DNA from: Candidatus Omnitrophota bacterium | GTDB taxonomy: Bacteria > Omnitrophota > Gorgyraeia > Gygaellales > JAMWDD01 | Reading direction: 5' to 3' | Assembly (NCBI GenBank): GCA_028717645.1 | Contig: JAQUNK010000006.1 | Coordinates: forward strand, 1 to 56,993 | DNA length: 56,993 nucleotides | Part shown: piece by piece, positions 1 to 56,993 of the stretch | How the letters are laid out: every line of letters starts with the position of its first letter | Numbering within the stretch: the first letter of the stretch is position 1 | Made by a program: the position numbers and the translations under genes | Notes under the pieces: generated by a model | What the model saw: only the letters and a program-made list of their open reading frames with translations | What the model was told of the DNA's origin: nothing | Database searches by the model: none

Positions 1-2
1 AT

Positions 3-269
3 ATCGCCGCTTCTTTCCAGGCGGCGGTAGTAGATGCCCTTGTTGAGCAGTCTTTTGCTGCCTGCAAAAAGAACCGGATCAATGAGCTTTTTGTCGGCGG
101 CGGAGTTGCGGCTAATGCGTGTTTGCGCGAAAGGCTTATGAGCCTGGGGCACCAAAAGGGTATAAACGTACATTTACCTGCGAAACCGCTTTGCACCGAT
201 AATGCCGCCATGGTCGCAGGATTGGGTTTCCAACTCTTTAAAGGAGGCAGGAATGCTTACGTCCTATAG
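3..269 (+). CDS. tsaD: tRNA N6-adenosine threonylcarbamoyltransferase TsaD, C-terminal fragment (5' end outside window)
   Basis: Frame 3 reads IAASFQAAVVDALVEQSFAACKKNRINELFVGGGVAANACLRERL...LCTDNAAMVAGLGFQLFKGG, typical TsaD C-terminus; stop TAG 267-269. Confidence 0.85.
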   Translation: MAASFQAAVVDALVEQSFAACKKNRINELFVGGGVAANACLRERLMSLGHQKGINVHLPAKPLCTDNAAMVAGLGFQLFKGGRNAYVL

Positions 270-705
270 TATATTTATCCGTCTGTTGTTATCGGTACTG
301 CTCAGCGGCCTGGTCGGCCTGGAACGCCAGCTTCACCGCCGGACCGCCGGTTTAAGGACGCATATTTTGGTCTGTATGGGCTCGTGTTTGATTATGTTGA
401 CATCCCTTTACATTTTTGATATATATAAAGACAAATCCTCGCTTGATCCAGCGCGTATCGCCGCCGGAGTGATCACGGGCATCGGCTTTTTGGGCGCAGG
501 AGCGATCATACGCAGTGGTGAGGCAGTAAAGGGTTTAACTACCGCAGCAAGCCTTTGGATCGTCGCAGGGATAGGTTTGGCCGTAGGCTGCGGTTTTTAT
601 TTCGCTGCAATAATTTCCAGTATCCTTGCTTTGATCGTCCTACTTTTCTTAAGGCACGTCGAAAAATTTGTGTTCGGTAAAGAAGAATCCAATACTACTA
701 ACTAG
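253..705 (+). CDS. MgtC/SapB family membrane protein
   Basis: FIRLLLSVLLSGLVGLERQLHRRTAGLRTHILVCMGSCLIML...RIAAGVITGIGFLGAGAI is MgtC-like; start moved to ATG 253 behind AAGGAGG. Confidence 0.88.
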   Translation: MLTSYSIFIRLLLSVLLSGLVGLERQLHRRTAGLRTHILVCMGSCLIMLTSLYIFDIYKDKSSLDPARIAAGVITGIGFLGAGAIIRSGEAVKGLTTAASLWIVAGIGLAVGCGFYFAAIISSILALIVLLFLRHVEKFVFGKEESNTTN

Positions 706-716
706 GAGGTGTCGTT

Positions 717-1217
717 ATGGCACTGCGCAGAAGAACAGAAGATAAGATTCTGGACGTAGATGCTTCCATGCAGGGGAGCCTGAATTTCAAGGAAGCAGTG
801 AACTTACGCATAAACGGAAAATTCGAAGGGACATTGGAAACAAAAGGTAACCTTACTATTGGAGAAAACGCCGTGGTCCTTGCGGATATTACCGGGGACA
901 ACATTGTTATCGGCGGGAAAGTAAAGGGTAAGGTGATCGCCAAAGAGCGCTTGACGCTTTTACCCACTGCGTTCATGCAGGGGGAGATGATCCCTGCCAA
1001 GCTGAATGTGGCGGAAGGTGCGATCATCGAGGGTACCTGCCATATGTTGCACGATTATTTTAATGCCGAAGAGCTCGCCCGCTACCTGGAAGTGGAATTG
1101 AATTCCATTCTGGAATGGGCCAATAACGGTAAGATCCCTGCGACCAAGGAAGGCAATGATTGGAAATTCGAGCGAAAAGCCATTGATAGCTGGATTATCA
1201 AGGAAAAGGTAAGCTGA
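717..1217 (+). CDS. Bactofilin-domain protein with C-terminal excisionase/MerR-type helix-turn-helix
   Basis: Bactofilin beta-helix repeats (GSLNFKEAVNLRINGKFEGTLETKGNLTIGENAVVLADI...GKVKGKVIAKERLTLLPTAFMQGEM), then NAEELARYLEVELNSILEWANNGKIPATKEGNDWKFERKAIDSWI (HTH_17-like). Confidence 0.82.
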   Translation: MALRRRTEDKILDVDASMQGSLNFKEAVNLRINGKFEGTLETKGNLTIGENAVVLADITGDNIVIGGKVKGKVIAKERLTLLPTAFMQGEMIPAKLNVAEGAIIEGTCHMLHDYFNAEELARYLEVELNSILEWANNGKIPATKEGNDWKFERKAIDSWIIKEKVS

Positions 1218-1250
1218 TCGCGCAGGAAATATTCTTAAACGGGACAAAAA

Positions 1251-1559
1251 ATGGCTGAAAAATTATTGACTATCCGGGACGTGGCCCAGAAATTAGGGGT
1301 GAATGAAAGCGAAGTGGTTAAGCTCGCAGAAAGCGGGCAACTGCCTGCTTACAAGGTGGGAGGGGTGTACCTGCGTTTTAAAAAAGAACAGGTCGAGGCC
1401 TATATGAAATACGCCCGTATCTCCGATAAGCAGCGATTGACCCTGAACGAATATCCTTTCAGGGATAGGCTTGCCGATTTCTTCTATTTCAACGATTTTT
1501 ATATCCTTGCCGGTATCATAATCTTGATCATGCTGGCGGTTATATTCAAGGGAAGTTAG
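1251..1559 (+). CDS. Excisionase-type HTH protein with C-terminal transmembrane helix
   Basis: LLTIRDVAQKLGVNESEVVKLAESGQLPAYKVGGVYLRFKKEQVEAYM, then hydrophobic FYILAGIIILIMLAVIF. Confidence 0.75.
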   Translation: MAEKLLTIRDVAQKLGVNESEVVKLAESGQLPAYKVGGVYLRFKKEQVEAYMKYARISDKQRLTLNEYPFRDRLADFFYFNDFYILAGIIILIMLAVIFKGS

Positions 1560-1563
1560 CTTA

Positions 1564-2229
1564 ATGAGAAAGAAGGGTTTTACCGATCTGGGCTTTGCCA
1601 AGGTCGATGTAGATAGATTCAAACGCCGCGGGTTCCCTGAAGTCGTATATTGCCCGGGTAAGACCAGGGAACAGATAATCGGTATTGTCCGCGAACTTGC
1701 AAGGCACAAGCAGCCACTTTTACTTACCCGTTTGGAAAAAGATGCGTGGTCCGGCCTAAAAAAACATTTTCCCGGATTGGAATATGACCCTCTGGGGAAA
1801 ATCGCCTATCAAGGGAAAAAAACAACTAAAAAAAGAAAAAATCCTGTTTTGTTGATCAGCGCGGGAACCGCAGATATCCCCGTGGCCGAAGAGGCCTATA
1901 TCACCCTGAAGGTGATGGGTGAGAAGGTGATCAAACTTTATGATGTCGGTGTAGCAGGCTCCCACAGATTGGCGGATAACCTGGGCCTTCTAAAAAAGGC
2001 CAGCGTCATTATCGTTGTGGCAGGCATGGAGGGGGCCTTGGCGAGCCTGGTAAGCGGATTAGTCGCTTGCCCGGTGGTTGCTGTGCCTACCAGTTCCGGT
2101 TACGGCGCAAGTTTTTCCGGGCTTTCCGCGTTGTTGACCATGATCAATAGTTGTTCTCCGGGAGTTGCAGTGGTGAATATCGATAATGGTTTTGGTGCGG
2201 GTTATTTCGCTTCCTTAATAAACAGATGA
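1564..2229 (+). CDS. larB: Nickel pincer cofactor biosynthesis protein LarB (AIR carboxylase-like)
   Basis: FPEVVYCPGKTREQIIGIVREL...ISAGTADIPVAEEAYITLKVMGEKVIKLYDVGVAGSHRL...VVAGMEGALASLVSGLVACPVVAVPTSSGYGAS. Confidence 0.9.
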   Translation: MRKKGFTDLGFAKVDVDRFKRRGFPEVVYCPGKTREQIIGIVRELARHKQPLLLTRLEKDAWSGLKKHFPGLEYDPLGKIAYQGKKTTKKRKNPVLLISAGTADIPVAEEAYITLKVMGEKVIKLYDVGVAGSHRLADNLGLLKKASVIIVVAGMEGALASLVSGLVACPVVAVPTSSGYGASFSGLSALLTMINSCSPGVAVVNIDNGFGAGYFASLINR

Positions 2230-2642
2230 AACGTATTGGCATAAAAGAAGCGGAGATCTTTCACGGCCATCTCGGGCCGTATCTGGTCCTGGGCCTTTTG
2301 GCCGGAGAGCTCGCTTTAAAAAATCTAAAATGCAAAAAGTATTTTGGCCTTCAGGTAAAAGTTTGGGGCGTTGATCAGAAGCCCAAGTCCTGCCTTATTG
2401 ACGGCCTGCAGTTATCTACCGGGGCTACTTTCGGCAAGGGAAATATCGCGAAATTCAGCGCTACCCGCATAAAAATAGAAGTTAGTGACTGCATTAATAA
2501 AAAAAAGGCAACCTTACGCCTGAAAAATGATATCGTAAAAATATTGGAAAAGACAAAGACGCACCAGGATGCAGAATCGTTGGCAAAAAAGCTGTATAAG
2601 ACAGCCGGCCTTAAAATATTTAACCTTAAAAATCAGGAGTAA
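2226..2642 (+). CDS. FmdE-like (formylmethanofuran dehydrogenase subunit E family) protein
   Basis: IFHGHLGPYLVLGLLAGELALKNL...DQKPKSCLIDGLQLSTGATFGKGNI; ATGA overlap with larB. Confidence 0.75.
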   Translation: MKRIGIKEAEIFHGHLGPYLVLGLLAGELALKNLKCKKYFGLQVKVWGVDQKPKSCLIDGLQLSTGATFGKGNIAKFSATRIKIEVSDCINKKKATLRLKNDIVKILEKTKTHQDAESLAKKLYKTAGLKIFNLKNQE

Positions 2643-2644
2643 AA

Positions 2645-3973
2645 ATGGCTTTATCCGGACTGGATATTTATAAGTTGCTTCCTAAAACCAATTGCCGCGA
2701 ATGCGGTTTTCCGACGTGCCTGGCCTTTGCCATGCAATTGGCCAAAAAAGCAGTGCCACTGGATAAATGCCCTTATTTAAGCAAAGAGGCAAAACTGGTG
2801 CTGGAAGAGTCGAGCCTGGCACCCATACGCCTGGTGGTCATAGGTAAAGACAAAAAAATCGAATTAGGCAATGAAACCGTTTTGTTCAGGCATGAAGATA
2901 AGTTTTATCATCCTGCGGCCATAGGCTTTATCATCGATGATAATTCAAGCGATAAGGAAATAGACGTTAAGATAAGCAAAATAAACCGTCTGAAATTCGA
3001 ACGCGTAGGCCAGGCCCTAGAAGCCAATCTGGCCGCTATACGCCAAACTTCCGATAAGAAAAGGTTTCTCGATGTAGTGAAGAAAGTTTCGGCCGCTACG
3101 CAGCTGGAACTTGTTTTGATCAGTTCTGATCTTCAGGCGCAGAAAGAGGCCCTGGGTTTGATCGGTGCAAGAAAGCCGTTGCTGCATCCTCAGAGTGCGC
3201 AAAATATCGCGGATTTCGCCAAACTCGCTCTGGAATACAAGACTTCTCTTGTTGTCGCATCGCCCTCGCTGGAGGAGATATCCAATCTGACCAAAGATTT
3301 GAAAAAACAGGGTCTGGAAGATCTGGTTCTGGATACTGCCAGCAAGTCCTTAGCCAAAAAAATCTGGGATCTCACCCAGATACGGCGCCTGGCCTTAAAG
3401 AAAAAAGATCGTTCTTTCGGTTATCCTACGTTGGTTATTGTCGGAGAAAAGGACCCGTATCTACAGGTAGTTGAGGCGGCGGATTATATTGCCAAATACG
3501 CTTCCATAGTGCTCTTAGAGGGGGCAGAGCCCTGGCAGGCCTTAAGCCTCCTGACGCTACGCCAGAATATTTATTCTGATCCGCAGAAGCCGCTGCAGAT
3601 AGAGCCGAAACTTTATCCTATCGGCCAGGCGGATGAAAAATCGCCGGTTTTGGTCACCACTAATTTTTCGCTCAGTTACTACACAGTATTGGGCGAGGTT
3701 GAAGCAAGTAAGACACCATCTTATATCATGAGCGTAAATACCGAAGGTATGTCCGTGCTTACCGCCTGGGCGGCGGAGAAATTTACGCCGGAAAAAATCG
3801 CCAGTTCCCTGGAGGAATTCGGGGTTAAAGATAAAGTTGGTCATAAGCGGATCATCATCCCCGGTTATGTCGCGGTGATGAGCGGAGACCTCGAAGAAAA
3901 ATCTGGCTGGCAGGTTGTTGTCGGCCCTAAAGAGGCGTCTGGCATACCCAGCTTCCTGAAAAACCTGAAATAA
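2645..3973 (+). CDS. acsC: Acetyl-CoA decarbonylase/synthase corrinoid iron-sulfur protein large (gamma) subunit
   Basis: N-terminal MALSGLDIYKLLPKTNCRECGFPTCLAFAMQLAKKAVPLDKCPYLS Fe-S motif and length/architecture of AcsC/CdhE. Confidence 0.9.
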   Translation: MALSGLDIYKLLPKTNCRECGFPTCLAFAMQLAKKAVPLDKCPYLSKEAKLVLEESSLAPIRLVVIGKDKKIELGNETVLFRHEDKFYHPAAIGFIIDDNSSDKEIDVKISKINRLKFERVGQALEANLAAIRQTSDKKRFLDVVKKVSAATQLELVLISSDLQAQKEALGLIGARKPLLHPQSAQNIADFAKLALEYKTSLVVASPSLEEISNLTKDLKKQGLEDLVLDTASKSLAKKIWDLTQIRRLALKKKDRSFGYPTLVIVGEKDPYLQVVEAADYIAKYASIVLLEGAEPWQALSLLTLRQNIYSDPQKPLQIEPKLYPIGQADEKSPVLVTTNFSLSYYTVLGEVEASKTPSYIMSVNTEGMSVLTAWAAEKFTPEKIASSLEEFGVKDKVGHKRIIIPGYVAVMSGDLEEKSGWQVVVGPKEASGIPSFLKNLK

Positions 3974-3977
3974 TGAA

Positions 3978-4028
3978 CCCCGCACCTTTTTTAGAATGGT
4001 GCGGGTGTAAAAATTAAAAGGTGCGGGG
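3978..4028 (+). promoter_or_regulatory. Competing inverted repeats overlapping the start of the acsV-like gene
   Basis: CCCCGCACCTTTT (3978-3990) pairs perfectly with AAAAGGTGCGGGG (4016-4028, overlapping the GTG start) or through its first part with GGTGCGGG (3998-4005). Confidence 0.6.
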
Positions 4029-5956
4029 TGAAGACTTTCAAAATAAAATTTTTTCCCGATAACCTGGAATGTGAGGTTGAGCAGGGTGCGACTATCCTTG
4101 CCGCTGCCATAAAAGCCGGCATACATATCAATTCTGCCTGCGGCGGAGATGGCGTCTGCGGCCGCTGCAAGGTGGTTTTATTAAAAGGAAATGTGGTTGC
4201 CCAGCCTACGGGCCTGCTTAGCTTAGAGGAAAAAAATAAAAATTACTATCTAGCATGTTCAACGTCCGTGCATTCAGACCTGGAAGTAAAAATTCCGCCT
4301 GAGTCCAGGATAGAGCTGGATAAATTAAGTAAAGAAGAACTCGGCCTGAGGTTGAAGGGGCTCTATGCCAAGTCGGAAGAGCAGTTATTCAGCCTTTCCG
4401 CCAAAAGCGAAAAATTATTTCTTCATTCACCGCTCGCCACTAAATTATACCTGGAGTTGCCTGAGCCGACCTTGGATGATAAAGTCAGTGATTTGGACAG
4501 GTTGTATCGTGCGGTGCGTAGCCTTGGCCACACAGACCTGATACAGACGGGCCTGGCAAATATCCGCCAATTGGGAGAATTATTACGCTCATCCGATTGG
4601 AAGGTTACCGTGACTTTGGGCAGGAGAGGCTTAGCGACCGAGATAGTCCTGATCGAGCCGGGGGACACTTCCGATAAAAATTTCGGCATGGCCTTTGATA
4701 TCGGTACGACCACGATCAGCGGCCAGTTGATCAATCTGAAAACCAAAGAGATCGCTGGGACAAGGATCGAATATAATATGCAGGCGGCATTCGGCCCGGA
4801 CGTGATCACGCGCATAATTTTTGCCAAGGACCCGGATGGCCTGGAAAAATTACACCTGGCAGTGGTCGACGGGATGAATGAGATCATCGGTGACCTGGTG
4901 AAAGAAAGCAAGGTAGACCTGAATAATGTTACCTGCGTGCTTTGTGCCGGGAATACCACGATGATACATTTATTGCTCAGGGTCGACCCTTCGTATATCC
5001 GCCGGGAGCCTTATGTGCCGGTGGCTAATTTTATTCCGAATATCCGCGCCAGCGAAGTAGACTTGATGATCAATCCCCGTGGACTCTTGTCTTGCATACC
5101 GGGTGTAGCAAGTTATCTGGGCGGAGATCTTACCGCGGGAGTCCTTTCCTGCGGTATTGACCGGGAAAGCGATTTGAGCCTTTTGATAGATATCGGCACC
5201 AATGGAGAGATCATTCTGGGTAACCGCGATTTTCTGATCGGTTGTGCTGCTTCAGCAGGCCCGGCTTTTGAAGGCTCAGGGGTATCTAGCGGCATGCGCG
5301 CGGCAAAAGGCGCGATACAAAAAGTAAAAATAGAGGCAAAGGATTATTCGGTAAAATATACGACGATCCTCGACGGAAAGCCGCAGGGCATATGTGGTTC
5401 TGGTTATATCGACCTCCTGGCAGAGATGCTGGAAAAAGGGATCATCGAAAAAAGCGGTAAGATCAAAAATATAAATCACCAGCGCGTGCGCCAGGGTGAA
5501 TACGGAATGGAGTTTGTGGTTGTTCCTGCCTTGGAGGCGTCCACCGGTAAGGATATAGTCATTACCGAAGTGGATATCGATAATCTCAAGCGTGCCAAGG
5601 CGGCTATTTATGCTGCGGTCTCGATATTGGTCAGGCATATGGATTTTGAACTCGATGATATAAAGAAAGTTTTTATTGCCGGAGGGTTCGGCGCGTACCT
5701 GGATCTGAAGAATGCGGTCAAAATAGGCTTGCTACCCGACGTGGGCATGGATAAATTTATTTATGTAGGCAATAGTTCTTTGGCGGGTGTGCGCTCGGCG
5801 CTGCTTTCTTGCCAGGCAATGGAAAAGGCCCAGGAAGTGGCCAAGAAGATCACTTATTTTGAATTATCCGTGGATAATAAATATATGGATGAATACATGG
5901 CGGCTTTATTTTTTCCGCATACTGATTTAACCAGGTTTAAGAGCGTTAAGCTATGA
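4028..5956 (+). CDS. acsV: 2Fe-2S ferredoxin/ASKHA-domain corrinoid activation protein (RACo/AcsV-like, DUF4445)
   Basis: N-terminal ferredoxin Cys pattern (CGGDGVCGRCKVVL...YYLACSTSV), then FGMAFDIGTTTISGQLINL and LLIDIGTNGEIILGN. Confidence 0.88.
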   Translation: MKTFKIKFFPDNLECEVEQGATILAAAIKAGIHINSACGGDGVCGRCKVVLLKGNVVAQPTGLLSLEEKNKNYYLACSTSVHSDLEVKIPPESRIELDKLSKEELGLRLKGLYAKSEEQLFSLSAKSEKLFLHSPLATKLYLELPEPTLDDKVSDLDRLYRAVRSLGHTDLIQTGLANIRQLGELLRSSDWKVTVTLGRRGLATEIVLIEPGDTSDKNFGMAFDIGTTTISGQLINLKTKEIAGTRIEYNMQAAFGPDVITRIIFAKDPDGLEKLHLAVVDGMNEIIGDLVKESKVDLNNVTCVLCAGNTTMIHLLLRVDPSYIRREPYVPVANFIPNIRASEVDLMINPRGLLSCIPGVASYLGGDLTAGVLSCGIDRESDLSLLIDIGTNGEIILGNRDFLIGCAASAGPAFEGSGVSSGMRAAKGAIQKVKIEAKDYSVKYTTILDGKPQGICGSGYIDLLAEMLEKGIIEKSGKIKNINHQRVRQGEYGMEFVVVPALEASTGKDIVITEVDIDNLKRAKAAIYAAVSILVRHMDFELDDIKKVFIAGGFGAYLDLKNAVKIGLLPDVGMDKFIYVGNSSLAGVRSALLSCQAMEKAQEVAKKITYFELSVDNKYMDEYMAALFFPHTDLTRFKSVKL

Positions 5957-6708
5957 GTTTTGTCATTGCTTTGGCCGGAAAAGGCGGCACAGGAAAGACG
6001 ACCATTGCCAGCCTTTTGGTGAAGATATTAAAAGAGGCGGACAAGGGTTCTGTCCTGGCCGTAGATGCCGATCCGAACAGTAATTTGGCTGAATTCCTGG
6101 GCGTAAAAGCAGAGCGGACCATCGGTGCGATATTGGATGAGATCGCCGAGAACCCGGACAAGGTACCTAAAGGAATGCCTAAGGACAGGTTCATTGAATA
6201 CGAGGTTGAGAAAGCGCTGGATGAATCCGCCGGCTATGGCATACTTACTATGGGTAGGCCTGAAGGCCCGGGCTGCTATTGCTATGTAAACAATCTTTTA
6301 AGGAATATGGTGGGTAAACTGATCAAGGATTATGATTACGTAGTTATCGATAATGAAGCAGGGCTGGAGCATTTATCGCGCCGCACTATGCGTAATGCCG
6401 ATAGCCTGGTCATCGTTTCTGACCCTACCCAGGCGGGCCTGCGTGCCGCAAAAAGGATATTGGCGTTGGCAGGGGAACTGAAAATAAAGACCAATAAGAA
6501 ATTTCTTCTGATAAACCGCGCGCGTGCTGCGTTTGATGCAAGGAACTTAAAGGGATTTGAGGATGTTGTTTTTTTAGGAGAACTACCCGAGGATGAAGAA
6601 ATATTGAAGTTGAGCCTTAACGGTAGCTCCCTGGCCGGCTTAGATGATCGTTCGGCGGGCCTGGAAAGACTAAAGGAGATGGCAAAAAAGATATGGCAAT
6701 CGAATTAG
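5953..6708 (+). CDS. cooC: CooC/AcsF-type nickel-insertion ATPase
   Basis: Deviant Walker A KGGTGKTT, CYCYVNN CxC motif, VIDNEAGLEHLSRR. Confidence 0.9.
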   Translation: MSFVIALAGKGGTGKTTIASLLVKILKEADKGSVLAVDADPNSNLAEFLGVKAERTIGAILDEIAENPDKVPKGMPKDRFIEYEVEKALDESAGYGILTMGRPEGPGCYCYVNNLLRNMVGKLIKDYDYVVIDNEAGLEHLSRRTMRNADSLVIVSDPTQAGLRAAKRILALAGELKIKTNKKFLLINRARAAFDARNLKGFEDVVFLGELPEDEEILKLSLNGSSLAGLDDRSAGLERLKEMAKKIWQSN

Positions 6709-7634
6709 CTAAAGAAAAATGGTCAGGTGTGATTAATCAGGTCAAGATCGGAGCGGCAAAGGCGATCAGCGTCGGACAAGAGCAGGCACTACCTTTCTTG
6801 CACGAAGAAGGCGGTGCGCCGCATAAGCCGGTAGTGGCTTATGAGGTCTGGGATACTGTTCCGGCTGATTGGCCCGAGGCCCTTATTTCTGCTTACGGCA
6901 ATGTGCTAAAGGACCCGGTTGCCTGGGTAAAGAAATGTGTTACTGAATTTGGCGCGCAGCTGGTTGCAATAAAATTAATTTCTGCACACCCGGATATGGG
7001 CAATAAGAGCGTAGAAGAGATAGCAGCACTGGTAGAAAAAATTAAAAAAGCCGCCGGGGTTCCCTTGATCATTAGCGGTTGCGGGGATAATGCTAAGGAT
7101 AACCTGATCCTGCCTGCCTGCGCCGAGGCCCTTAAAGGAGAGAACTGCCTTATCGGCAGCGTCACACAGGATAATTATAAGACGATCACTGCGGCCTGCC
7201 TGGCTGACGGCCACAGCATTATTGCCGAATCGCCTATTGATATCAACATCGCCAAACAATTGAATATCTTGATCTCCGATATGGGGATGCCCGCAGAACG
7301 CATTGTAATTAATCCTACGGTGGGTGCGTTAGGATATGGGCTGGAATATGCTTATTCTATTATGGAGCGTGCGCGCCTGGCAGCGCTATCGGGCGATAAG
7401 ATGTTAAGCATGCCTTTTATCTGTTTTGTTGGGCAGGAAACCTGGCGTACAAAAGAGGCAAGGGCAACCGAGGAAGAGCTCGCCGGATGGGGCCCGGCCC
7501 TGGAGCGTGGGATCGTCTGGGAGGCATTGACCAGCGCAGCATTTTTGCAGGCCGGTGCGGATATTTTGGTGATGCGCCATCCGAAGGCCATCGATATAGT
7601 AAAGAAAAATATAGAAGAGCTGATGAGGGGCTAA
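6693..7634 (+). CDS. acsD: Acetyl-CoA decarbonylase/synthase corrinoid iron-sulfur protein small (delta) subunit
   Basis: TIM-barrel protein with HKPVVAYEVWDTVPADWPEAL...DMGMPAERIVINPTVGALGYGLEYAYSIMERARLAAL...PFICFVGQETW. Confidence 0.9.
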   Translation: MAIELAKEKWSGVINQVKIGAAKAISVGQEQALPFLHEEGGAPHKPVVAYEVWDTVPADWPEALISAYGNVLKDPVAWVKKCVTEFGAQLVAIKLISAHPDMGNKSVEEIAALVEKIKKAAGVPLIISGCGDNAKDNLILPACAEALKGENCLIGSVTQDNYKTITAACLADGHSIIAESPIDINIAKQLNILISDMGMPAERIVINPTVGALGYGLEYAYSIMERARLAALSGDKMLSMPFICFVGQETWRTKEARATEEELAGWGPALERGIVWEALTSAAFLQAGADILVMRHPKAIDIVKKNIEELMRG

Positions 7635-7635
7635 G

Positions 7636-8424
7636 ATGTTTATTATCGGCGAACTGCTGAACGGGATGTATAAGGAAGTAGGCGAAGCGATCAAGAAAAA
7701 AGATAAATCCGTGATCCAGCGCATCGCCAAAGAACAGGTGGCGCGGGGAGCAGGGGCGCTAGATCTAAATTGCGGCCCGGTTTCCAAAGATCCGGTCCAG
7801 GACATGCAATGGTTGATCCAGGCCGTGCAAGAAGCAGTGGATATACCGCTTTCGCTGGATAGCACTAAAGCAAATGTTATTGCAGAGGGCCTGAAGCTGG
7901 TAAAAAATAAGGCGATCATTAATTCTACTTCTGCGGACGCCGAGAAATTGGAAATATTGGTCCCTTTGGCTATCCAGTACAACGCTTCATTGATCGGCCT
8001 TACGCTGGATAAAAAAGGCGTGCCGCAGGATAAAGACAGGCGCCTGGAATTGGCCGCGCGTATCGTAGCAGATTGCCAGGAAAAAGGATTCCCGGTCGAG
8101 AATTTATATATCGATCCGATCGTGTTGCCGGTAAATGTAGCGCAAAATCAGGCCAGGGATGTGTTGGAGGTATTACGGGAATTTAAGATCATTTCTGATC
8201 CCCCGCCCAAGACCGTTGTGGGCCTAAGCAATGTCTCACAGGGTACTTGTAACCGTAGCATTATCAACCGCACCTTTCTGGCCATGGCCATCGGTGCAGG
8301 GCTTGATGCGGCGATACTCGACCCCTTGGACAAGGAATTAATGAATGTCTTGATCACCTCCGAGCTGATCTTGAATAAGCAGATATATTGTGATTCCTAT
8401 TTAGACGCATACCGCAAGAAGTAA
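7636..8424 (+). CDS. acsE: Methyltetrahydrofolate:corrinoid/iron-sulfur protein methyltransferase
   Basis: Pterin-binding TIM barrel: ARGAGALDLNCGP...PLSLDSTKANVIAEGL...INSTSAD...GLSNVSQGTCNRSIINRTFLAMAIGAGLDAAILDPLD. Confidence 0.9.
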   Translation: MFIIGELLNGMYKEVGEAIKKKDKSVIQRIAKEQVARGAGALDLNCGPVSKDPVQDMQWLIQAVQEAVDIPLSLDSTKANVIAEGLKLVKNKAIINSTSADAEKLEILVPLAIQYNASLIGLTLDKKGVPQDKDRRLELAARIVADCQEKGFPVENLYIDPIVLPVNVAQNQARDVLEVLREFKIISDPPPKTVVGLSNVSQGTCNRSIINRTFLAMAIGAGLDAAILDPLDKELMNVLITSELILNKQIYCDSYLDAYRKK

Positions 8425-8432
8425 CAATAAAT

Positions 8433-8840
8433 ATGGCAGAGAGCATTTTTGATAAAAAGATATTCAGGAACATTTTTAAATTCCATCCTTTGAAAAAAAG
8501 TTTTAGTTACGCTTTCCAGGGGCTGTGGTATATGTTCCTATGCCATCGTAATATGCGCATAATCCTGCTCTCCGGTATCCTGGCCGTTTCGCTCGGCCTT
8601 TATCTGGAGATCACCCGCATTGAATTTATTATTTTATTGGTGACTATCAGCGTAGTGTTTATCGCGGAAATGTTTAATACTGCCATTGAACTGATCATCG
8701 ATATGTTCACCGAGAAATATCATGTTCTGCTTAAGATCATCAAGGATATATCCGCAGGCGTCGTCCTGATCGCCTGCCTTAATGCCGTGGCAGTCGGCTA
8801 TTTTTTGTTCTTTAAGAGAATAGTCTTTATTTTTAAATAA
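8433..8840 (+). CDS. dgkA: Diacylglycerol kinase family membrane protein
   Basis: SFSYAFQGLWYMFLCHRNMRI...FIAEMFNTAIELIIDMFTEKYHVLLKIIKDISAGVVLIA. Confidence 0.85.
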   Translation: MAESIFDKKIFRNIFKFHPLKKSFSYAFQGLWYMFLCHRNMRIILLSGILAVSLGLYLEITRIEFIILLVTISVVFIAEMFNTAIELIIDMFTEKYHVLLKIIKDISAGVVLIACLNAVAVGYFLFFKRIVFIFK

Positions 8841-8884
8841 TTTTACGCTAATATAGTTTGCTGCTGAACTAACAGTAAGCCAAT

Positions 8885-8958
8885 GGTGGCGTAGCTCAGC
8901 CCGGTAGAGCAGGCGGCTCATACCCGCTAGGTCAACAGTTCAAATCTGTTCGCCACCA
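8885..8958 (+). tRNA. tRNA-Met (CAT), no encoded CCA; tRNA-Ile2 (CAT) not excluded
   Basis: Acceptor GGTGGCG/CGCCACC, D-arm GTAGCTCAG, anticodon loop CTCATAC, T-arm AGTTCAAATCT. Confidence 0.88.
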
Positions 8959-8987
8959 CTTTTTCAAGAATAAGCAGTATTAAATAG

Positions 8988-9080
8988 GTGGTTCTCCCGC
9001 CTGCTTTAGAGAGATTCGGGACGGGATCCCGACCAAAGCAGTTAAGAGATTGGGTCGGGAAAATCCAGTCGCCACCACCA
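8988..9080 (+). pseudogene. tRNA-like remnant interrupted by a palindromic insert
   Basis: Begins GGTGG and ends TCGCCACCACCA like the tRNA-Met termini; interior lacks D/anticodon/T arms and holds nested inverted repeats (CTGCTTT/AAAGCAG 9001-9041; TCGGGA/TCCCGA). Confidence 0.5.
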
Positions 9081-9109
9081 TTCATTAATAAACTCACCGC
9101 ATAAATAAA

Positions 9110-10099
9110 ATGCTCATTCCGAAGATAAAACAAACCATCAAGAAATTCGGGCTTATCCAGAAGCATGAGACAGTGCTGGTAGCGGTTTCCGGTGGCCCGG
9201 ATTCCGTGGCCCTGCTTTATTTATTGAGCGCTTTAAAAAAAGACCTGAAGATCGACCTTTGCGTGGCGCACCTGGACCACATGTTAAGGAAAGATTCCAT
9301 CAAGGATAGGGAATTTGTTTTAGATCTAGCTAAGAAACTGAACTTACCGGTAGTGATCGGCAGGGTAGATATCGCCAAATTTTCCGAAGATGGTTCCCTG
9401 GAAGAGGTAGCTCGAAATAAGAGGCAGGAATTCCTTTTTAGGGTAGCCAAGAGGTGTAAGGCGCATAAGATCGCCCTGGCACACAACCGCGACGACCAGG
9501 CGGAAACCGTGCTGATGCGTATCGTCAGGGGTTCCGGCCTCTATGGCCTGAATGCTATTTTGCCCAAAAGGCGCATCAATGGTTTTTCGCTGATCCGGCC
9601 CTTGATAGAAACTTCCCGTAAGGAAATAGAGGCTTATTTAAAGAGAAAGAAGGTAAGCGCGCGCCTCGATAAAACGAATTTAGAAGACATCTATTTTCGC
9701 AATAAAATAAGAAATAAGCTCCTGCCGTATTTAGAGAGAGATTATAATCCTAATATCAAGGGTGTTTTGGCGAACCTTGCTTCAACGGTGGCAGTAGACT
9801 ATGATTTTTTGGTAAAACAGGCAAGCCGTATTTTCAGGCAGAACCGTAAAATCGGCAAGGATAATCAGGTTGGGTTTGATCTGGAGAAATTATGCAGGCT
9901 CCACCCGGCCATGTTCAGGCTGGTTGTCCGCCTGGCCTATGCCCAGCTAAAAGGAAATTTAAGGAGGCTCACCTTTCAGCATTTGAAAGAGGTCGAAGAC
10001 CTCGTTTTTAACCGGCCGGGTAATTCCATCGTGGACCTGCCAGGAGAGATCTCCGCTAAAAAAAAGAAGAAAACCGTAAATTTCTATATGCGCCGATAG
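9110..10099 (+). CDS. tilS: tRNA(Ile)-lysidine synthase
   Basis: VAVSGGPDSVALLYLLSALKK...AHLDHMLR...ALAHNRDDQAETVLMRIVRGSGLYGL. Confidence 0.93.
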   Translation: MLIPKIKQTIKKFGLIQKHETVLVAVSGGPDSVALLYLLSALKKDLKIDLCVAHLDHMLRKDSIKDREFVLDLAKKLNLPVVIGRVDIAKFSEDGSLEEVARNKRQEFLFRVAKRCKAHKIALAHNRDDQAETVLMRIVRGSGLYGLNAILPKRRINGFSLIRPLIETSRKEIEAYLKRKKVSARLDKTNLEDIYFRNKIRNKLLPYLERDYNPNIKGVLANLASTVAVDYDFLVKQASRIFRQNRKIGKDNQVGFDLEKLCRLHPAMFRLVVRLAYAQLKGNLRRLTFQHLKEVEDLVFNRPGNSIVDLPGEISAKKKKKTVNFYMRR

Positions 10100-10109
10100 C
10101 AATAACTCC

Positions 10110-10138
10110 TTGATTTTATTGAAACTTGCGGCTATAAT
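10110..10138 (+). promoter_or_regulatory. Putative sigma70 promoter of ftsH
   Basis: TTGATT (10110-10115), 17 bp, TATAAT (10133-10138). Confidence 0.65.
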
Positions 10139-10167
10139 AAAAGTTCCCAAAAAGGAAGGAAATAATT

Positions 10168-12039
10168 ATGACAAGAATGAATAACAGGCACAAGAAAGGT
10201 AAGGCCCCGAAGCCCAGATTCCTGGAGACCCCCAATGTATTTTTTCTGGTTATCCTGACTTTGGTGACCATATTTGTTTTTTCGTCGAAGTGGTTTCCGA
10301 CGAAATCTTACGGGGAATTTTACAGGATACTCAAAGATAACCCGAAAGAAATAAAAGCAATCGTAAAAATAGATAGCACACTTCAGGTGGTTACCCCGAA
10401 GGAAGAGATATACCGCGTTTATATCCCGGATAACGACCAGGGGCTCCTGGAGCTTATTAAGCAAAATGTCGAAGATTTCAGCATCCGGCCGGCCAGCATG
10501 CTTGGAGGGATAATCGCCAGTATTCTGCCGGTGATCCTTTTTGTCGGGCTCTGGTGGTTTTTGATGTCCCGCGGCGAACAGATGGGGAGCCGGCTATTTT
10601 CTTTCGGCAAGGTAAGGCCCAAGATGCACATCGAAGGCGAGGGTGACAAAATTACCTTTAATGATGTTGCCGGAGTGGACGAGGCCAAAGAAGAATTAAA
10701 AGAAGTGATCGAATTTTTAAAAGACCCGAAAAAGTTCCAGAAGCTGGGAGGTAAGATCCCCAAGGGAGTTTTATTGATCGGTCCTCCGGGCTGCGGCAAG
10801 ACCCTGATCGCCAAGGCAGTGGCAGGTGAGGCAGGGGTGCCTTTTTTCAGCATTTCCGGTTCGGATTTTGTAGAGATGTTCGTCGGCGTAGGCGCTTCGC
10901 GTGTACGCGATTTATTTGAGCAGGGAAGGAAAGCGGCCATTGCTTCGGGAAAAGGCGCGATCGTTTTTATCGATGAAATAGACGCTGTGGGGCGCCTGCG
11001 TTTTTCTGGTATTGGCGGCGGCCACGATGAAAGAGAACAGACCTTAAACCAGTTGTTGGTAGAGATGGATGGATTCGATACGACGCAAGGGCTGATCCTT
11101 ATCGCTGCAACCAACAGGCCAGATACCCTGGATCCTGCGCTGCTTAGGCCCGGCAGGTTTGACCGCCAGATCATCGTTAGTTTTCCCGATATTACCGGAA
11201 GAGAAGCGATATTAAAGGTGCATACAAGAAAGATAAAGTTGGCCCCGAACGTAGATTTAAAATCCATTGCCCGCCAGACGCCGGGTTTTTCCGGAGCTGA
11301 CCTGGCTAACCTTTGCAACGAGGCTGCCTTACTTGCCGCCAGAAATAATAAAGAAGCGGTAGATAAACAGGAAATGGAAAAATCCATTGAACGCGTAATG
11401 ATGGGGCCGGAGAAAAAGAGCCACGTTATGTCAAAGCGCGAGAAGGAAATTACCGCTACCCATGAGGCTGGGCATGCGTTGCTATCTTTGCTTATTCCGG
11501 AAGCGGACCCACTAAAGAAGGTTTCGATTATCCCGCGCGGCCTGGCTGGAGGATATACCTTTACTCCGCCGGTCGAGGACAAACATTATTACACCAAGAA
11601 AGAATTATTGGCCAGGGTTACCGTTATGCTCGGTGGTCGGGCCAGCGAAGAAATAACCTTGAACGAAGTGACCACGGGCGCGCAGAATGATCTAGAAGCG
11701 GCCACGCATATGGCACGGCGCATGGTCATGGAATTTGGCATGTCGGAAAATCTGGGTCATATGACCCTGGGCAGGCGTGAAGGCATGGTTTTTCTGGGCC
11801 GGGATATGTTCGAAGAGAAAAATTACAGCGATGAGACCGCCCGGCGAATAGATGAAGAGATAAGAAAGATAGTAGATGACACTTATTCACAGGCTAAAAA
11901 TATGCTCACGGAAAACCGTGATAAACTAAAACTTCTTGCTACAACCCTGCTAGAAAAAGAAGTGATGGATGATGAAGAAGTAAAACAACTTTTAGGTTTG
12001 AATAATCCTCCTTCTCCCGCCTCAGGCGGAAGCGCTTAA
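10168..12039 (+). CDS. ftsH: ATP-dependent zinc metalloprotease FtsH
   Basis: Walker [12 protein letters not shown] region, HEAGH zinc motif. Confidence 0.96.
12012..12029. repeat. Short palindromic element in the ftsH 3' end
   Basis: TTCTCCCGCC at 12012-12021 followed by CTCAGGCGG; CCGCCT-C-AGGCGG palindrome encodes the PSPASGGS tail. Confidence 0.45.
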
Positions 12040-12044
12040 CCTAT

Positions 12045-13235
12045 ATGCATGTCGTCTCTTACTCGAAGTTACGCGACATAAAAAGATTAATGCAGGAAAT
12101 CGGCGTCGATGCCTACGGTATCAATCTGATGCTACCTAAGGCGGCTACTCGCCTGGTTAAGTTCACTAACCTCTCGAATATCGCGGCAAATATCTTAAAA
12201 CAGGAAATGCTTTCTTTCGGAGCAGATGTGTCTATCGCCCGCGGCTCGCTTACCGGCGAGACCAGGAGGACGGATGGCCTGCTTATGGGCAATCTTTCCC
12301 AATACCAGAAGCTTATCGCCAAACTTAAGTTCCAGCCTTTTGGCCTAAGCAATTTTTCCCGGTATCTGGAGAATGTGCTGGAGAATTATCAAAAAGAAAA
12401 ATTTATTTTGGCCCTGGGAAAGCATAGATTTGATCTTTCCCGCCGCACACTGGTCATGGGTATCGTTAATCTTACCCGCGATTCTTTTTCCAGAGACGGC
12501 CTGTATGGCCTGCCGCCACAGCGTATCGCAAGAATAATCGAAGAGCGGGTAAGGGGCGGGGCAGATATCATTGACCTGGGCGCTGAATCATCGCGTCCCG
12601 GTGCAAGGCCGGTAACGGCCAAAGAAGAATTAAGGCGCATCTTGCCGGTTCTAAAAATAATCGCCAAAAAAATAAAGGTACCTGTTTCCGTGGATACATA
12701 TAAACCCGAAGTCGCCAAGGCGGCCTTGGACAGCGGCGCTGTTTTGATAAACGATATTTCTGCCTTAAAAAATAATAAAATGGCCAAGCTGATCTCGCGT
12801 TATAAGGCGGGCGTAGTATTGATGCATAAAAAGGGTTCACCTCTCTCTATGCAGAAGAAACCGCAGTATCAGTCTTTGGTCAGTGAGATCATGCAGTATT
12901 TGGATAAATCCGTCGATACTGCACTTGATGCGGGGATAAAAAAAGAAAAGATCATTATCGATCCGGGGATCGGTTTTGGCAAGACCCTGGGGCATAACCT
13001 GGAGATCTTAAGCCGGCTGGCGGAATTTAAAAGCCTGGGGTTTCCTTTGCTGGTGGGTGTATCCAGAAAATCTTTTATCGGCAAGGTAGCGGATAAGCCG
13101 GTCGAAGAAAGGCTTTATGGCAGCATTGCCGCCGGGATCCTGGCAGTAAAGAACGGGGCGCATATCCTGCGGGTCCATGATGTAAAAGAAACAAAAGAGG
13201 CATTGCAAATAGCTGATGCCATAATAAAGGGATAA
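12045..13235 (+). CDS. folP: Dihydropteroate synthase with about 130-aa N-terminal extension
   Basis: LVMGIVNLTRDSFSRDG...GADIIDLGAESSRPGA...PVSVDTYKPEVAKAAL...ILRVHDVKE. Confidence 0.9.
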   Translation: MHVVSYSKLRDIKRLMQEIGVDAYGINLMLPKAATRLVKFTNLSNIAANILKQEMLSFGADVSIARGSLTGETRRTDGLLMGNLSQYQKLIAKLKFQPFGLSNFSRYLENVLENYQKEKFILALGKHRFDLSRRTLVMGIVNLTRDSFSRDGLYGLPPQRIARIIEERVRGGADIIDLGAESSRPGARPVTAKEELRRILPVLKIIAKKIKVPVSVDTYKPEVAKAALDSGAVLINDISALKNNKMAKLISRYKAGVVLMHKKGSPLSMQKKPQYQSLVSEIMQYLDKSVDTALDAGIKKEKIIIDPGIGFGKTLGHNLEILSRLAEFKSLGFPLLVGVSRKSFIGKVADKPVEERLYGSIAAGILAVKNGAHILRVHDVKETKEALQIADAIIKG

Positions 13236-13237
13236 AG

Positions 13238-13945
13238 ATGCCAAAGCTGGGCGTGAATATTGACCACACTGCGTCGTTACGGCAATTAAGGAATGGGATA
13301 GAGCCGGAGATCATTTCCTGCGCGATCTTGTGCGAGTCTGCCGGATGCGACAGCATTGTGGTACACCTGCGCGAAGACCAGAGGCACATACAGGAGAAGG
13401 ATGTTTATTTATTGAAGAAGGCAGTGAAGACCAAGTTAAATTTAGAAATGGCGACGAGTAAAAAAATCATCGAAGTGGCGTGTCTGGCAAAACCGCATCA
13501 GGCGACATTGGTCCCTGAGAAAAGGCAGGAAGTGACCACAGAGGGCGGACTGGATGTATTGAAGAATGCTCAAAAGGTCGCTGACGCCGTTTCCCGGCTA
13601 AAAGGCGCAGGCATAGAGGTGAGCTTATTCATCGACCCCCAGAGAAAACAAATTGAAGCAGCCAGTAAACTTGTGGGTATGATCGAACTGCATACCGGTA
13701 GATACGCCAACGCTTCTTTGGCAAGCAGGAACAAATATTTGGATGAGTTGGTGGATGCAGTGCATTACGCCAAAGACCTGGGCCTGATCGTTAACGCAGG
13801 CCATGGGCTGGATTACGATAATGTGGTGCCTGTGGCAACAATTGAGGGGATAGAAGAATTGAATATCGGCTACAGCATTATCTGCCAGTCGGTGTTCACC
13901 GGCCTGGGAAGAGCGGTAAAAAAGATGAAGGAGCTGGTCAGCTAA
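13238..13945 (+). CDS. pdxJ: Pyridoxine 5'-phosphate synthase
   Basis: KLGVNIDHTASLRQLR...IVVHLREDQRHIQEKDV...VNAGHGLDYDNV...ELNIGYSIICQSVFTGL. Confidence 0.95.
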   Translation: MPKLGVNIDHTASLRQLRNGIEPEIISCAILCESAGCDSIVVHLREDQRHIQEKDVYLLKKAVKTKLNLEMATSKKIIEVACLAKPHQATLVPEKRQEVTTEGGLDVLKNAQKVADAVSRLKGAGIEVSLFIDPQRKQIEAASKLVGMIELHTGRYANASLASRNKYLDELVDAVHYAKDLGLIVNAGHGLDYDNVVPVATIEGIEELNIGYSIICQSVFTGLGRAVKKMKELVS

Positions 13946-13946
13946 A

Positions 13947-14303
13947 ATGGTCATAGGTAATGGTGTGGATATCATTGAAGTAAAAAGAGTGCGCCAGGCA
14001 TCCCTTAAATGGGGAAACGATTTTTTGAAGCGCATTTTTACTGATAAAGAACTTAAAAATGCTGAGAGCCGCGTGACAAAATATGAGCATCTTGCCGGCA
14101 GGTTTGCTGCGAAAGAAGCGGTCTTTAAGGCGCTTTTGGACAAGGAAATAAGCTGGAAAGATATCGAGATCTCTAATGATAAGGACGGCAGGCCTGTCTG
14201 TACTTTGCTCAGGCGTGCCAAGAAAAATTACGAAATACACATCTCTATTTCCCATGTCAAAAATTATGCGGTTGCCAGCGCGGTTGTTATACAGAAAAGC
14301 TGA
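13947..14303 (+). CDS. acpS: Holo-[acyl-carrier-protein] synthase
   Basis: VIGNGVDIIEVKRV...RFAAKEAVFKAL...ISISHVKNYAVASAVV. Confidence 0.93.
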   Translation: MVIGNGVDIIEVKRVRQASLKWGNDFLKRIFTDKELKNAESRVTKYEHLAGRFAAKEAVFKALLDKEISWKDIEISNDKDGRPVCTLLRRAKKNYEIHISISHVKNYAVASAVVIQKS

Positions 14304-15114
14304 TTCTCATAAAGGAGATTTCGGGCACATCCTTATTTTGGCGGGAAGTGCCAAATTTTCGGGTGCTGCGGTCCTAAGCGCAGAAGCAGCCATGTGTACC
14401 GGCGCGGGCCTGGTAACCCTGGGCATACCCGCTAGCCTTAATACCGCGATAATCAGGATCAAGCCCAAAGAAGTAATGACCTTGCCTTTGCCTGAAACCA
14501 GGGAAGGGACGTTGAGTGCCTTGGCTTACGCCAGGATAAAAGAATTCACCGGGCATACGGATATCGTGCTTATCGGCCCGGGCCTGTCGCAGCATAGATC
14601 CACGCAGGGCCTGGCAAGAAAGGTCATTAAGAGCATTGATCTGCCGATGATCATAGATGCGGATGGCCTTAATGCGTTAAGCGGGCACTTGGGGATATTA
14701 AAGAAAAAAAATAATCTGATCTTGACACCTCATCCGGGCGAGATGGCTCGTCTTTTGAATACGCGTATAGAAACGGTCCAAAAGAGCAGAAATACTATTG
14801 CAAAACAATTCGCTTCCAGGTATAATTTAACAATTATTTTAAAGGGGCATCATAGCATAGTAGCCGATAGGAAAAATAGCTATATCAATAAGACCGGTAA
14901 CCCGGGCATGAGCACGGCGGGAAGCGGCGATGTGCTTGCCGGCATGCTCGCTGCTTTAAGCGCCCAGGGCCTGGATGATTTTACGGCGGCTAAATATGCC
15001 GTTTATTTGCACGGGTTGGCGGGTGACCTGGCGGCTAGAGCGAAGACTCAGATGGCTATGATTGCTTCTGATATCATTGCTGAAATACCCCGGGCGATTA
15101 AATTAAGTTCATAG
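14266..15114 (+). CDS. nnrD: ADP-dependent NAD(P)H-hydrate dehydratase
   Basis: RKADSHKGDFGHILILAGSAKFSGAAVLSA...LTPHPGEMARLL...ILKGHHSIVAD...GNPGMSTAGSGDVLAGML; start chosen at ATG 14266 rather than 14176. Confidence 0.9.
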   Translation: MRLPARLLYRKADSHKGDFGHILILAGSAKFSGAAVLSAEAAMCTGAGLVTLGIPASLNTAIIRIKPKEVMTLPLPETREGTLSALAYARIKEFTGHTDIVLIGPGLSQHRSTQGLARKVIKSIDLPMIIDADGLNALSGHLGILKKKNNLILTPHPGEMARLLNTRIETVQKSRNTIAKQFASRYNLTIILKGHHSIVADRKNSYINKTGNPGMSTAGSGDVLAGMLAALSAQGLDDFTAAKYAVYLHGLAGDLAARAKTQMAMIASDIIAEIPRAIKLSS

Positions 15115-15136
15115 TTCCTTCTAAATAGCGAGCGAC

Positions 15137-15212
15137 GCCGGCGTAGCTCAGTTGGTAGAGCAGCTGTTTTGTAAACAGCGGGTCGGGGGTTCGATTCCTC
15201 TCGCCGGCTCCA
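15137..15212 (+). tRNA. tRNA-Thr (TGT)
   Basis: GCCGGCG...CGCCGGC-T-CCA; anticodon loop TTTGTAA. Confidence 0.95.
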
Positions 15213-15225
15213 TTATAAATTTTTC

Positions 15226-15308
15226 GGGCAGGTACCCAAGTGGCCAAAGGGGGCAGACTGTAAATCTGCTGCACTAGTGCTTCAGAGGTTCGAATCCTCT
15301 CCTGCCCA
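15226..15308 (+). tRNA. tRNA-Tyr (GTA)
   Basis: GGGCAGG...CCTGCCC-A, long variable arm, anticodon loop CTGTAAA. Confidence 0.93.
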
Positions 15309-15318
15309 TTTTATTTAC

Positions 15319-15352
15319 GCGGGTGTAGTTCAATGGCAGAACAATAGCCTTC
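15319..15352 (+). pseudogene. Truncated 5' half copy of tRNA-Gly
   Basis: 34 nt identical to 15401-15434, ending within the anticodon. Confidence 0.85.
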
Positions 15353-15400
15353 TCCCGCCATTTAAAAGAGGAAAAGGTTATTACTGATTTGTAATGTTTT

Positions 15401-15474
15401 GCGGGTGTAGTTCAATGGCAGAACAATAGCCTTCCAAGCTATATATGACGGTTCGATCCCGTTCACCCGCTCCA
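15401..15474 (+). tRNA. tRNA-Gly (TCC)
   Basis: GCGGGTG...CACCCGC-T-CCA; anticodon stem ATAGC/GCTAT, loop CTTCCAA. Confidence 0.95.
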
Positions 15475-15518
15475 TGAATAATAGACCAGGATCACGCCAC
15501 TAGAAGAACAACTCCCCG

Positions 15519-16634
15519 ATGAAAATAGCCATAGACGCAAGGATGATCAACCATTCCGGTATCGGGACGTATATCAGGAATCTTATCCCCGAGATCGCCC
15601 GCGACGCGTCTATAAAAGAAATTACTCTTGTCGGAAAATCCAGGGACCTGTCTTCTTTCAACACCAATAAAAAAATCGTTATTTTGGATTGCAATATACC
15701 TATTTATTCGCTGAAAGAACAATTATCCGCAAAGATATTCAATAACCTAGACGCAGATATTGTTCACTTCCCGCATTTCAATATCCCGTATTTCCTGAAT
15801 AAAAAAAACGTAGTGACCATACACGATATCATTCCGGTTAAACACCCGGAATTTTGCTCAACGCCTTTACTCCACTTTTACGCCAGTATTTTTGTGCGCC
15901 GGGCAATAACAAGGGCCGAGGAGATACTCTGTGTCTCGTCTGCCACGAAAAAAGATATTTTAGATAATTATGACGTCGCTCCTAGAAAGGTTGAAGTGAC
16001 CCATATTGCTCCCGCGCCTGAATTCAGGCCATTCGAAGGCGGGGATAGAAGGCTAGAGGAGATAAGAGAAAAATATAACCTGCCGAAAGAGTTTATTCTT
16101 TGTGTAAGCAATATTTATCCGCATAAAAATATCGGCCTGTTGGTTGAGGCATACCGCCAGGTTAAGAATAGTATCGCCGCCAGGTTGGTCCTCGTCGGAA
16201 AACCCAATCTTAAGTCCCGTTCGATCGGGAAATTGATGCGTATTATAAGCGAAGACCGGGATATCATGCATTTTCCATACATCAGCCAGGAAGAACTTGT
16301 TTCTTTCTATAATCTTGCCAGTTTTTGCTGTATGCCGTCCCTCTGCGAAGGGTTCGGCCTGCCGCCCCTTGAGGCCATGGCCTGTAAGACCGCGGTAATA
16401 GTTTCTAAAATACCCGCATTAGCCGAAGTATATCAGGACAATTGTCTTTATTTTGATCCGCATAACTTAGAAGAGCTAAAGAAAGCGATAGTAGATCTTT
16501 CCTCTGATAAGAATAAAAGAGAAGAGTTTGCAGAAAGAGGATTTGTTATGTCCGGCAAGTACAGTTGGCAGAAGACTGCCCGCTTGACAATAAACGCCTA
16601 TCAAAAAGCATATGAAAATAGCCATTGTGCATGA
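15519..16634 (+). CDS. Glycosyltransferase family 4
   Basis: MKIAIDARMINHSGIGTYIRNL...CMPSLCEGFGLPPLEAMACKTAVIVSKIPALAEV. Confidence 0.9.
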   Translation: MKIAIDARMINHSGIGTYIRNLIPEIARDASIKEITLVGKSRDLSSFNTNKKIVILDCNIPIYSLKEQLSAKIFNNLDADIVHFPHFNIPYFLNKKNVVTIHDIIPVKHPEFCSTPLLHFYASIFVRRAITRAEEILCVSSATKKDILDNYDVAPRKVEVTHIAPAPEFRPFEGGDRRLEEIREKYNLPKEFILCVSNIYPHKNIGLLVEAYRQVKNSIAARLVLVGKPNLKSRSIGKLMRIISEDRDIMHFPYISQEELVSFYNLASFCCMPSLCEGFGLPPLEAMACKTAVIVSKIPALAEVYQDNCLYFDPHNLEELKKAIVDLSSDKNKREEFAERGFVMSGKYSWQKTARLTINAYQKAYENSHCA

Positions 16635-17691
16635 TTGGTTGAACGGGATGCGCGGAGGAGAGAAGGTGCTGGAGGCCTTCTGCGAAATGTATCCGGAAGC
16701 GGATATATTCACGTTATTTTACCAAAAGGGCAAAATATCGGCCCTGATAAACGCGCACCGGATAAAAAGTAGCATTTTGGGAAAATTTCCTTTTTCAGGC
16801 AGGTATTACCGCTGGCTGCTGCCTTTTTTCCCTGCCGCCATCAGGCAGTTTGACCTTAAAGGTTATGATACCGTGATCAGCAACAGCCATTGTGTGGCCA
16901 AATTTTTCAGGAAACCCAAGAATTCCTTGCACGTATGTTATTGTATGACACCGATGAGGTATGCCTGGGAATTCAGGCAGGAATATTTCGGAAGGCACAA
17001 CAGGTTAAGCAGATTCCTGATTTCTTTATGCCTGGACAGCCTAAAAAAACAGGATCTAAAAAGTAACGACTCTGTGGACCTATTCATTGCTATTTCCGAT
17101 AATATCAGAGAAAAAATCGCCAGGTATTACCAGCGTGATGCCCTGGTGGTCTATCCGCCGGTTGATGTAGAAAAGTGCAGGATCTCCGGCTCTTTAGAAG
17201 ATTACTTTCTCGTCGTCGCCAGCCTCGTACCCTATAAGCGCATAGATATTGCCATAGAGGCGTTCAACCGTTTGAAGAAAAGGTTGATTATTGTAGGAAT
17301 TGGTCCATTGGAGAACGAACTTAAAAAGATGGCAGGAGAAAATATCACTTTTTTAGGATGGGTCGCTGACGATAAGCTGCCAGAATTATATTCAAAATGC
17401 CAGGCGCTTATTTTCCCCGGAGAAGAGGACTTCGGTATTGCTATGGTAGAAACACTTGCCTCGGGCAGGCCGGTGATCGCCTATAATAAGGGGGGTGCTG
17501 CGGAAATAGTAAAAAAAGATTGCGGATTCTTATTCAATGCGCAAAACCCGCAAGCCCTGATAGAAGCAGTAGGGCTTTACGAAAATAAGAAACACGCCTT
17601 AAATAGCCTGGCGATAAGAGAGGCGGCATTAAAATACTCAAAAGATAAGTTTAAAGAAAGTTTTAACAAAATTATCCATGGTACGCTTTAA
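16612..17691 (+). CDS. Glycosyltransferase family 4
   Basis: MKIAIVHDWLNGMRGGEKVLEAF...YKRIDIAIEAFNRLKK...LIFPGEEDFGIAMVETLASGRPVIAYNKGGAAEIV. Confidence 0.9.
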   Translation: MKIAIVHDWLNGMRGGEKVLEAFCEMYPEADIFTLFYQKGKISALINAHRIKSSILGKFPFSGRYYRWLLPFFPAAIRQFDLKGYDTVISNSHCVAKFFRKPKNSLHVCYCMTPMRYAWEFRQEYFGRHNRLSRFLISLCLDSLKKQDLKSNDSVDLFIAISDNIREKIARYYQRDALVVYPPVDVEKCRISGSLEDYFLVVASLVPYKRIDIAIEAFNRLKKRLIIVGIGPLENELKKMAGENITFLGWVADDKLPELYSKCQALIFPGEEDFGIAMVETLASGRPVIAYNKGGAAEIVKKDCGFLFNAQNPQALIEAVGLYENKKHALNSLAIREAALKYSKDKFKESFNKIIHGTL

Positions 17692-18928
17692 AAATACGCT
17701 TAACTTTATTTTGAATAACTTGGATACCGCGATAAGGTTTTTATTCTATCCTTTGATCGTCGCGGCCACATTTTCTAACGCGATGACAGAAGTGGTCACC
17801 TACTGGATCATTGCGTTGTGGATAATAAATAAGGCAGTGAAGAGGGACTTCGCCTTCACCGGATACAGGATATCCAGAATGCTATTTTTGTATTTTATCT
17901 GCGTTTTATTTACCACGTTATTTTCCAATAATATTTCTTTGAGCTATCCTGCGGTTTTTTCCAAATTATTCAAGAACCTGGTCATTTGCCTTATTGCTTA
18001 TGAAACATTCTTATCCAGCGAATGGCGGCCGCAAAAGTTATTCATCGGCCTGTTTTTTTTCATCTTCCTCGACGCGGCGTTCCAGTATTTTTTTGGTTTT
18101 GACCTGGTGCGTAAAAGGGCCCTGGACATATTTTTTACCGGAAGCGCAAAATACGAAACGAAGAGGATAATGGCGTCGTTCCCGACGGCGAACAGCCTGG
18201 CTGCGTTCTTGGCTTTATTCCTGCCGGTACTTGTATCTATCAAGGACAAGGCATTTTCCGGGTTCACGCTTTTGCTGCTTAAGGCATCGGCATTTGTTGT
18301 TTTTATAGCGACATACTCGCGCGGCGCATGGTTGGGGTTCTTGGCCAGCATAACGGCATTTTCTCTGTTGGCAAAAAAAGCGAAAGCCTTGATCATCCCC
18401 GTAATTTTTATCACGGTCCTGTTTTTATTACCACATACGGCGACCATCAAAAGGACGCTGAATAAACGGGCCGTGTTTGACGCAACAACGCTAGAAAGGA
18501 TCGATTCGTTTAAGACCGCAGGCAGGCTATTCCTGAAGAGTCCTTTAGTTGGCGTAGGGTACAATACCTATGCTTTCCACATCGAAAAAATGTTTAAGGA
18601 CAAAAACCCAAAGAAAGTCAGATACGCCCACAATAGTTATATCCAGATGTTGAGCGAAACCGGGATAGTCGGCAATATCTTTTTTATTATTTTTCTATTT
18701 TTTCTCTTAATGCAGCAATTAAAGTTATCCAGGTTAATAAAAAAATACCGGGATGATCAAGCAGCGCTTTGTTATGCCTTAGGTGTCGGGATCTTCGCTT
18801 TTTTGATCCACAGCCTGTTCGATAACGATCTTTTTTCGCTTACTCTTTCACTGCTTTTCTGGATGTCGGCGGGGATATTTTTGTCAGGAGTGGATAAGCG
18901 CCTTAAGGAACCCGGGATAACGAAATAA
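17678..18928 (+). CDS. O-antigen ligase/polymerase-like membrane protein
   Basis: Multiple TM segments; YSRGAWLGFLAS, SPLVGVGYNTYAF...AHNSYIQMLSETGIVGNI. Confidence 0.85.
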   Translation: MVRFKNTLNFILNNLDTAIRFLFYPLIVAATFSNAMTEVVTYWIIALWIINKAVKRDFAFTGYRISRMLFLYFICVLFTTLFSNNISLSYPAVFSKLFKNLVICLIAYETFLSSEWRPQKLFIGLFFFIFLDAAFQYFFGFDLVRKRALDIFFTGSAKYETKRIMASFPTANSLAAFLALFLPVLVSIKDKAFSGFTLLLLKASAFVVFIATYSRGAWLGFLASITAFSLLAKKAKALIIPVIFITVLFLLPHTATIKRTLNKRAVFDATTLERIDSFKTAGRLFLKSPLVGVGYNTYAFHIEKMFKDKNPKKVRYAHNSYIQMLSETGIVGNIFFIIFLFFLLMQQLKLSRLIKKYRDDQAALCYALGVGIFAFLIHSLFDNDLFSLTLSLLFWMSAGIFLSGVDKRLKEPGITK

Positions 18929-19744
18929 CCGCTTTATTATCCTTACCGTTTCCCAGGGTACGGCGACAGGAGAGTAGAAGAGGAATTTCCAGAAGGATTC
19001 ATTGTTTTTATATACGAGCAGCCTGTTTTTATAGGCTCGGGCCAGGAGTGGGATATTTTTCTCACCCGGGCCTTTCTTTTTATGGTAGCAGACAGCTCCG
19101 GGCACATAAAGTGTTCTCCAGCCCCGTTTTTGTGCGCGCCAGGCCAGGTCCACATCTTCATAAAAAGCGAAAAAATCCTCTTTAAACACTTTCCCGCCGA
19201 GCTCTAGATCTTTAAGGCATTCTTTTTTGTATATTGCACAAGCGCCGGGTGCGCCAAAGACGGATTTTACCGTGTTATCTTTGGGGTTATCTTTGCGGCC
19301 TTCGTCAATATCCATGGGCAGGAGCCGCCAGTTTTCCAGGTGTATACCTTTAGAGTCGACGATATTACTATTTTTATCCTGGAGTATTTTCCCGCAGTAG
19401 CTGCCTATTTTTTGATTATCATATTGCCGGATCACCGGAGTCAAATTCTCCAGGAAGTCATTTTTTAGTTGGGCGTCCGGATTGAGAAACAGGATGAAAT
19501 TACCCTCTGTGTGTTCTAGGGCGATATTGTTGGCCTTGGCAAAGCCGGAATTTTGGGGATTTTGAATAAAAGTAATGTTTTTATCCTCTGCTAGAAGCCG
19601 TGGAGTTGGATCAGATGATGCGTTGTCTAAGACGATCGTTTGGATGGGTTTATAAGTCTGGCGGGCTATCGAAGATAGGCAGGGTTGTATGGTAGAGCCG
19701 CTGTTAAAGGTAACGATAATTATTGAGAATGAGATCTGGTTCAT
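18884..19744 (-). CDS. Glycosyltransferase family 2
   Basis: SFSIIIVTFNSGSTIQPCLSSIARQ...DNASSD...FLNPDAQL...FFAFYEDVDLAWRAQKRGW. Confidence 0.9.
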   Translation of the reverse strand: MNQISFSIIIVTFNSGSTIQPCLSSIARQTYKPIQTIVLDNASSDPTPRLLAEDKNITFIQNPQNSGFAKANNIALEHTEGNFILFLNPDAQLKNDFLENLTPVIRQYDNQKIGSYCGKILQDKNSNIVDSKGIHLENWRLLPMDIDEGRKDNPKDNTVKSVFGAPGACAIYKKECLKDLELGGKVFKEDFFAFYEDVDLAWRAQKRGWRTLYVPGAVCYHKKKGPGEKNIPLLARAYKNRLLVYKNNESFWKFLFYSPVAVPWETVRIIKRLFRYPGFLKALIHS

Positions 19745-20595
19745 TTGTAACTGGAAGGTGAAAAGAGAATTTTAATATAAAAACAGGTCTTAAGTAATAA
19801 TTTTTCCAAGAGGGGCAGGTGGGTATCCCAGTAATACAATTGGCTTTGACGATGGGCATTCCTTATCGTCCGCTCGTCGCTGGCAGCAATACTCGCACCT
19901 TGCTTGTGGACTATTGAATATTGCGGAAAATAACCTATCTTAAGGCCGTTTTTTTCGGCGCGCCGGCAATAATCCACGTCTTCGTAAAACATGAAGTAGT
20001 GTTCATCGAACAACCCTATTTTTTCGATAGTTGTTTTTTTGATCAAGAGGCAGGCGCCGCTAAGCCAATCCACGGGCAGTATTTTGTCTTGAGGGGTAAT
20101 TTTAGAGACTAAGTTAAAATGACGGCCTTTGAAGAATTTATTCCTGGAATAACGCCGCAATTCAATAAGAGCAGCGGGGAAAGTATGCCAGGTTTTTACA
20201 GTTTGCCCCTTGGAATTCAATATTTTCGGGCCGATGATGGAAAAGTCCGATTTTTCCAAGGATGAAATAAGCGGTTCGATCGCAGCATCTGTAAAAACTA
20301 CGTCAGGGTTGACCAGGATTATTATCTCGCCGCCTGAATCGCGTATCCCGCGGTTTACTGCCTTGGCAAAACCAGGATTGCCTTTAAGGGGGATGTAGCG
20401 GGCATTAGAAGAACCGTTCAGGCGGCTGTTCAGTGTGCCTTCTTCAGGGCTGTTATTCACTACGATTATCTCGCAAGGATGAGAATGGTGCAGGGAAACT
20501 ATTGACCGTACACAGTTTAAGGTATCTTCGTCCGAACGGTAATTTACGATTATGAACGAAACAAGCGCGGGATTATCAACCATTGACATGGGCAT
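19741..20595 (-). CDS. Glycosyltransferase family 2
   Basis: LVSFIIVNYRSDEDTLNCVRSI...ILVNPDVVFTD...MFYEDVDYCRRAEKNGL; start set to MPMSMVDN (20595) to avoid overlap with the divergent gene. Confidence 0.87.
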   Translation of the reverse strand: MPMSMVDNPALVSFIIVNYRSDEDTLNCVRSIVSLHHSHPCEIIVVNNSPEEGTLNSRLNGSSNARYIPLKGNPGFAKAVNRGIRDSGGEIIILVNPDVVFTDAAIEPLISSLEKSDFSIIGPKILNSKGQTVKTWHTFPAALIELRRYSRNKFFKGRHFNLVSKITPQDKILPVDWLSGACLLIKKTTIEKIGLFDEHYFMFYEDVDYCRRAEKNGLKIGYFPQYSIVHKQGASIAASDERTIRNAHRQSQLYYWDTHLPLLEKLLLKTCFYIKILFSPSSYK

Positions 20596-20632
20596 TATTA
20601 TACAGTATATTACGGTTTGAGGAAAGTAAAAA

Positions 20633-22021
20633 ATGCTGAAAGAACACAATAGATTATATCTTTCTTTCGTTTTCTTTTTCGATATCCTGGTTATTATCCT
20701 TAGCTGGCTTTTAGCGGACCTCTTGCGCGCGTCCTTCGGCTTTACGGCTAATTATCCGGATATCCTGGTAGTGGCGATCATCATCCACGGGTTCATATTC
20801 TATAACGCCAACTTTTATAAGCCCCGCCGTACGGAAAATATCAGCCAGGAATTAAAAGAGATATTGAAGCTCGAAGTTATTTCTCTGTTGGCACTGGTAT
20901 TTTACATCATCTATTTCCGCTCCAAGGATTTCTACCACAAAGACTTATACCCAAAGATATTCCTGCTTTATTTCTACGGTTTCCAGATCTTATTCATGAG
21001 TTTATTCCGGGTGGTCTTAAGGAACATATTAAGATACTTAAGAAAACGCGGCCATAACCTGCGTTATGCGCTCCTGGTCGGTTCGGGTAAGCTTGCCGTG
21101 AAGGCCGCAGAGAACATAAAGAGGTTCCCCGAATTAGGTATCCATATAAAGGGTGTAATCACATCTTCGCGGTTTAAGGCCGGCGATAAATTCTACGACG
21201 ATGCTATGGTCTTATCCAACTACGATTCTCTGCGTGAGATGGTGGAACAGGCCAGGCCCGACCAGGTCATATTCGCTCTTGATTCCGAAGAGGAAAATTT
21301 ATTGAAGGGCATGTTGAATAAAGTGGAAATGCAGCCGGTAGATATCAGGATCATCCCCGACATATACAATTATTTTTCTTTGCGTTATGGTATTGAAGAA
21401 CTGGAAGGCATGCCAGTGATCAACTTAAGAGAGATCGGTTTGGGCAATACCGGCAGGCTGATCAAGCGCGTATTTGATCTGATCTTTTCCGGCCTGGCTT
21501 TAATTATATTTTTCCCCTTGTTCCTGTTTATCGCTATACTGATAAAGCTGGGTTCCCGCGGGCCGGTATTTTACGTTCAGAAAAGGATGGGCCTTAACGG
21601 CATGATCTTTGATATGTATAAGTTCAGGACCATGATCCCCGACGCAGAGGCGAAAACCGGGCCCGTGGTTACGGAAAGGGAAGATAAACGGATAACGCGC
21701 ATAGGCAGATATTTACGCAAGTCTAACCTTGATGAATTACCGCAATTATTCAACGTCTTCATAGGCCAGATGAGCCTGGTTGGCCCGCGGCCGGAAAGGC
21801 TGGAATTCTCTGGTATGATAAAAGAAAAAATGCCCACATATATGTTCCGCTATAGGATGAAATCCGGCATGACCGGCCTGGCGCAGATAAGGGGATATAG
21901 AGGCGGTGAGTTTTCTGAAGAGAGGCTTGGTTCGGACCTGGAATATATCAATAACTGGTCATTGGGGGAAGACGTGTTGATAATCCTGAAGACCATTTTT
22001 TTATATAAAAATGCCTATTGA
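20633..22021 (+). CDS. Polyprenyl-phosphate sugar phosphotransferase (initiating glycosyltransferase)
   Basis: N-terminal TM region; C-terminal VFDLIFSGLALIIFFPLFLFIAILIKLGSRGPVFYVQKRMGLNG...KFRTM...LDELPQLFNVFIGQMSLVGPRPE. Confidence 0.92.
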   Translation: MLKEHNRLYLSFVFFFDILVIILSWLLADLLRASFGFTANYPDILVVAIIIHGFIFYNANFYKPRRTENISQELKEILKLEVISLLALVFYIIYFRSKDFYHKDLYPKIFLLYFYGFQILFMSLFRVVLRNILRYLRKRGHNLRYALLVGSGKLAVKAAENIKRFPELGIHIKGVITSSRFKAGDKFYDDAMVLSNYDSLREMVEQARPDQVIFALDSEEENLLKGMLNKVEMQPVDIRIIPDIYNYFSLRYGIEELEGMPVINLREIGLGNTGRLIKRVFDLIFSGLALIIFFPLFLFIAILIKLGSRGPVFYVQKRMGLNGMIFDMYKFRTMIPDAEAKTGPVVTEREDKRITRIGRYLRKSNLDELPQLFNVFIGQMSLVGPRPERLEFSGMIKEKMPTYMFRYRMKSGMTGLAQIRGYRGGEFSEERLGSDLEYINNWSLGEDVLIILKTIFLYKNAY

Positions 22022-22074
22022 TCATCCTGCAAAATACCCCGATTTTTAAGTCAAAACCTGCCGTAACCCTATGA

Positions 22075-22115
22075 AGTAAATAGGTATTTACTCCTGCCAC
22101 TATTTGTTATAAAAT
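22075..22115 (+). promoter_or_regulatory. Putative promoter with overlapping operator-like inverted repeat
   Basis: AGTAAATA-GG-TATTTACT (22075-22092); its right arm overlaps -35 TTTACT (22087-22092), 17 bp, -10 TAAAAT (22110-22115). Confidence 0.5.
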
Positions 22116-22164
22116 ATGTGTTTCTGATAAAAGTTGATGGACTATATAACGCGATCAAGGAGGT

Positions 22165-24045
22165 TTGTGCATGAAAGAGTTACTGCCGCCGCATGGAGGG
22201 TGCGGTTTGATCAATAGGATAGTAGCTGGCGAGGAAAAAGAACATATCCTTGAGGCTGCTACCAAGGGCAAGGCCCATACCCTGACCGATGCAGATCTTT
22301 CGGTATTTTTTCGTATTGCAGACGGTACGCTTTCTCCCCTGGAAGGGCCGATGAATGAGGCCGAGTACCTTCAGGTACTTAATGAGGAAACTATTCTGCG
22401 CCATCACCAACTCTATGCCTGGACCATCCCTATTGCCTTTGCGGCACCAGAGAAAGAGGCGGCTTCTTTTAAGGTTGGCGAGACTGTTTTAGTTAAAGAC
22501 CTGCGGGATGTTGTTGTAGGGGCGATAGAAATATCGGATATCTACCGTTGGGACAAGGACCTTTATAACGAGAAAGTTTATGGCACGGATCGCCGCGACC
22601 ATCCGGGGCCGCGCATTGCCAATGATGACCAGCGTGAATTCCTTCTCGGTGGTAAGATCTGGGCATTCGATAATGTGCATTACCAGATAGACGGCAAGTA
22701 TATGCTGATGCCCAAAGAGTGCCGCGAGATATTTTCTAAAAAAGGCTGGGAAAGGATCACTGCTTTTCAGACCAGAAATCCGTTGCACCGGGCGCATGAA
22801 TACGCCATGGTCCACGCGCTGGAGAGCCTTATTAAGCAGGGATTTTCTACCGGCATCATTCTTAATCCTCTGGTAGGCGAAACGAAATCCGATGATGTGC
22901 CGGCTAGCGTGCGCATGAAGACCTATGCAGCCCTGATCGACGGCCGCTTGATCGGAGAAGGTGATAAAGATGAGGCTGTTTGGAAGAAGAAGGGTGGCGC
23001 GCTTACGGACCATATCCTTCTCATCGGCCTGGATATGCGTATGTATTATGCAGGGCCCAAAGAAGCGGTGATGCATGCGATCTATCGCCAGAACTTAGGT
23101 TGTACGGATATTATTATCGGCAGGAAACATGCCGATGCCCCGTTTGACGACGGGACTGCGGTGTGGGGTGATTTCGATGCCCAGGAAAAATTCAACAAAC
23201 TTCCAGGCGACCTGCGTATCAAGCCTTTCAAGGTAGGGACTGCTGCTTTCTTTGAAGAGTTGGGCAGGGTGGCATTGGTCGATCAGCATAAGGGAAGCGG
23301 CTATAAAGAAGTGGCGCTTTCCGGAAAGGAATTACGCCGCAAACTTCAGAGTGGTGAGCCGATCGATGAACGCGTGATGCGTAAGCCCGTGGCAGATATT
23401 CTCTACGAAGCGTATCGCAATAACATCGCCGGATTACGCAAGACCATAAAGAGCGAGAATATAACCTGGCATAATCCGACCATTACCAGGGGTGACCGGC
23501 AAAAGAAGGCAGCTCATAAGCCGGCAGTGATCTGGCTGACCGGGCTTCCTAGCTCTGGTAAATCTACCATCGCCGTTGAATTACAAAAATATCTTTTTGC
23601 GAAAGGCCGCAATGTTTTTATCCTTGATGGCGATAACATCCGCCATGGCCTGAACCGCGACCTGGGCTTTTCGCCTGAGGACCGCGAGGAGAACATCCGC
23701 CGGATAGGAGAAGTATCCAAACTTTTTGTAGAGGCCGGGTTTATCGTGATCACCGCTTTTGTCTCTCCCTATAAAAAAGACAGGGACAATGCCCGCTCGT
23801 TGCTTACCCAGGGTGAGTTTATCGAGGTTTACGTAAGGACGAGCCTGGCCACCTGTGAAAAAAGAGATGTAAAGGGACTGTATAAGAAAGCACGATTAGG
23901 TGAGATCAAAGATTTTACCGGTGTTACAGCAGCTTATGAGGAGCCGCAATCTGCGGAAATAGTGCTGGATACCGACGGAAAAACCAAAGAAGAAAGCGCT
24001 TCGGAGATCCTGCATTATTTGGAATCACATGGCTACTTTCTATAA
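22165..24045 (+). CDS. Bifunctional sulfate adenylyltransferase/adenylylsulfate kinase (PAPS synthetase)
   Basis: Sat domain QTRNPLHRAHEY; C-terminal APS kinase WLTGLPSSGKSTIAVELQ...LDGDNIRHGLNRDLGFSPEDREENIRRIGEV. Confidence 0.93.
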   Translation: MCMKELLPPHGGCGLINRIVAGEEKEHILEAATKGKAHTLTDADLSVFFRIADGTLSPLEGPMNEAEYLQVLNEETILRHHQLYAWTIPIAFAAPEKEAASFKVGETVLVKDLRDVVVGAIEISDIYRWDKDLYNEKVYGTDRRDHPGPRIANDDQREFLLGGKIWAFDNVHYQIDGKYMLMPKECREIFSKKGWERITAFQTRNPLHRAHEYAMVHALESLIKQGFSTGIILNPLVGETKSDDVPASVRMKTYAALIDGRLIGEGDKDEAVWKKKGGALTDHILLIGLDMRMYYAGPKEAVMHAIYRQNLGCTDIIIGRKHADAPFDDGTAVWGDFDAQEKFNKLPGDLRIKPFKVGTAAFFEELGRVALVDQHKGSGYKEVALSGKELRRKLQSGEPIDERVMRKPVADILYEAYRNNIAGLRKTIKSENITWHNPTITRGDRQKKAAHKPAVIWLTGLPSSGKSTIAVELQKYLFAKGRNVFILDGDNIRHGLNRDLGFSPEDREENIRRIGEVSKLFVEAGFIVITAFVSPYKKDRDNARSLLTQGEFIEVYVRTSLATCEKRDVKGLYKKARLGEIKDFTGVTAAYEEPQSAEIVLDTDGKTKEESASEILHYLESHGYFL

Positions 24046-24071
24046 TCCCGCTAGTATATACGCAATATAAA

Positions 24072-25910
24072 ATGCAGAAAGAAAATATACCAGAAAAAAA
24101 ATATAGCGCATTTCAGAGCGCCGTAGAATTGTTCCGTTTTTTGAAGTTGACCGGCATAAAACTGAATAACCTGTACATTTCGGTATTCCTGGCATTCTTT
24201 GCGGTGATGATCAATGTGGTGGCTATTCAGCTGCTCATTGGCCTGCTCAGAGGTGTGATCAGCCATAATTTTGGTTTTGTCAGGCACGCCCCGCTTTTTA
24301 GGAACATTATCCGGGTCATCCCGGGTGCAACGGGCGATTCCTCATTGTTCTTTTTACTGATCGTTGCTTTACTTAGCGTTTCGCTTACCCGCGGATTCTT
24401 GAATTATCTGGCTTCTTTGTATTCCAGCCGTCAGGCTAAGCAGGCTAAGATGAGGCTAAGGATTTTTATTTTTGACCGTTATCTTGCTTTTGGTAAATTA
24501 TCTTTTGACAGGTTAAGTATCGGCAGGCTCAATTCCATAATGGCTAAACTCCCGGATTCAGTGACCAGCCAGCTGACAACCATCCAACGTATCTTAAGCC
24601 AGATCTTTGCCCTGGTCGCTTATTTTGCCATTATGCTTAAGATCTCCTGGAAGCTGACCGCGCTGATATTGTTGATCTTCCCTGCTTTTGTTATACCACT
24701 GGAAATGATCACGGATAAGATCCGCGCAGTCTTAAAGTCGCATATCCACTCACAAGAGATATTCGATAAAAAAATATTCAATGTCCTTTCCAGTATTTCC
24801 CTGGTTAAGGCGCATTCCATGGAAGATGAAGAGAAGAAGCGCTTTGCCCAGGAAAGCAGCGAAGAGATCAACCTGGAGTTTAAGCTCGACCGTATGCAGT
24901 TGCTCATTAGCCCCACTCAGGAGGTAATGATATTTACTGCATTTTTAGTTCTGATCGTTGCGTTCAGATTTATGTTCCCTACGGTAAGCGGCGCAGATGT
25001 GGCCAAATATTTTGTTTTCTTCTATCTCGTCCGCTTATCTCTGCCGGGTTTTTATGCCATAAACCAATTCCGGGTTGCCCTGGCAAGAGCGAGTGTGCCG
25101 GTGAACCGGCTGGTTGACCTTTTAAAAGAAGAGAAAGAGTCTACGATTATCGGAGGAGATAAAGAGTTCCAGGGCCTGAAAAAAGATATCGTGTTTGATA
25201 ATTTGCGTTTTTCCTACCGGCTAAACCGCGAAGTGTTAAACAATATTTCTTTTCGGCTGGAGGCCGGAAAAACAACCGCTCTGGTCGGGCCTACGGGCGC
25301 GGGAAAAACTACCCTCTTGTCTCTTTTGCTGCGTTTTTATGATTGTCCCGAAAAAAGCATATTTCTGGATGGGACCGATATCAGGGAATTCACTCTTAAG
25401 TCCATTATGAGCCGCATAGCCTATGCCAGCCAGGAATCATTACTTTTTAACGATACGCTGCGTGCAAATTTAACTTATGGCCTGAACGGCAGTGTTACAG
25501 AAGACATGCTTAATGACGCGGCTAAAAAAGCGCGTTTATACGATTTTGTTCATAATTTACCGGAAAAATGGGATACTAATGTGGGAGACAGGGGTGTGCG
25601 CCTCTCCGGAGGCGAGAAGCAAAGGGTTTCTATTGCCCGGGCATTACTGAAAAATTCAGATATTTTTCTTTTGGACGAAGCCACCAGCGCCTTGGATTCT
25701 AAAACAGAAAGCCTGATACGGGAAGCGATCAGAGAAGCAGCCAAGGATAAGACGACTATCATTATTGCGCATCGTTTCTCAACCATAAAACACGCGGATA
25801 ATATCATCGTAGTAGATGAAGGCAGGGTGATTGAGCAGGGTACTTTTAACGAGCTTTTCGACAAAAAGGGGAAATTCTGGGAATACTGCAGGGAGCAGAT
25901 GTTTTTTTAG
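24072..25910 (+). CDS. ABC transporter, fused permease/ATP-binding (exporter type)
   Basis: TM domain, then Walker A GPTGAGKTT, signature LSGGEKQR, DEATSALD. Confidence 0.93.
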   Translation: MQKENIPEKKYSAFQSAVELFRFLKLTGIKLNNLYISVFLAFFAVMINVVAIQLLIGLLRGVISHNFGFVRHAPLFRNIIRVIPGATGDSSLFFLLIVALLSVSLTRGFLNYLASLYSSRQAKQAKMRLRIFIFDRYLAFGKLSFDRLSIGRLNSIMAKLPDSVTSQLTTIQRILSQIFALVAYFAIMLKISWKLTALILLIFPAFVIPLEMITDKIRAVLKSHIHSQEIFDKKIFNVLSSISLVKAHSMEDEEKKRFAQESSEEINLEFKLDRMQLLISPTQEVMIFTAFLVLIVAFRFMFPTVSGADVAKYFVFFYLVRLSLPGFYAINQFRVALARASVPVNRLVDLLKEEKESTIIGGDKEFQGLKKDIVFDNLRFSYRLNREVLNNISFRLEAGKTTALVGPTGAGKTTLLSLLLRFYDCPEKSIFLDGTDIREFTLKSIMSRIAYASQESLLFNDTLRANLTYGLNGSVTEDMLNDAAKKARLYDFVHNLPEKWDTNVGDRGVRLSGGEKQRVSIARALLKNSDIFLLDEATSALDSKTESLIREAIREAAKDKTTIIIAHRFSTIKHADNIIVVDEGRVIEQGTFNELFDKKGKFWEYCREQMFF

Positions 25911-25926
25911 CGTCTAAAAACTAAAA

Positions 25927-27111
25927 ATGGCCAAAGAAACGGTTTCTGTAAACATAGTCAACTGGAATGGGCTGCCTCATATTACCGGGTGCCTGGATTC
26001 AGTATTCACTCAGGATTATAAAGGTGATATCCGGGTAATAGTCGTGGATAACGGTTCCAGCGACGGGTCCTGCGAGTTGATCAGCGAGAAATACCCCCAG
26101 GCCAAGATCTTGAAAAAAGAGAAAAATTTAGGGTTCTCTATGGCCCATAATGAAGGCATTAGAGCTGCGGATTCCGATTACTGCCTTTTGTTGAATTTTG
26201 ACATCATCCTGGAAAAAAATTTTATTTCAGAGATGGTTAGCGCAATAAACAAGAAATCGGACATCGGGATGGTCTCCGGAAAATTGTATAAGTTAGTTAA
26301 TGGTAAGCCGACCAATATAATAGATTCTACGGGCATAGAGATGCCTTTCTATTTTTCGGCCCCTATTGGTGAATTAAAAGAGGACCAGGGCCAATTTGAT
26401 CAAGAAGGGTATGTATTCGGGCCCTGCGGGGCGGCTCCGTTATATAAAAAGAAAATGTTGGAAGACATCAAAATAGGCGATGAGTACTTTGACGAAGATT
26501 TTATAAATTATGTCGAAGACGTTGACCTCGCCTGGAGGGCGCAGCTAAAAGGCTGGAAATGCCTTTATACCCCCAGGGCAAAAGCCTATCATATTCGGGG
26601 TATAACCCGCTCCAATAATAACTGGACCAGGAATGATTACTATCGCTCTGGTTACCGGAACAGATACTGGGCGATGTATAAGAACGTGACCAGGGCAGAA
26701 TTTAAGCGTAATTTTTTCAAGATCATGCTTAAAGAAACAGTATTCTTATTGACCGATAAAGAGGGCGCCTGTTCACGCAAGGTTATACTGCTGGCGGCCT
26801 GGGATGCTTATCGGGGCAGGCAAAAAATGCACCATAAGAGGCTGGCGATACAGAAAACTATAGCCGTATCCGGAAAATATATCGGCAGCTTTTTTAAATT
26901 CGATGAATTGAATACCTGGGCTTATGCAAAATATCTTTTAAAAGAGTCTTTAAGAAGGAGATACGCATATATAAAGCATTCAATTTTAAGGCTGCTTTAT
27001 TTTGTGCTTAATTATTTCAGGCGGGTATATCATTTGTTCAAAAGGGCGGTCAGGCTGCCGGTGAGGCTGGCGATAAGTTTGCTTAGTTACGCAGAGGAAA
27101 GGATAGAGTGA
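25927..27111 (+). CDS. Glycosyltransferase family 2
   Basis: ETVSVNIVNWNGLPHITGCLDSVFTQ...DNGSSDGS...YVEDVDLAWRAQLKGWKCL. Confidence 0.9.
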   Translation: MAKETVSVNIVNWNGLPHITGCLDSVFTQDYKGDIRVIVVDNGSSDGSCELISEKYPQAKILKKEKNLGFSMAHNEGIRAADSDYCLLLNFDIILEKNFISEMVSAINKKSDIGMVSGKLYKLVNGKPTNIIDSTGIEMPFYFSAPIGELKEDQGQFDQEGYVFGPCGAAPLYKKKMLEDIKIGDEYFDEDFINYVEDVDLAWRAQLKGWKCLYTPRAKAYHIRGITRSNNNWTRNDYYRSGYRNRYWAMYKNVTRAEFKRNFFKIMLKETVFLLTDKEGACSRKVILLAAWDAYRGRQKMHHKRLAIQKTIAVSGKYIGSFFKFDELNTWAYAKYLLKESLRRRYAYIKHSILRLLYFVLNYFRRVYHLFKRAVRLPVRLAISLLSYAEERIE

Positions 27112-28037
27112 CGGACAAAGATTATCTTTATATATTCCTGCATGTGCCTAAATGCGCGGGAAGCACCTTTGTCAGGCAAGTAAGGAATAATTTTAATTTT
27201 AAAGAAACCCTTAACTTGTATCCGAATCAGGCCATAAGCCATCCAGTGCGTGGCTATGAATATTTTAAAGAACTTAAAGATATACAAGGTTATTTAGAAT
27301 TACTGGACGATTCTATAAAAAATAAAATCAAAGTAATATATGGGCATATTGTTTATTATGGCATCCACGAATACTTTAACAAAGCCTGCCGTTATATAAC
27401 TTTTTTAAGGAATCCTATTGAAAGAACGCTCTCTGATTATAACATGGGCTTGCATCTGTTTGATCTTTACAAAAGGGGGGTCATTAATTCAGTGCAGAAG
27501 ATTACTTTGTGCAGGCGTTACCTCGATTCCTCAGGAAAGATGATACCTTTCGAGGAATGGATCAATTCCAAAGTTATAGGAGCGAATCATTTGGTCCGTT
27601 TTTTTATTAGAAGGAAATTTTTTCAAGAGGAGCCTCAGGCCGATATATCCAGGCCCCATTTAGAGGAAGCCAAAGAAGTTTTGGATAAATTCTATTTTGT
27701 CGGTATCACCGAATATTACGATACCGACGTGGCATTCTTATATAGTAAGCTAGGGATCAGAAGATTTTACGGAAATGAGAATGTGGCTAAAAAATATTAT
27801 TTGCCTAAGGATGACAGTAAAATACGCAATTTGATCTTAGCGAATTCTTATTTAGACATGGAACTCTATGACTATGCGGTAAAATTGAACCGTGAATTCA
27901 AAAAACAAAAAGAATTTTATGTTCCAAAGAAATACGCGGCATTAAAAAAACAAAAATATTTTTATGTTTTACGGGGCTATATGAAATTAAAACAATTTAT
28001 GAGCAAGTTTTTGGGTCGGGTCCTGAGAGAACAATGA
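27108..28037 (+). CDS. Sulfotransferase family 2-like protein, tandem paralog 1
   Basis: 5'-phosphosulfate-binding motif YIFLHVPKCAGSTFVRQ, TFLRNPIERTLSDYN. Confidence 0.82.
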   Translation: MTDKDYLYIFLHVPKCAGSTFVRQVRNNFNFKETLNLYPNQAISHPVRGYEYFKELKDIQGYLELLDDSIKNKIKVIYGHIVYYGIHEYFNKACRYITFLRNPIERTLSDYNMGLHLFDLYKRGVINSVQKITLCRRYLDSSGKMIPFEEWINSKVIGANHLVRFFIRRKFFQEEPQADISRPHLEEAKEVLDKFYFVGITEYYDTDVAFLYSKLGIRRFYGNENVAKKYYLPKDDSKIRNLILANSYLDMELYDYAVKLNREFKKQKEFYVPKKYAALKKQKYFYVLRGYMKLKQFMSKFLGRVLREQ

Positions 28038-28091
28038 TAGAGGTTATCTGTAATATCAGACGTGAGATAATTACGCAGAGTAAAGAATAGA

Positions 28092-28964
28092 ATGAATGAA
28101 CAGGACTATCTTTATATCTTTTTGCATGTGCCTAAGTGCGCGGGGACCACGTTTGTCAGGCACATCCAGAATAATTTTGAACCCGGAGAAACTATCAATT
28201 TATATCCGTTCCAAAATTTCAATTGTCCGGTACCTGGATATAAATATTTAAAAAGTTATCTGGATATAAAGCCGTATTTTGGCCTGCTGGATGATTCTGC
28301 AAAAAATAAGATCAAAATAATATACGGGCATGCTGCTTGTTATGGTATACACGAATATTTTAATAAACCCTACAGGTATATAACTTTTTTAAGGGATCCG
28401 GTCGAGAGGACGCTATCTAATTACAATATGGGTTTGTATTTGTTCGATCTCTTTAAAAAAGGCCTGATTAGCCCGGAGCAGAAGATTGTTTTAGAGAGGC
28501 GTTTCGTTAATCCATTGGGAGAAATGAAATCTTTTGAAGAGTGGATCAATTCCGAAGGTGTAGGAGCGAATAATTTAATTCGCGCTATTCTCATCGGCCG
28601 ATATGCGCCTGATGTAGATATGGAGAGATCTCATTTAAAAGAAGCCAAGGAAGTTTTGGATAAATTCTATTTTGTCGGTATAACCGAGCAATATAATACA
28701 GATGCGGCATTCCTATATAACAAGATAGGCATTAGAAGGTTTTGTAAAAATCATAATGTGGCAAAAAGATACTATTTCTCGAGAAATAAAAGGAAAATGC
28801 TGGACTTGGCTATATCTAAGACTGCTCTGGACAGGGAAATCTATGATTATGCTATAAAATTGAACCGCGAATTCAAAAGTAAAGAAAATTTCTATCCCTC
28901 GGTACGACAAATAAGATTAAGGCGTTTATTCAGCGACCTTACGTGTAGGACCATAAGAGATTAA
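28092..28964 (+). CDS. Sulfotransferase family 2-like protein, tandem paralog 2
   Basis: YIFLHVPKCAGTTFVRH, TFLRDPVERTLSNYN; similar to neighbours along its length. Confidence 0.82.
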   Translation: MNEQDYLYIFLHVPKCAGTTFVRHIQNNFEPGETINLYPFQNFNCPVPGYKYLKSYLDIKPYFGLLDDSAKNKIKIIYGHAACYGIHEYFNKPYRYITFLRDPVERTLSNYNMGLYLFDLFKKGLISPEQKIVLERRFVNPLGEMKSFEEWINSEGVGANNLIRAILIGRYAPDVDMERSHLKEAKEVLDKFYFVGITEQYNTDAAFLYNKIGIRRFCKNHNVAKRYYFSRNKRKMLDLAISKTALDREIYDYAIKLNREFKSKENFYPSVRQIRLRRLFSDLTCRTIRD

Positions 28965-28966
28965 TA

Positions 28967-29851
28967 ATGAAGAAAAAGGACTATCTTTATATATTTCTGC
29001 ATGTGCCCAAATGCGCGGGAAGCACGTTCGTCAAGCATATAAAAAATAATTTTGATGCGGAAGGAGCCATTAATTTATATCCAAACCAACCTACGAATTA
29101 CGCAGTAGGCGGCTATGAGTACCTAAAGACGCATCTAGAGGTTAAGCCTTATTTAGAATTGTTGGATAAATCAATAAAGGATAAGATTAAAATAATCTAT
29201 GGTCATGGTGTTTGTTACGGTATACACGAATACTTTGACAAGGATTGCCGCTACGCCACTTTCTTGAGAAATCCCATCGATAGGGTTCTTTCCAATTATA
29301 ATATGGGTTTATACCTGCTTGATCTCAATAAAAAAGGGGCGATCAATCCAGTACAGAAACTTATTCTAGAGAGGTATTTTCTGGACGCTTCGGGAGCAAT
29401 GAAGCCTTTTGATGAATGGCTTAATACTAAGCCCGCAATAGCAAACAGTTTGGTACCTTTTCTTAGGGCAAGAAAAGCTCTTCAAATACCGCATAATGCA
29501 GAAGTGACCAGAGTACATTTAGAAGAGGCCAAGGAAACTTTGGATAAATTCTATTTTGTCGGTATCACCGAGCATTATGATATCGATGCGGCATTTTTAT
29601 ACGGTAAAATAGGAATTAAAAAATTCTGCGAAAACCATAATGTGGCGAAGAAATATTATTTGTCCAAGAACGACAGCAAAATGCGGGAGCTGATTTTAGC
29701 GAAATTTCCTTTTGATACTGAGTTATACGAATATGCGCTGAAATTGAACCGTAACTTCAAAAAACATAAAAATTTTTATGCTTTGGCGTGGAATACGAAA
29801 TTAAGGCGTATGCTTAGCGACTTCTGCGGTAAGACTCTGAAGGATCAATAG
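28967..29851 (+). CDS. Sulfotransferase family 2-like protein, tandem paralog 3
   Basis: YIFLHVPKCAGSTFVKH, TFLRNPIDRVLSNYN. Confidence 0.82.
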   Translation: MKKKDYLYIFLHVPKCAGSTFVKHIKNNFDAEGAINLYPNQPTNYAVGGYEYLKTHLEVKPYLELLDKSIKDKIKIIYGHGVCYGIHEYFDKDCRYATFLRNPIDRVLSNYNMGLYLLDLNKKGAINPVQKLILERYFLDASGAMKPFDEWLNTKPAIANSLVPFLRARKALQIPHNAEVTRVHLEEAKETLDKFYFVGITEHYDIDAAFLYGKIGIKKFCENHNVAKKYYLSKNDSKMRELILAKFPFDTELYEYALKLNRNFKKHKNFYALAWNTKLRRMLSDFCGKTLKDQ

Positions 29852-29853
29852 AG

Positions 29854-30732
29854 ATGCTATCTTTAATCAGCAGGTGTCATAGGGAACTGGTTTGGCTGCC
29901 CAAGTCCAGGCAGCCAAAGACGATAATCGCCGGACAGGGCAGGTCGGGGACAACTTTTTTATTCTTTGTAATAAAAAAATCCAGTCCATATTCGAACCAG
30001 ATGAGATGTTTATTCGAGCCTAAAAAATATGTTCCGGATAGCGGATATCACTCTAAACAAGCTGTTTTGGCGAAGGTTATTATTTCAGAAAAACCCGATT
30101 ATTATAACAGCTTTAAGCATTTTGATAAAAAAATCATGCTTGCCAGGGACCCCAGGGATATTATTATCAGCAGGTTGTTATATGAAATAGCCTATGTAAA
30201 GATCTGGGATAAACATCCTGATGAGATCAGGCGCTGGTTGAATATATTACAAGAGAAAGAGAATAAATCCGGGGCGCAATCAGTGTTAGAGTTATGGCGG
30301 CTATGCCGTGGTGCAGGACCTACAAAATTAAAACTTCAGTTTGACGCGAGGTTCGGGGTCGTCACGGAATTCTTCCGTAAAAATCCGGAATATTTTTTGT
30401 TGAAATACGAGGACCTTATTAACGGCAGGATTTCGGGATTAGAAAATTACCTGGGATACAAATTATTAAAGGATGTAGAAGTAGATGGTGAATATAGCCG
30501 GGTTATACGGACCAGGGGTGAAGGCGCCTGGAGGAATTGGTTTACCGAAGAAGACATAGCCTTTTTTAAACCGCTATTCTCTGGGTTTATGGAGGTTTTT
30601 GGCTACGATATAGCGGATTGGGATTTGCACAAGGAACAAAAGATCCTGCCTGAACATTGCTCAGGGTATGTTTTACGCGTGTTGAGCGAGAAACGCAGGG
30701 CGGCGGGTATGCCGGAATTTACAGGCGCTTAA
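29854..30732 (+). CDS. Sulfotransferase domain protein
   Basis: TIIAGQGRSGTTFLF, MLARDPRDIIISRLL; PAPS-binding style motifs. Confidence 0.72.
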   Translation: MLSLISRCHRELVWLPKSRQPKTIIAGQGRSGTTFLFFVIKKSSPYSNQMRCLFEPKKYVPDSGYHSKQAVLAKVIISEKPDYYNSFKHFDKKIMLARDPRDIIISRLLYEIAYVKIWDKHPDEIRRWLNILQEKENKSGAQSVLELWRLCRGAGPTKLKLQFDARFGVVTEFFRKNPEYFLLKYEDLINGRISGLENYLGYKLLKDVEVDGEYSRVIRTRGEGAWRNWFTEEDIAFFKPLFSGFMEVFGYDIADWDLHKEQKILPEHCSGYVLRVLSEKRRAAGMPEFTGA

Positions 30733-30733
30733 G

Positions 30734-31555
30734 ATGAGAAAAAACCCTATTAGCAGGATGATCAGGAGGTTTTACCGGAAAACTTATTGGTTTACCTCGC
30801 GTAAATTTATTCTGATCCTGGGATGTCAGAGGAGCGGGACGACGCTGCTTTATATGATGTTGACCTCGCATTCTTCGATCACCGGCAGGAACGAAGATGA
30901 GGCATTTTACCGTTTTCCTCCGGTCAGGGTATTGGCAATGAATATGTTCAGGTCAAAATATACCTGTTATAAGCTTCCGACCAAAGCTGGTGCGTTGCCA
31001 CACATCGTAAAGATCTTTCCCAACGCCAAGATCTTGTGGATCATTAGGCATCCTTATGCAGTAGTTTCTTCGATGCGTTCTCTGGTCATGAATGAGAGAG
31101 GAGATAATTGGCTGAAGATTTCCGCCCGTGATGAGCTGAAGAGACTTTCACGCCTGTTCCCGGAGATAAATAATTTGAATATCCACGAAAAAGATGAGAT
31201 AACCCTGGGTGCCTTGGTCTGGAAATACAAAATATTGGCTATGGAACTTTTCAAGCGGGAAAAATTAAACTTGTCTATTATCAAATATGAGGACTTGCTG
31301 GAAAATCCGAAGGCAACATTGCTGCCGGTCATGAATAAGATCGGCTTATCGTGGTCGGATGAGCTTTTAGTACATAACCTGCATCATGCGGATAAAAAAT
31401 ATTGCGGAAACAATTTCGGGAGCCTGCCGATAGATAAGTCGAGAAAATCACCGCACCTCTATCTTAATGAAGAAGAAAAGAAAATAATCGACCAGGTTTG
31501 CCAAGGCCAGATGAAAACTTATGCATACAACATTAATATACCCAGGGATAACTGA
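30734..31555 (+). CDS. Sulfotransferase family protein
   Basis: LILGCQRSGTTLLYMMLTSH, ILWIIRHPYAVVSSMRS, LSIIKYEDLLENPKATL. Confidence 0.82.
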   Translation: MRKNPISRMIRRFYRKTYWFTSRKFILILGCQRSGTTLLYMMLTSHSSITGRNEDEAFYRFPPVRVLAMNMFRSKYTCYKLPTKAGALPHIVKIFPNAKILWIIRHPYAVVSSMRSLVMNERGDNWLKISARDELKRLSRLFPEINNLNIHEKDEITLGALVWKYKILAMELFKREKLNLSIIKYEDLLENPKATLLPVMNKIGLSWSDELLVHNLHHADKKYCGNNFGSLPIDKSRKSPHLYLNEEEKKIIDQVCQGQMKTYAYNINIPRDN

Positions 31556-32870
31556 TTGCGGTTTTGCCTCTTCTAAGGGCAATGAGGGCTCATGGATCAA
31601 CCATGGTTTGTGCCTTTTAAGCGCCTGCCTTAAAAGAGCGGGCCACCAGGTGAGTTTGATCGACCTGAGGCAACTCAGCGGTTGGCCGGAATTCGAAAAT
31701 ATAGTAAAGGCGAGCGACCTCGGCGTGGTCGGGATCACGGTGATGAGTTGTGATTATAACATCGCCATGCAGTGCGCGGAACTGATAAAAAAGCATAAAC
31801 CCCAAACTCAGGTCGTCGTGGGCGGGCCGCACCCTTCTATTATGCCGGAAGAATTTGAGGCTGATCCGAGGGTGGACCATATATTTATCGGCGAAGGCGA
31901 AGTAACTTTTCCTGAATTGGTCAGTAAGATAGAAAAAGGTATACCCGTGGAAAGAACGGTAAGGGGTGTAGCTCCTGACCTTGATAGTATCCCTTTTGCT
32001 GATAGAGAGCTGTTCGGCCTGGAAGAAGAACCATTTGTCCCGATCCTTTCCAAGCCTTTTGTCACTATTATTGCGGGCAGGGGCTGTATTTACAATTGCA
32101 GTTATTGCCAGCCGGCAGAAAGACTGATCTTCGGCAAGGGGGTGAGGCGCAGGTCACCTGAAAACGTCATAGCAGAATTAAAACAATTGCGCGACAAATA
32201 CGCTTTTAAGAGCATGATGATACACGATGACTGCCTTACTGAAGATAAAAAATGGGTGATGCGTTTCTGTGAACTTTATAAAAAAGAAGGGTTCAATCAG
32301 CCTTTTGTTTGTCAGAGCAGGCCGGATATCGTCTGTAAAAACGAGGATATGGTCGCGGCCCTGAAAAAGGCGGGCCTGGCCTTGGTCATCCTGGGCCTGG
32401 AAAGCGGCAGCGACCGGATGCTTAAATTTTTAAGGAAGGGCACGACCGTTGCCTACAACCTGAAGGCGGCAAGCATCTGCCATAAATACGGCATAAAGAT
32501 CTGGGCAAACTATATGCTCGGCCTACCTACGGAAACAAAAGAAGAGCAGATGCAAACATACGAGATGCTTAAGAAAATAAGGCCTTATCATTGCAGCCCC
32601 GCTTATTATACCCCGCATCCGGGAAGCGATTTGTTTAGCTATGGCCTGGAGCATGACCTGCATCTGCTTAAGGATCATGCCAGCTATCGTAGGAATAGAT
32701 ATGAACCCAAGATAAGAGGGATCGATTATGAGTTCCTGGAGACGATCTTACGGAAATCTTTTGCCTTGGGCGAAACGCAAAGGAACACTCAGGGCATTAC
32801 AAGAAGCTATATTCCTTTTTCTCTGCGGAAAAAAGTAAAGGCATTTATCAATGTGTTCAGGCGGACATAA
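31521..32870 (+). CDS. B12-binding domain radical SAM protein
   Basis: N-terminal cobalamin-binding fold (VVGGPHPSIMPEEFEADPRVDHIFIGEGEVTFPEL), radical SAM GRGCIYNCSYCQP. Confidence 0.9.
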   Translation: MHTTLIYPGITDCGFASSKGNEGSWINHGLCLLSACLKRAGHQVSLIDLRQLSGWPEFENIVKASDLGVVGITVMSCDYNIAMQCAELIKKHKPQTQVVVGGPHPSIMPEEFEADPRVDHIFIGEGEVTFPELVSKIEKGIPVERTVRGVAPDLDSIPFADRELFGLEEEPFVPILSKPFVTIIAGRGCIYNCSYCQPAERLIFGKGVRRRSPENVIAELKQLRDKYAFKSMMIHDDCLTEDKKWVMRFCELYKKEGFNQPFVCQSRPDIVCKNEDMVAALKKAGLALVILGLESGSDRMLKFLRKGTTVAYNLKAASICHKYGIKIWANYMLGLPTETKEEQMQTYEMLKKIRPYHCSPAYYTPHPGSDLFSYGLEHDLHLLKDHASYRRNRYEPKIRGIDYEFLETILRKSFALGETQRNTQGITRSYIPFSLRKKVKAFINVFRRT

Positions 32871-32940
32871 TACATAATTTTAAATTTGTATTGGAATCTT
32901 GCCAAAATTATTATATGATAAGGAGTTAAACTAAAATACC

Positions 32941-33693
32941 ATGGATACAAATAGAGAAGAATTTTTAAATCCGGTTTTTATCGACGCCTTTGACCTGGAC
33001 GATGCCTGGTTCCAGTGCCTGAATGCCGTATTGGAAAAAGGCAAGGTCTATACGATCACTAAGGGCAGTTATGAAGGGCAGCGCAGGCTGGAATTCGATT
33101 ATGCCGTCATACGGGTTAAGAAGCCGGCGCACCAGATCATTCCCATTATACCCGAAGGGTTGAATATTCCGGCGCCCACGGATATGGATTATATCCAGGG
33201 TTATCTATCATATTTGCTGACCGGCACCAAAACCCAGACCGAAGATTATACTTACGGCGAGAGGCTGGTTGATCCCAAGGTCAAGGTAACTGGCGAGAAG
33301 GCTAATTTGGTTAAGGAGATGCCTTTACAAGTGAACCAGATCGAAGAAGTGATCAAGATGTATAAAACCAAGGGCCACGGGACCAACCAGGCGACTATGG
33401 AGATCGGCATGCCTTCGGATATCAAATTAGTCGATCCGCCGTGCCTGAGGATCATCGACACACGCATACGCTTTGGAAAACTGCATTTTATGCTTTATTT
33501 CCGTTCCTGGGACCTCTGGGGCGGATTCCCGTCGAACTTAGGGGGCCTGCAATTAGTCAAACAGTATATGGCCGAAGAGATCGGCGTAGAGGACGGCGAG
33601 ATCATTGCCGCCAGCAAAGGCCTGCACCTTTACGAATACAGCTGGGAACTGGCGAAGATACGCACAAAGAAATTTGACCTGATAATAAAATAA
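32941..33693 (+). CDS. Thymidylate synthase-superfamily protein (archaeal-type ThyA-like)
   Basis: DPPCLRIIDTRIRFGKLHFMLYFRSWDLWGGFPSNLGGLQL resembles the ThyA PPC...RSxDxxxGxPxN active-site blocks. Confidence 0.68.
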   Translation: MDTNREEFLNPVFIDAFDLDDAWFQCLNAVLEKGKVYTITKGSYEGQRRLEFDYAVIRVKKPAHQIIPIIPEGLNIPAPTDMDYIQGYLSYLLTGTKTQTEDYTYGERLVDPKVKVTGEKANLVKEMPLQVNQIEEVIKMYKTKGHGTNQATMEIGMPSDIKLVDPPCLRIIDTRIRFGKLHFMLYFRSWDLWGGFPSNLGGLQLVKQYMAEEIGVEDGEIIAASKGLHLYEYSWELAKIRTKKFDLIIK

Positions 33694-33696
33694 ACT

Positions 33697-34695
33697 ATGA
33701 AACCAAAAATTGCGATATTAGGCGACGGAGGGTGGGGGACGACCCTGGCCATTCATTTGGACCGTAAGGGTTATTCTGTTTCTTTATGGGGCGCATTCCC
33801 GGACTACGTAGCATACTTAAATAAAAAGCGCGTCAATACGAAATTCTTAAGCGGGATCAAGATCCCTAAAGGCATTTTCATTACTTCTGACTTAGAGGAA
33901 GTAATTACGCCTGCCGAGATCCTTGTCGTGGCTATTCCTTCGCAATTTTTAAGGAAGACCATCGGCTTATTAAAAAATATGGACCTCTCGGAAAAAATTA
34001 TCGTTAGCGTGACCAAGGGTATCGAAAATCCGACTTTCTTACGGATGTCAGAGGTGATCCACCAAGTATTGGGGCACAACAGGCACGTAGCCGTGCTTTC
34101 CGGGCCGACTATTGCGCAGGAAGTTGCCCACGGTATTCCGACTACTGCAGTGATCGCTTCGCATGATGATAATCTGAACAGTTATTTGCAGGACATTTTT
34201 ATGACGGAGAGGCTGCGTATCTATACAAATAACGATGTCATCGGTGTTGAGCTGGGAGGCAGCCTGAAAAATATCATTGCCATTTCCTGTGGTATTTCCG
34301 ACGGGCTGGGCTTCGGGACTAATGCCAAGGCGGCGATACTCACCCGTGGTTTGGTTGAGATTACCCGTTTGGGCATAACCCTAGGTGCCAGGAAAGAAAC
34401 CTTTAGCGGCCTTACTGGTTTAGGGGATCTCGCCACTACCTGTATCAGCAATTATAGCAGGAATAGGTTTGTTGGCGAGCAGATCGGCAAAGGAAAGTCC
34501 ATGAAAGAGATCATCTCGCATATGCAGATGGTCGCCGAAGGCGTAGCTACGACAAAGGCGGCATACGGGCTAAGTAAGAAATGTAAAGTAGAAATGCCGA
34601 TTACCCGTGAAGTTTATAATGTGATTTATAAAAATAAAGATCCTTTGCAGGCGGTAAAAGATCTGATGACGCGCGCAAAGAAGAAGGAAGAGTAA
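33697..34695 (+). CDS. gpsA: Glycerol-3-phosphate dehydrogenase (NAD(P)+)
   Basis: IAILGDGGWGTTLAIHL...VSVTKGIE...VLSGPTIAQEVAHGIPT...VELGGSLKNIIAI...GLTGLGDLATTC. Confidence 0.95.
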   Translation: MKPKIAILGDGGWGTTLAIHLDRKGYSVSLWGAFPDYVAYLNKKRVNTKFLSGIKIPKGIFITSDLEEVITPAEILVVAIPSQFLRKTIGLLKNMDLSEKIIVSVTKGIENPTFLRMSEVIHQVLGHNRHVAVLSGPTIAQEVAHGIPTTAVIASHDDNLNSYLQDIFMTERLRIYTNNDVIGVELGGSLKNIIAISCGISDGLGFGTNAKAAILTRGLVEITRLGITLGARKETFSGLTGLGDLATTCISNYSRNRFVGEQIGKGKSMKEIISHMQMVAEGVATTKAAYGLSKKCKVEMPITREVYNVIYKNKDPLQAVKDLMTRAKKKEE

Positions 34696-34711
34696 TTTGG
34701 CAAATTAATTT

Positions 34712-34789
34712 CGGGGCGTGGCTCAGTTTGGCTAGAGCGCTTGAATGGGGTTCAAGAGGTCGACAGTTCAAGTCTGTCCGCCCCGACCA
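34712..34789 (+). tRNA. tRNA-Pro (GGG)
   Basis: CGGGGCG...CGCCCCG-A-CCA; anticodon stem CTTGA/TCAAG, loop ATGGGGT. Confidence 0.95.
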
Positions 34790-34823
34790 ATTTTTATAAA
34801 GTAAGGTTCGACAGGAGGGCCAA

Positions 34824-36122
34824 TTGAAAAATATCAATGTGGGCTTGATCGGTTTCGGTACCGTGGGTTCCGGCGTAGTAAAGATCCTGCAGGAAAGAAA
34901 AAAATTCCTCAAGGATAAGATCGGCGCAGAAATTATCTTAAAAAAGATATGCGATAAAAATATATCCGGCAAGCGCCCTGTATCGGTCGAGAAGAGCATG
35001 CTTACTTCCAATGCCGGCGATATCCTTAATGATCCGCAGATCGATATCGTGGTGGAACTGATCGGTGGGATAAAGCCGGCGGGTGATTTTATCCGGCAGG
35101 CGCTGTTAAAGGGTAAGCACGTAGTTACCGCCAACAAAGCGCTGCTGGCCGAAGAAGGGCAGGAACTTTTTGACCTGGCGCGCGAGCGTGGCCGTAATAT
35201 TTATTTCGAGGCTTCAGTCGGCGCGGGTATCCCGGTGATCAAGGCAGTAAGAGAGGGCCTGGTGGCGAATAAGTTCCAGGGTGTCTTCGGGATACTGAAT
35301 GGCACATCGAATTATATCCTATCCGAGATGTCCCATGAAAATTGTTCGTTCCAGAAAGCATTGGCCGATGCCAAAAAAAGAGGGTTTGCCGAAGCGAATC
35401 CTGCCTTGGATATAGAAGGTATTGATTCTGCACATAAATTGATCCTGCTCGTTTACCTGTGTTTCGGTAGGTTCGTTGCCTTAAAAGACGTATTCGTGGA
35501 AGGCATATCCAGGATCTCGTTGATGGATATCAATTACGCCAGAGAAATAGGCTGGCAGATCAAATTATTGGCCATCGCCAAGAAGTCCGGAGACGAGTTA
35601 GAGGTAAGGGTGCATCCGACCCTCGTACCTATGGAGCATCCGTTGGCCTCGATCACTGGTATCAACAACGCCATTTTTGTGCATTCGGACCTGGTGGGTA
35701 ATCTCTTATTTTACGGCCCGGGCGCAGGCTGGCTTACTGCTGCATCAGCAGTGGTATCGGATATCGTCGACCTGACCAAAGATATCCGCGCCGGACTATT
35801 TAAGCCTACTCTGAACATTATTCCTGATCAATCTGTGAGGAGAATAGAGAAAATAGACGAGATCGAAAGCCGCTATTACCTGCGTTTTATGACCGAGGAT
35901 AAACCCGGAGTACTGGGGAATGTCTCGGGAATATTGGGGAAATTCGGCATCAGCATCGCTTCGGTTAACCAGAAGGAAAGAAAAAAAGCCGGCGTGGTGC
36001 CGATAGTCATGGTCTTACACGAAGCAAAAGAAAAAAATATCCGTATGGCCCTGGAGCGCATCAATAAACTTCCTACTATCGAAGATAAGGCCCTGGCCAT
36101 CAGGATAGAAGAGACGTTCTAA
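34824..36122 (+). CDS. hom: Homoserine dehydrogenase (with C-terminal ACT domain)
   Basis: [17 protein letters not shown]...VVELIGG...[13 protein letters not shown]...[37 protein letters not shown]. Confidence 0.95.
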
Positions 36123-36123
36123 G

Positions 36124-37224
36124 ATGAAAAATAATAATTTTAAAAGCTGGCCCGGTGTGATCGAGTATTATAAGAGATTCCTTCCGGTAGGCGATGCGAC
36201 GCAGGTCATTACTTTAAAAGAAGGAAATACGCCCCTGATTTTTTCGCGCGCTTTAACTGCGATGCTGGGAAATGGTTTTGAAGTTTACCTGAAATATGAA
36301 GGCCTGAACCCGACTTGTTCTTTTAAGGACAGAGGGATGACCATGGCCGTGACCAAGGCCAAAGAAGAAGGCTCGCACGCGATCATGTGTGCTTCTACCG
36401 GTAATACTTCTGCTTCGGCCGCGGCTTATGCTGCCAGGGCGGGCATGTCTTGTTTTGTTTTGATCCCCAAAGGCGCGATAGCGCTGGGTAAATTAAGCCA
36501 GGCCCTGATCCATAATGCCAAGGTCCTGGCAGTGGATGGTAATTTTGATGATGCGCTTGAGATCGTGCGTGAGATCACTGCTAGCCATAAGATCACGCTG
36601 GTAAATTCTTTGAACCCTTTCCGCATCGAGGGCCAGAAAACCGCGGCTTTCGAGATCTGCGATAGTCTGGGCGATGCGCCGGATTTTCAGGCTATGCCCG
36701 TGGGCAATGCCGGAAATATCACCGCCTATTGGAAAGGTTATAAAGAATACAATAATCTCGGGCTGATAAAAAAATTGCCCAAGATGCTGGGATTCCAGGC
36801 TGCGGGGAGTGCTCCGATAGTCAAGGATAAGATCATCAAGAAACCGAAAACAATTGCCACAGCCATCAGGATCGGTAATCCGGCCAGCTGGAAAAGCGCC
36901 CTAGAGGCGCGGGATGAATCTGGCGGCCTGATCGATATGGTGACTGACCGAGAAATAATTTATGCTTATAAAATGTTGGCTGCCGTAGATGGTGTTTTTG
37001 CTGAACCTGCTTCTGTCGCTTCTATCGCGGGATTGATAAAATTGAAAAAGTTGGGTTATTTCCATAAGTTCCGTTCGTCCGGAGATAGATCAGGAAAACT
37101 AAAGATAGTCTGCATATTGACCGGGCACGGTTTAAAAGACCCTGACCGGGCAATAAAGACGGTCAAAGAGCCGAGGGTGATCCCGGCCAATACCAGGGCG
37201 ATACTGAAAGAAATCGGTTATTAA
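36124..37224 (+). CDS. thrC: Threonine synthase
   Basis: [12 protein letters not shown]...[27 protein letters not shown]...[19 protein letters not shown]. Confidence 0.94.
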
Positions 37225-37230
37225 TTTGAT

Positions 37231-38439
37231 ATGGATATGAAATACATAGTTTTAGTCGGGGATGGAATGGCGGATTACCCGGTGAAAGAGCTGGGCGAAC
37301 GTACGCCTTTGGAAGTGGCTCCGACACCGAACATGGATTTTATTGCTCAACATGGGCGCCTGGGCCAGATCAGGACCGTGCCCGCCAAGATGCAGCCGGC
37401 AAGCGACGTAGCGAATATTTCTATTTTAGGATATGATCCGCCAGCTTATTATACCGGAAGAGGGCCTTTGGAGGCGGCAAATTTAGGCGTGCATTTGGAA
37501 GAAGGAGACGTGGCCTTTAGATGCAATCTCATTACTACTTCCGGCGATACGCTCCTGGATTATAGCGCCGGGCATATCAGTTCAAAAGAGTCGTCTACCT
37601 TAATGAAATTTCTGGATGCAGAACTCGGTACAAAAGAGATCAAATTTTATCCCGGAGTAAGTTACCGGAATCTCATTCTGTTCAAAAGTTCCGTTGCCCA
37701 GGGCCTGGATAAAGTGATCTGCAGGCCGCCACATGATATTACGGGCCAGAAGATATTCAAAAACCTGCCTAAGGGTGCGGCAGCAAAACTTTTACTTGAA
37801 TTAATGTCGCGCTCACGGGAAATATTGCCTGACCATGAAGTAAACCATGTGCGTATTGACCTAAAAGAGAACCCGGCGAATATGATCTGGCTTTGGGGCC
37901 AGGGTAAAAAGCCGGCTATGCCTACTTTCAAAGAAAAATTCGGGCTGGAAGGCAGTGTGATCTCCGCTGTGGACCTGATCAAGGGCCTGGGTAAGATCAT
38001 CGGCCTGGATGTGATCAATGTCAAAGGCGCCACTGGCTATTATGATACGAATTATCAGGGCAAGGCCGAAGCGGCATTAAAGTCGCTAAAAACAAAAGAT
38101 TTCGTTTTTGTGCATGTGGAAGCACCCGATGAGGCCGGGCATAACGGGGATCTCAGGGAAAAAATGTTGGCCATAGAGAGGTTTGATAAATACATCGTCG
38201 GTGCTTTCCTGGAGGCCTTTAAGGACAAAGATAATTTTCGTATCCTTGTTTTGCCTGATCATGCCACACCGGTAGCAAGGAAGACGCACGTAGCGGATAT
38301 GGTCTGTTTCGGTATTTACGGAAAGGGTATTACGAGCGGCAATTTCACGGCCTACAATGAAAATGAAGCCAGGAAAAGCGAGCTTGTTTTTCAAAAAGGC
38401 CATGAATTAATGAATTATTTTATCAAAAGCGGTTTATAA
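37231..38439 (+). CDS. ApgM-family cofactor-independent phosphoglycerate mutase homolog, probable homoserine kinase
   Basis: KYIVLVGDGMADYPVKELGERTPLEVAPTPNMDFIAQHGRLG...FVHVEAPDEAGHNGD...LPDHATPVARKTH; sits between thrC and lysC. Confidence 0.85.
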   Translation: MDMKYIVLVGDGMADYPVKELGERTPLEVAPTPNMDFIAQHGRLGQIRTVPAKMQPASDVANISILGYDPPAYYTGRGPLEAANLGVHLEEGDVAFRCNLITTSGDTLLDYSAGHISSKESSTLMKFLDAELGTKEIKFYPGVSYRNLILFKSSVAQGLDKVICRPPHDITGQKIFKNLPKGAAAKLLLELMSRSREILPDHEVNHVRIDLKENPANMIWLWGQGKKPAMPTFKEKFGLEGSVISAVDLIKGLGKIIGLDVINVKGATGYYDTNYQGKAEAALKSLKTKDFVFVHVEAPDEAGHNGDLREKMLAIERFDKYIVGAFLEAFKDKDNFRILVLPDHATPVARKTHVADMVCFGIYGKGITSGNFTAYNENEARKSELVFQKGHELMNYFIKSGL

Positions 38440-38464
38440 TATTTTTAACAAAGGCAGGAGGAAA

Positions 38465-39682
38465 ATGGCTAAAGGCCTGATAGTGCAAAAATTCGGGGGC
38501 AGTTCTGTGGCCAACGTCGAGCGCATTCAAAATGTGGCCAAGAGGGTGGTAGAGTATAAAAAGAAGGGCTATGACCTGGTGGTGGTGGTTTCCGCGTTAG
38601 GGGATACGACCGACGAACTCATTTCTTTATCCGAGCAGATCAATAAGCATCCTTCTGAACGCGAAATGGATATGTTGCTTTCTACCGGAGAACAGGCCTC
38701 CAGTGCGCTCCTGGCCATGGCGATACATAAATTGGGTTTTGAAGCGATCTCTTTTACCGGCGCGCAGGTCGGGATAATTACGGATACCGACTTTACCAAG
38801 GCCAAGATCATCGATATCAGCGCGGATAAGATCAAAGACGCGCTGAAGAAAAAAAAGATCGTGATCGTCGCCGGGTTCCAGGGTATTACCCGTAACCAGG
38901 ATATTACCACTTTGGGCCGAGGCGGTTCCGACCTTACGGCCGTGGCCCTGGCCAAGGCGCTCAGCGCGCGCACCTGTGAGATCTATACCGACGTAGACGG
39001 CGTTTATACCACTGACCCGCGGATAGAGCCAAAGGCAAAAAAACTCCCGCACATCACCTACGATGAAATGCTGGAGATGGCCTCCCTGGGCGCCCAGGTA
39101 ATGCAGGCGCGCTCCATAGAAGTGGCCAAAAAATTCAATGTGATCATTCATGTACGTTCGTCTTTTAACAAACACGAAGGAACGATTATTTCTAAGGAGG
39201 CAAAACGGATGGAAGAGTTTGTCATCAGCGGGGTGACCCTGAATAAGAACGAAGTCAAGATCACCATTTGTGACGTTCCGGATAAGCCCGGTGTTGCGGC
39301 AAAAATATTCAGCAAGATTTCCGAGGGTGGCGTAAATGTGGATATGATCGTGCAGAACGTCAGCCACACCCGGCAGACGGACATTTCTTTTACCGCCCCT
39401 AAAGCGGACCTCTCCAAGGTGATGAGGATAACCAAAAAGGCGGCTGCGAATATCGGTGCGGGCAAAGTATTGAAAGATGAAGATATCGCGCGCGTTTCGA
39501 TAGTCGGTGTGGGAATGAAGACCCATCCCGGTGTTGCGGCAAAGATGTTCAGTGCCTTATCCAAACACGACATAAACATCGAAATGATCTCTACCTCAGA
39601 AATAAGTATTTCTTGTATCATCAAGAAAAAATCCGGTGAGGAAGCGGTACGGGCATTACATGCCCAATTCAATTTGGCCTAA
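38465..39682 (+). CDS. lysC: Aspartate kinase
   Basis: LIVQKFGGSSVANVERIQNVAKRV...TLGRGGSDLTAVALA...two ACT domains. Confidence 0.96.
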   Translation: MAKGLIVQKFGGSSVANVERIQNVAKRVVEYKKKGYDLVVVVSALGDTTDELISLSEQINKHPSEREMDMLLSTGEQASSALLAMAIHKLGFEAISFTGAQVGIITDTDFTKAKIIDISADKIKDALKKKKIVIVAGFQGITRNQDITTLGRGGSDLTAVALAKALSARTCEIYTDVDGVYTTDPRIEPKAKKLPHITYDEMLEMASLGAQVMQARSIEVAKKFNVIIHVRSSFNKHEGTIISKEAKRMEEFVISGVTLNKNEVKITICDVPDKPGVAAKIFSKISEGGVNVDMIVQNVSHTRQTDISFTAPKADLSKVMRITKKAAANIGAGKVLKDEDIARVSIVGVGMKTHPGVAAKMFSALSKHDINIEMISTSEISISCIIKKKSGEEAVRALHAQFNLA

Positions 39683-39698
39683 AAATCCAGAGGTGAAT

Positions 39699-41261
39699 AT
39701 GCAGGTTAAATTATACGACACTACTTTACGCGACGGTTCGCAGGGCGAGGGTATCTCTTATTCGGTGAATGACAAGGTAAATATCGCGGCCAAGCTCGAC
39801 GAATTAGGCGTCCATTACATCGAAGCCGGCTGGCCGATGAACCCTAAGGATAAGCAGGTATTCGCTGCGCTGAATAAAAAGAAGTTAAAGAACGCTGAAT
39901 TGGTCGCCTTTGGTTCGACCCGCAGGGCCGATGTGAAGGTAGAGGACGATGAGAATATCAAAAGCCTGCTTGGCGCGCAAACAAAGATCATCACGGTTTT
40001 CGGCAAGACCTGGGACCTGCATGTAAGGGATGTTCTTAAAGTATCGCTGGATGAGAACTTGAAAATGATCTCGGATACAGTATCATACCTGGCGGCAAAA
40101 GGCAGAAAGGTATTTTATGATTGCGAGCACTTTTTTGATGCCTATAAGGCTAATCCGGATTATGCGCTGAAGACCTTATTATGTGCCCAGGATGCCGGTG
40201 CCAGTGCCATCGTTTTATGCGATACCAACGGCGGGACATTGACCAAGGATATTTTGAGGATCATCAAAGAGATCAGCCCGAAGATAAAAGTGGGCCTGGG
40301 TATTCATGAGCATAATGATTTAGGTTTGGGTGTAGCTAATTCTATCGCTGCGGTTGAGGCCGGATGTACTCAGGTCCAGGGCACGATGAACGGCTATGGC
40401 GAACGCTGCGGTAACGCGGACCTGGTGACGATCATCGGGATCCTGAAGACAAAGATGGGTGTTGATTGCGTTTCTGACACGCAGATCAAGGCACTTACCC
40501 CGACCGCGCATTTTATCAGCGAGATTTCCAATATGCGCCAGCAGGAGAATCAGCCGTTTGTGGGCAGGTCCGCCTTTGCGCATAAAGGAGGGGTGCATAT
40601 TAACGCGGTAATGAAGAATCCGGTTACCTATGAACATCTTGATCCGGCTGCCGTAGGAAATTATCGCCGGATCCTGGTTTCGGAATTAGCCGGTAAAACT
40701 CCCATTTTGATCAAGGCGAAAGAACTGGACCTGGACCTGGAGAAAGAATCTGCGCAGAGTAAGAAGATCTTGAAATTATTGCAGGCCCTGGAACATCAGG
40801 GCTATAGCTTTGAGGCGGCGGATGCTTCTTTCGAATTATTGGTCAAGCGCGAATTAAAGAAGTATAAGAAATTTTTTGACCTTGAGAGTTTTAAGGTGGT
40901 AATCGAAAAACACGCTGACGGCCGCATTACTTCGGAGGCAGTGATCAAGATCAAGGTAAAAGGTGTAAAAGAGCATACCGCAGCAGAAGGTGATGGCCCG
41001 GTCAATGCCCTGGATAATGCCTTGCGCAAGGCCTTGAAGAGTTTCTATCCGGCCCTGGCTAAGATGCATTTGTCAGACTTCAAGGTGCGCGTTTTGGATG
41101 CCAAGGTCGGTACTGCGGCTAAGGTGCGTGTCTTTATCCAGTCGCAGGATGAAAAAGACTCCTGGAATACGGTAGGAGTTTCGGAAAATATTATCGAGGC
41201 ATCATGGCAGGCACTTGTAGATAGCGTTGAATACAAACTATTAAAAGATAAAGTCGAATAA
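39699..41261 (+). CDS. cimA: Citramalate synthase
   Basis: VKLYDTTLRDGSQGEGISYSVNDKVNIAAKLDELGVHYIEAGWP...GIHEHNDLGLGVANSIAAVEAG; start set to ATG 39699 after GAGGTG. Confidence 0.93.
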   Translation: MQVKLYDTTLRDGSQGEGISYSVNDKVNIAAKLDELGVHYIEAGWPMNPKDKQVFAALNKKKLKNAELVAFGSTRRADVKVEDDENIKSLLGAQTKIITVFGKTWDLHVRDVLKVSLDENLKMISDTVSYLAAKGRKVFYDCEHFFDAYKANPDYALKTLLCAQDAGASAIVLCDTNGGTLTKDILRIIKEISPKIKVGLGIHEHNDLGLGVANSIAAVEAGCTQVQGTMNGYGERCGNADLVTIIGILKTKMGVDCVSDTQIKALTPTAHFISEISNMRQQENQPFVGRSAFAHKGGVHINAVMKNPVTYEHLDPAAVGNYRRILVSELAGKTPILIKAKELDLDLEKESAQSKKILKLLQALEHQGYSFEAADASFELLVKRELKKYKKFFDLESFKVVIEKHADGRITSEAVIKIKVKGVKEHTAAEGDGPVNALDNALRKALKSFYPALAKMHLSDFKVRVLDAKVGTAAKVRVFIQSQDEKDSWNTVGVSENIIEASWQALVDSVEYKLLKDKVE

Positions 41262-41266
41262 TATTC

Positions 41267-43921
41267 ATGAATGAGATTCCCTCCCGTTATAGCCCCAAAG
41301 ATACAGAGGACAAGTGGTATAAGTTTTGGGAAGAGAAGAATTTATTTTCTGCCAAGGCTGATCCCGCAAAGAAGCCGTTCTCTATAGTTATCCCTCCGCC
41401 TAACGTAACCGGCATATTACACATGGGGCACGCCCTGAACAACACTATCCAGGACATCCTTATCCGCTATCATCGCATGAAAGGCGAAGAGGCGCTTTGG
41501 ATGCCGGGGACCGACCATGCCGGCATTGCCACGCAGAATGTAGTAGAAAAATCCATTGCCAAAGAAGGCCTGAAGCGCCAGGATCTCGGCCGTGAAAAAT
41601 TCATAGAGCGGGTCTGGCAGTGGAGAGAACAATACGGCTCAACGATCATCCGGCAGCTGAAAAAGATCGGCGCCTCCTGTGATTGGCAGCGCACGCGCTT
41701 TACTATGGATGAGGAATATTCTAAGGCAGTGCTGGAAATATTCGTGCGGCTTTACGAAAAAGGCCTAATCTATAGAGGTAGTTATATTATCAACTGGTGC
41801 CCGCGCTGTCAGACCGCGCTTTCTGATGAAGAAGCTCCGCACCGCGACCTGGAAGGAAATCTCTATTATTTAAAATATCCTTTTAAAGACAATCCGGATG
41901 AGTTCGTGGTAGTGGCTACTACGCGTCCGGAAACCATGCTGGGGGATACGGCAGTAGCAGTAAATCCCAAAGATAAGCGTTATAAAAAGCACATTGGCAG
42001 GACACTGATCCTGCCTTTGGTCAACCGGGAAATAAAGATTATTGCTGATAGTATGGTAGATATGAAGTTTGGCACGGGTGCGGTAAAAGTTACCCCTGCG
42101 CATGACCCAAATGACTATGCGCTTGGCAAGAAGCACAACCTTGAATTCGTCAATGTAATGTATCCTGACGGCCGCATGAATGACCTTGCCGGCGATTATA
42201 AGGATATGGACCGTTTTGAGGCCAGAGAAGTTATCCTGGAAGACCTGAAAGAGAAGGGCCTGCTCAAGAAGATCGAGCCGCATAGTTTATCAGCTGGCCA
42301 CTGCTACAGATGCCATACCATTATTGAACCGTATTTATCCAAGCAGTGGTTTGTGAAGATGAAGCCTTTGGCTAAAGAAGCGCTGGAAGTGGTGCGTAAA
42401 GGCAAGATCAAATTCTATCCCAAGCGTTGGACCAAGGTTTATCTGAATTGGATGGAGAATATCCAGGATTGGTGTATTTCACGCCAGATTTGGTGGGGTC
42501 ACCGCATTCCGGTTTATTATTGTAAAGACTGTCAGTCCGCAGGAAAAGAAGAGAGTGTAATTGTTTCGCGGGCAAAACCCGATAAATGTCCAATTTGCGG
42601 CTCAGCTAATATTTATCAAGACGAAGATGTTTTGGACACCTGGTTTTCTTCCTGGCTTTGGCCATTTGCTACTTTTTATTGGCCCAAAGAAAGCGCTGAC
42701 CTGAAATATTTTTATCCTACCTCAACTTTGGTTACTGCACCTGAAATAATCTTCTTTTGGGTAGCGCGTATGATTATGGCTGGCCTGGAATTTATGGGCG
42801 ACATTCCCTTTAAAGATGTTTATATCCATGGTACAGTGCGCGACATTGAAGGTAAAAAAATGTCCAAATCTTTAGGCAATATCATTGATCCGCTGGAGAT
42901 CATCAATGAATACGGCACAGATGCCCTGCGTTTTAGCCTGATTGCTATCACTAGCCAGGGCCAGGATGTATTCCTGGCAAAGGAAAGATTTGAGCAGGGC
43001 AGGAACTTTGCCAATAAGATCTGGAATGCCTCGCGCTTCATTATGATGAATTTGGACCCTGTGCAAACCAAAACCTGCCTTTGTGAATTCTCTAAAAGCG
43101 AAGATTTGGACATTATCAACCGCTGGATCTTAAGCAGGTTTTACAGCACTTTAAAGCAGGTGAATAAGGCCCTGGATGGTTATAAATTCAATGAGGCGAT
43201 AAACCTGCTTTATTCTTTTTTCTGGCATGAATTTTGTGATTGGTACTTAGAGTCAATAAAAGCAGAGATCAAAGAGAAAGAGAACCAGGTAGTGATGTAC
43301 AAGATCCTGGAGAAGTTCTTAAGGTTGATCCATCCCTTTATGCCTTTTATCAGTGAAGAGATCTGGCAGAACCTGCCGCACAAAGGCGAATCGATCATGA
43401 ACCAGGCCCTACCGCACCTACAAGAGCAGTTGATCGATAAGAAAGCGGAAAAGGAAGCGGATATGCTTTTTTCGGTTATTCGTTCTGCCAGGAACCTCAG
43501 GGCAGAGATCGAGGTCAAGCCTGAACAAAAGGTCCTGCTTTCGGTCTATGCGCATACCAAGGCAATAAAGAAATTGCTCGCAGATAACCAGGCCCTGGTG
43601 ATAAAATTGAGCAATCTGGAGGGGCTGAATTTGCTGGAGGCTGCCAGGCGGCCGGAAAAAACGATCAGCGATGTAGAAAATAAGTTCGCGCAAGTCTTTC
43701 TACATTTCGGTTCTCTCATTGATATTGCTAAGGAACAGGGTAAAATAAGGCAAGAGATCTCAACTGAGTCAAAGAGGAAGGAAGCAAAGGAGAGGATGAT
43801 GGCTAATCCTGAATTTGTCAAGAAAGCTGACCCGGCGATCGTAGAAAATACGGAGCGAGAGATCAGGGAATTGGAAGAAAAGATCAAGCGTTTGGAGAAA
43901 CTGTTGGATGAGCTACGTTAA
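41267..43921 (+). CDS. valS: Valyl-tRNA synthetase
   Basis: PPPNVTGILHMGHALNNT, GTDHAGIATQ, KMSKSLGNIIDPLE. Confidence 0.97.
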   Translation: MNEIPSRYSPKDTEDKWYKFWEEKNLFSAKADPAKKPFSIVIPPPNVTGILHMGHALNNTIQDILIRYHRMKGEEALWMPGTDHAGIATQNVVEKSIAKEGLKRQDLGREKFIERVWQWREQYGSTIIRQLKKIGASCDWQRTRFTMDEEYSKAVLEIFVRLYEKGLIYRGSYIINWCPRCQTALSDEEAPHRDLEGNLYYLKYPFKDNPDEFVVVATTRPETMLGDTAVAVNPKDKRYKKHIGRTLILPLVNREIKIIADSMVDMKFGTGAVKVTPAHDPNDYALGKKHNLEFVNVMYPDGRMNDLAGDYKDMDRFEAREVILEDLKEKGLLKKIEPHSLSAGHCYRCHTIIEPYLSKQWFVKMKPLAKEALEVVRKGKIKFYPKRWTKVYLNWMENIQDWCISRQIWWGHRIPVYYCKDCQSAGKEESVIVSRAKPDKCPICGSANIYQDEDVLDTWFSSWLWPFATFYWPKESADLKYFYPTSTLVTAPEIIFFWVARMIMAGLEFMGDIPFKDVYIHGTVRDIEGKKMSKSLGNIIDPLEIINEYGTDALRFSLIAITSQGQDVFLAKERFEQGRNFANKIWNASRFIMMNLDPVQTKTCLCEFSKSEDLDIINRWILSRFYSTLKQVNKALDGYKFNEAINLLYSFFWHEFCDWYLESIKAEIKEKENQVVMYKILEKFLRLIHPFMPFISEEIWQNLPHKGESIMNQALPHLQEQLIDKKAEKEADMLFSVIRSARNLRAEIEVKPEQKVLLSVYAHTKAIKKLLADNQALVIKLSNLEGLNLLEAARRPEKTISDVENKFAQVFLHFGSLIDIAKEQGKIRQEISTESKRKEAKERMMANPEFVKKADPAIVENTEREIRELEEKIKRLEKLLDELR

Positions 43922-44753
43922 TGAATTCGAATTAAAGAATATTGTGCGTTCTGCTCTGGCTGAAGATATCGGCAAAAAAGACCTGACTACAGAGGCGTTT
44001 ATTCCTGTCCACAAACAGGCAAAAGCAGAAATACTCGCGAAGGGAAATTTTGTGGTCTGTGGTTTATATGTGGCAGAGCTGGTCTTTAAGACCCAGGATA
44101 AAGCCCTTAAATTCAGGCCTTTGGTCAAAGAAGGTGATTTGGTAAAAAAAGGTAAGGCCTTGGCAATAATTACCGGAAAGGCAAACAGTATATTGACCGC
44201 AGAACGCACTGCCTTGAATTTCTTAAGCCTGCTTTCAGGTGTGGCTACGAAGACAAGGAAGTTCAGTGAAGCGGTGAAAAAATATAAGGCAAAGATCATT
44301 GATACGCGTAAGACCGTTCCCGGCCTGCGTATTCTGGAAAAGTATGCGGTGCGCATTGGCGGGGGGTTTAATCATCGCTTAAGCCTGGATGAAATGCTCC
44401 TGGTAAAAGATAACCACTTGAAAGTGATCGGCGGCGTAACTAGGCTACATAAGGCCAACCGGCGTTATGTTATAGAAATAGAAGTAAAAAACTTAAAAGA
44501 ATTCAAACAGGCCCTGCGCTATAAACCGGATATGATCATGTTGGACAATATGAAGATCGAAGATATGCGTAAGGCAGTCCGCTTAAGAAATGTCCAATCT
44601 TCGCAATTCCTTTCTTTGCCGCGTCTGGAAGCATCCGGAGGCGTGAGCCTGAAGAATATCAGAAACATTGCTTCCACAGGCGTTGATCTTATTTCTATAG
44701 GCAACCTCACCCACTCCATAGATTCAGTAGATATCAGTTTAGAAATTCTGTAA
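43908..44753 (+). CDS. nadC: Nicotinate-nucleotide pyrophosphorylase (carboxylating)
   Basis: LAEDIGKKDLTTEAFIP...RTALNFLSLLSGVAT...DTRKTVPGLRILEKYAVRIGGGFNHR. Confidence 0.95.
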   Translation: MSYVNEFELKNIVRSALAEDIGKKDLTTEAFIPVHKQAKAEILAKGNFVVCGLYVAELVFKTQDKALKFRPLVKEGDLVKKGKALAIITGKANSILTAERTALNFLSLLSGVATKTRKFSEAVKKYKAKIIDTRKTVPGLRILEKYAVRIGGGFNHRLSLDEMLLVKDNHLKVIGGVTRLHKANRRYVIEIEVKNLKEFKQALRYKPDMIMLDNMKIEDMRKAVRLRNVQSSQFLSLPRLEASGGVSLKNIRNIASTGVDLISIGNLTHSIDSVDISLEIL

Positions 44754-44762
44754 ATACATAAA

Positions 44763-46742
44763 ATGGACAAATTTAAACTTGTTTCCAAGTTTAAACCCTG
44801 CGGCGACCAACCTAAGGCAATAAAAGAGCTGAGTGAACATATCTTTACGGGTAATCGTTTCCAGACCCTCCTGGGCGTCACTGGAAGCGGAAAGACCTTT
44901 ACCCTGGCCAATACCATTGCAAAGATAAATAAGCCCACCTTGGTCATCTCACACAATAAAACCCTGGCTGCACAGCTCTATTCAGAGTTCAAGGAATTTT
45001 TCCCGCAAAATGCCGTGGAATACTTCGTGAGTTACTATGATTATTACCAGCCTGAAGCATACGTTCCTTCTACAGACACTTATATTGAAAAAGACGCTTC
45101 GATCAACGACCGCCTGGACCGTTTGCGGCTTTCCGCCACCAGTTCGCTTATGTCGCGTAGAGACGTTCTTATCGTGGCCTCAGTGTCCTGTATTTATAAT
45201 TTGGGTTCGCCCCAGGATTACCAGGGCCTGATGGTTTTCCTGGAAAAGGGCCAGGCCTTAAGCCGGGATGACCTTTTATTGAAATTAATAGAGATACAAT
45301 ATGAAAGAAACGATTATGAGTTTACCAGGGGAAAGATCAGGGTCAGGGGGGACGTAGTTGAGGTGTTTCCCGCTTATCGGGAAATAGGGATACGTATAGA
45401 ATTTGACGGCGATAAAATAAGCCGGATCCAGGAATTCGAGCCAATGAGCGCTGAGGAAATAAACAATTTGGACAAAATAGGTATCTATCCGGCCAAACAT
45501 TTTGTGATCTCCGGCGATAAAATAGACTTTGCCATAAAGACCATAGAGCAGGAACTGAAAGAGCAGTTGGAGGCCTTAAGAAGTAAAAATAAGCTCCTGG
45601 AGGCACAGCGCCTGGAATCACGCACTAAATACGATATGGAGATGCTTAAGGAAATTGGCTATTGCCATGGTATCGAGAATTATTCGCGGCACTTGTCCGG
45701 CCGGCCGGCAGGCGCGCGTCCGTGGTGTTTGCTGGATTATTTTCCCAAAGATTTCCTGACCGTGATCGATGAATCGCATGTTACCGTGCCGCAGATCGGA
45801 GGGATGTTCGAAGGTGACCGGGCAAGAAAAAAGATTTTAGTGGAATACGGCTTCCGGCTGCCTTCCTGTCTGGACAACCGGCCCTTAAAATTCGATGAAT
45901 TCTTAGGGTTGGTTAAGCAGGCAGTCTTTGTTTCCGCCACACCTGATGAGTATGAGGTAAAATTAAGCAAGGGTTTTGTGGCTGAGCAGATCATTCGGCC
46001 CACGGGCCTGGTGGACCCGGAGATCATTGTCCGGCCGAGCCTGGGCCAGCTTGAGGACCTGATCAAGGAAATAAATCTTCGCGCCAAGCGGCACGAGCGG
46101 GTTCTGGTCACAACTTTGACCAAACGCATGAGTGAGGACCTGACCGCGTATTTAAAAGAAAAGGGGGTGCGGGTGAAATACCTGCATTCAGAAATAGAGA
46201 CCATTGAGCGGGCGAAGATCCTGCGGGAACTACGCAAAGAAGATTTTGACTGCTTGGTAGGGATAAACCTTTTAAGGGAGGGATTGGACCTGCCGGAGGT
46301 TTCTCTGGTGGCGATCCTCGACGCTGATAAAGAAGGGTTTTTACGTTCGGCCACCTCGCTTATCCAGGTAGCTGGCCGCGCCGCGCGCAATATCAACGGC
46401 ACGGTAATTATGTATGCCGATACGATGACCGGTTCGATGAAGAAGGCGATCAGCGAGAGCCGCCGCCGCCGTAAGTTACAGCTGGATTTTAACCAGAAGA
46501 TGAAGATCACCCCGCGTTCTATCGTTAAGGCGATAAGGCAGGGGATAGAGGATATGGAAGAGGCCGAAGGCGTGGTCGTAGCGCTCACCGGTGAAACCGA
46601 AGAGGATTTTCAGTTGCATTCCTATATATCCGGGTTAGAATATGAGATGGAATTAGCCGCGCGTAACCTGGAATTCGAGAAGGCGGCGAAACTGCGCGAC
46701 GAAATAAAGGCGATAAAGGATAAATATGCTCCTGGCCATTGA
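44763..46742 (+). CDS. uvrB: Excinuclease ABC subunit B
   Basis: [33 protein letters not shown]-terminal UVR motif. Confidence 0.97.
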
Positions 46743-47469
46743 TATCGGCAATACTACTATTGCCTGCGGTGTGTTTTTAAAGGGCCGCCTCTTAAAGCGG
46801 GTTTCCCTGCCTACGGATACTGCTAAGTCCGTGGATCATTACCACCATTATTTCAAAGCCAAATTTAGGCGCATCGAAGATACTATAATTTGTAGCGTCG
46901 TGCCGCAGATGACCGCAATTTTGGCCAGGGCGATAAAAAAGGCCTTTAACAGAAGGCCTATAATAATAGGTAGGGATGTGTTTGTGCCGATAAAAAATCT
47001 TTACCGCGATCCCAAACAGGTGGGCCAGGATAGGCTGGTAAATGCTTATGCTGGATCCAAACTTTATGGTACGCCGCTGGTGGTCGTAGATTTTGGCACA
47101 GCCGTGACCTTTGACGCGATTTCTAAAAAAAAGGAATACCTCGGCGGTATGATCGCACCCGGCTTGATGACTTCGCTGAATGCTCTCGCTGAGCGTACTG
47201 CATTGTTGCCTAAAATAAAATTAGCCCGGCCCGGGGAACTCATCGGACGGGACACCAGGCAGAGTATGCTTAGCGGCGCAGTTTATGGAATGGGTTGCTT
47301 GGCCGACGGCCTGCTCTTAAGATTAAGGTCCAGGCTGGGGCCATCTCTAAAAGTGGTTGGTACAGGCGGAGATATAGCTTTAATAAAGCGCTTTTCTCGT
47401 CGGATAAGTATCCAGGATAAGGATCTCACCCTGAAGGGATTATCCCTGATTTATAGGCATATTTCATAA
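46726..47469 (+). CDS. coaX: Type III pantothenate kinase
   Basis: [16 protein letters not shown]...[11 protein letters not shown]...[13 protein letters not shown]...GGMIAPGL. Confidence 0.95.
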
Positions 47470-47497
47470 TGTTTTGTCTAAAATTTTAAAAAAATGC

Positions 47498-47526
47498 TTG
47501 ACAAGCAATTTCTCTTATGCTATAAG
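47498..47526 (+). promoter_or_regulatory. Putative strong sigma70 promoter of the porin gene
   Basis: TTGACA (47498-47503), 17 bp, TATAAG (47521-47526). Confidence 0.75.
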
Positions 47527-47660
47527 AATGTTTAACTTACGATGAATTGCGCCTTAAGCGCAAATTTAAATCTTAAGTTCCGCTTATGGTAAAAATAATG
47601 ACCATAAGGTTAGAGATAGATGGGGGAAACAATTTTAAAGAAAACACTAAGGAGGTGTAA

Positions 47661-49160
47661 ATGGGCAAACGCATAATTATATTAGCGTTAGCAATGCTTC
47701 TGGGAACGGCTTTCTTAGCATACGCCGAAACTCAGAACATCAAAGTAAGCGGTGATTTGGAATTTTCCGCGATTTTACGCAGCCACTTCGGATTACACAA
47801 TCTTCCGGACGTTGCCGCTGCCACATATAACCCAGCCGTAGATAAGAACTCAGAGAAGTTCTTCCTGGGCCAGGCACGTGTCCGCGTGGATGCAGATCTC
47901 ACAGACAATGTTTCCGCAACCGTAAGACTGCTCTCAGAATGGGTTTGGGGCAGACAAGGCGAAAACGGCTATAATGGCGGTTTCGTAGATTACGGCGATA
48001 ACAGCATGTATGCGGAAATTGATCTTGCTTATGTTACTTTGAAAGAATTCCTTTATTCACCTTTAACCTTAACCGTTGGTCGTCAGGAATTGCATTTCGG
48101 CAATGATATGATTATTGGCGATCCTGATACGAACAGATTGGCGCATTTCAGCCATGAAAGCAGGATTCCTGCTGATCTGACCAAGAAAAAGGCATTTGAC
48201 GCTATTCGCTTTACCTTAGATTACAATCCTTTGGTAATCGATGCAGTCTATGCTCAGGTTAGAGAAGGTGGAAATACTATTACTGGTGGCGGTACTGGCG
48301 CTGGTGGTACTACAGATAACGTCAATACCCTACGTTCCGATGATGACGTCATCTTAAGAGGTATCAATGCCAAATATGATTTTGGCAAAATGAACACCAT
48401 AGGTGAGGTCTATCTTTGGAATAAAAAGATCGGACAAAAGAACTTCACTACGAACAAAGCAGATGTAGTGAATGTCTTAGGTGCCCGCGTTTCTACTGAG
48501 CCGATAGAGAACTTAACCTATCAGGTAGAAGGTGCGTATCAGTTCGGTACTTTGAACCCAGGCAATTACTCATTGGTTTATGATGGTACTGAGACTATAC
48601 ATCGCAAGGCTTGGGCAATCGAAACATCATTGAACTATGATTGGAAAAAGGTAAAGTACACCCCTTCAGCGAATTTCAGCTATGCTTATTTTAGGGGCGA
48701 TAGGCAGGATGTTTATGACCTCACTACTGGCGCGGCTGTGATTAGCCATTATCGTGGTTGGGATCCAATGTTTGAGAACCAAACATATGGCCGTATCGTA
48801 AATGCCATTTTACCTCAGACCAATATGCATATCATCGGCTTGGCTGGTTCAATGAAGCCTCGCGAAGATATGACCTTGATGGCCCAGTATTATTATTATC
48901 TCTGGGACAAAAAGTACCAGGATGGAGCTACTACTCTTGGATATTATGACAATCCGCTTGCTTCTCCATTCGGTGGATCAAATGTTATGAAGCATGCTGC
49001 AAGCCTTGGACAAGAAATAGATATGACCTTAACTTATGATTATACTGAAGACGTGCAGTTCAAGTTAATGTCAGACCTGTTCTTCCCAGGTGCTTCTTTT
49101 GGTGCTTCTAACAATGACGCAGCAGCTGAAGTCATCGGTTCGATGAAGGTGACTTTCTAA
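47661..49160 (+). CDS. Outer-membrane porin (alginate-export-like beta-barrel)
   Basis: Signal peptide IIILALAMLLGTAFLAYAE; alternating beta strands, LTVGRQELHFGNDMIIGD, C-terminal SMKVTF. Confidence 0.82.
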   Translation: MGKRIIILALAMLLGTAFLAYAETQNIKVSGDLEFSAILRSHFGLHNLPDVAAATYNPAVDKNSEKFFLGQARVRVDADLTDNVSATVRLLSEWVWGRQGENGYNGGFVDYGDNSMYAEIDLAYVTLKEFLYSPLTLTVGRQELHFGNDMIIGDPDTNRLAHFSHESRIPADLTKKKAFDAIRFTLDYNPLVIDAVYAQVREGGNTITGGGTGAGGTTDNVNTLRSDDDVILRGINAKYDFGKMNTIGEVYLWNKKIGQKNFTTNKADVVNVLGARVSTEPIENLTYQVEGAYQFGTLNPGNYSLVYDGTETIHRKAWAIETSLNYDWKKVKYTPSANFSYAYFRGDRQDVYDLTTGAAVISHYRGWDPMFENQTYGRIVNAILPQTNMHIIGLAGSMKPREDMTLMAQYYYYLWDKKYQDGATTLGYYDNPLASPFGGSNVMKHAASLGQEIDMTLTYDYTEDVQFKLMSDLFFPGASFGASNNDAAAEVIGSMKVTF

Positions 49161-49173
49161 TACTGAAATTGTG

Positions 49174-49223
49174 ACGCAAAAAACCCTCGAAGGAGTGATC
49201 CTTCGGGGGTTTTTTGTTGCGTA
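49174..49223 (+). terminator. Rho-independent terminator downstream of the porin gene
   Basis: ACGCAAAAAACCCTCGAAGG-agtgat-CCTTCGGGGGTTTTTTGTTGCGT. Confidence 0.85.
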
Positions 49224-49240
49224 AACTTTTAAGGACCCAA

Positions 49241-50797
49241 ATGTTATATCTGGCTTTCATTTATCATATGCACCAGCCTTATTACACCAACCTTCTGACG
49301 AAGGAATCGCCTTCGCCCTGGGTGCGCCTGCATGCTACAAAGGATTATTCGGATATGGTCCTGATCCTGGAAAAATTCCCCAAGATCCACCAGACCTTTA
49401 ATCTCGTTCCTTCTTTAGTGGAGCAGGTAGAGGATTATATCTCTGGCAATGTAAAAGACGCCTTTGAGATCGTATCACGTAAAAAGACAGGGGAGCTGAC
49501 AGGCGAAGATAAGGAATTCCTAAGGGCCAATTTCTTTAAGATCGACCCTTACCGGGTGATCGCGCATATGCCGCGTTATTACCAGTTATATATGCAGAAC
49601 CAGGAAAATGGCAGTGCTGATTTTACCGATCAGGACTACCTGGACCTGGTGGTCTGCTTTAACCTGGCCTGGATCGACCCGTATTTTCGCCAGAACATCC
49701 CGGAATTAAAGGCGGTGATGGAAAAGGACAGGTTCTTTAGCGAAGAGGACAAAGAGGTTGTCCTGGCTAAGCAAAAAGAGATCATCAAGGATACTATTCC
49801 TATATATAAAAGGTTTAGTGAAAAAGGCCAGATCGAAGTAAGCATTACGCCGTATTATCATCCGATATTACCACTGCTTTACAATACCAAGATTGCCATA
49901 GAGGCGAACCCCAATACGCCTTTGCCTAAAGGCCTGGTTTTTGATTATCCTGCTGATGCCAAGGCGCAAATTTTTAACGCCGTGGATTTTATGAAGCAGC
50001 GTTTAGGCAGACAACCGCAGGGGATGTGGCCGTCCGAAGAATCAGTGAGCGAACACATACTTCCTTTTATTATCCAATCGGGTATCAAATGGATCGTTAC
50101 GGACGAGGCAGTACTGTTTAAGTCTATAACTAAAAAAAGAAGCGGGAAGGTCCTCTACCAGCCGTATCGGCTTAAGCGTAAGGATGGCGAGTTAAACATA
50201 GTATTCCGCGACCGGAACCTTTCCGATTTGATTGGTTTTATCTATCACCGCTGGAAGACGGAAGACGCGGTAAATAATTTTATGATGCATCTGGAAAATA
50301 TCGCCAAGGCCTTAAAGAATGAAGATTGCCTCTTGACCATTGCGCTTGATGGAGAGAACGCCTGGGAATATTACCCGAATGACGGACATGATTTCCTGAA
50401 TTTGCTTTATCAGAGGATCTCTGACGCGGAGTTTGTCAAAACGGTTTGCGTGGGGGAGTACCTGAAATCACATCCGCCGAAACAAAATATCAGCAAGCTA
50501 AAGGCAGGCTCTTGGATAAATGGGGATTTTCAGAAGTGGATCGGCAACCAATATAAGAATAAGGCCTGGGAATGTCTTGCCCAGGCGCGTAAGGCACTGG
50601 AGAAATTGAAAGATCCTAAAAAGCATGACTTGGCCTGGAAGCAGATGTATATTTTAGAGGGCTCAGATTGGTTTTGGTGGTATGGCGATAAAATGCCTGA
50701 ATTCGACATGCTTTTTCGCATGCACTTGAGCAACTTTTATCGCATTATTGGCGAGGAAATACCCGCCTATTTGAACGCACCGCTGGAACCAGTGTAA
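49241..50797 (+). CDS. Glycoside hydrolase family 57 protein
   Basis: LAFIYHMHQPYYTN, GMWPSEESVSEHILPFI, IALDGENAWEYYPNDGHDFLNLLY; start set to ATG 49241. Confidence 0.9.
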   Translation: MLYLAFIYHMHQPYYTNLLTKESPSPWVRLHATKDYSDMVLILEKFPKIHQTFNLVPSLVEQVEDYISGNVKDAFEIVSRKKTGELTGEDKEFLRANFFKIDPYRVIAHMPRYYQLYMQNQENGSADFTDQDYLDLVVCFNLAWIDPYFRQNIPELKAVMEKDRFFSEEDKEVVLAKQKEIIKDTIPIYKRFSEKGQIEVSITPYYHPILPLLYNTKIAIEANPNTPLPKGLVFDYPADAKAQIFNAVDFMKQRLGRQPQGMWPSEESVSEHILPFIIQSGIKWIVTDEAVLFKSITKKRSGKVLYQPYRLKRKDGELNIVFRDRNLSDLIGFIYHRWKTEDAVNNFMMHLENIAKALKNEDCLLTIALDGENAWEYYPNDGHDFLNLLYQRISDAEFVKTVCVGEYLKSHPPKQNISKLKAGSWINGDFQKWIGNQYKNKAWECLAQARKALEKLKDPKKHDLAWKQMYILEGSDWFWWYGDKMPEFDMLFRMHLSNFYRIIGEEIPAYLNAPLEPV

Positions 50798-50810
50798 ATC
50801 ACTAAACTCG

Positions 50811-50839
50811 TTGACAACAAATGGGTTTTGTGTTAAAAT
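50811..50839 (+). promoter_or_regulatory. Putative sigma70 promoter immediately upstream of an ATG (leaderless candidate)
   Basis: TTGACA (50811-50816), 17 bp, TAAAAT (50834-50839); ATG at 50847. Confidence 0.68.
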
Positions 50840-50846
50840 TCACCCA

Positions 50847-51428
50847 ATGGATAAGAAAGAATTATACGAGCATCTAGCGAGGATCTATCTCGATAGTTCC
50901 AAAAAGCACCAAAGAAAAAAGAAGAAGCACGATTATCTCATCGAATCAAGGCATCTTTATATAGGTATTGCCGTCTTTATTTTACTAGGTGCCGCACTCC
51001 TTTTGTTAAAGGCGGACCCCTTCCATAAGAAAATGGCTTTATCCGGTTATCGCACTGCACTCGTCATCCAGCCGGATGCCATCAAAATAAATTATAATTT
51101 TGACGCGGCTAAAAAAGAGATCTATAACCTGCCCTTAAAAGGTTTGGACTTGACTACTTACAAGGCCCTGGTTTTTGCCGTAAGAAGGGTCAAAAATAAC
51201 AGCAATGGTTCGTTAAGGATCGAAATAGTAAATTCCCTGAATGAAAAGTCTGAAACCTATATCAAAGATATTCCTTTTACCTGGAAAGAATACAAAATAG
51301 AGTTATCTTCTCTTAAGAAAATTACGGATTGGTCAGGGACCAAGGAATTGCTTTTTATCGCTGAAGAGTGGAACACAAAAGATAAGAATGATGTGATCTA
51401 TATCGATAACGTCCGTTTTTTAAAGTAA
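50847..51428 (+). CDS. Single-pass membrane protein with carbohydrate-binding-like beta-sandwich domain
   Basis: TM segment YIGIAVFILLGAALLLL; C-terminal domain ending VIYIDNVRFLK as in CBM/galactose-binding-like folds. Confidence 0.55.
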   Translation: MDKKELYEHLARIYLDSSKKHQRKKKKHDYLIESRHLYIGIAVFILLGAALLLLKADPFHKKMALSGYRTALVIQPDAIKINYNFDAAKKEIYNLPLKGLDLTTYKALVFAVRRVKNNSNGSLRIEIVNSLNEKSETYIKDIPFTWKEYKIELSSLKKITDWSGTKELLFIAEEWNTKDKNDVIYIDNVRFLK

Positions 51429-51443
51429 AGGGGGAGGAGAACG

Positions 51444-52559
51444 ATGCGCGTTATTGCGGTTGCCAATCAAAAAGGTGGTTGCGGTAAAACTACTACTGCC
51501 ATAAATCTCGCCGCGGCTTTGGCATTAAACGGCAAAAAGGTGTTACTCATAGACCTGGACCCGCAGGCGCATGCCACGATGGGCCTGGCGATTGACGCCG
51601 AACTGAATATCTATAACGTACTTTCCCCGATTACCCAAAAGAAGGTAAGGCTGGAGAATATCGTCAAGAGGATAGGTTATAACTTTGATGTTGCGCCCTC
51701 CGGTATTATTTTAAGCACCCTGGAACAGGAATTATCCGATGAAATAAGCAGGGAATCGCGCCTTTCGGAGATACTCGCAAATTTCGTTAACCGCAATTTT
51801 TACGATTACGCGATCATAGATTGCCCGCCTAATTTAGGGCTCTTGACTATAAATGCCATCCGCGCTTCCAGCCATATAATTATCCCGGTTGAGGCCAGCC
51901 GTTTTTCCATAGACGGTATAGGCCGCTTTATAGAAATCGCGGATCTCATCAAAGACAGGCTGAACCATAAAGTAGAATACCAAATACTTACCACTATGTT
52001 TGATTCGCGCCTGAAGCATTCATTCAAGATGTTGGACAGGATAAATAAGAATTTCGGCGAAAAGGTGATCGACAATATCATCCATGTTAACGTCAAGCTA
52101 AAGGAAGCGCAGAACGCGGGAACACACATATTTAATTATGATAAATACTCAAGAGGCGCTAAGGATTATTACAGCCTTGCCCGGCAACTAATCACGCAAT
52201 TCCAGTCTCCGCAGGATGAAATGGTCCAGATCAAAAAATTAGATCTTAAGGAAAATAAGGCCAAAGAAGAGATCAAGCAGTTGGTTAAGAATGAAATTGA
52301 GCGTTTGAATGAAACGGTATTTTCTTTATCCGCTCCCCAGGCAAAGAACGTATATCTTGTAGGCGAATTTAATAACTGGAAACAAGACGAAGCAGCGCGC
52401 ATGCAAGCGGATAACGGTACTTGGGTAAAGAAGGTATCTTTGGCCCCGGGTAAATACCGCTACCGCTTTGTAGTTGACGAAAACTGGCTGGAAGATCCTC
52501 AAAATGTCCAAAAGGCAGAAAATCCTTTTGGCGGCATGGATTCGTTATTAGAAGTATAA
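51444..52559 (+). CDS. ParA/MinD-type ATPase fused to a C-terminal AMPK-beta-like glycogen-binding module (CBM48 type)
   Basis: [45 protein letters not shown]-terminus [50 protein letters not shown]. Confidence 0.9.
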
Positions 52560-52560
52560 G

Positions 52561-52899
52561 ATGAGCGAAGAAGTTTCCCAGGCACAACCACAACTTAGCC
52601 AGACCCAGATATTGTTGCTAGCCATAGCAGCATATTTATCCTTCCTGTGCATATTGCCTATTTTTTTGAATAAAAAGAATAGCTTTATTATCCATCATGC
52701 CAAGCAGGGCCTTACCCTTTTTAGTATTGAGGTGGCAACGGTCCTTTTAAGCATCATACCTTTTTTTGGCATGTTTGTTTCTCCTGTTATCTTAAGCCTA
52801 TGCCTGTTTTTTTCGGTCTGGGGAATTTTAGGCGCTGTCAAGAACCAGTATAGCCGTATTATCCTTTTATCCGATATTGCAGGGCAGATCCATCTGTAA
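52561..52899 (+). CDS. Small multi-pass membrane protein (DUF4870-like)
   Basis: LLAIAAYLSFLCILPIF...FIIHHAKQGLTLFSIEVATVLLSIIPFFG. Confidence 0.65.
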   Translation: MSEEVSQAQPQLSQTQILLLAIAAYLSFLCILPIFLNKKNSFIIHHAKQGLTLFSIEVATVLLSIIPFFGMFVSPVILSLCLFFSVWGILGAVKNQYSRIILLSDIAGQIHL

Positions 52900-52905
52900 T
52901 TATTT

Positions 52906-53406
52906 ATGCAGACGCTAGTTGCCATAAAGGCGCGTAGAAGCGTGCGTGAATTTATTCCGGGTAGTTCGATCCCTAAAGGCGCCCTGGAATCTGTCATTGA
53001 TGCGGCGCGCCTTGCCCCTACGGCCAGGAACGTCCAGCCCTGGGAGTTTGTGGTCATTACGGATAAGGATAAATTACGGAAGATAGCTGATATCGCGGAT
53101 AACGGAAAATTTATCGTGGATGCCGCAGCCTGTGTGGCTGTTTTTTGTAAAGATACCAAATATTATTTAGAAGACGGCAGTGCCGCTACAGAAAATTTAT
53201 TGCTTGCGGCGACAGATATGGGGTTGGCCAGTTGTTGGGTAGCCGGAGACAAAAAGCCTTATGCTCAGGCAATAAAGGAACTGCTGGGTGTGCCCCTAGA
53301 ATTAAAGCTGATTAGCCTTATCGCTTTAGGTAAGGCGAAATCAAAAGAAGAGAATATTGTTCCTAAGCGCGTGTTGGCAGAACTAGTGCATTGGGATAAA
53401 TTTTAG
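52906..53406 (+). CDS. Nitroreductase family protein
   Basis: AIKARRSVREFIPGSSIPKGALESVIDAARLAPTARNVQPWEFVVITDKDKL...MGLASCWVAG. Confidence 0.92.
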   Translation: MQTLVAIKARRSVREFIPGSSIPKGALESVIDAARLAPTARNVQPWEFVVITDKDKLRKIADIADNGKFIVDAAACVAVFCKDTKYYLEDGSAATENLLLAATDMGLASCWVAGDKKPYAQAIKELLGVPLELKLISLIALGKAKSKEENIVPKRVLAELVHWDKF

Positions 53407-53443
53407 CCTCCTATATAATAGAAGGGAGGCGAGGGGAGGGAAG

Positions 53444-53842
53444 ATGCCGGCAAAAAAGAAGAAGGCGGTTCTAAAAAAGAAGAAAGCAAGAAAGGTGATC
53501 AGGAGGAGTAAGGCAAAGCCGAAAAAGAAGGCGGGCAAGGCTGTTCGTCCAAAGCGGGTAATAAAAAAGGCAAAGCCAACAAAGCGTGGCGGGAAAAAAG
53601 AAGAATTAGTAGGCGTAGTCACGCACTATTTTCCTCACGTAAAAGCTGCGGTATTAAAATTAAAAATGCCTCTTTCTTTGGGTGATGTGATCAAGATAAA
53701 AGGCCATACTACTGATTTTAAGCAGCAGATTACTTCTATGCAGATCGACCGTGTTCCCATAACCAGTGCCAAGAAGGGCGATGAAATAGGGGTTAAGGTA
53801 GATTCGCGCGTACGTAGAAAAGATAAAGCCTTCAAGGCTTAA
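53444..53842 (+). CDS. Lys/Arg-rich tail fused to an EF-Tu domain-2-like beta-barrel
   Basis: N-terminal PAKKKKAVLKKKKARKVIRRSKAKPKKKAGKAVRPKR tail; VGVVTHYFPHVKAAVLKLKMPLSLGDVIKIKGHTTDFKQQITSMQIDRVPITSAKKGDEIGVKV. Confidence 0.72.
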   Translation: MPAKKKKAVLKKKKARKVIRRSKAKPKKKAGKAVRPKRVIKKAKPTKRGGKKEELVGVVTHYFPHVKAAVLKLKMPLSLGDVIKIKGHTTDFKQQITSMQIDRVPITSAKKGDEIGVKVDSRVRRKDKAFKA

Positions 53843-53870
53843 TTAATAGTTTGAAAAGGAGGTAGTTAAG

Positions 53871-54170
53871 ATGATGGGTTTGGCATTATTCGGGCAGGGT
53901 ATAACCATGGCTTTAATAGCTTTAGGTCTCGGGTATATTGTTTGCGATATTGCCGATAGGCAAAAAGAGACATTAAAATCCGTAGGTTTTGTTATTGGTG
54001 CGGTAATCATTATTTTAGGCACAGTTATTTTGATCAATTCGCTGTTTACGGGTGTCAATTTAGGCAAACGCCTTGGTGGAATGGGCATGATGGGAAATAT
54101 GCCACAGCAAAAGATGATGCAGCCGTATGCACCACCAGCTGGTCAGCATAACCAGGTGCCGGCTAAATAG
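53871..54170 (+). CDS. Small membrane protein, two TM segments, Met/Pro-rich C-terminus
   Basis: AGGAGG upstream; two hydrophobic segments; GMGMMGNMPQQKMMQPYAPP tail. Confidence 0.55.
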   Translation: MMGLALFGQGITMALIALGLGYIVCDIADRQKETLKSVGFVIGAVIIILGTVILINSLFTGVNLGKRLGGMGMMGNMPQQKMMQPYAPPAGQHNQVPAK

Positions 54171-54204
54171 CGCATTAAAAAATAAATTCGCAGGAGACGA
54201 CCAT

Positions 54205-54588
54205 ATGAGAAAAGCGATCTGGCCTTTGGCAATATTGTTGTTAATGCTGGGTTTACCCATGGTCAATTCAGGATGTTTTTGGCTTCTAGCAGGCGGCGCC
54301 GCAGGTTATGGCGTGAGCCCGGATAGCGTACAGGCAAGTTTTGATACGAGTGCTTCCCATGCCTATCATCAGAGCCTGGTAGTGATGCGTAAGCTTGGTA
54401 AAACTACCATGGAAGATGAAAAAGGCGGCTGGGTAAAAGCTGATTTTGACAATTATAATGTCGCGGTGCATATAGAGCAGAAAACCGCTAATTCCGTACA
54501 GGTTACTGTTTCTGCGCGGAAGTATGCTACGCCGCGCCCGCAAAAAGCAAGAGATGTATTGGATATGATTTCTGCGCGTTTAAGGTGA
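54205..54588 (+). CDS. DUF3568-like small envelope protein
   Basis: Hydrophobic N-terminus ending NSGCFWLLAGGAAGYG; HQSLVVMRKLGKTTMEDEKGGWVKADFDNYNVAVHIEQ. Confidence 0.6.
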   Translation: MRKAIWPLAILLLMLGLPMVNSGCFWLLAGGAAGYGVSPDSVQASFDTSASHAYHQSLVVMRKLGKTTMEDEKGGWVKADFDNYNVAVHIEQKTANSVQVTVSARKYATPRPQKARDVLDMISARLR

Positions 54589-54601
54589 AAAGGAGTTGTA
54601 T

Positions 54602-55060
54602 ATGAAAAGAATAAGCATCTTTGTTCTGCCGTTTGTCATTATGTTATCTTTGGTCGGATGTGCTTCCAATAAGACCAATGTTGGGGAAGGTGCTGCGATC
54701 GGAGGTTTATTGGGTGCCACAGCAGGCGGGATCATTGGACATCAGAGTGGCCATGGTTTGGAAGGCGCAGGTATAGGTGCTGCAGCCGGAGTACTTACCG
54801 GAGCGATTGTTGGTAGCCAAATGCCGAAACAAGGCCAGGGTAGCGCTTCGGAAGGTGCGGTAAGTAGCACCAGTAGCCCGGTCAACCAATTGACTATTCA
54901 GAATATAATTGATATGCATAAGCAAAACGTGAACGACGCGGTGATTATTGACCGTATCCGTATGAGCGGCTCCAAATTCGTACTAACAGAGCAAGATATT
55001 GCCAATTTGAAACAGCAAGGGGTAAGTGACGCGGTAATACAAGCCATGCAAGGCAAATAA
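54602..55060 (+). CDS. Glycine-zipper lipoprotein
   Basis: Lipobox LSLVGCAS; GAAIGGLLGATAGGIIGHQSGHGLEGAGIGAAAGVLTGAIVG. Confidence 0.78.
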   Translation: MKRISIFVLPFVIMLSLVGCASNKTNVGEGAAIGGLLGATAGGIIGHQSGHGLEGAGIGAAAGVLTGAIVGSQMPKQGQGSASEGAVSSTSSPVNQLTIQNIIDMHKQNVNDAVIIDRIRMSGSKFVLTEQDIANLKQQGVSDAVIQAMQGK

Positions 55061-55071
55061 GGGAGGCTATA

Positions 55072-55359
55072 ATGATGGATTGGATATATTTATCGGTTAT
55101 GAGTTGGGCTTTGTTATTTATTGCTTTAGGTATGGGTTTTTTAGTAGGCGTAAAGGCTGTTAAGGAACAGGGAATTTTAAGGATGGTAGGTATCGGTATC
55201 GCCACCTTAATCATGGGCTCTATGTTATTATTGGGGCTCAAGCAGTTATTAGTTACAAAGATGATCATTTCATCCTATAAATGCCATGGCATGATGTCAA
55301 AAAAAGGCGCTTTTGTAGCTCCTTGCGGCAGGCAGCAGATGCCTATGCCCAAAAAATAA
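55072..55359 (+). CDS. Small membrane protein resembling the product of 53871-54170
   Basis: Two hydrophobic segments (LLFIALGMGFLVGV) and Met/Cys-rich tail CHGMMSKKGAFVAPCGRQQMPMP. Confidence 0.55.
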   Translation: MMDWIYLSVMSWALLFIALGMGFLVGVKAVKEQGILRMVGIGIATLIMGSMLLLGLKQLLVTKMIISSYKCHGMMSKKGAFVAPCGRQQMPMPKK

Positions 55360-55411
55360 GGTTTAGAAATCAAGCAAGAGTTTGCTTATTGATAGCTCTT
55401 CTGGAGGCACA

Positions 55412-55621
55412 ATGAGCAAGATCATCACTGTTTATTTGGCGAATAATAAGACTGTTACTTTTTCTCCCAGGCCTGAAGCAAAAGCAGTAGAGATAGCCAA
55501 GAGAATTTTGATTGAAGGCGTCTGGGACAATGACGTAGAACCGCAGGTATATTTCCCGCCACAGCAGATCCTAAAGGTAGAAGTTGCCGAAAACGTACAG
55601 AAAAAGAAGCTTGTTAATTAA
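55412..55621 (+). CDS. Small hypothetical protein
   Basis: GGAGG upstream of ATG 55412; MSKIITVYLANNKTVTFSPRPEAKAVEIAKRILIEGVWDNDVE. Confidence 0.55.
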   Translation: MSKIITVYLANNKTVTFSPRPEAKAVEIAKRILIEGVWDNDVEPQVYFPPQQILKVEVAENVQKKKLVN

Positions 55622-55691
55622 TTCTGAGTATCTACTCATAATTAGAACCTGTGGATAACCCAAATTAATAAAGCCCTAAAATAGGTATTTT

Positions 55692-56045
55692 ATGTTTAAG
55701 GGACGCCCCAAAAAAGAGAGAATTATCTCTGCAAAGCCGTTAATCCTGCAATTTTCGCCCCGTGGCCGGCGCGGTAGGCCGGATTATATTAGTATTGGCC
55801 CGGATGAGTTTGAAGCGATAAGATTAAACGATTTTATGAAAATTGCTCAAAATTATGCGGCTAAGCATATGGGAATATCCCAACAGACTTTTAGCCGTAT
55901 ATTGAGCAGGGCCAGAAGATCTTTGGCTGACGCATTGGTTAATGGAAAAATAATTAGAATAGCAGATAAAAATACGAAAATTCAATCCCCAGCCCAAAAA
56001 AGTTCTCCCAAAATTCGAGAAGAAGGCCGTCCTGAAGCTGAATAA
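55692..56045 (+). CDS. DUF134 family predicted DNA-binding protein
   Basis: RGRRGRPDYISIGPDEFEAIRLNDFMKIAQNYAAKHMGISQQTFSRILSRARRSLADALVNGKII. Confidence 0.82.
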   Translation: MFKGRPKKERIISAKPLILQFSPRGRRGRPDYISIGPDEFEAIRLNDFMKIAQNYAAKHMGISQQTFSRILSRARRSLADALVNGKIIRIADKNTKIQSPAQKSSPKIREEGRPEAE

Positions 56046-56132
56046 ATAACCCTTAAATACCTTCAAATTTACCACCTAAGCTGCATATACAACTTCCTAT
56101 AATATATCTTATGTAAACTTGCCATAATAGGA

Positions 56133-56161
56133 ATTATAGGGAATAAAGCCCTTTTTGTCAA
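56133..56161 (-). promoter_or_regulatory. Orphan minus-strand sigma70 promoter
   Basis: Reading minus: TTGACA (56161-56156), 17 bp, TATAAT (56138-56133), both consensus. Confidence 0.6.
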
Positions 56162-56183
56162 GTATTTTCTTAATAAACCACTT

Positions 56184-56648
56184 TTAGCGCTCATTTAGGC
56201 TCTCCGTAGCATAGTCTCTTTGGCGTAATTCAGCCGAAGAAGAATATCGGCTATAAGGCATTCTGCCCATATACTTTTCCTGGTTCCAGTTCGGATGGTT
56301 CGTATCCTTGATTCCCCAGGCAACTATCTCGAAATAGATCCACCAATTGCTTTCCGTATTACCTAATTGCGCGGCAAGGCGGGTAATTACAGTAGAAGTA
56401 ACGGTTGTCCTTGTGCGGTGGAGCATAGAAACATACTGCCTAGTAAGACCCAGAGCACGGGCCATATCGGCGTCCGTTTTCCAACCTTTAGTTATTTTGA
56501 TGGTTTCGATTGCACCTTTTTTAAAGACAAGACGGTACTCAAAGTTAGGGTTAGGCAACCCTGATTTGCTTTTTTTAATGCGCCTAAAGAAAAATAACCT
56601 TAACATCACTGCTCCTTCTCCCCCTGGTTTGTTGGTTAAAATAGCCAT
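56184..56648 (-). CDS. Cro/C1-type HTH domain protein
   Basis: TKGWKTDADMARALGLTRQYVSMLHRTRTTVTSTVITRLAAQLGN; the true start may be internal. Confidence 0.65.
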   Translation of the reverse strand: MAILTNKPGGEGAVMLRLFFFRRIKKSKSGLPNPNFEYRLVFKKGAIETIKITKGWKTDADMARALGLTRQYVSMLHRTRTTVTSTVITRLAAQLGNTESNWWIYFEIVAWGIKDTNHPNWNQEKYMGRMPYSRYSSSAELRQRDYATESLNER

Positions 56649-56701
56649 TTTATTAACGTCTTATATAGCCTTTTGCTTTTATATCCCTCCTTTTCCCCGC
56701 T

Positions 56702-56869
56702 TTATTTTTTATGATTAAGCCCGTCTAATACGAGCTTCCTGATAAACATAGATACCGGCATTCTTTCTTTCTTTGCTGCATTCTTAAGCCTCATTTTGTC
56801 AAAAGGTGAAAATTTAACTGGTATAGGTTTTTCAAGTTTCTCATCCGGATTAACCTTTGGTCTTGCCAT
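56702..56869 (-). CDS. Small ribbon-helix-helix-like DNA-binding protein
   Basis: MARPKVNPDEKLEKPIPVKFSPFDKMRLKNAAKKERMPVSMFIRKLVLDGLNHKK. Confidence 0.55.
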   Translation of the reverse strand: MARPKVNPDEKLEKPIPVKFSPFDKMRLKNAAKKERMPVSMFIRKLVLDGLNHKK

Positions 56870-56993
56870 TTTGTCCCCTTTCTTTTTTTTAAGATAAGCC
56901 AAGTCCGGTAAAAGATTAAAGTGATTATGCCTAAAGAGGCGTGCAATTAGCGGTTAATTTCTTCTATCGCCGAAAGTATTATTGAATGTTTCC

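Follow-up and report, generated by a model that had tools for sequence, protein, structure and literature searches.

Near one end of the window, by which we mean the whole 56,993-nucleotide stretch of Candidatus Omnitrophota DNA that was analysed, two short genes follow one another on the same strand, separated by 33 bases (Table 1). The first, preceded by a Shine-Dalgarno-like AGGAGG at positions 704–709, encodes the sole bactofilin of the genome, and its product is a two-domain protein: the bactofilin profile PF04519 matches residues 11–108 with 80.8 bits (cut-off 27.9), and the helix-turn-helix (HTH) profile HTH_17 (PF12728) matches residues 114–160 with 41.6 bits (cut-off 27), a region that also scores above the cut-off of the TIGR01764 “excise” model (33.8 against 28.8). 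The second gene encodes a small protein, here named HTM, that combines an HTH of the same profile family with a single hydrophobic stretch, FYILAGIIILIMLAVIFKG, beyond which HTM proteins extend by about 1.5 residues on average; a match of HTM to MerR_2 is weak (E 0.005, below cut-off). At the N-terminus of the bactofilin, the phylum consensus MAFKKK, a hydrophobic and basic peptide, resembles the membrane-targeting peptide of BacA, MFSKQAKS (PMC12448750), and the copy in the window reads MALRRR, with Leu at the Phe position.

Table 1. Positions in the window of the bactofilin-HTH gene, the HTM gene, their parts and their immediate neighbours.
Feature	Position	Strand	Basis or remark
tsaD (3′ end)	3..269	+	Upstream neighbour, conserved across the phylum
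MgtC-family membrane protein	202..705	+	PF02308, 147 bits; conserved upstream neighbour
Bactofilin-HTH fusion gene	717..1217	+	166 aa; PF04519 and HTH_17 profile matches
N-terminal 10 residues of bactofilin-HTH	717..746	+	Phylum consensus MAFKKK..E; putative membrane-targeting peptide
Bactofilin beta-helix (polymerisation) domain, residues 11–108	747..1040	+	PF04519; AlphaFold2 strands; Foldseek 6rib
Winged-HTH (HTH_17) domain, residues 114–160, charge-inverted	1056..1196	+	HTH_17; AlphaFold2; charge
Former recognition helix, residues 128–136, E133 and W134 conserved	1098..1124	+	Alignment counts; BldC equivalence
HTM, tail-anchored HTH membrane protein, 102 aa	1251..1559	+	HTH_17, 44 bits; hydrophobic C-terminus; adjacency
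HTH_17 domain of HTM, residues 5–52	1263..1406	+	44 bits; E19, Y34, G38, R42 strongly conserved
Juxtamembrane motif DFFYFNDFYI, HTM residues 76–85	1476..1505	+	Near-invariant
C-terminal transmembrane helix of HTM, residues 83–101	1497..1553	+	Kyte-Doolittle window 2.5; AlphaFold2 helix
larB	1564..2229	+	NF033503, 282.9 bits; usual downstream neighbour

An AlphaFold2 model of the bactofilin-HTH protein, built on an alignment of 74 natural sequences, consists of a beta-helix followed by a helix-helix-hairpin-helix unit, that is, a winged HTH (helices 117–124, 128–136 and 153–165, hairpin 143–152). The mean pLDDT is 84.7; the fold is predicted at pLDDT 80–85, and mostly above 90 in a run with a larger alignment. 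The model contains no C-terminal coiled coil. Foldseek pairs the core with the Thermus thermophilus bactofilin 6rib (target-normalised TM 0.89) and the tail with BldC, 6amk (target-normalised TM 0.80), with further tail matches to RacA, RdfS, Xis and the J-domain-binding protein CbpM. The first-pass annotation of this DNA, made from the sequence alone, had described a bactofilin and an excisionase-type HTH in one polypeptide, on the premise that its C-terminal part adopts a winged-helix fold; the profile and structure matches bear out both.

The fusion is present at full length in 238 of 285 Omnitrophota genomes (84%) and in 187 of 224 genera, which establishes it as a real gene rather than a mis-called frame; among the nearest relatives, about 51 of 57 have a full-length homologue with 59–81% identity. 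When 84,980 species genomes were scanned, with a reach that extends to close relatives only, the full fusion was seen in Omnitrophota alone, and two Maribellus bactofilins were matched over the bactofilin part with no match to the HTH part. Nor was any paper on a bactofilin-HTH fusion, on Omnitrophota bactofilins or on the cell-shape cytoskeleton of this phylum found in the open literature searched, in keeping with the earlier remark that a built-in HTH is unusual. Within the phylum, bactofilins nearly always carry the HTH, given that 23 of the 25 fusion-less genomes examined have no detectable bactofilin at all. A few Omnitrophota do possess an ordinary HTH-less bactofilin, for example one with the N-terminus MFRKKD, either alone or as a second copy (L267 of genome G022, positions 1462–1851; G056:C28:39583-39924).

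The two genes are a lasting unit. Of 223 informative loci, 222 have HTM directly 3′ of the bactofilin-HTH gene and in the same orientation; these comprise 185 distinct pairs, and the distance between the two genes has a median of 18 nt. A single locus, L240, has the bactofilin-HTH without an adjoining HTM. The usual gene order is gatB-ctpA(S41)-[Polysacc_deac_2]-tsaD-mgtC-bactofilinHTH-HTM-larB; since the tsaD-mgtC order is stable too, a general stability of gene order could account for the adjacency of the pair. At one locus (L083), the pair is intact although its flanks are def, a PAP2 phosphatase and acpS in place of tsaD/mgtC and larB. The S41 protease and a divergent polysaccharide deacetylase, co-conserved upstream, weakly hint at a role in the envelope or cell wall.

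What sets the bactofilin HTH apart from its relatives is its surface chemistry. Its mean net charge is −3.7 (n = 185), compared with +1.7 for the HTH of HTM (n = 185) and +4.2 for the controls, 33 further HTH_17 domains that these genomes encode; it is net negative in 179 of 185 sequences, and the comparison with the controls gives a Mann-Whitney p of 1.7e-20 (the sequences not being independent). Where ordinary members read K-V-T-R-R-T-I-Y-[ED]-W, the bactofilin HTH reads E-V-[DE]-L-N-S-I-[LM]-E-W, and further acidic residues occur at positions 125, 127, 145 and 152, the last two (E145, E152) making the wing acidic. In BldC, bases are contacted by Arg30 and Lys26 and phosphates are held by Thr27, Thr29 and Lys33, and the R30A substitution alone abolishes DNA binding (PMC5859096). 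These five residues (Arg30, Lys26, Thr27, Thr29 and Lys33) align with E133, N129, S130, L132 and N136, respectively, and the Arg47/48 positions are occupied by W149/K150. The equivalent of BldC Arg30-Trp31 is thus E133-W134, with Glu or Asp at 133 in 163 of 185 sequences and Trp at 134 in 160 of 185, and the Lys26 position holds Asn or Ser. It is important to stress that several ordinary HTH_17 proteins likewise carry Asp or Glu at the Arg30 position, so the argument rests on the loss of the neighbouring basic residues and on the overall reversal of sign.

The acidic and neutral replacements are themselves conserved, and a fold that is kept while its DNA chemistry is lost and its new residues are conserved is the mark of a domain that has gone over to binding proteins. 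From its residues and by analogy, the bactofilin HTH therefore has the appearance of a winged helix adapted to dock proteins, the use to which this fold is put in CbpM, a MerR-like HTH protein that lacks DNA-contact residues, binds the J-domain of CbpA and is encoded beside this partner (PMC4063869). The likeness to CbpM (3ucs) is one of fold and of missing DNA-contact residues only: CbpM is a soluble coiled-coil dimer that regulates a co-chaperone, and no match to the CbpM family was found for either protein in a profile search. Of the two functions that had been offered for the HTH module at first reading, binding of DNA or of peptides, the conserved replacements fit the second better. The HTH fold and HTH_17 membership are common to BldC, Xis, RdfS, RacA and both Omnitrophota domains, but relative to these proteins the bactofilin HTH is charge-inverted and without DNA-contact residues, and the HTM copy is tail-anchored. 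The shared HTH type and the C-terminal membrane segment of HTM are as first described, but the two HTHs are not especially close: an origin as recent duplicates was considered and rejected, the bactofilin HTH being nearer to ordinary HTH_17 domains (mean identity 33%) than to the HTM domain (23.5%). Many Omnitrophota (L118–L146) also encode several short (60–90 aa), uniform HTH_17 proteins with the pattern TIYEWLKKxKIPAxKLVGQWRFKKDxIDxWL.

A near-invariant motif of HTM lies next to the membrane. In this motif, DFFYFNDFYI, Y84 is present in 185 of 185 sequences, F83 in 179, F77 in 178 and D82 in 171, and a helix predicted at residues 260–279 of a tandem model of both proteins corresponds to HTM residues 82–101. 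HTMs of six loci (L080, L086, L089, L094 from Ca. Tantalella, L095 and L096) have an insertion of 20–30 residues between the HTH and the transmembrane helix.

HTM is kept in about 11 of the 25 fusion-less genomes (at two of these, G005 and G180, the loci lie at contig ends and the absence of the bactofilin is uncertain), and in several cases the HTM gene directly follows mgtC (or tsaD) and precedes larB, the bactofilin gene being absent. At L270–L277, HTM is retained and the bactofilin is gone from the same locus, an apparent repeated loss. Set against the single bactofilin-only locus among 223, the HTM-only genomes indicate a one-way dependence in which the bactofilin-HTH needs HTM but not the reverse, and HTM must be more than a dedicated bactofilin anchor if it survives the loss of the bactofilin. 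The notion of a filament scaffold and its membrane anchor, as first put forward, is consequently retained in part: a membrane-anchored HTH protein next to a filament-forming one agrees with a system linked to the envelope, but HTM outlives the bactofilin. For the same reason, a further partner of HTM, or more than one, is probable. The DFFYFNDFYI motif is intact in the HTMs of bactofilin-less lineages. Tyr34, by comparison, is aromatic in 184 of 185 paired HTMs and is replaced by His, Thr or Lys in 5 of 11 bactofilin-less sequences (about three lineages), and Lys35 is also lost in about three such lineages. Tyr34 aligns with BldC Ile40, part of the protomer-protomer interface of BldC (PMC5859096). 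The pattern is suggestive of a bactofilin-facing side of HTM that includes Tyr34-Lys35, and only suggestive, since bactofilin-less HTMs are more diverged overall and the relaxation of Tyr34 could be part of that general divergence.

Direct contact between the two HTHs was sought by modelling and by covariation. The tandem AlphaFold2 model was made by reading through both genes, which are in the same frame, with the TGA and TAA codons taken as residues, on an alignment of 82 rows (43 other paired sequences and 38 bactofilin-only sequences, plus the query). The co-folding check proposed with the first description thus gave confident domains but, at a pTM of 0.51, no confident relative placement or interface. 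Mean-field direct coupling analysis (DCA) of 185 pairs yielded a strong inter-HTH pair, b120-h31, and the best-scoring pair between the proteins exceeded what shuffling within clades produced; on a tree-aware co-change test, the signal for this pair was largely gone after multiple testing. A candidate E125-R9 salt bridge, drawn by analogy with BldC Arg22-Glu16′, was rejected when the compensatory pattern was not found. With neither the tandem model nor covariation giving a contact, we treat direct HTH–HTH docking as an inference.

Taken together, these observations lead us to a reading to which we would assign an even chance: an Omnitrophota-wide, membrane-coupled bactofilin scaffold in which a repurposed HTH serves as a docking module. 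By analogy, the bactofilin-HTH would polymerise like other bactofilins, and the resulting array of acidic winged HTHs along the filament would offer a multivalent surface for protein docking. HTM would be the main partner, its HTH predicted to face the cytoplasm with a basic wing and the conserved Tyr34-Lys35 strand; it may recruit or sense the filament at the inner membrane, so that the bactofilin would be coupled to that membrane through HTM or together with it. A signal could then pass to the envelope machinery via the DFFYFNDFYI/transmembrane segment, which would connect to a further membrane partner. A more specific form of this scheme, in which ancestral coupling of filament and membrane relied on two repurposed HTHs, the charge-inverted bactofilin domain, recruited from a family of DNA-binding proteins, binding that of HTM without DNA and possibly head-to-tail like BldC protomers, is one that we put forward tentatively and consider somewhat unlikely.

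Several known systems offer precedents or parallels for such a scaffold. SepH binds FtsZ via an HTH motif (PMC7968930), the cytoplasmic HTH-containing domain of RodZ binds MreB (PMC6052060), and in the CcmA-Csd5/Csd7 system, which sets helical shape in Helicobacter pylori, and the BacA-PbpC system a bactofilin is bound cytoplasmically by a membrane protein (PMC9507126, PMC12448750). In its predicted topology HTM resembles RodZ, whose cytoplasmic HTH and lone transmembrane helix accompany a filament of the cytoskeleton. The HTH of RodZ is of the Cro type (HTH_25) and is accompanied by a large periplasmic domain, whereas HTM belongs to HTH_17 and has essentially no periplasmic part, and its putative filament partner, unlike MreB, carries an HTH of its own. 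The pairing of a bactofilin with a membrane protein is the feature held in common with Csd5/Csd7 and PbpC; Csd5 and PbpC have no known sequence relation to HTM, and no HTH is reported in the CcmA or BacA systems. The beta-helix is likewise common to BacA of Caulobacter, 6rib, CcmA and the Omnitrophota protein, but in the bactofilins characterised so far the C-terminal flank is short or variable, where Omnitrophota have a folded winged HTH conserved phylum-wide. By analogy, then, the system would work like RodZ-MreB, CcmA-Csd5 and BacA-PbpC, with HTM standing outside those partner families.

Several other explanations can be envisioned. HTM may be an independent membrane adaptor or regulator with several clients, the bactofilin being an optional one that need not touch the HTH of HTM and may instead attach to some other member of that membrane complex. 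The several lineages that have the order tsaD-mgtC-HTM-larB and an unaltered membrane motif but no bactofilin, and the lack of an HTH–HTH contact in the tandem model or in covariation are what such an adaptor would lead one to expect, but a bactofilin-HTH without HTM at just 1 of 223 loci and the relaxation of Tyr34-Lys35 in three bactofilin-less lineages are not, and we judge this explanation unlikely, if far from negligible. The tethering of DNA, which the first-pass annotation had suggested, would have both HTHs bind DNA and link the chromosome or pole to the envelope in the manner of BacNOP/PadC-ParABS. BldC, RacA and excisionases, which bind DNA, have the same fold, Myxococcus xanthus bactofilins organise ParABS (PMC5703909), and the HTH of HTM, mildly positive overall, has a basic wing (R42 in 185 of 185 sequences, Lys or Arg at 44 in 175). 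Yet the recognition helix of HTM is acidic (E19 in 168 of 185, with E21, D24 and E27 acidic in most), and the control HTH_17 proteins of the same genomes retain the basic pattern that the bactofilin HTH, negative almost throughout and with Glu/Asp in the place of BldC Arg30 and Asn/Ser in that of Lys26, has lost; no parA-, parB- or padC-like gene was found among the conserved neighbours (tsaD, mgtC, ctpA, gatB, Polysacc_deac_2, larB). DNA tethering accordingly appears improbable.

We are equally doubtful that this is an ordinary bactofilin whose HTH acts as a structural cap or as a homodimerisation module for bundling, with HTM a mere gene-order companion. Bactofilin flanking domains are variable and modulate assembly (PMC12364344), and the conserved tsaD-mgtC order would suit a mere companion, but the 59–81% identity across an order extends over the whole protein including the HTH, specific surface residues (E125, D/E127, E133, W134) are conserved, and HTM moves with the bactofilin at L083. 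Autoregulation, in which the HTH would control its own operon and be sequestered by filament assembly as a polymerisation sensor, is very improbable: the excisionase/MerR-type fold and an operon position beside housekeeping genes would suit it, but the DNA-contact chemistry is lost, HTM is tail-anchored, and the pair persists at L083 while its neighbours vary.

A membrane-coupled bactofilin scaffold with an HTH docking module would be of interest beyond this locus. Omnitrophota are a widespread, almost uncultured and poorly known phylum, and a fusion in 84% of the sampled genomes and a membrane partner conserved just as well point to a central system of cell organisation. Annotation pipelines would label both HTHs as DNA-binding, and the residue evidence disagrees; the pair would join CbpM, SepH and RodZ as examples of HTH folds with roles in protein-protein interaction and cell architecture rather than transcription.

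The surroundings of the pair in the window also merit description. On its 3′ side, positions 1564–8424 hold a carbonyl-branch Wood-Ljungdahl cluster whose order is the same in many Omnitrophota: larB, an FmdE-like gene, an AcsC-like CdhD/FeS protein, a RACo-like ferredoxin-domain activator, a CooC-like ATPase and AcsD-like and AcsE-like genes, the names other than larB, FmdE and CdhD being taken from translations only. Beside these genes, positions 8433–8840 encode a small membrane protein that, judged by its translation only, resembles diacylglycerol kinase.
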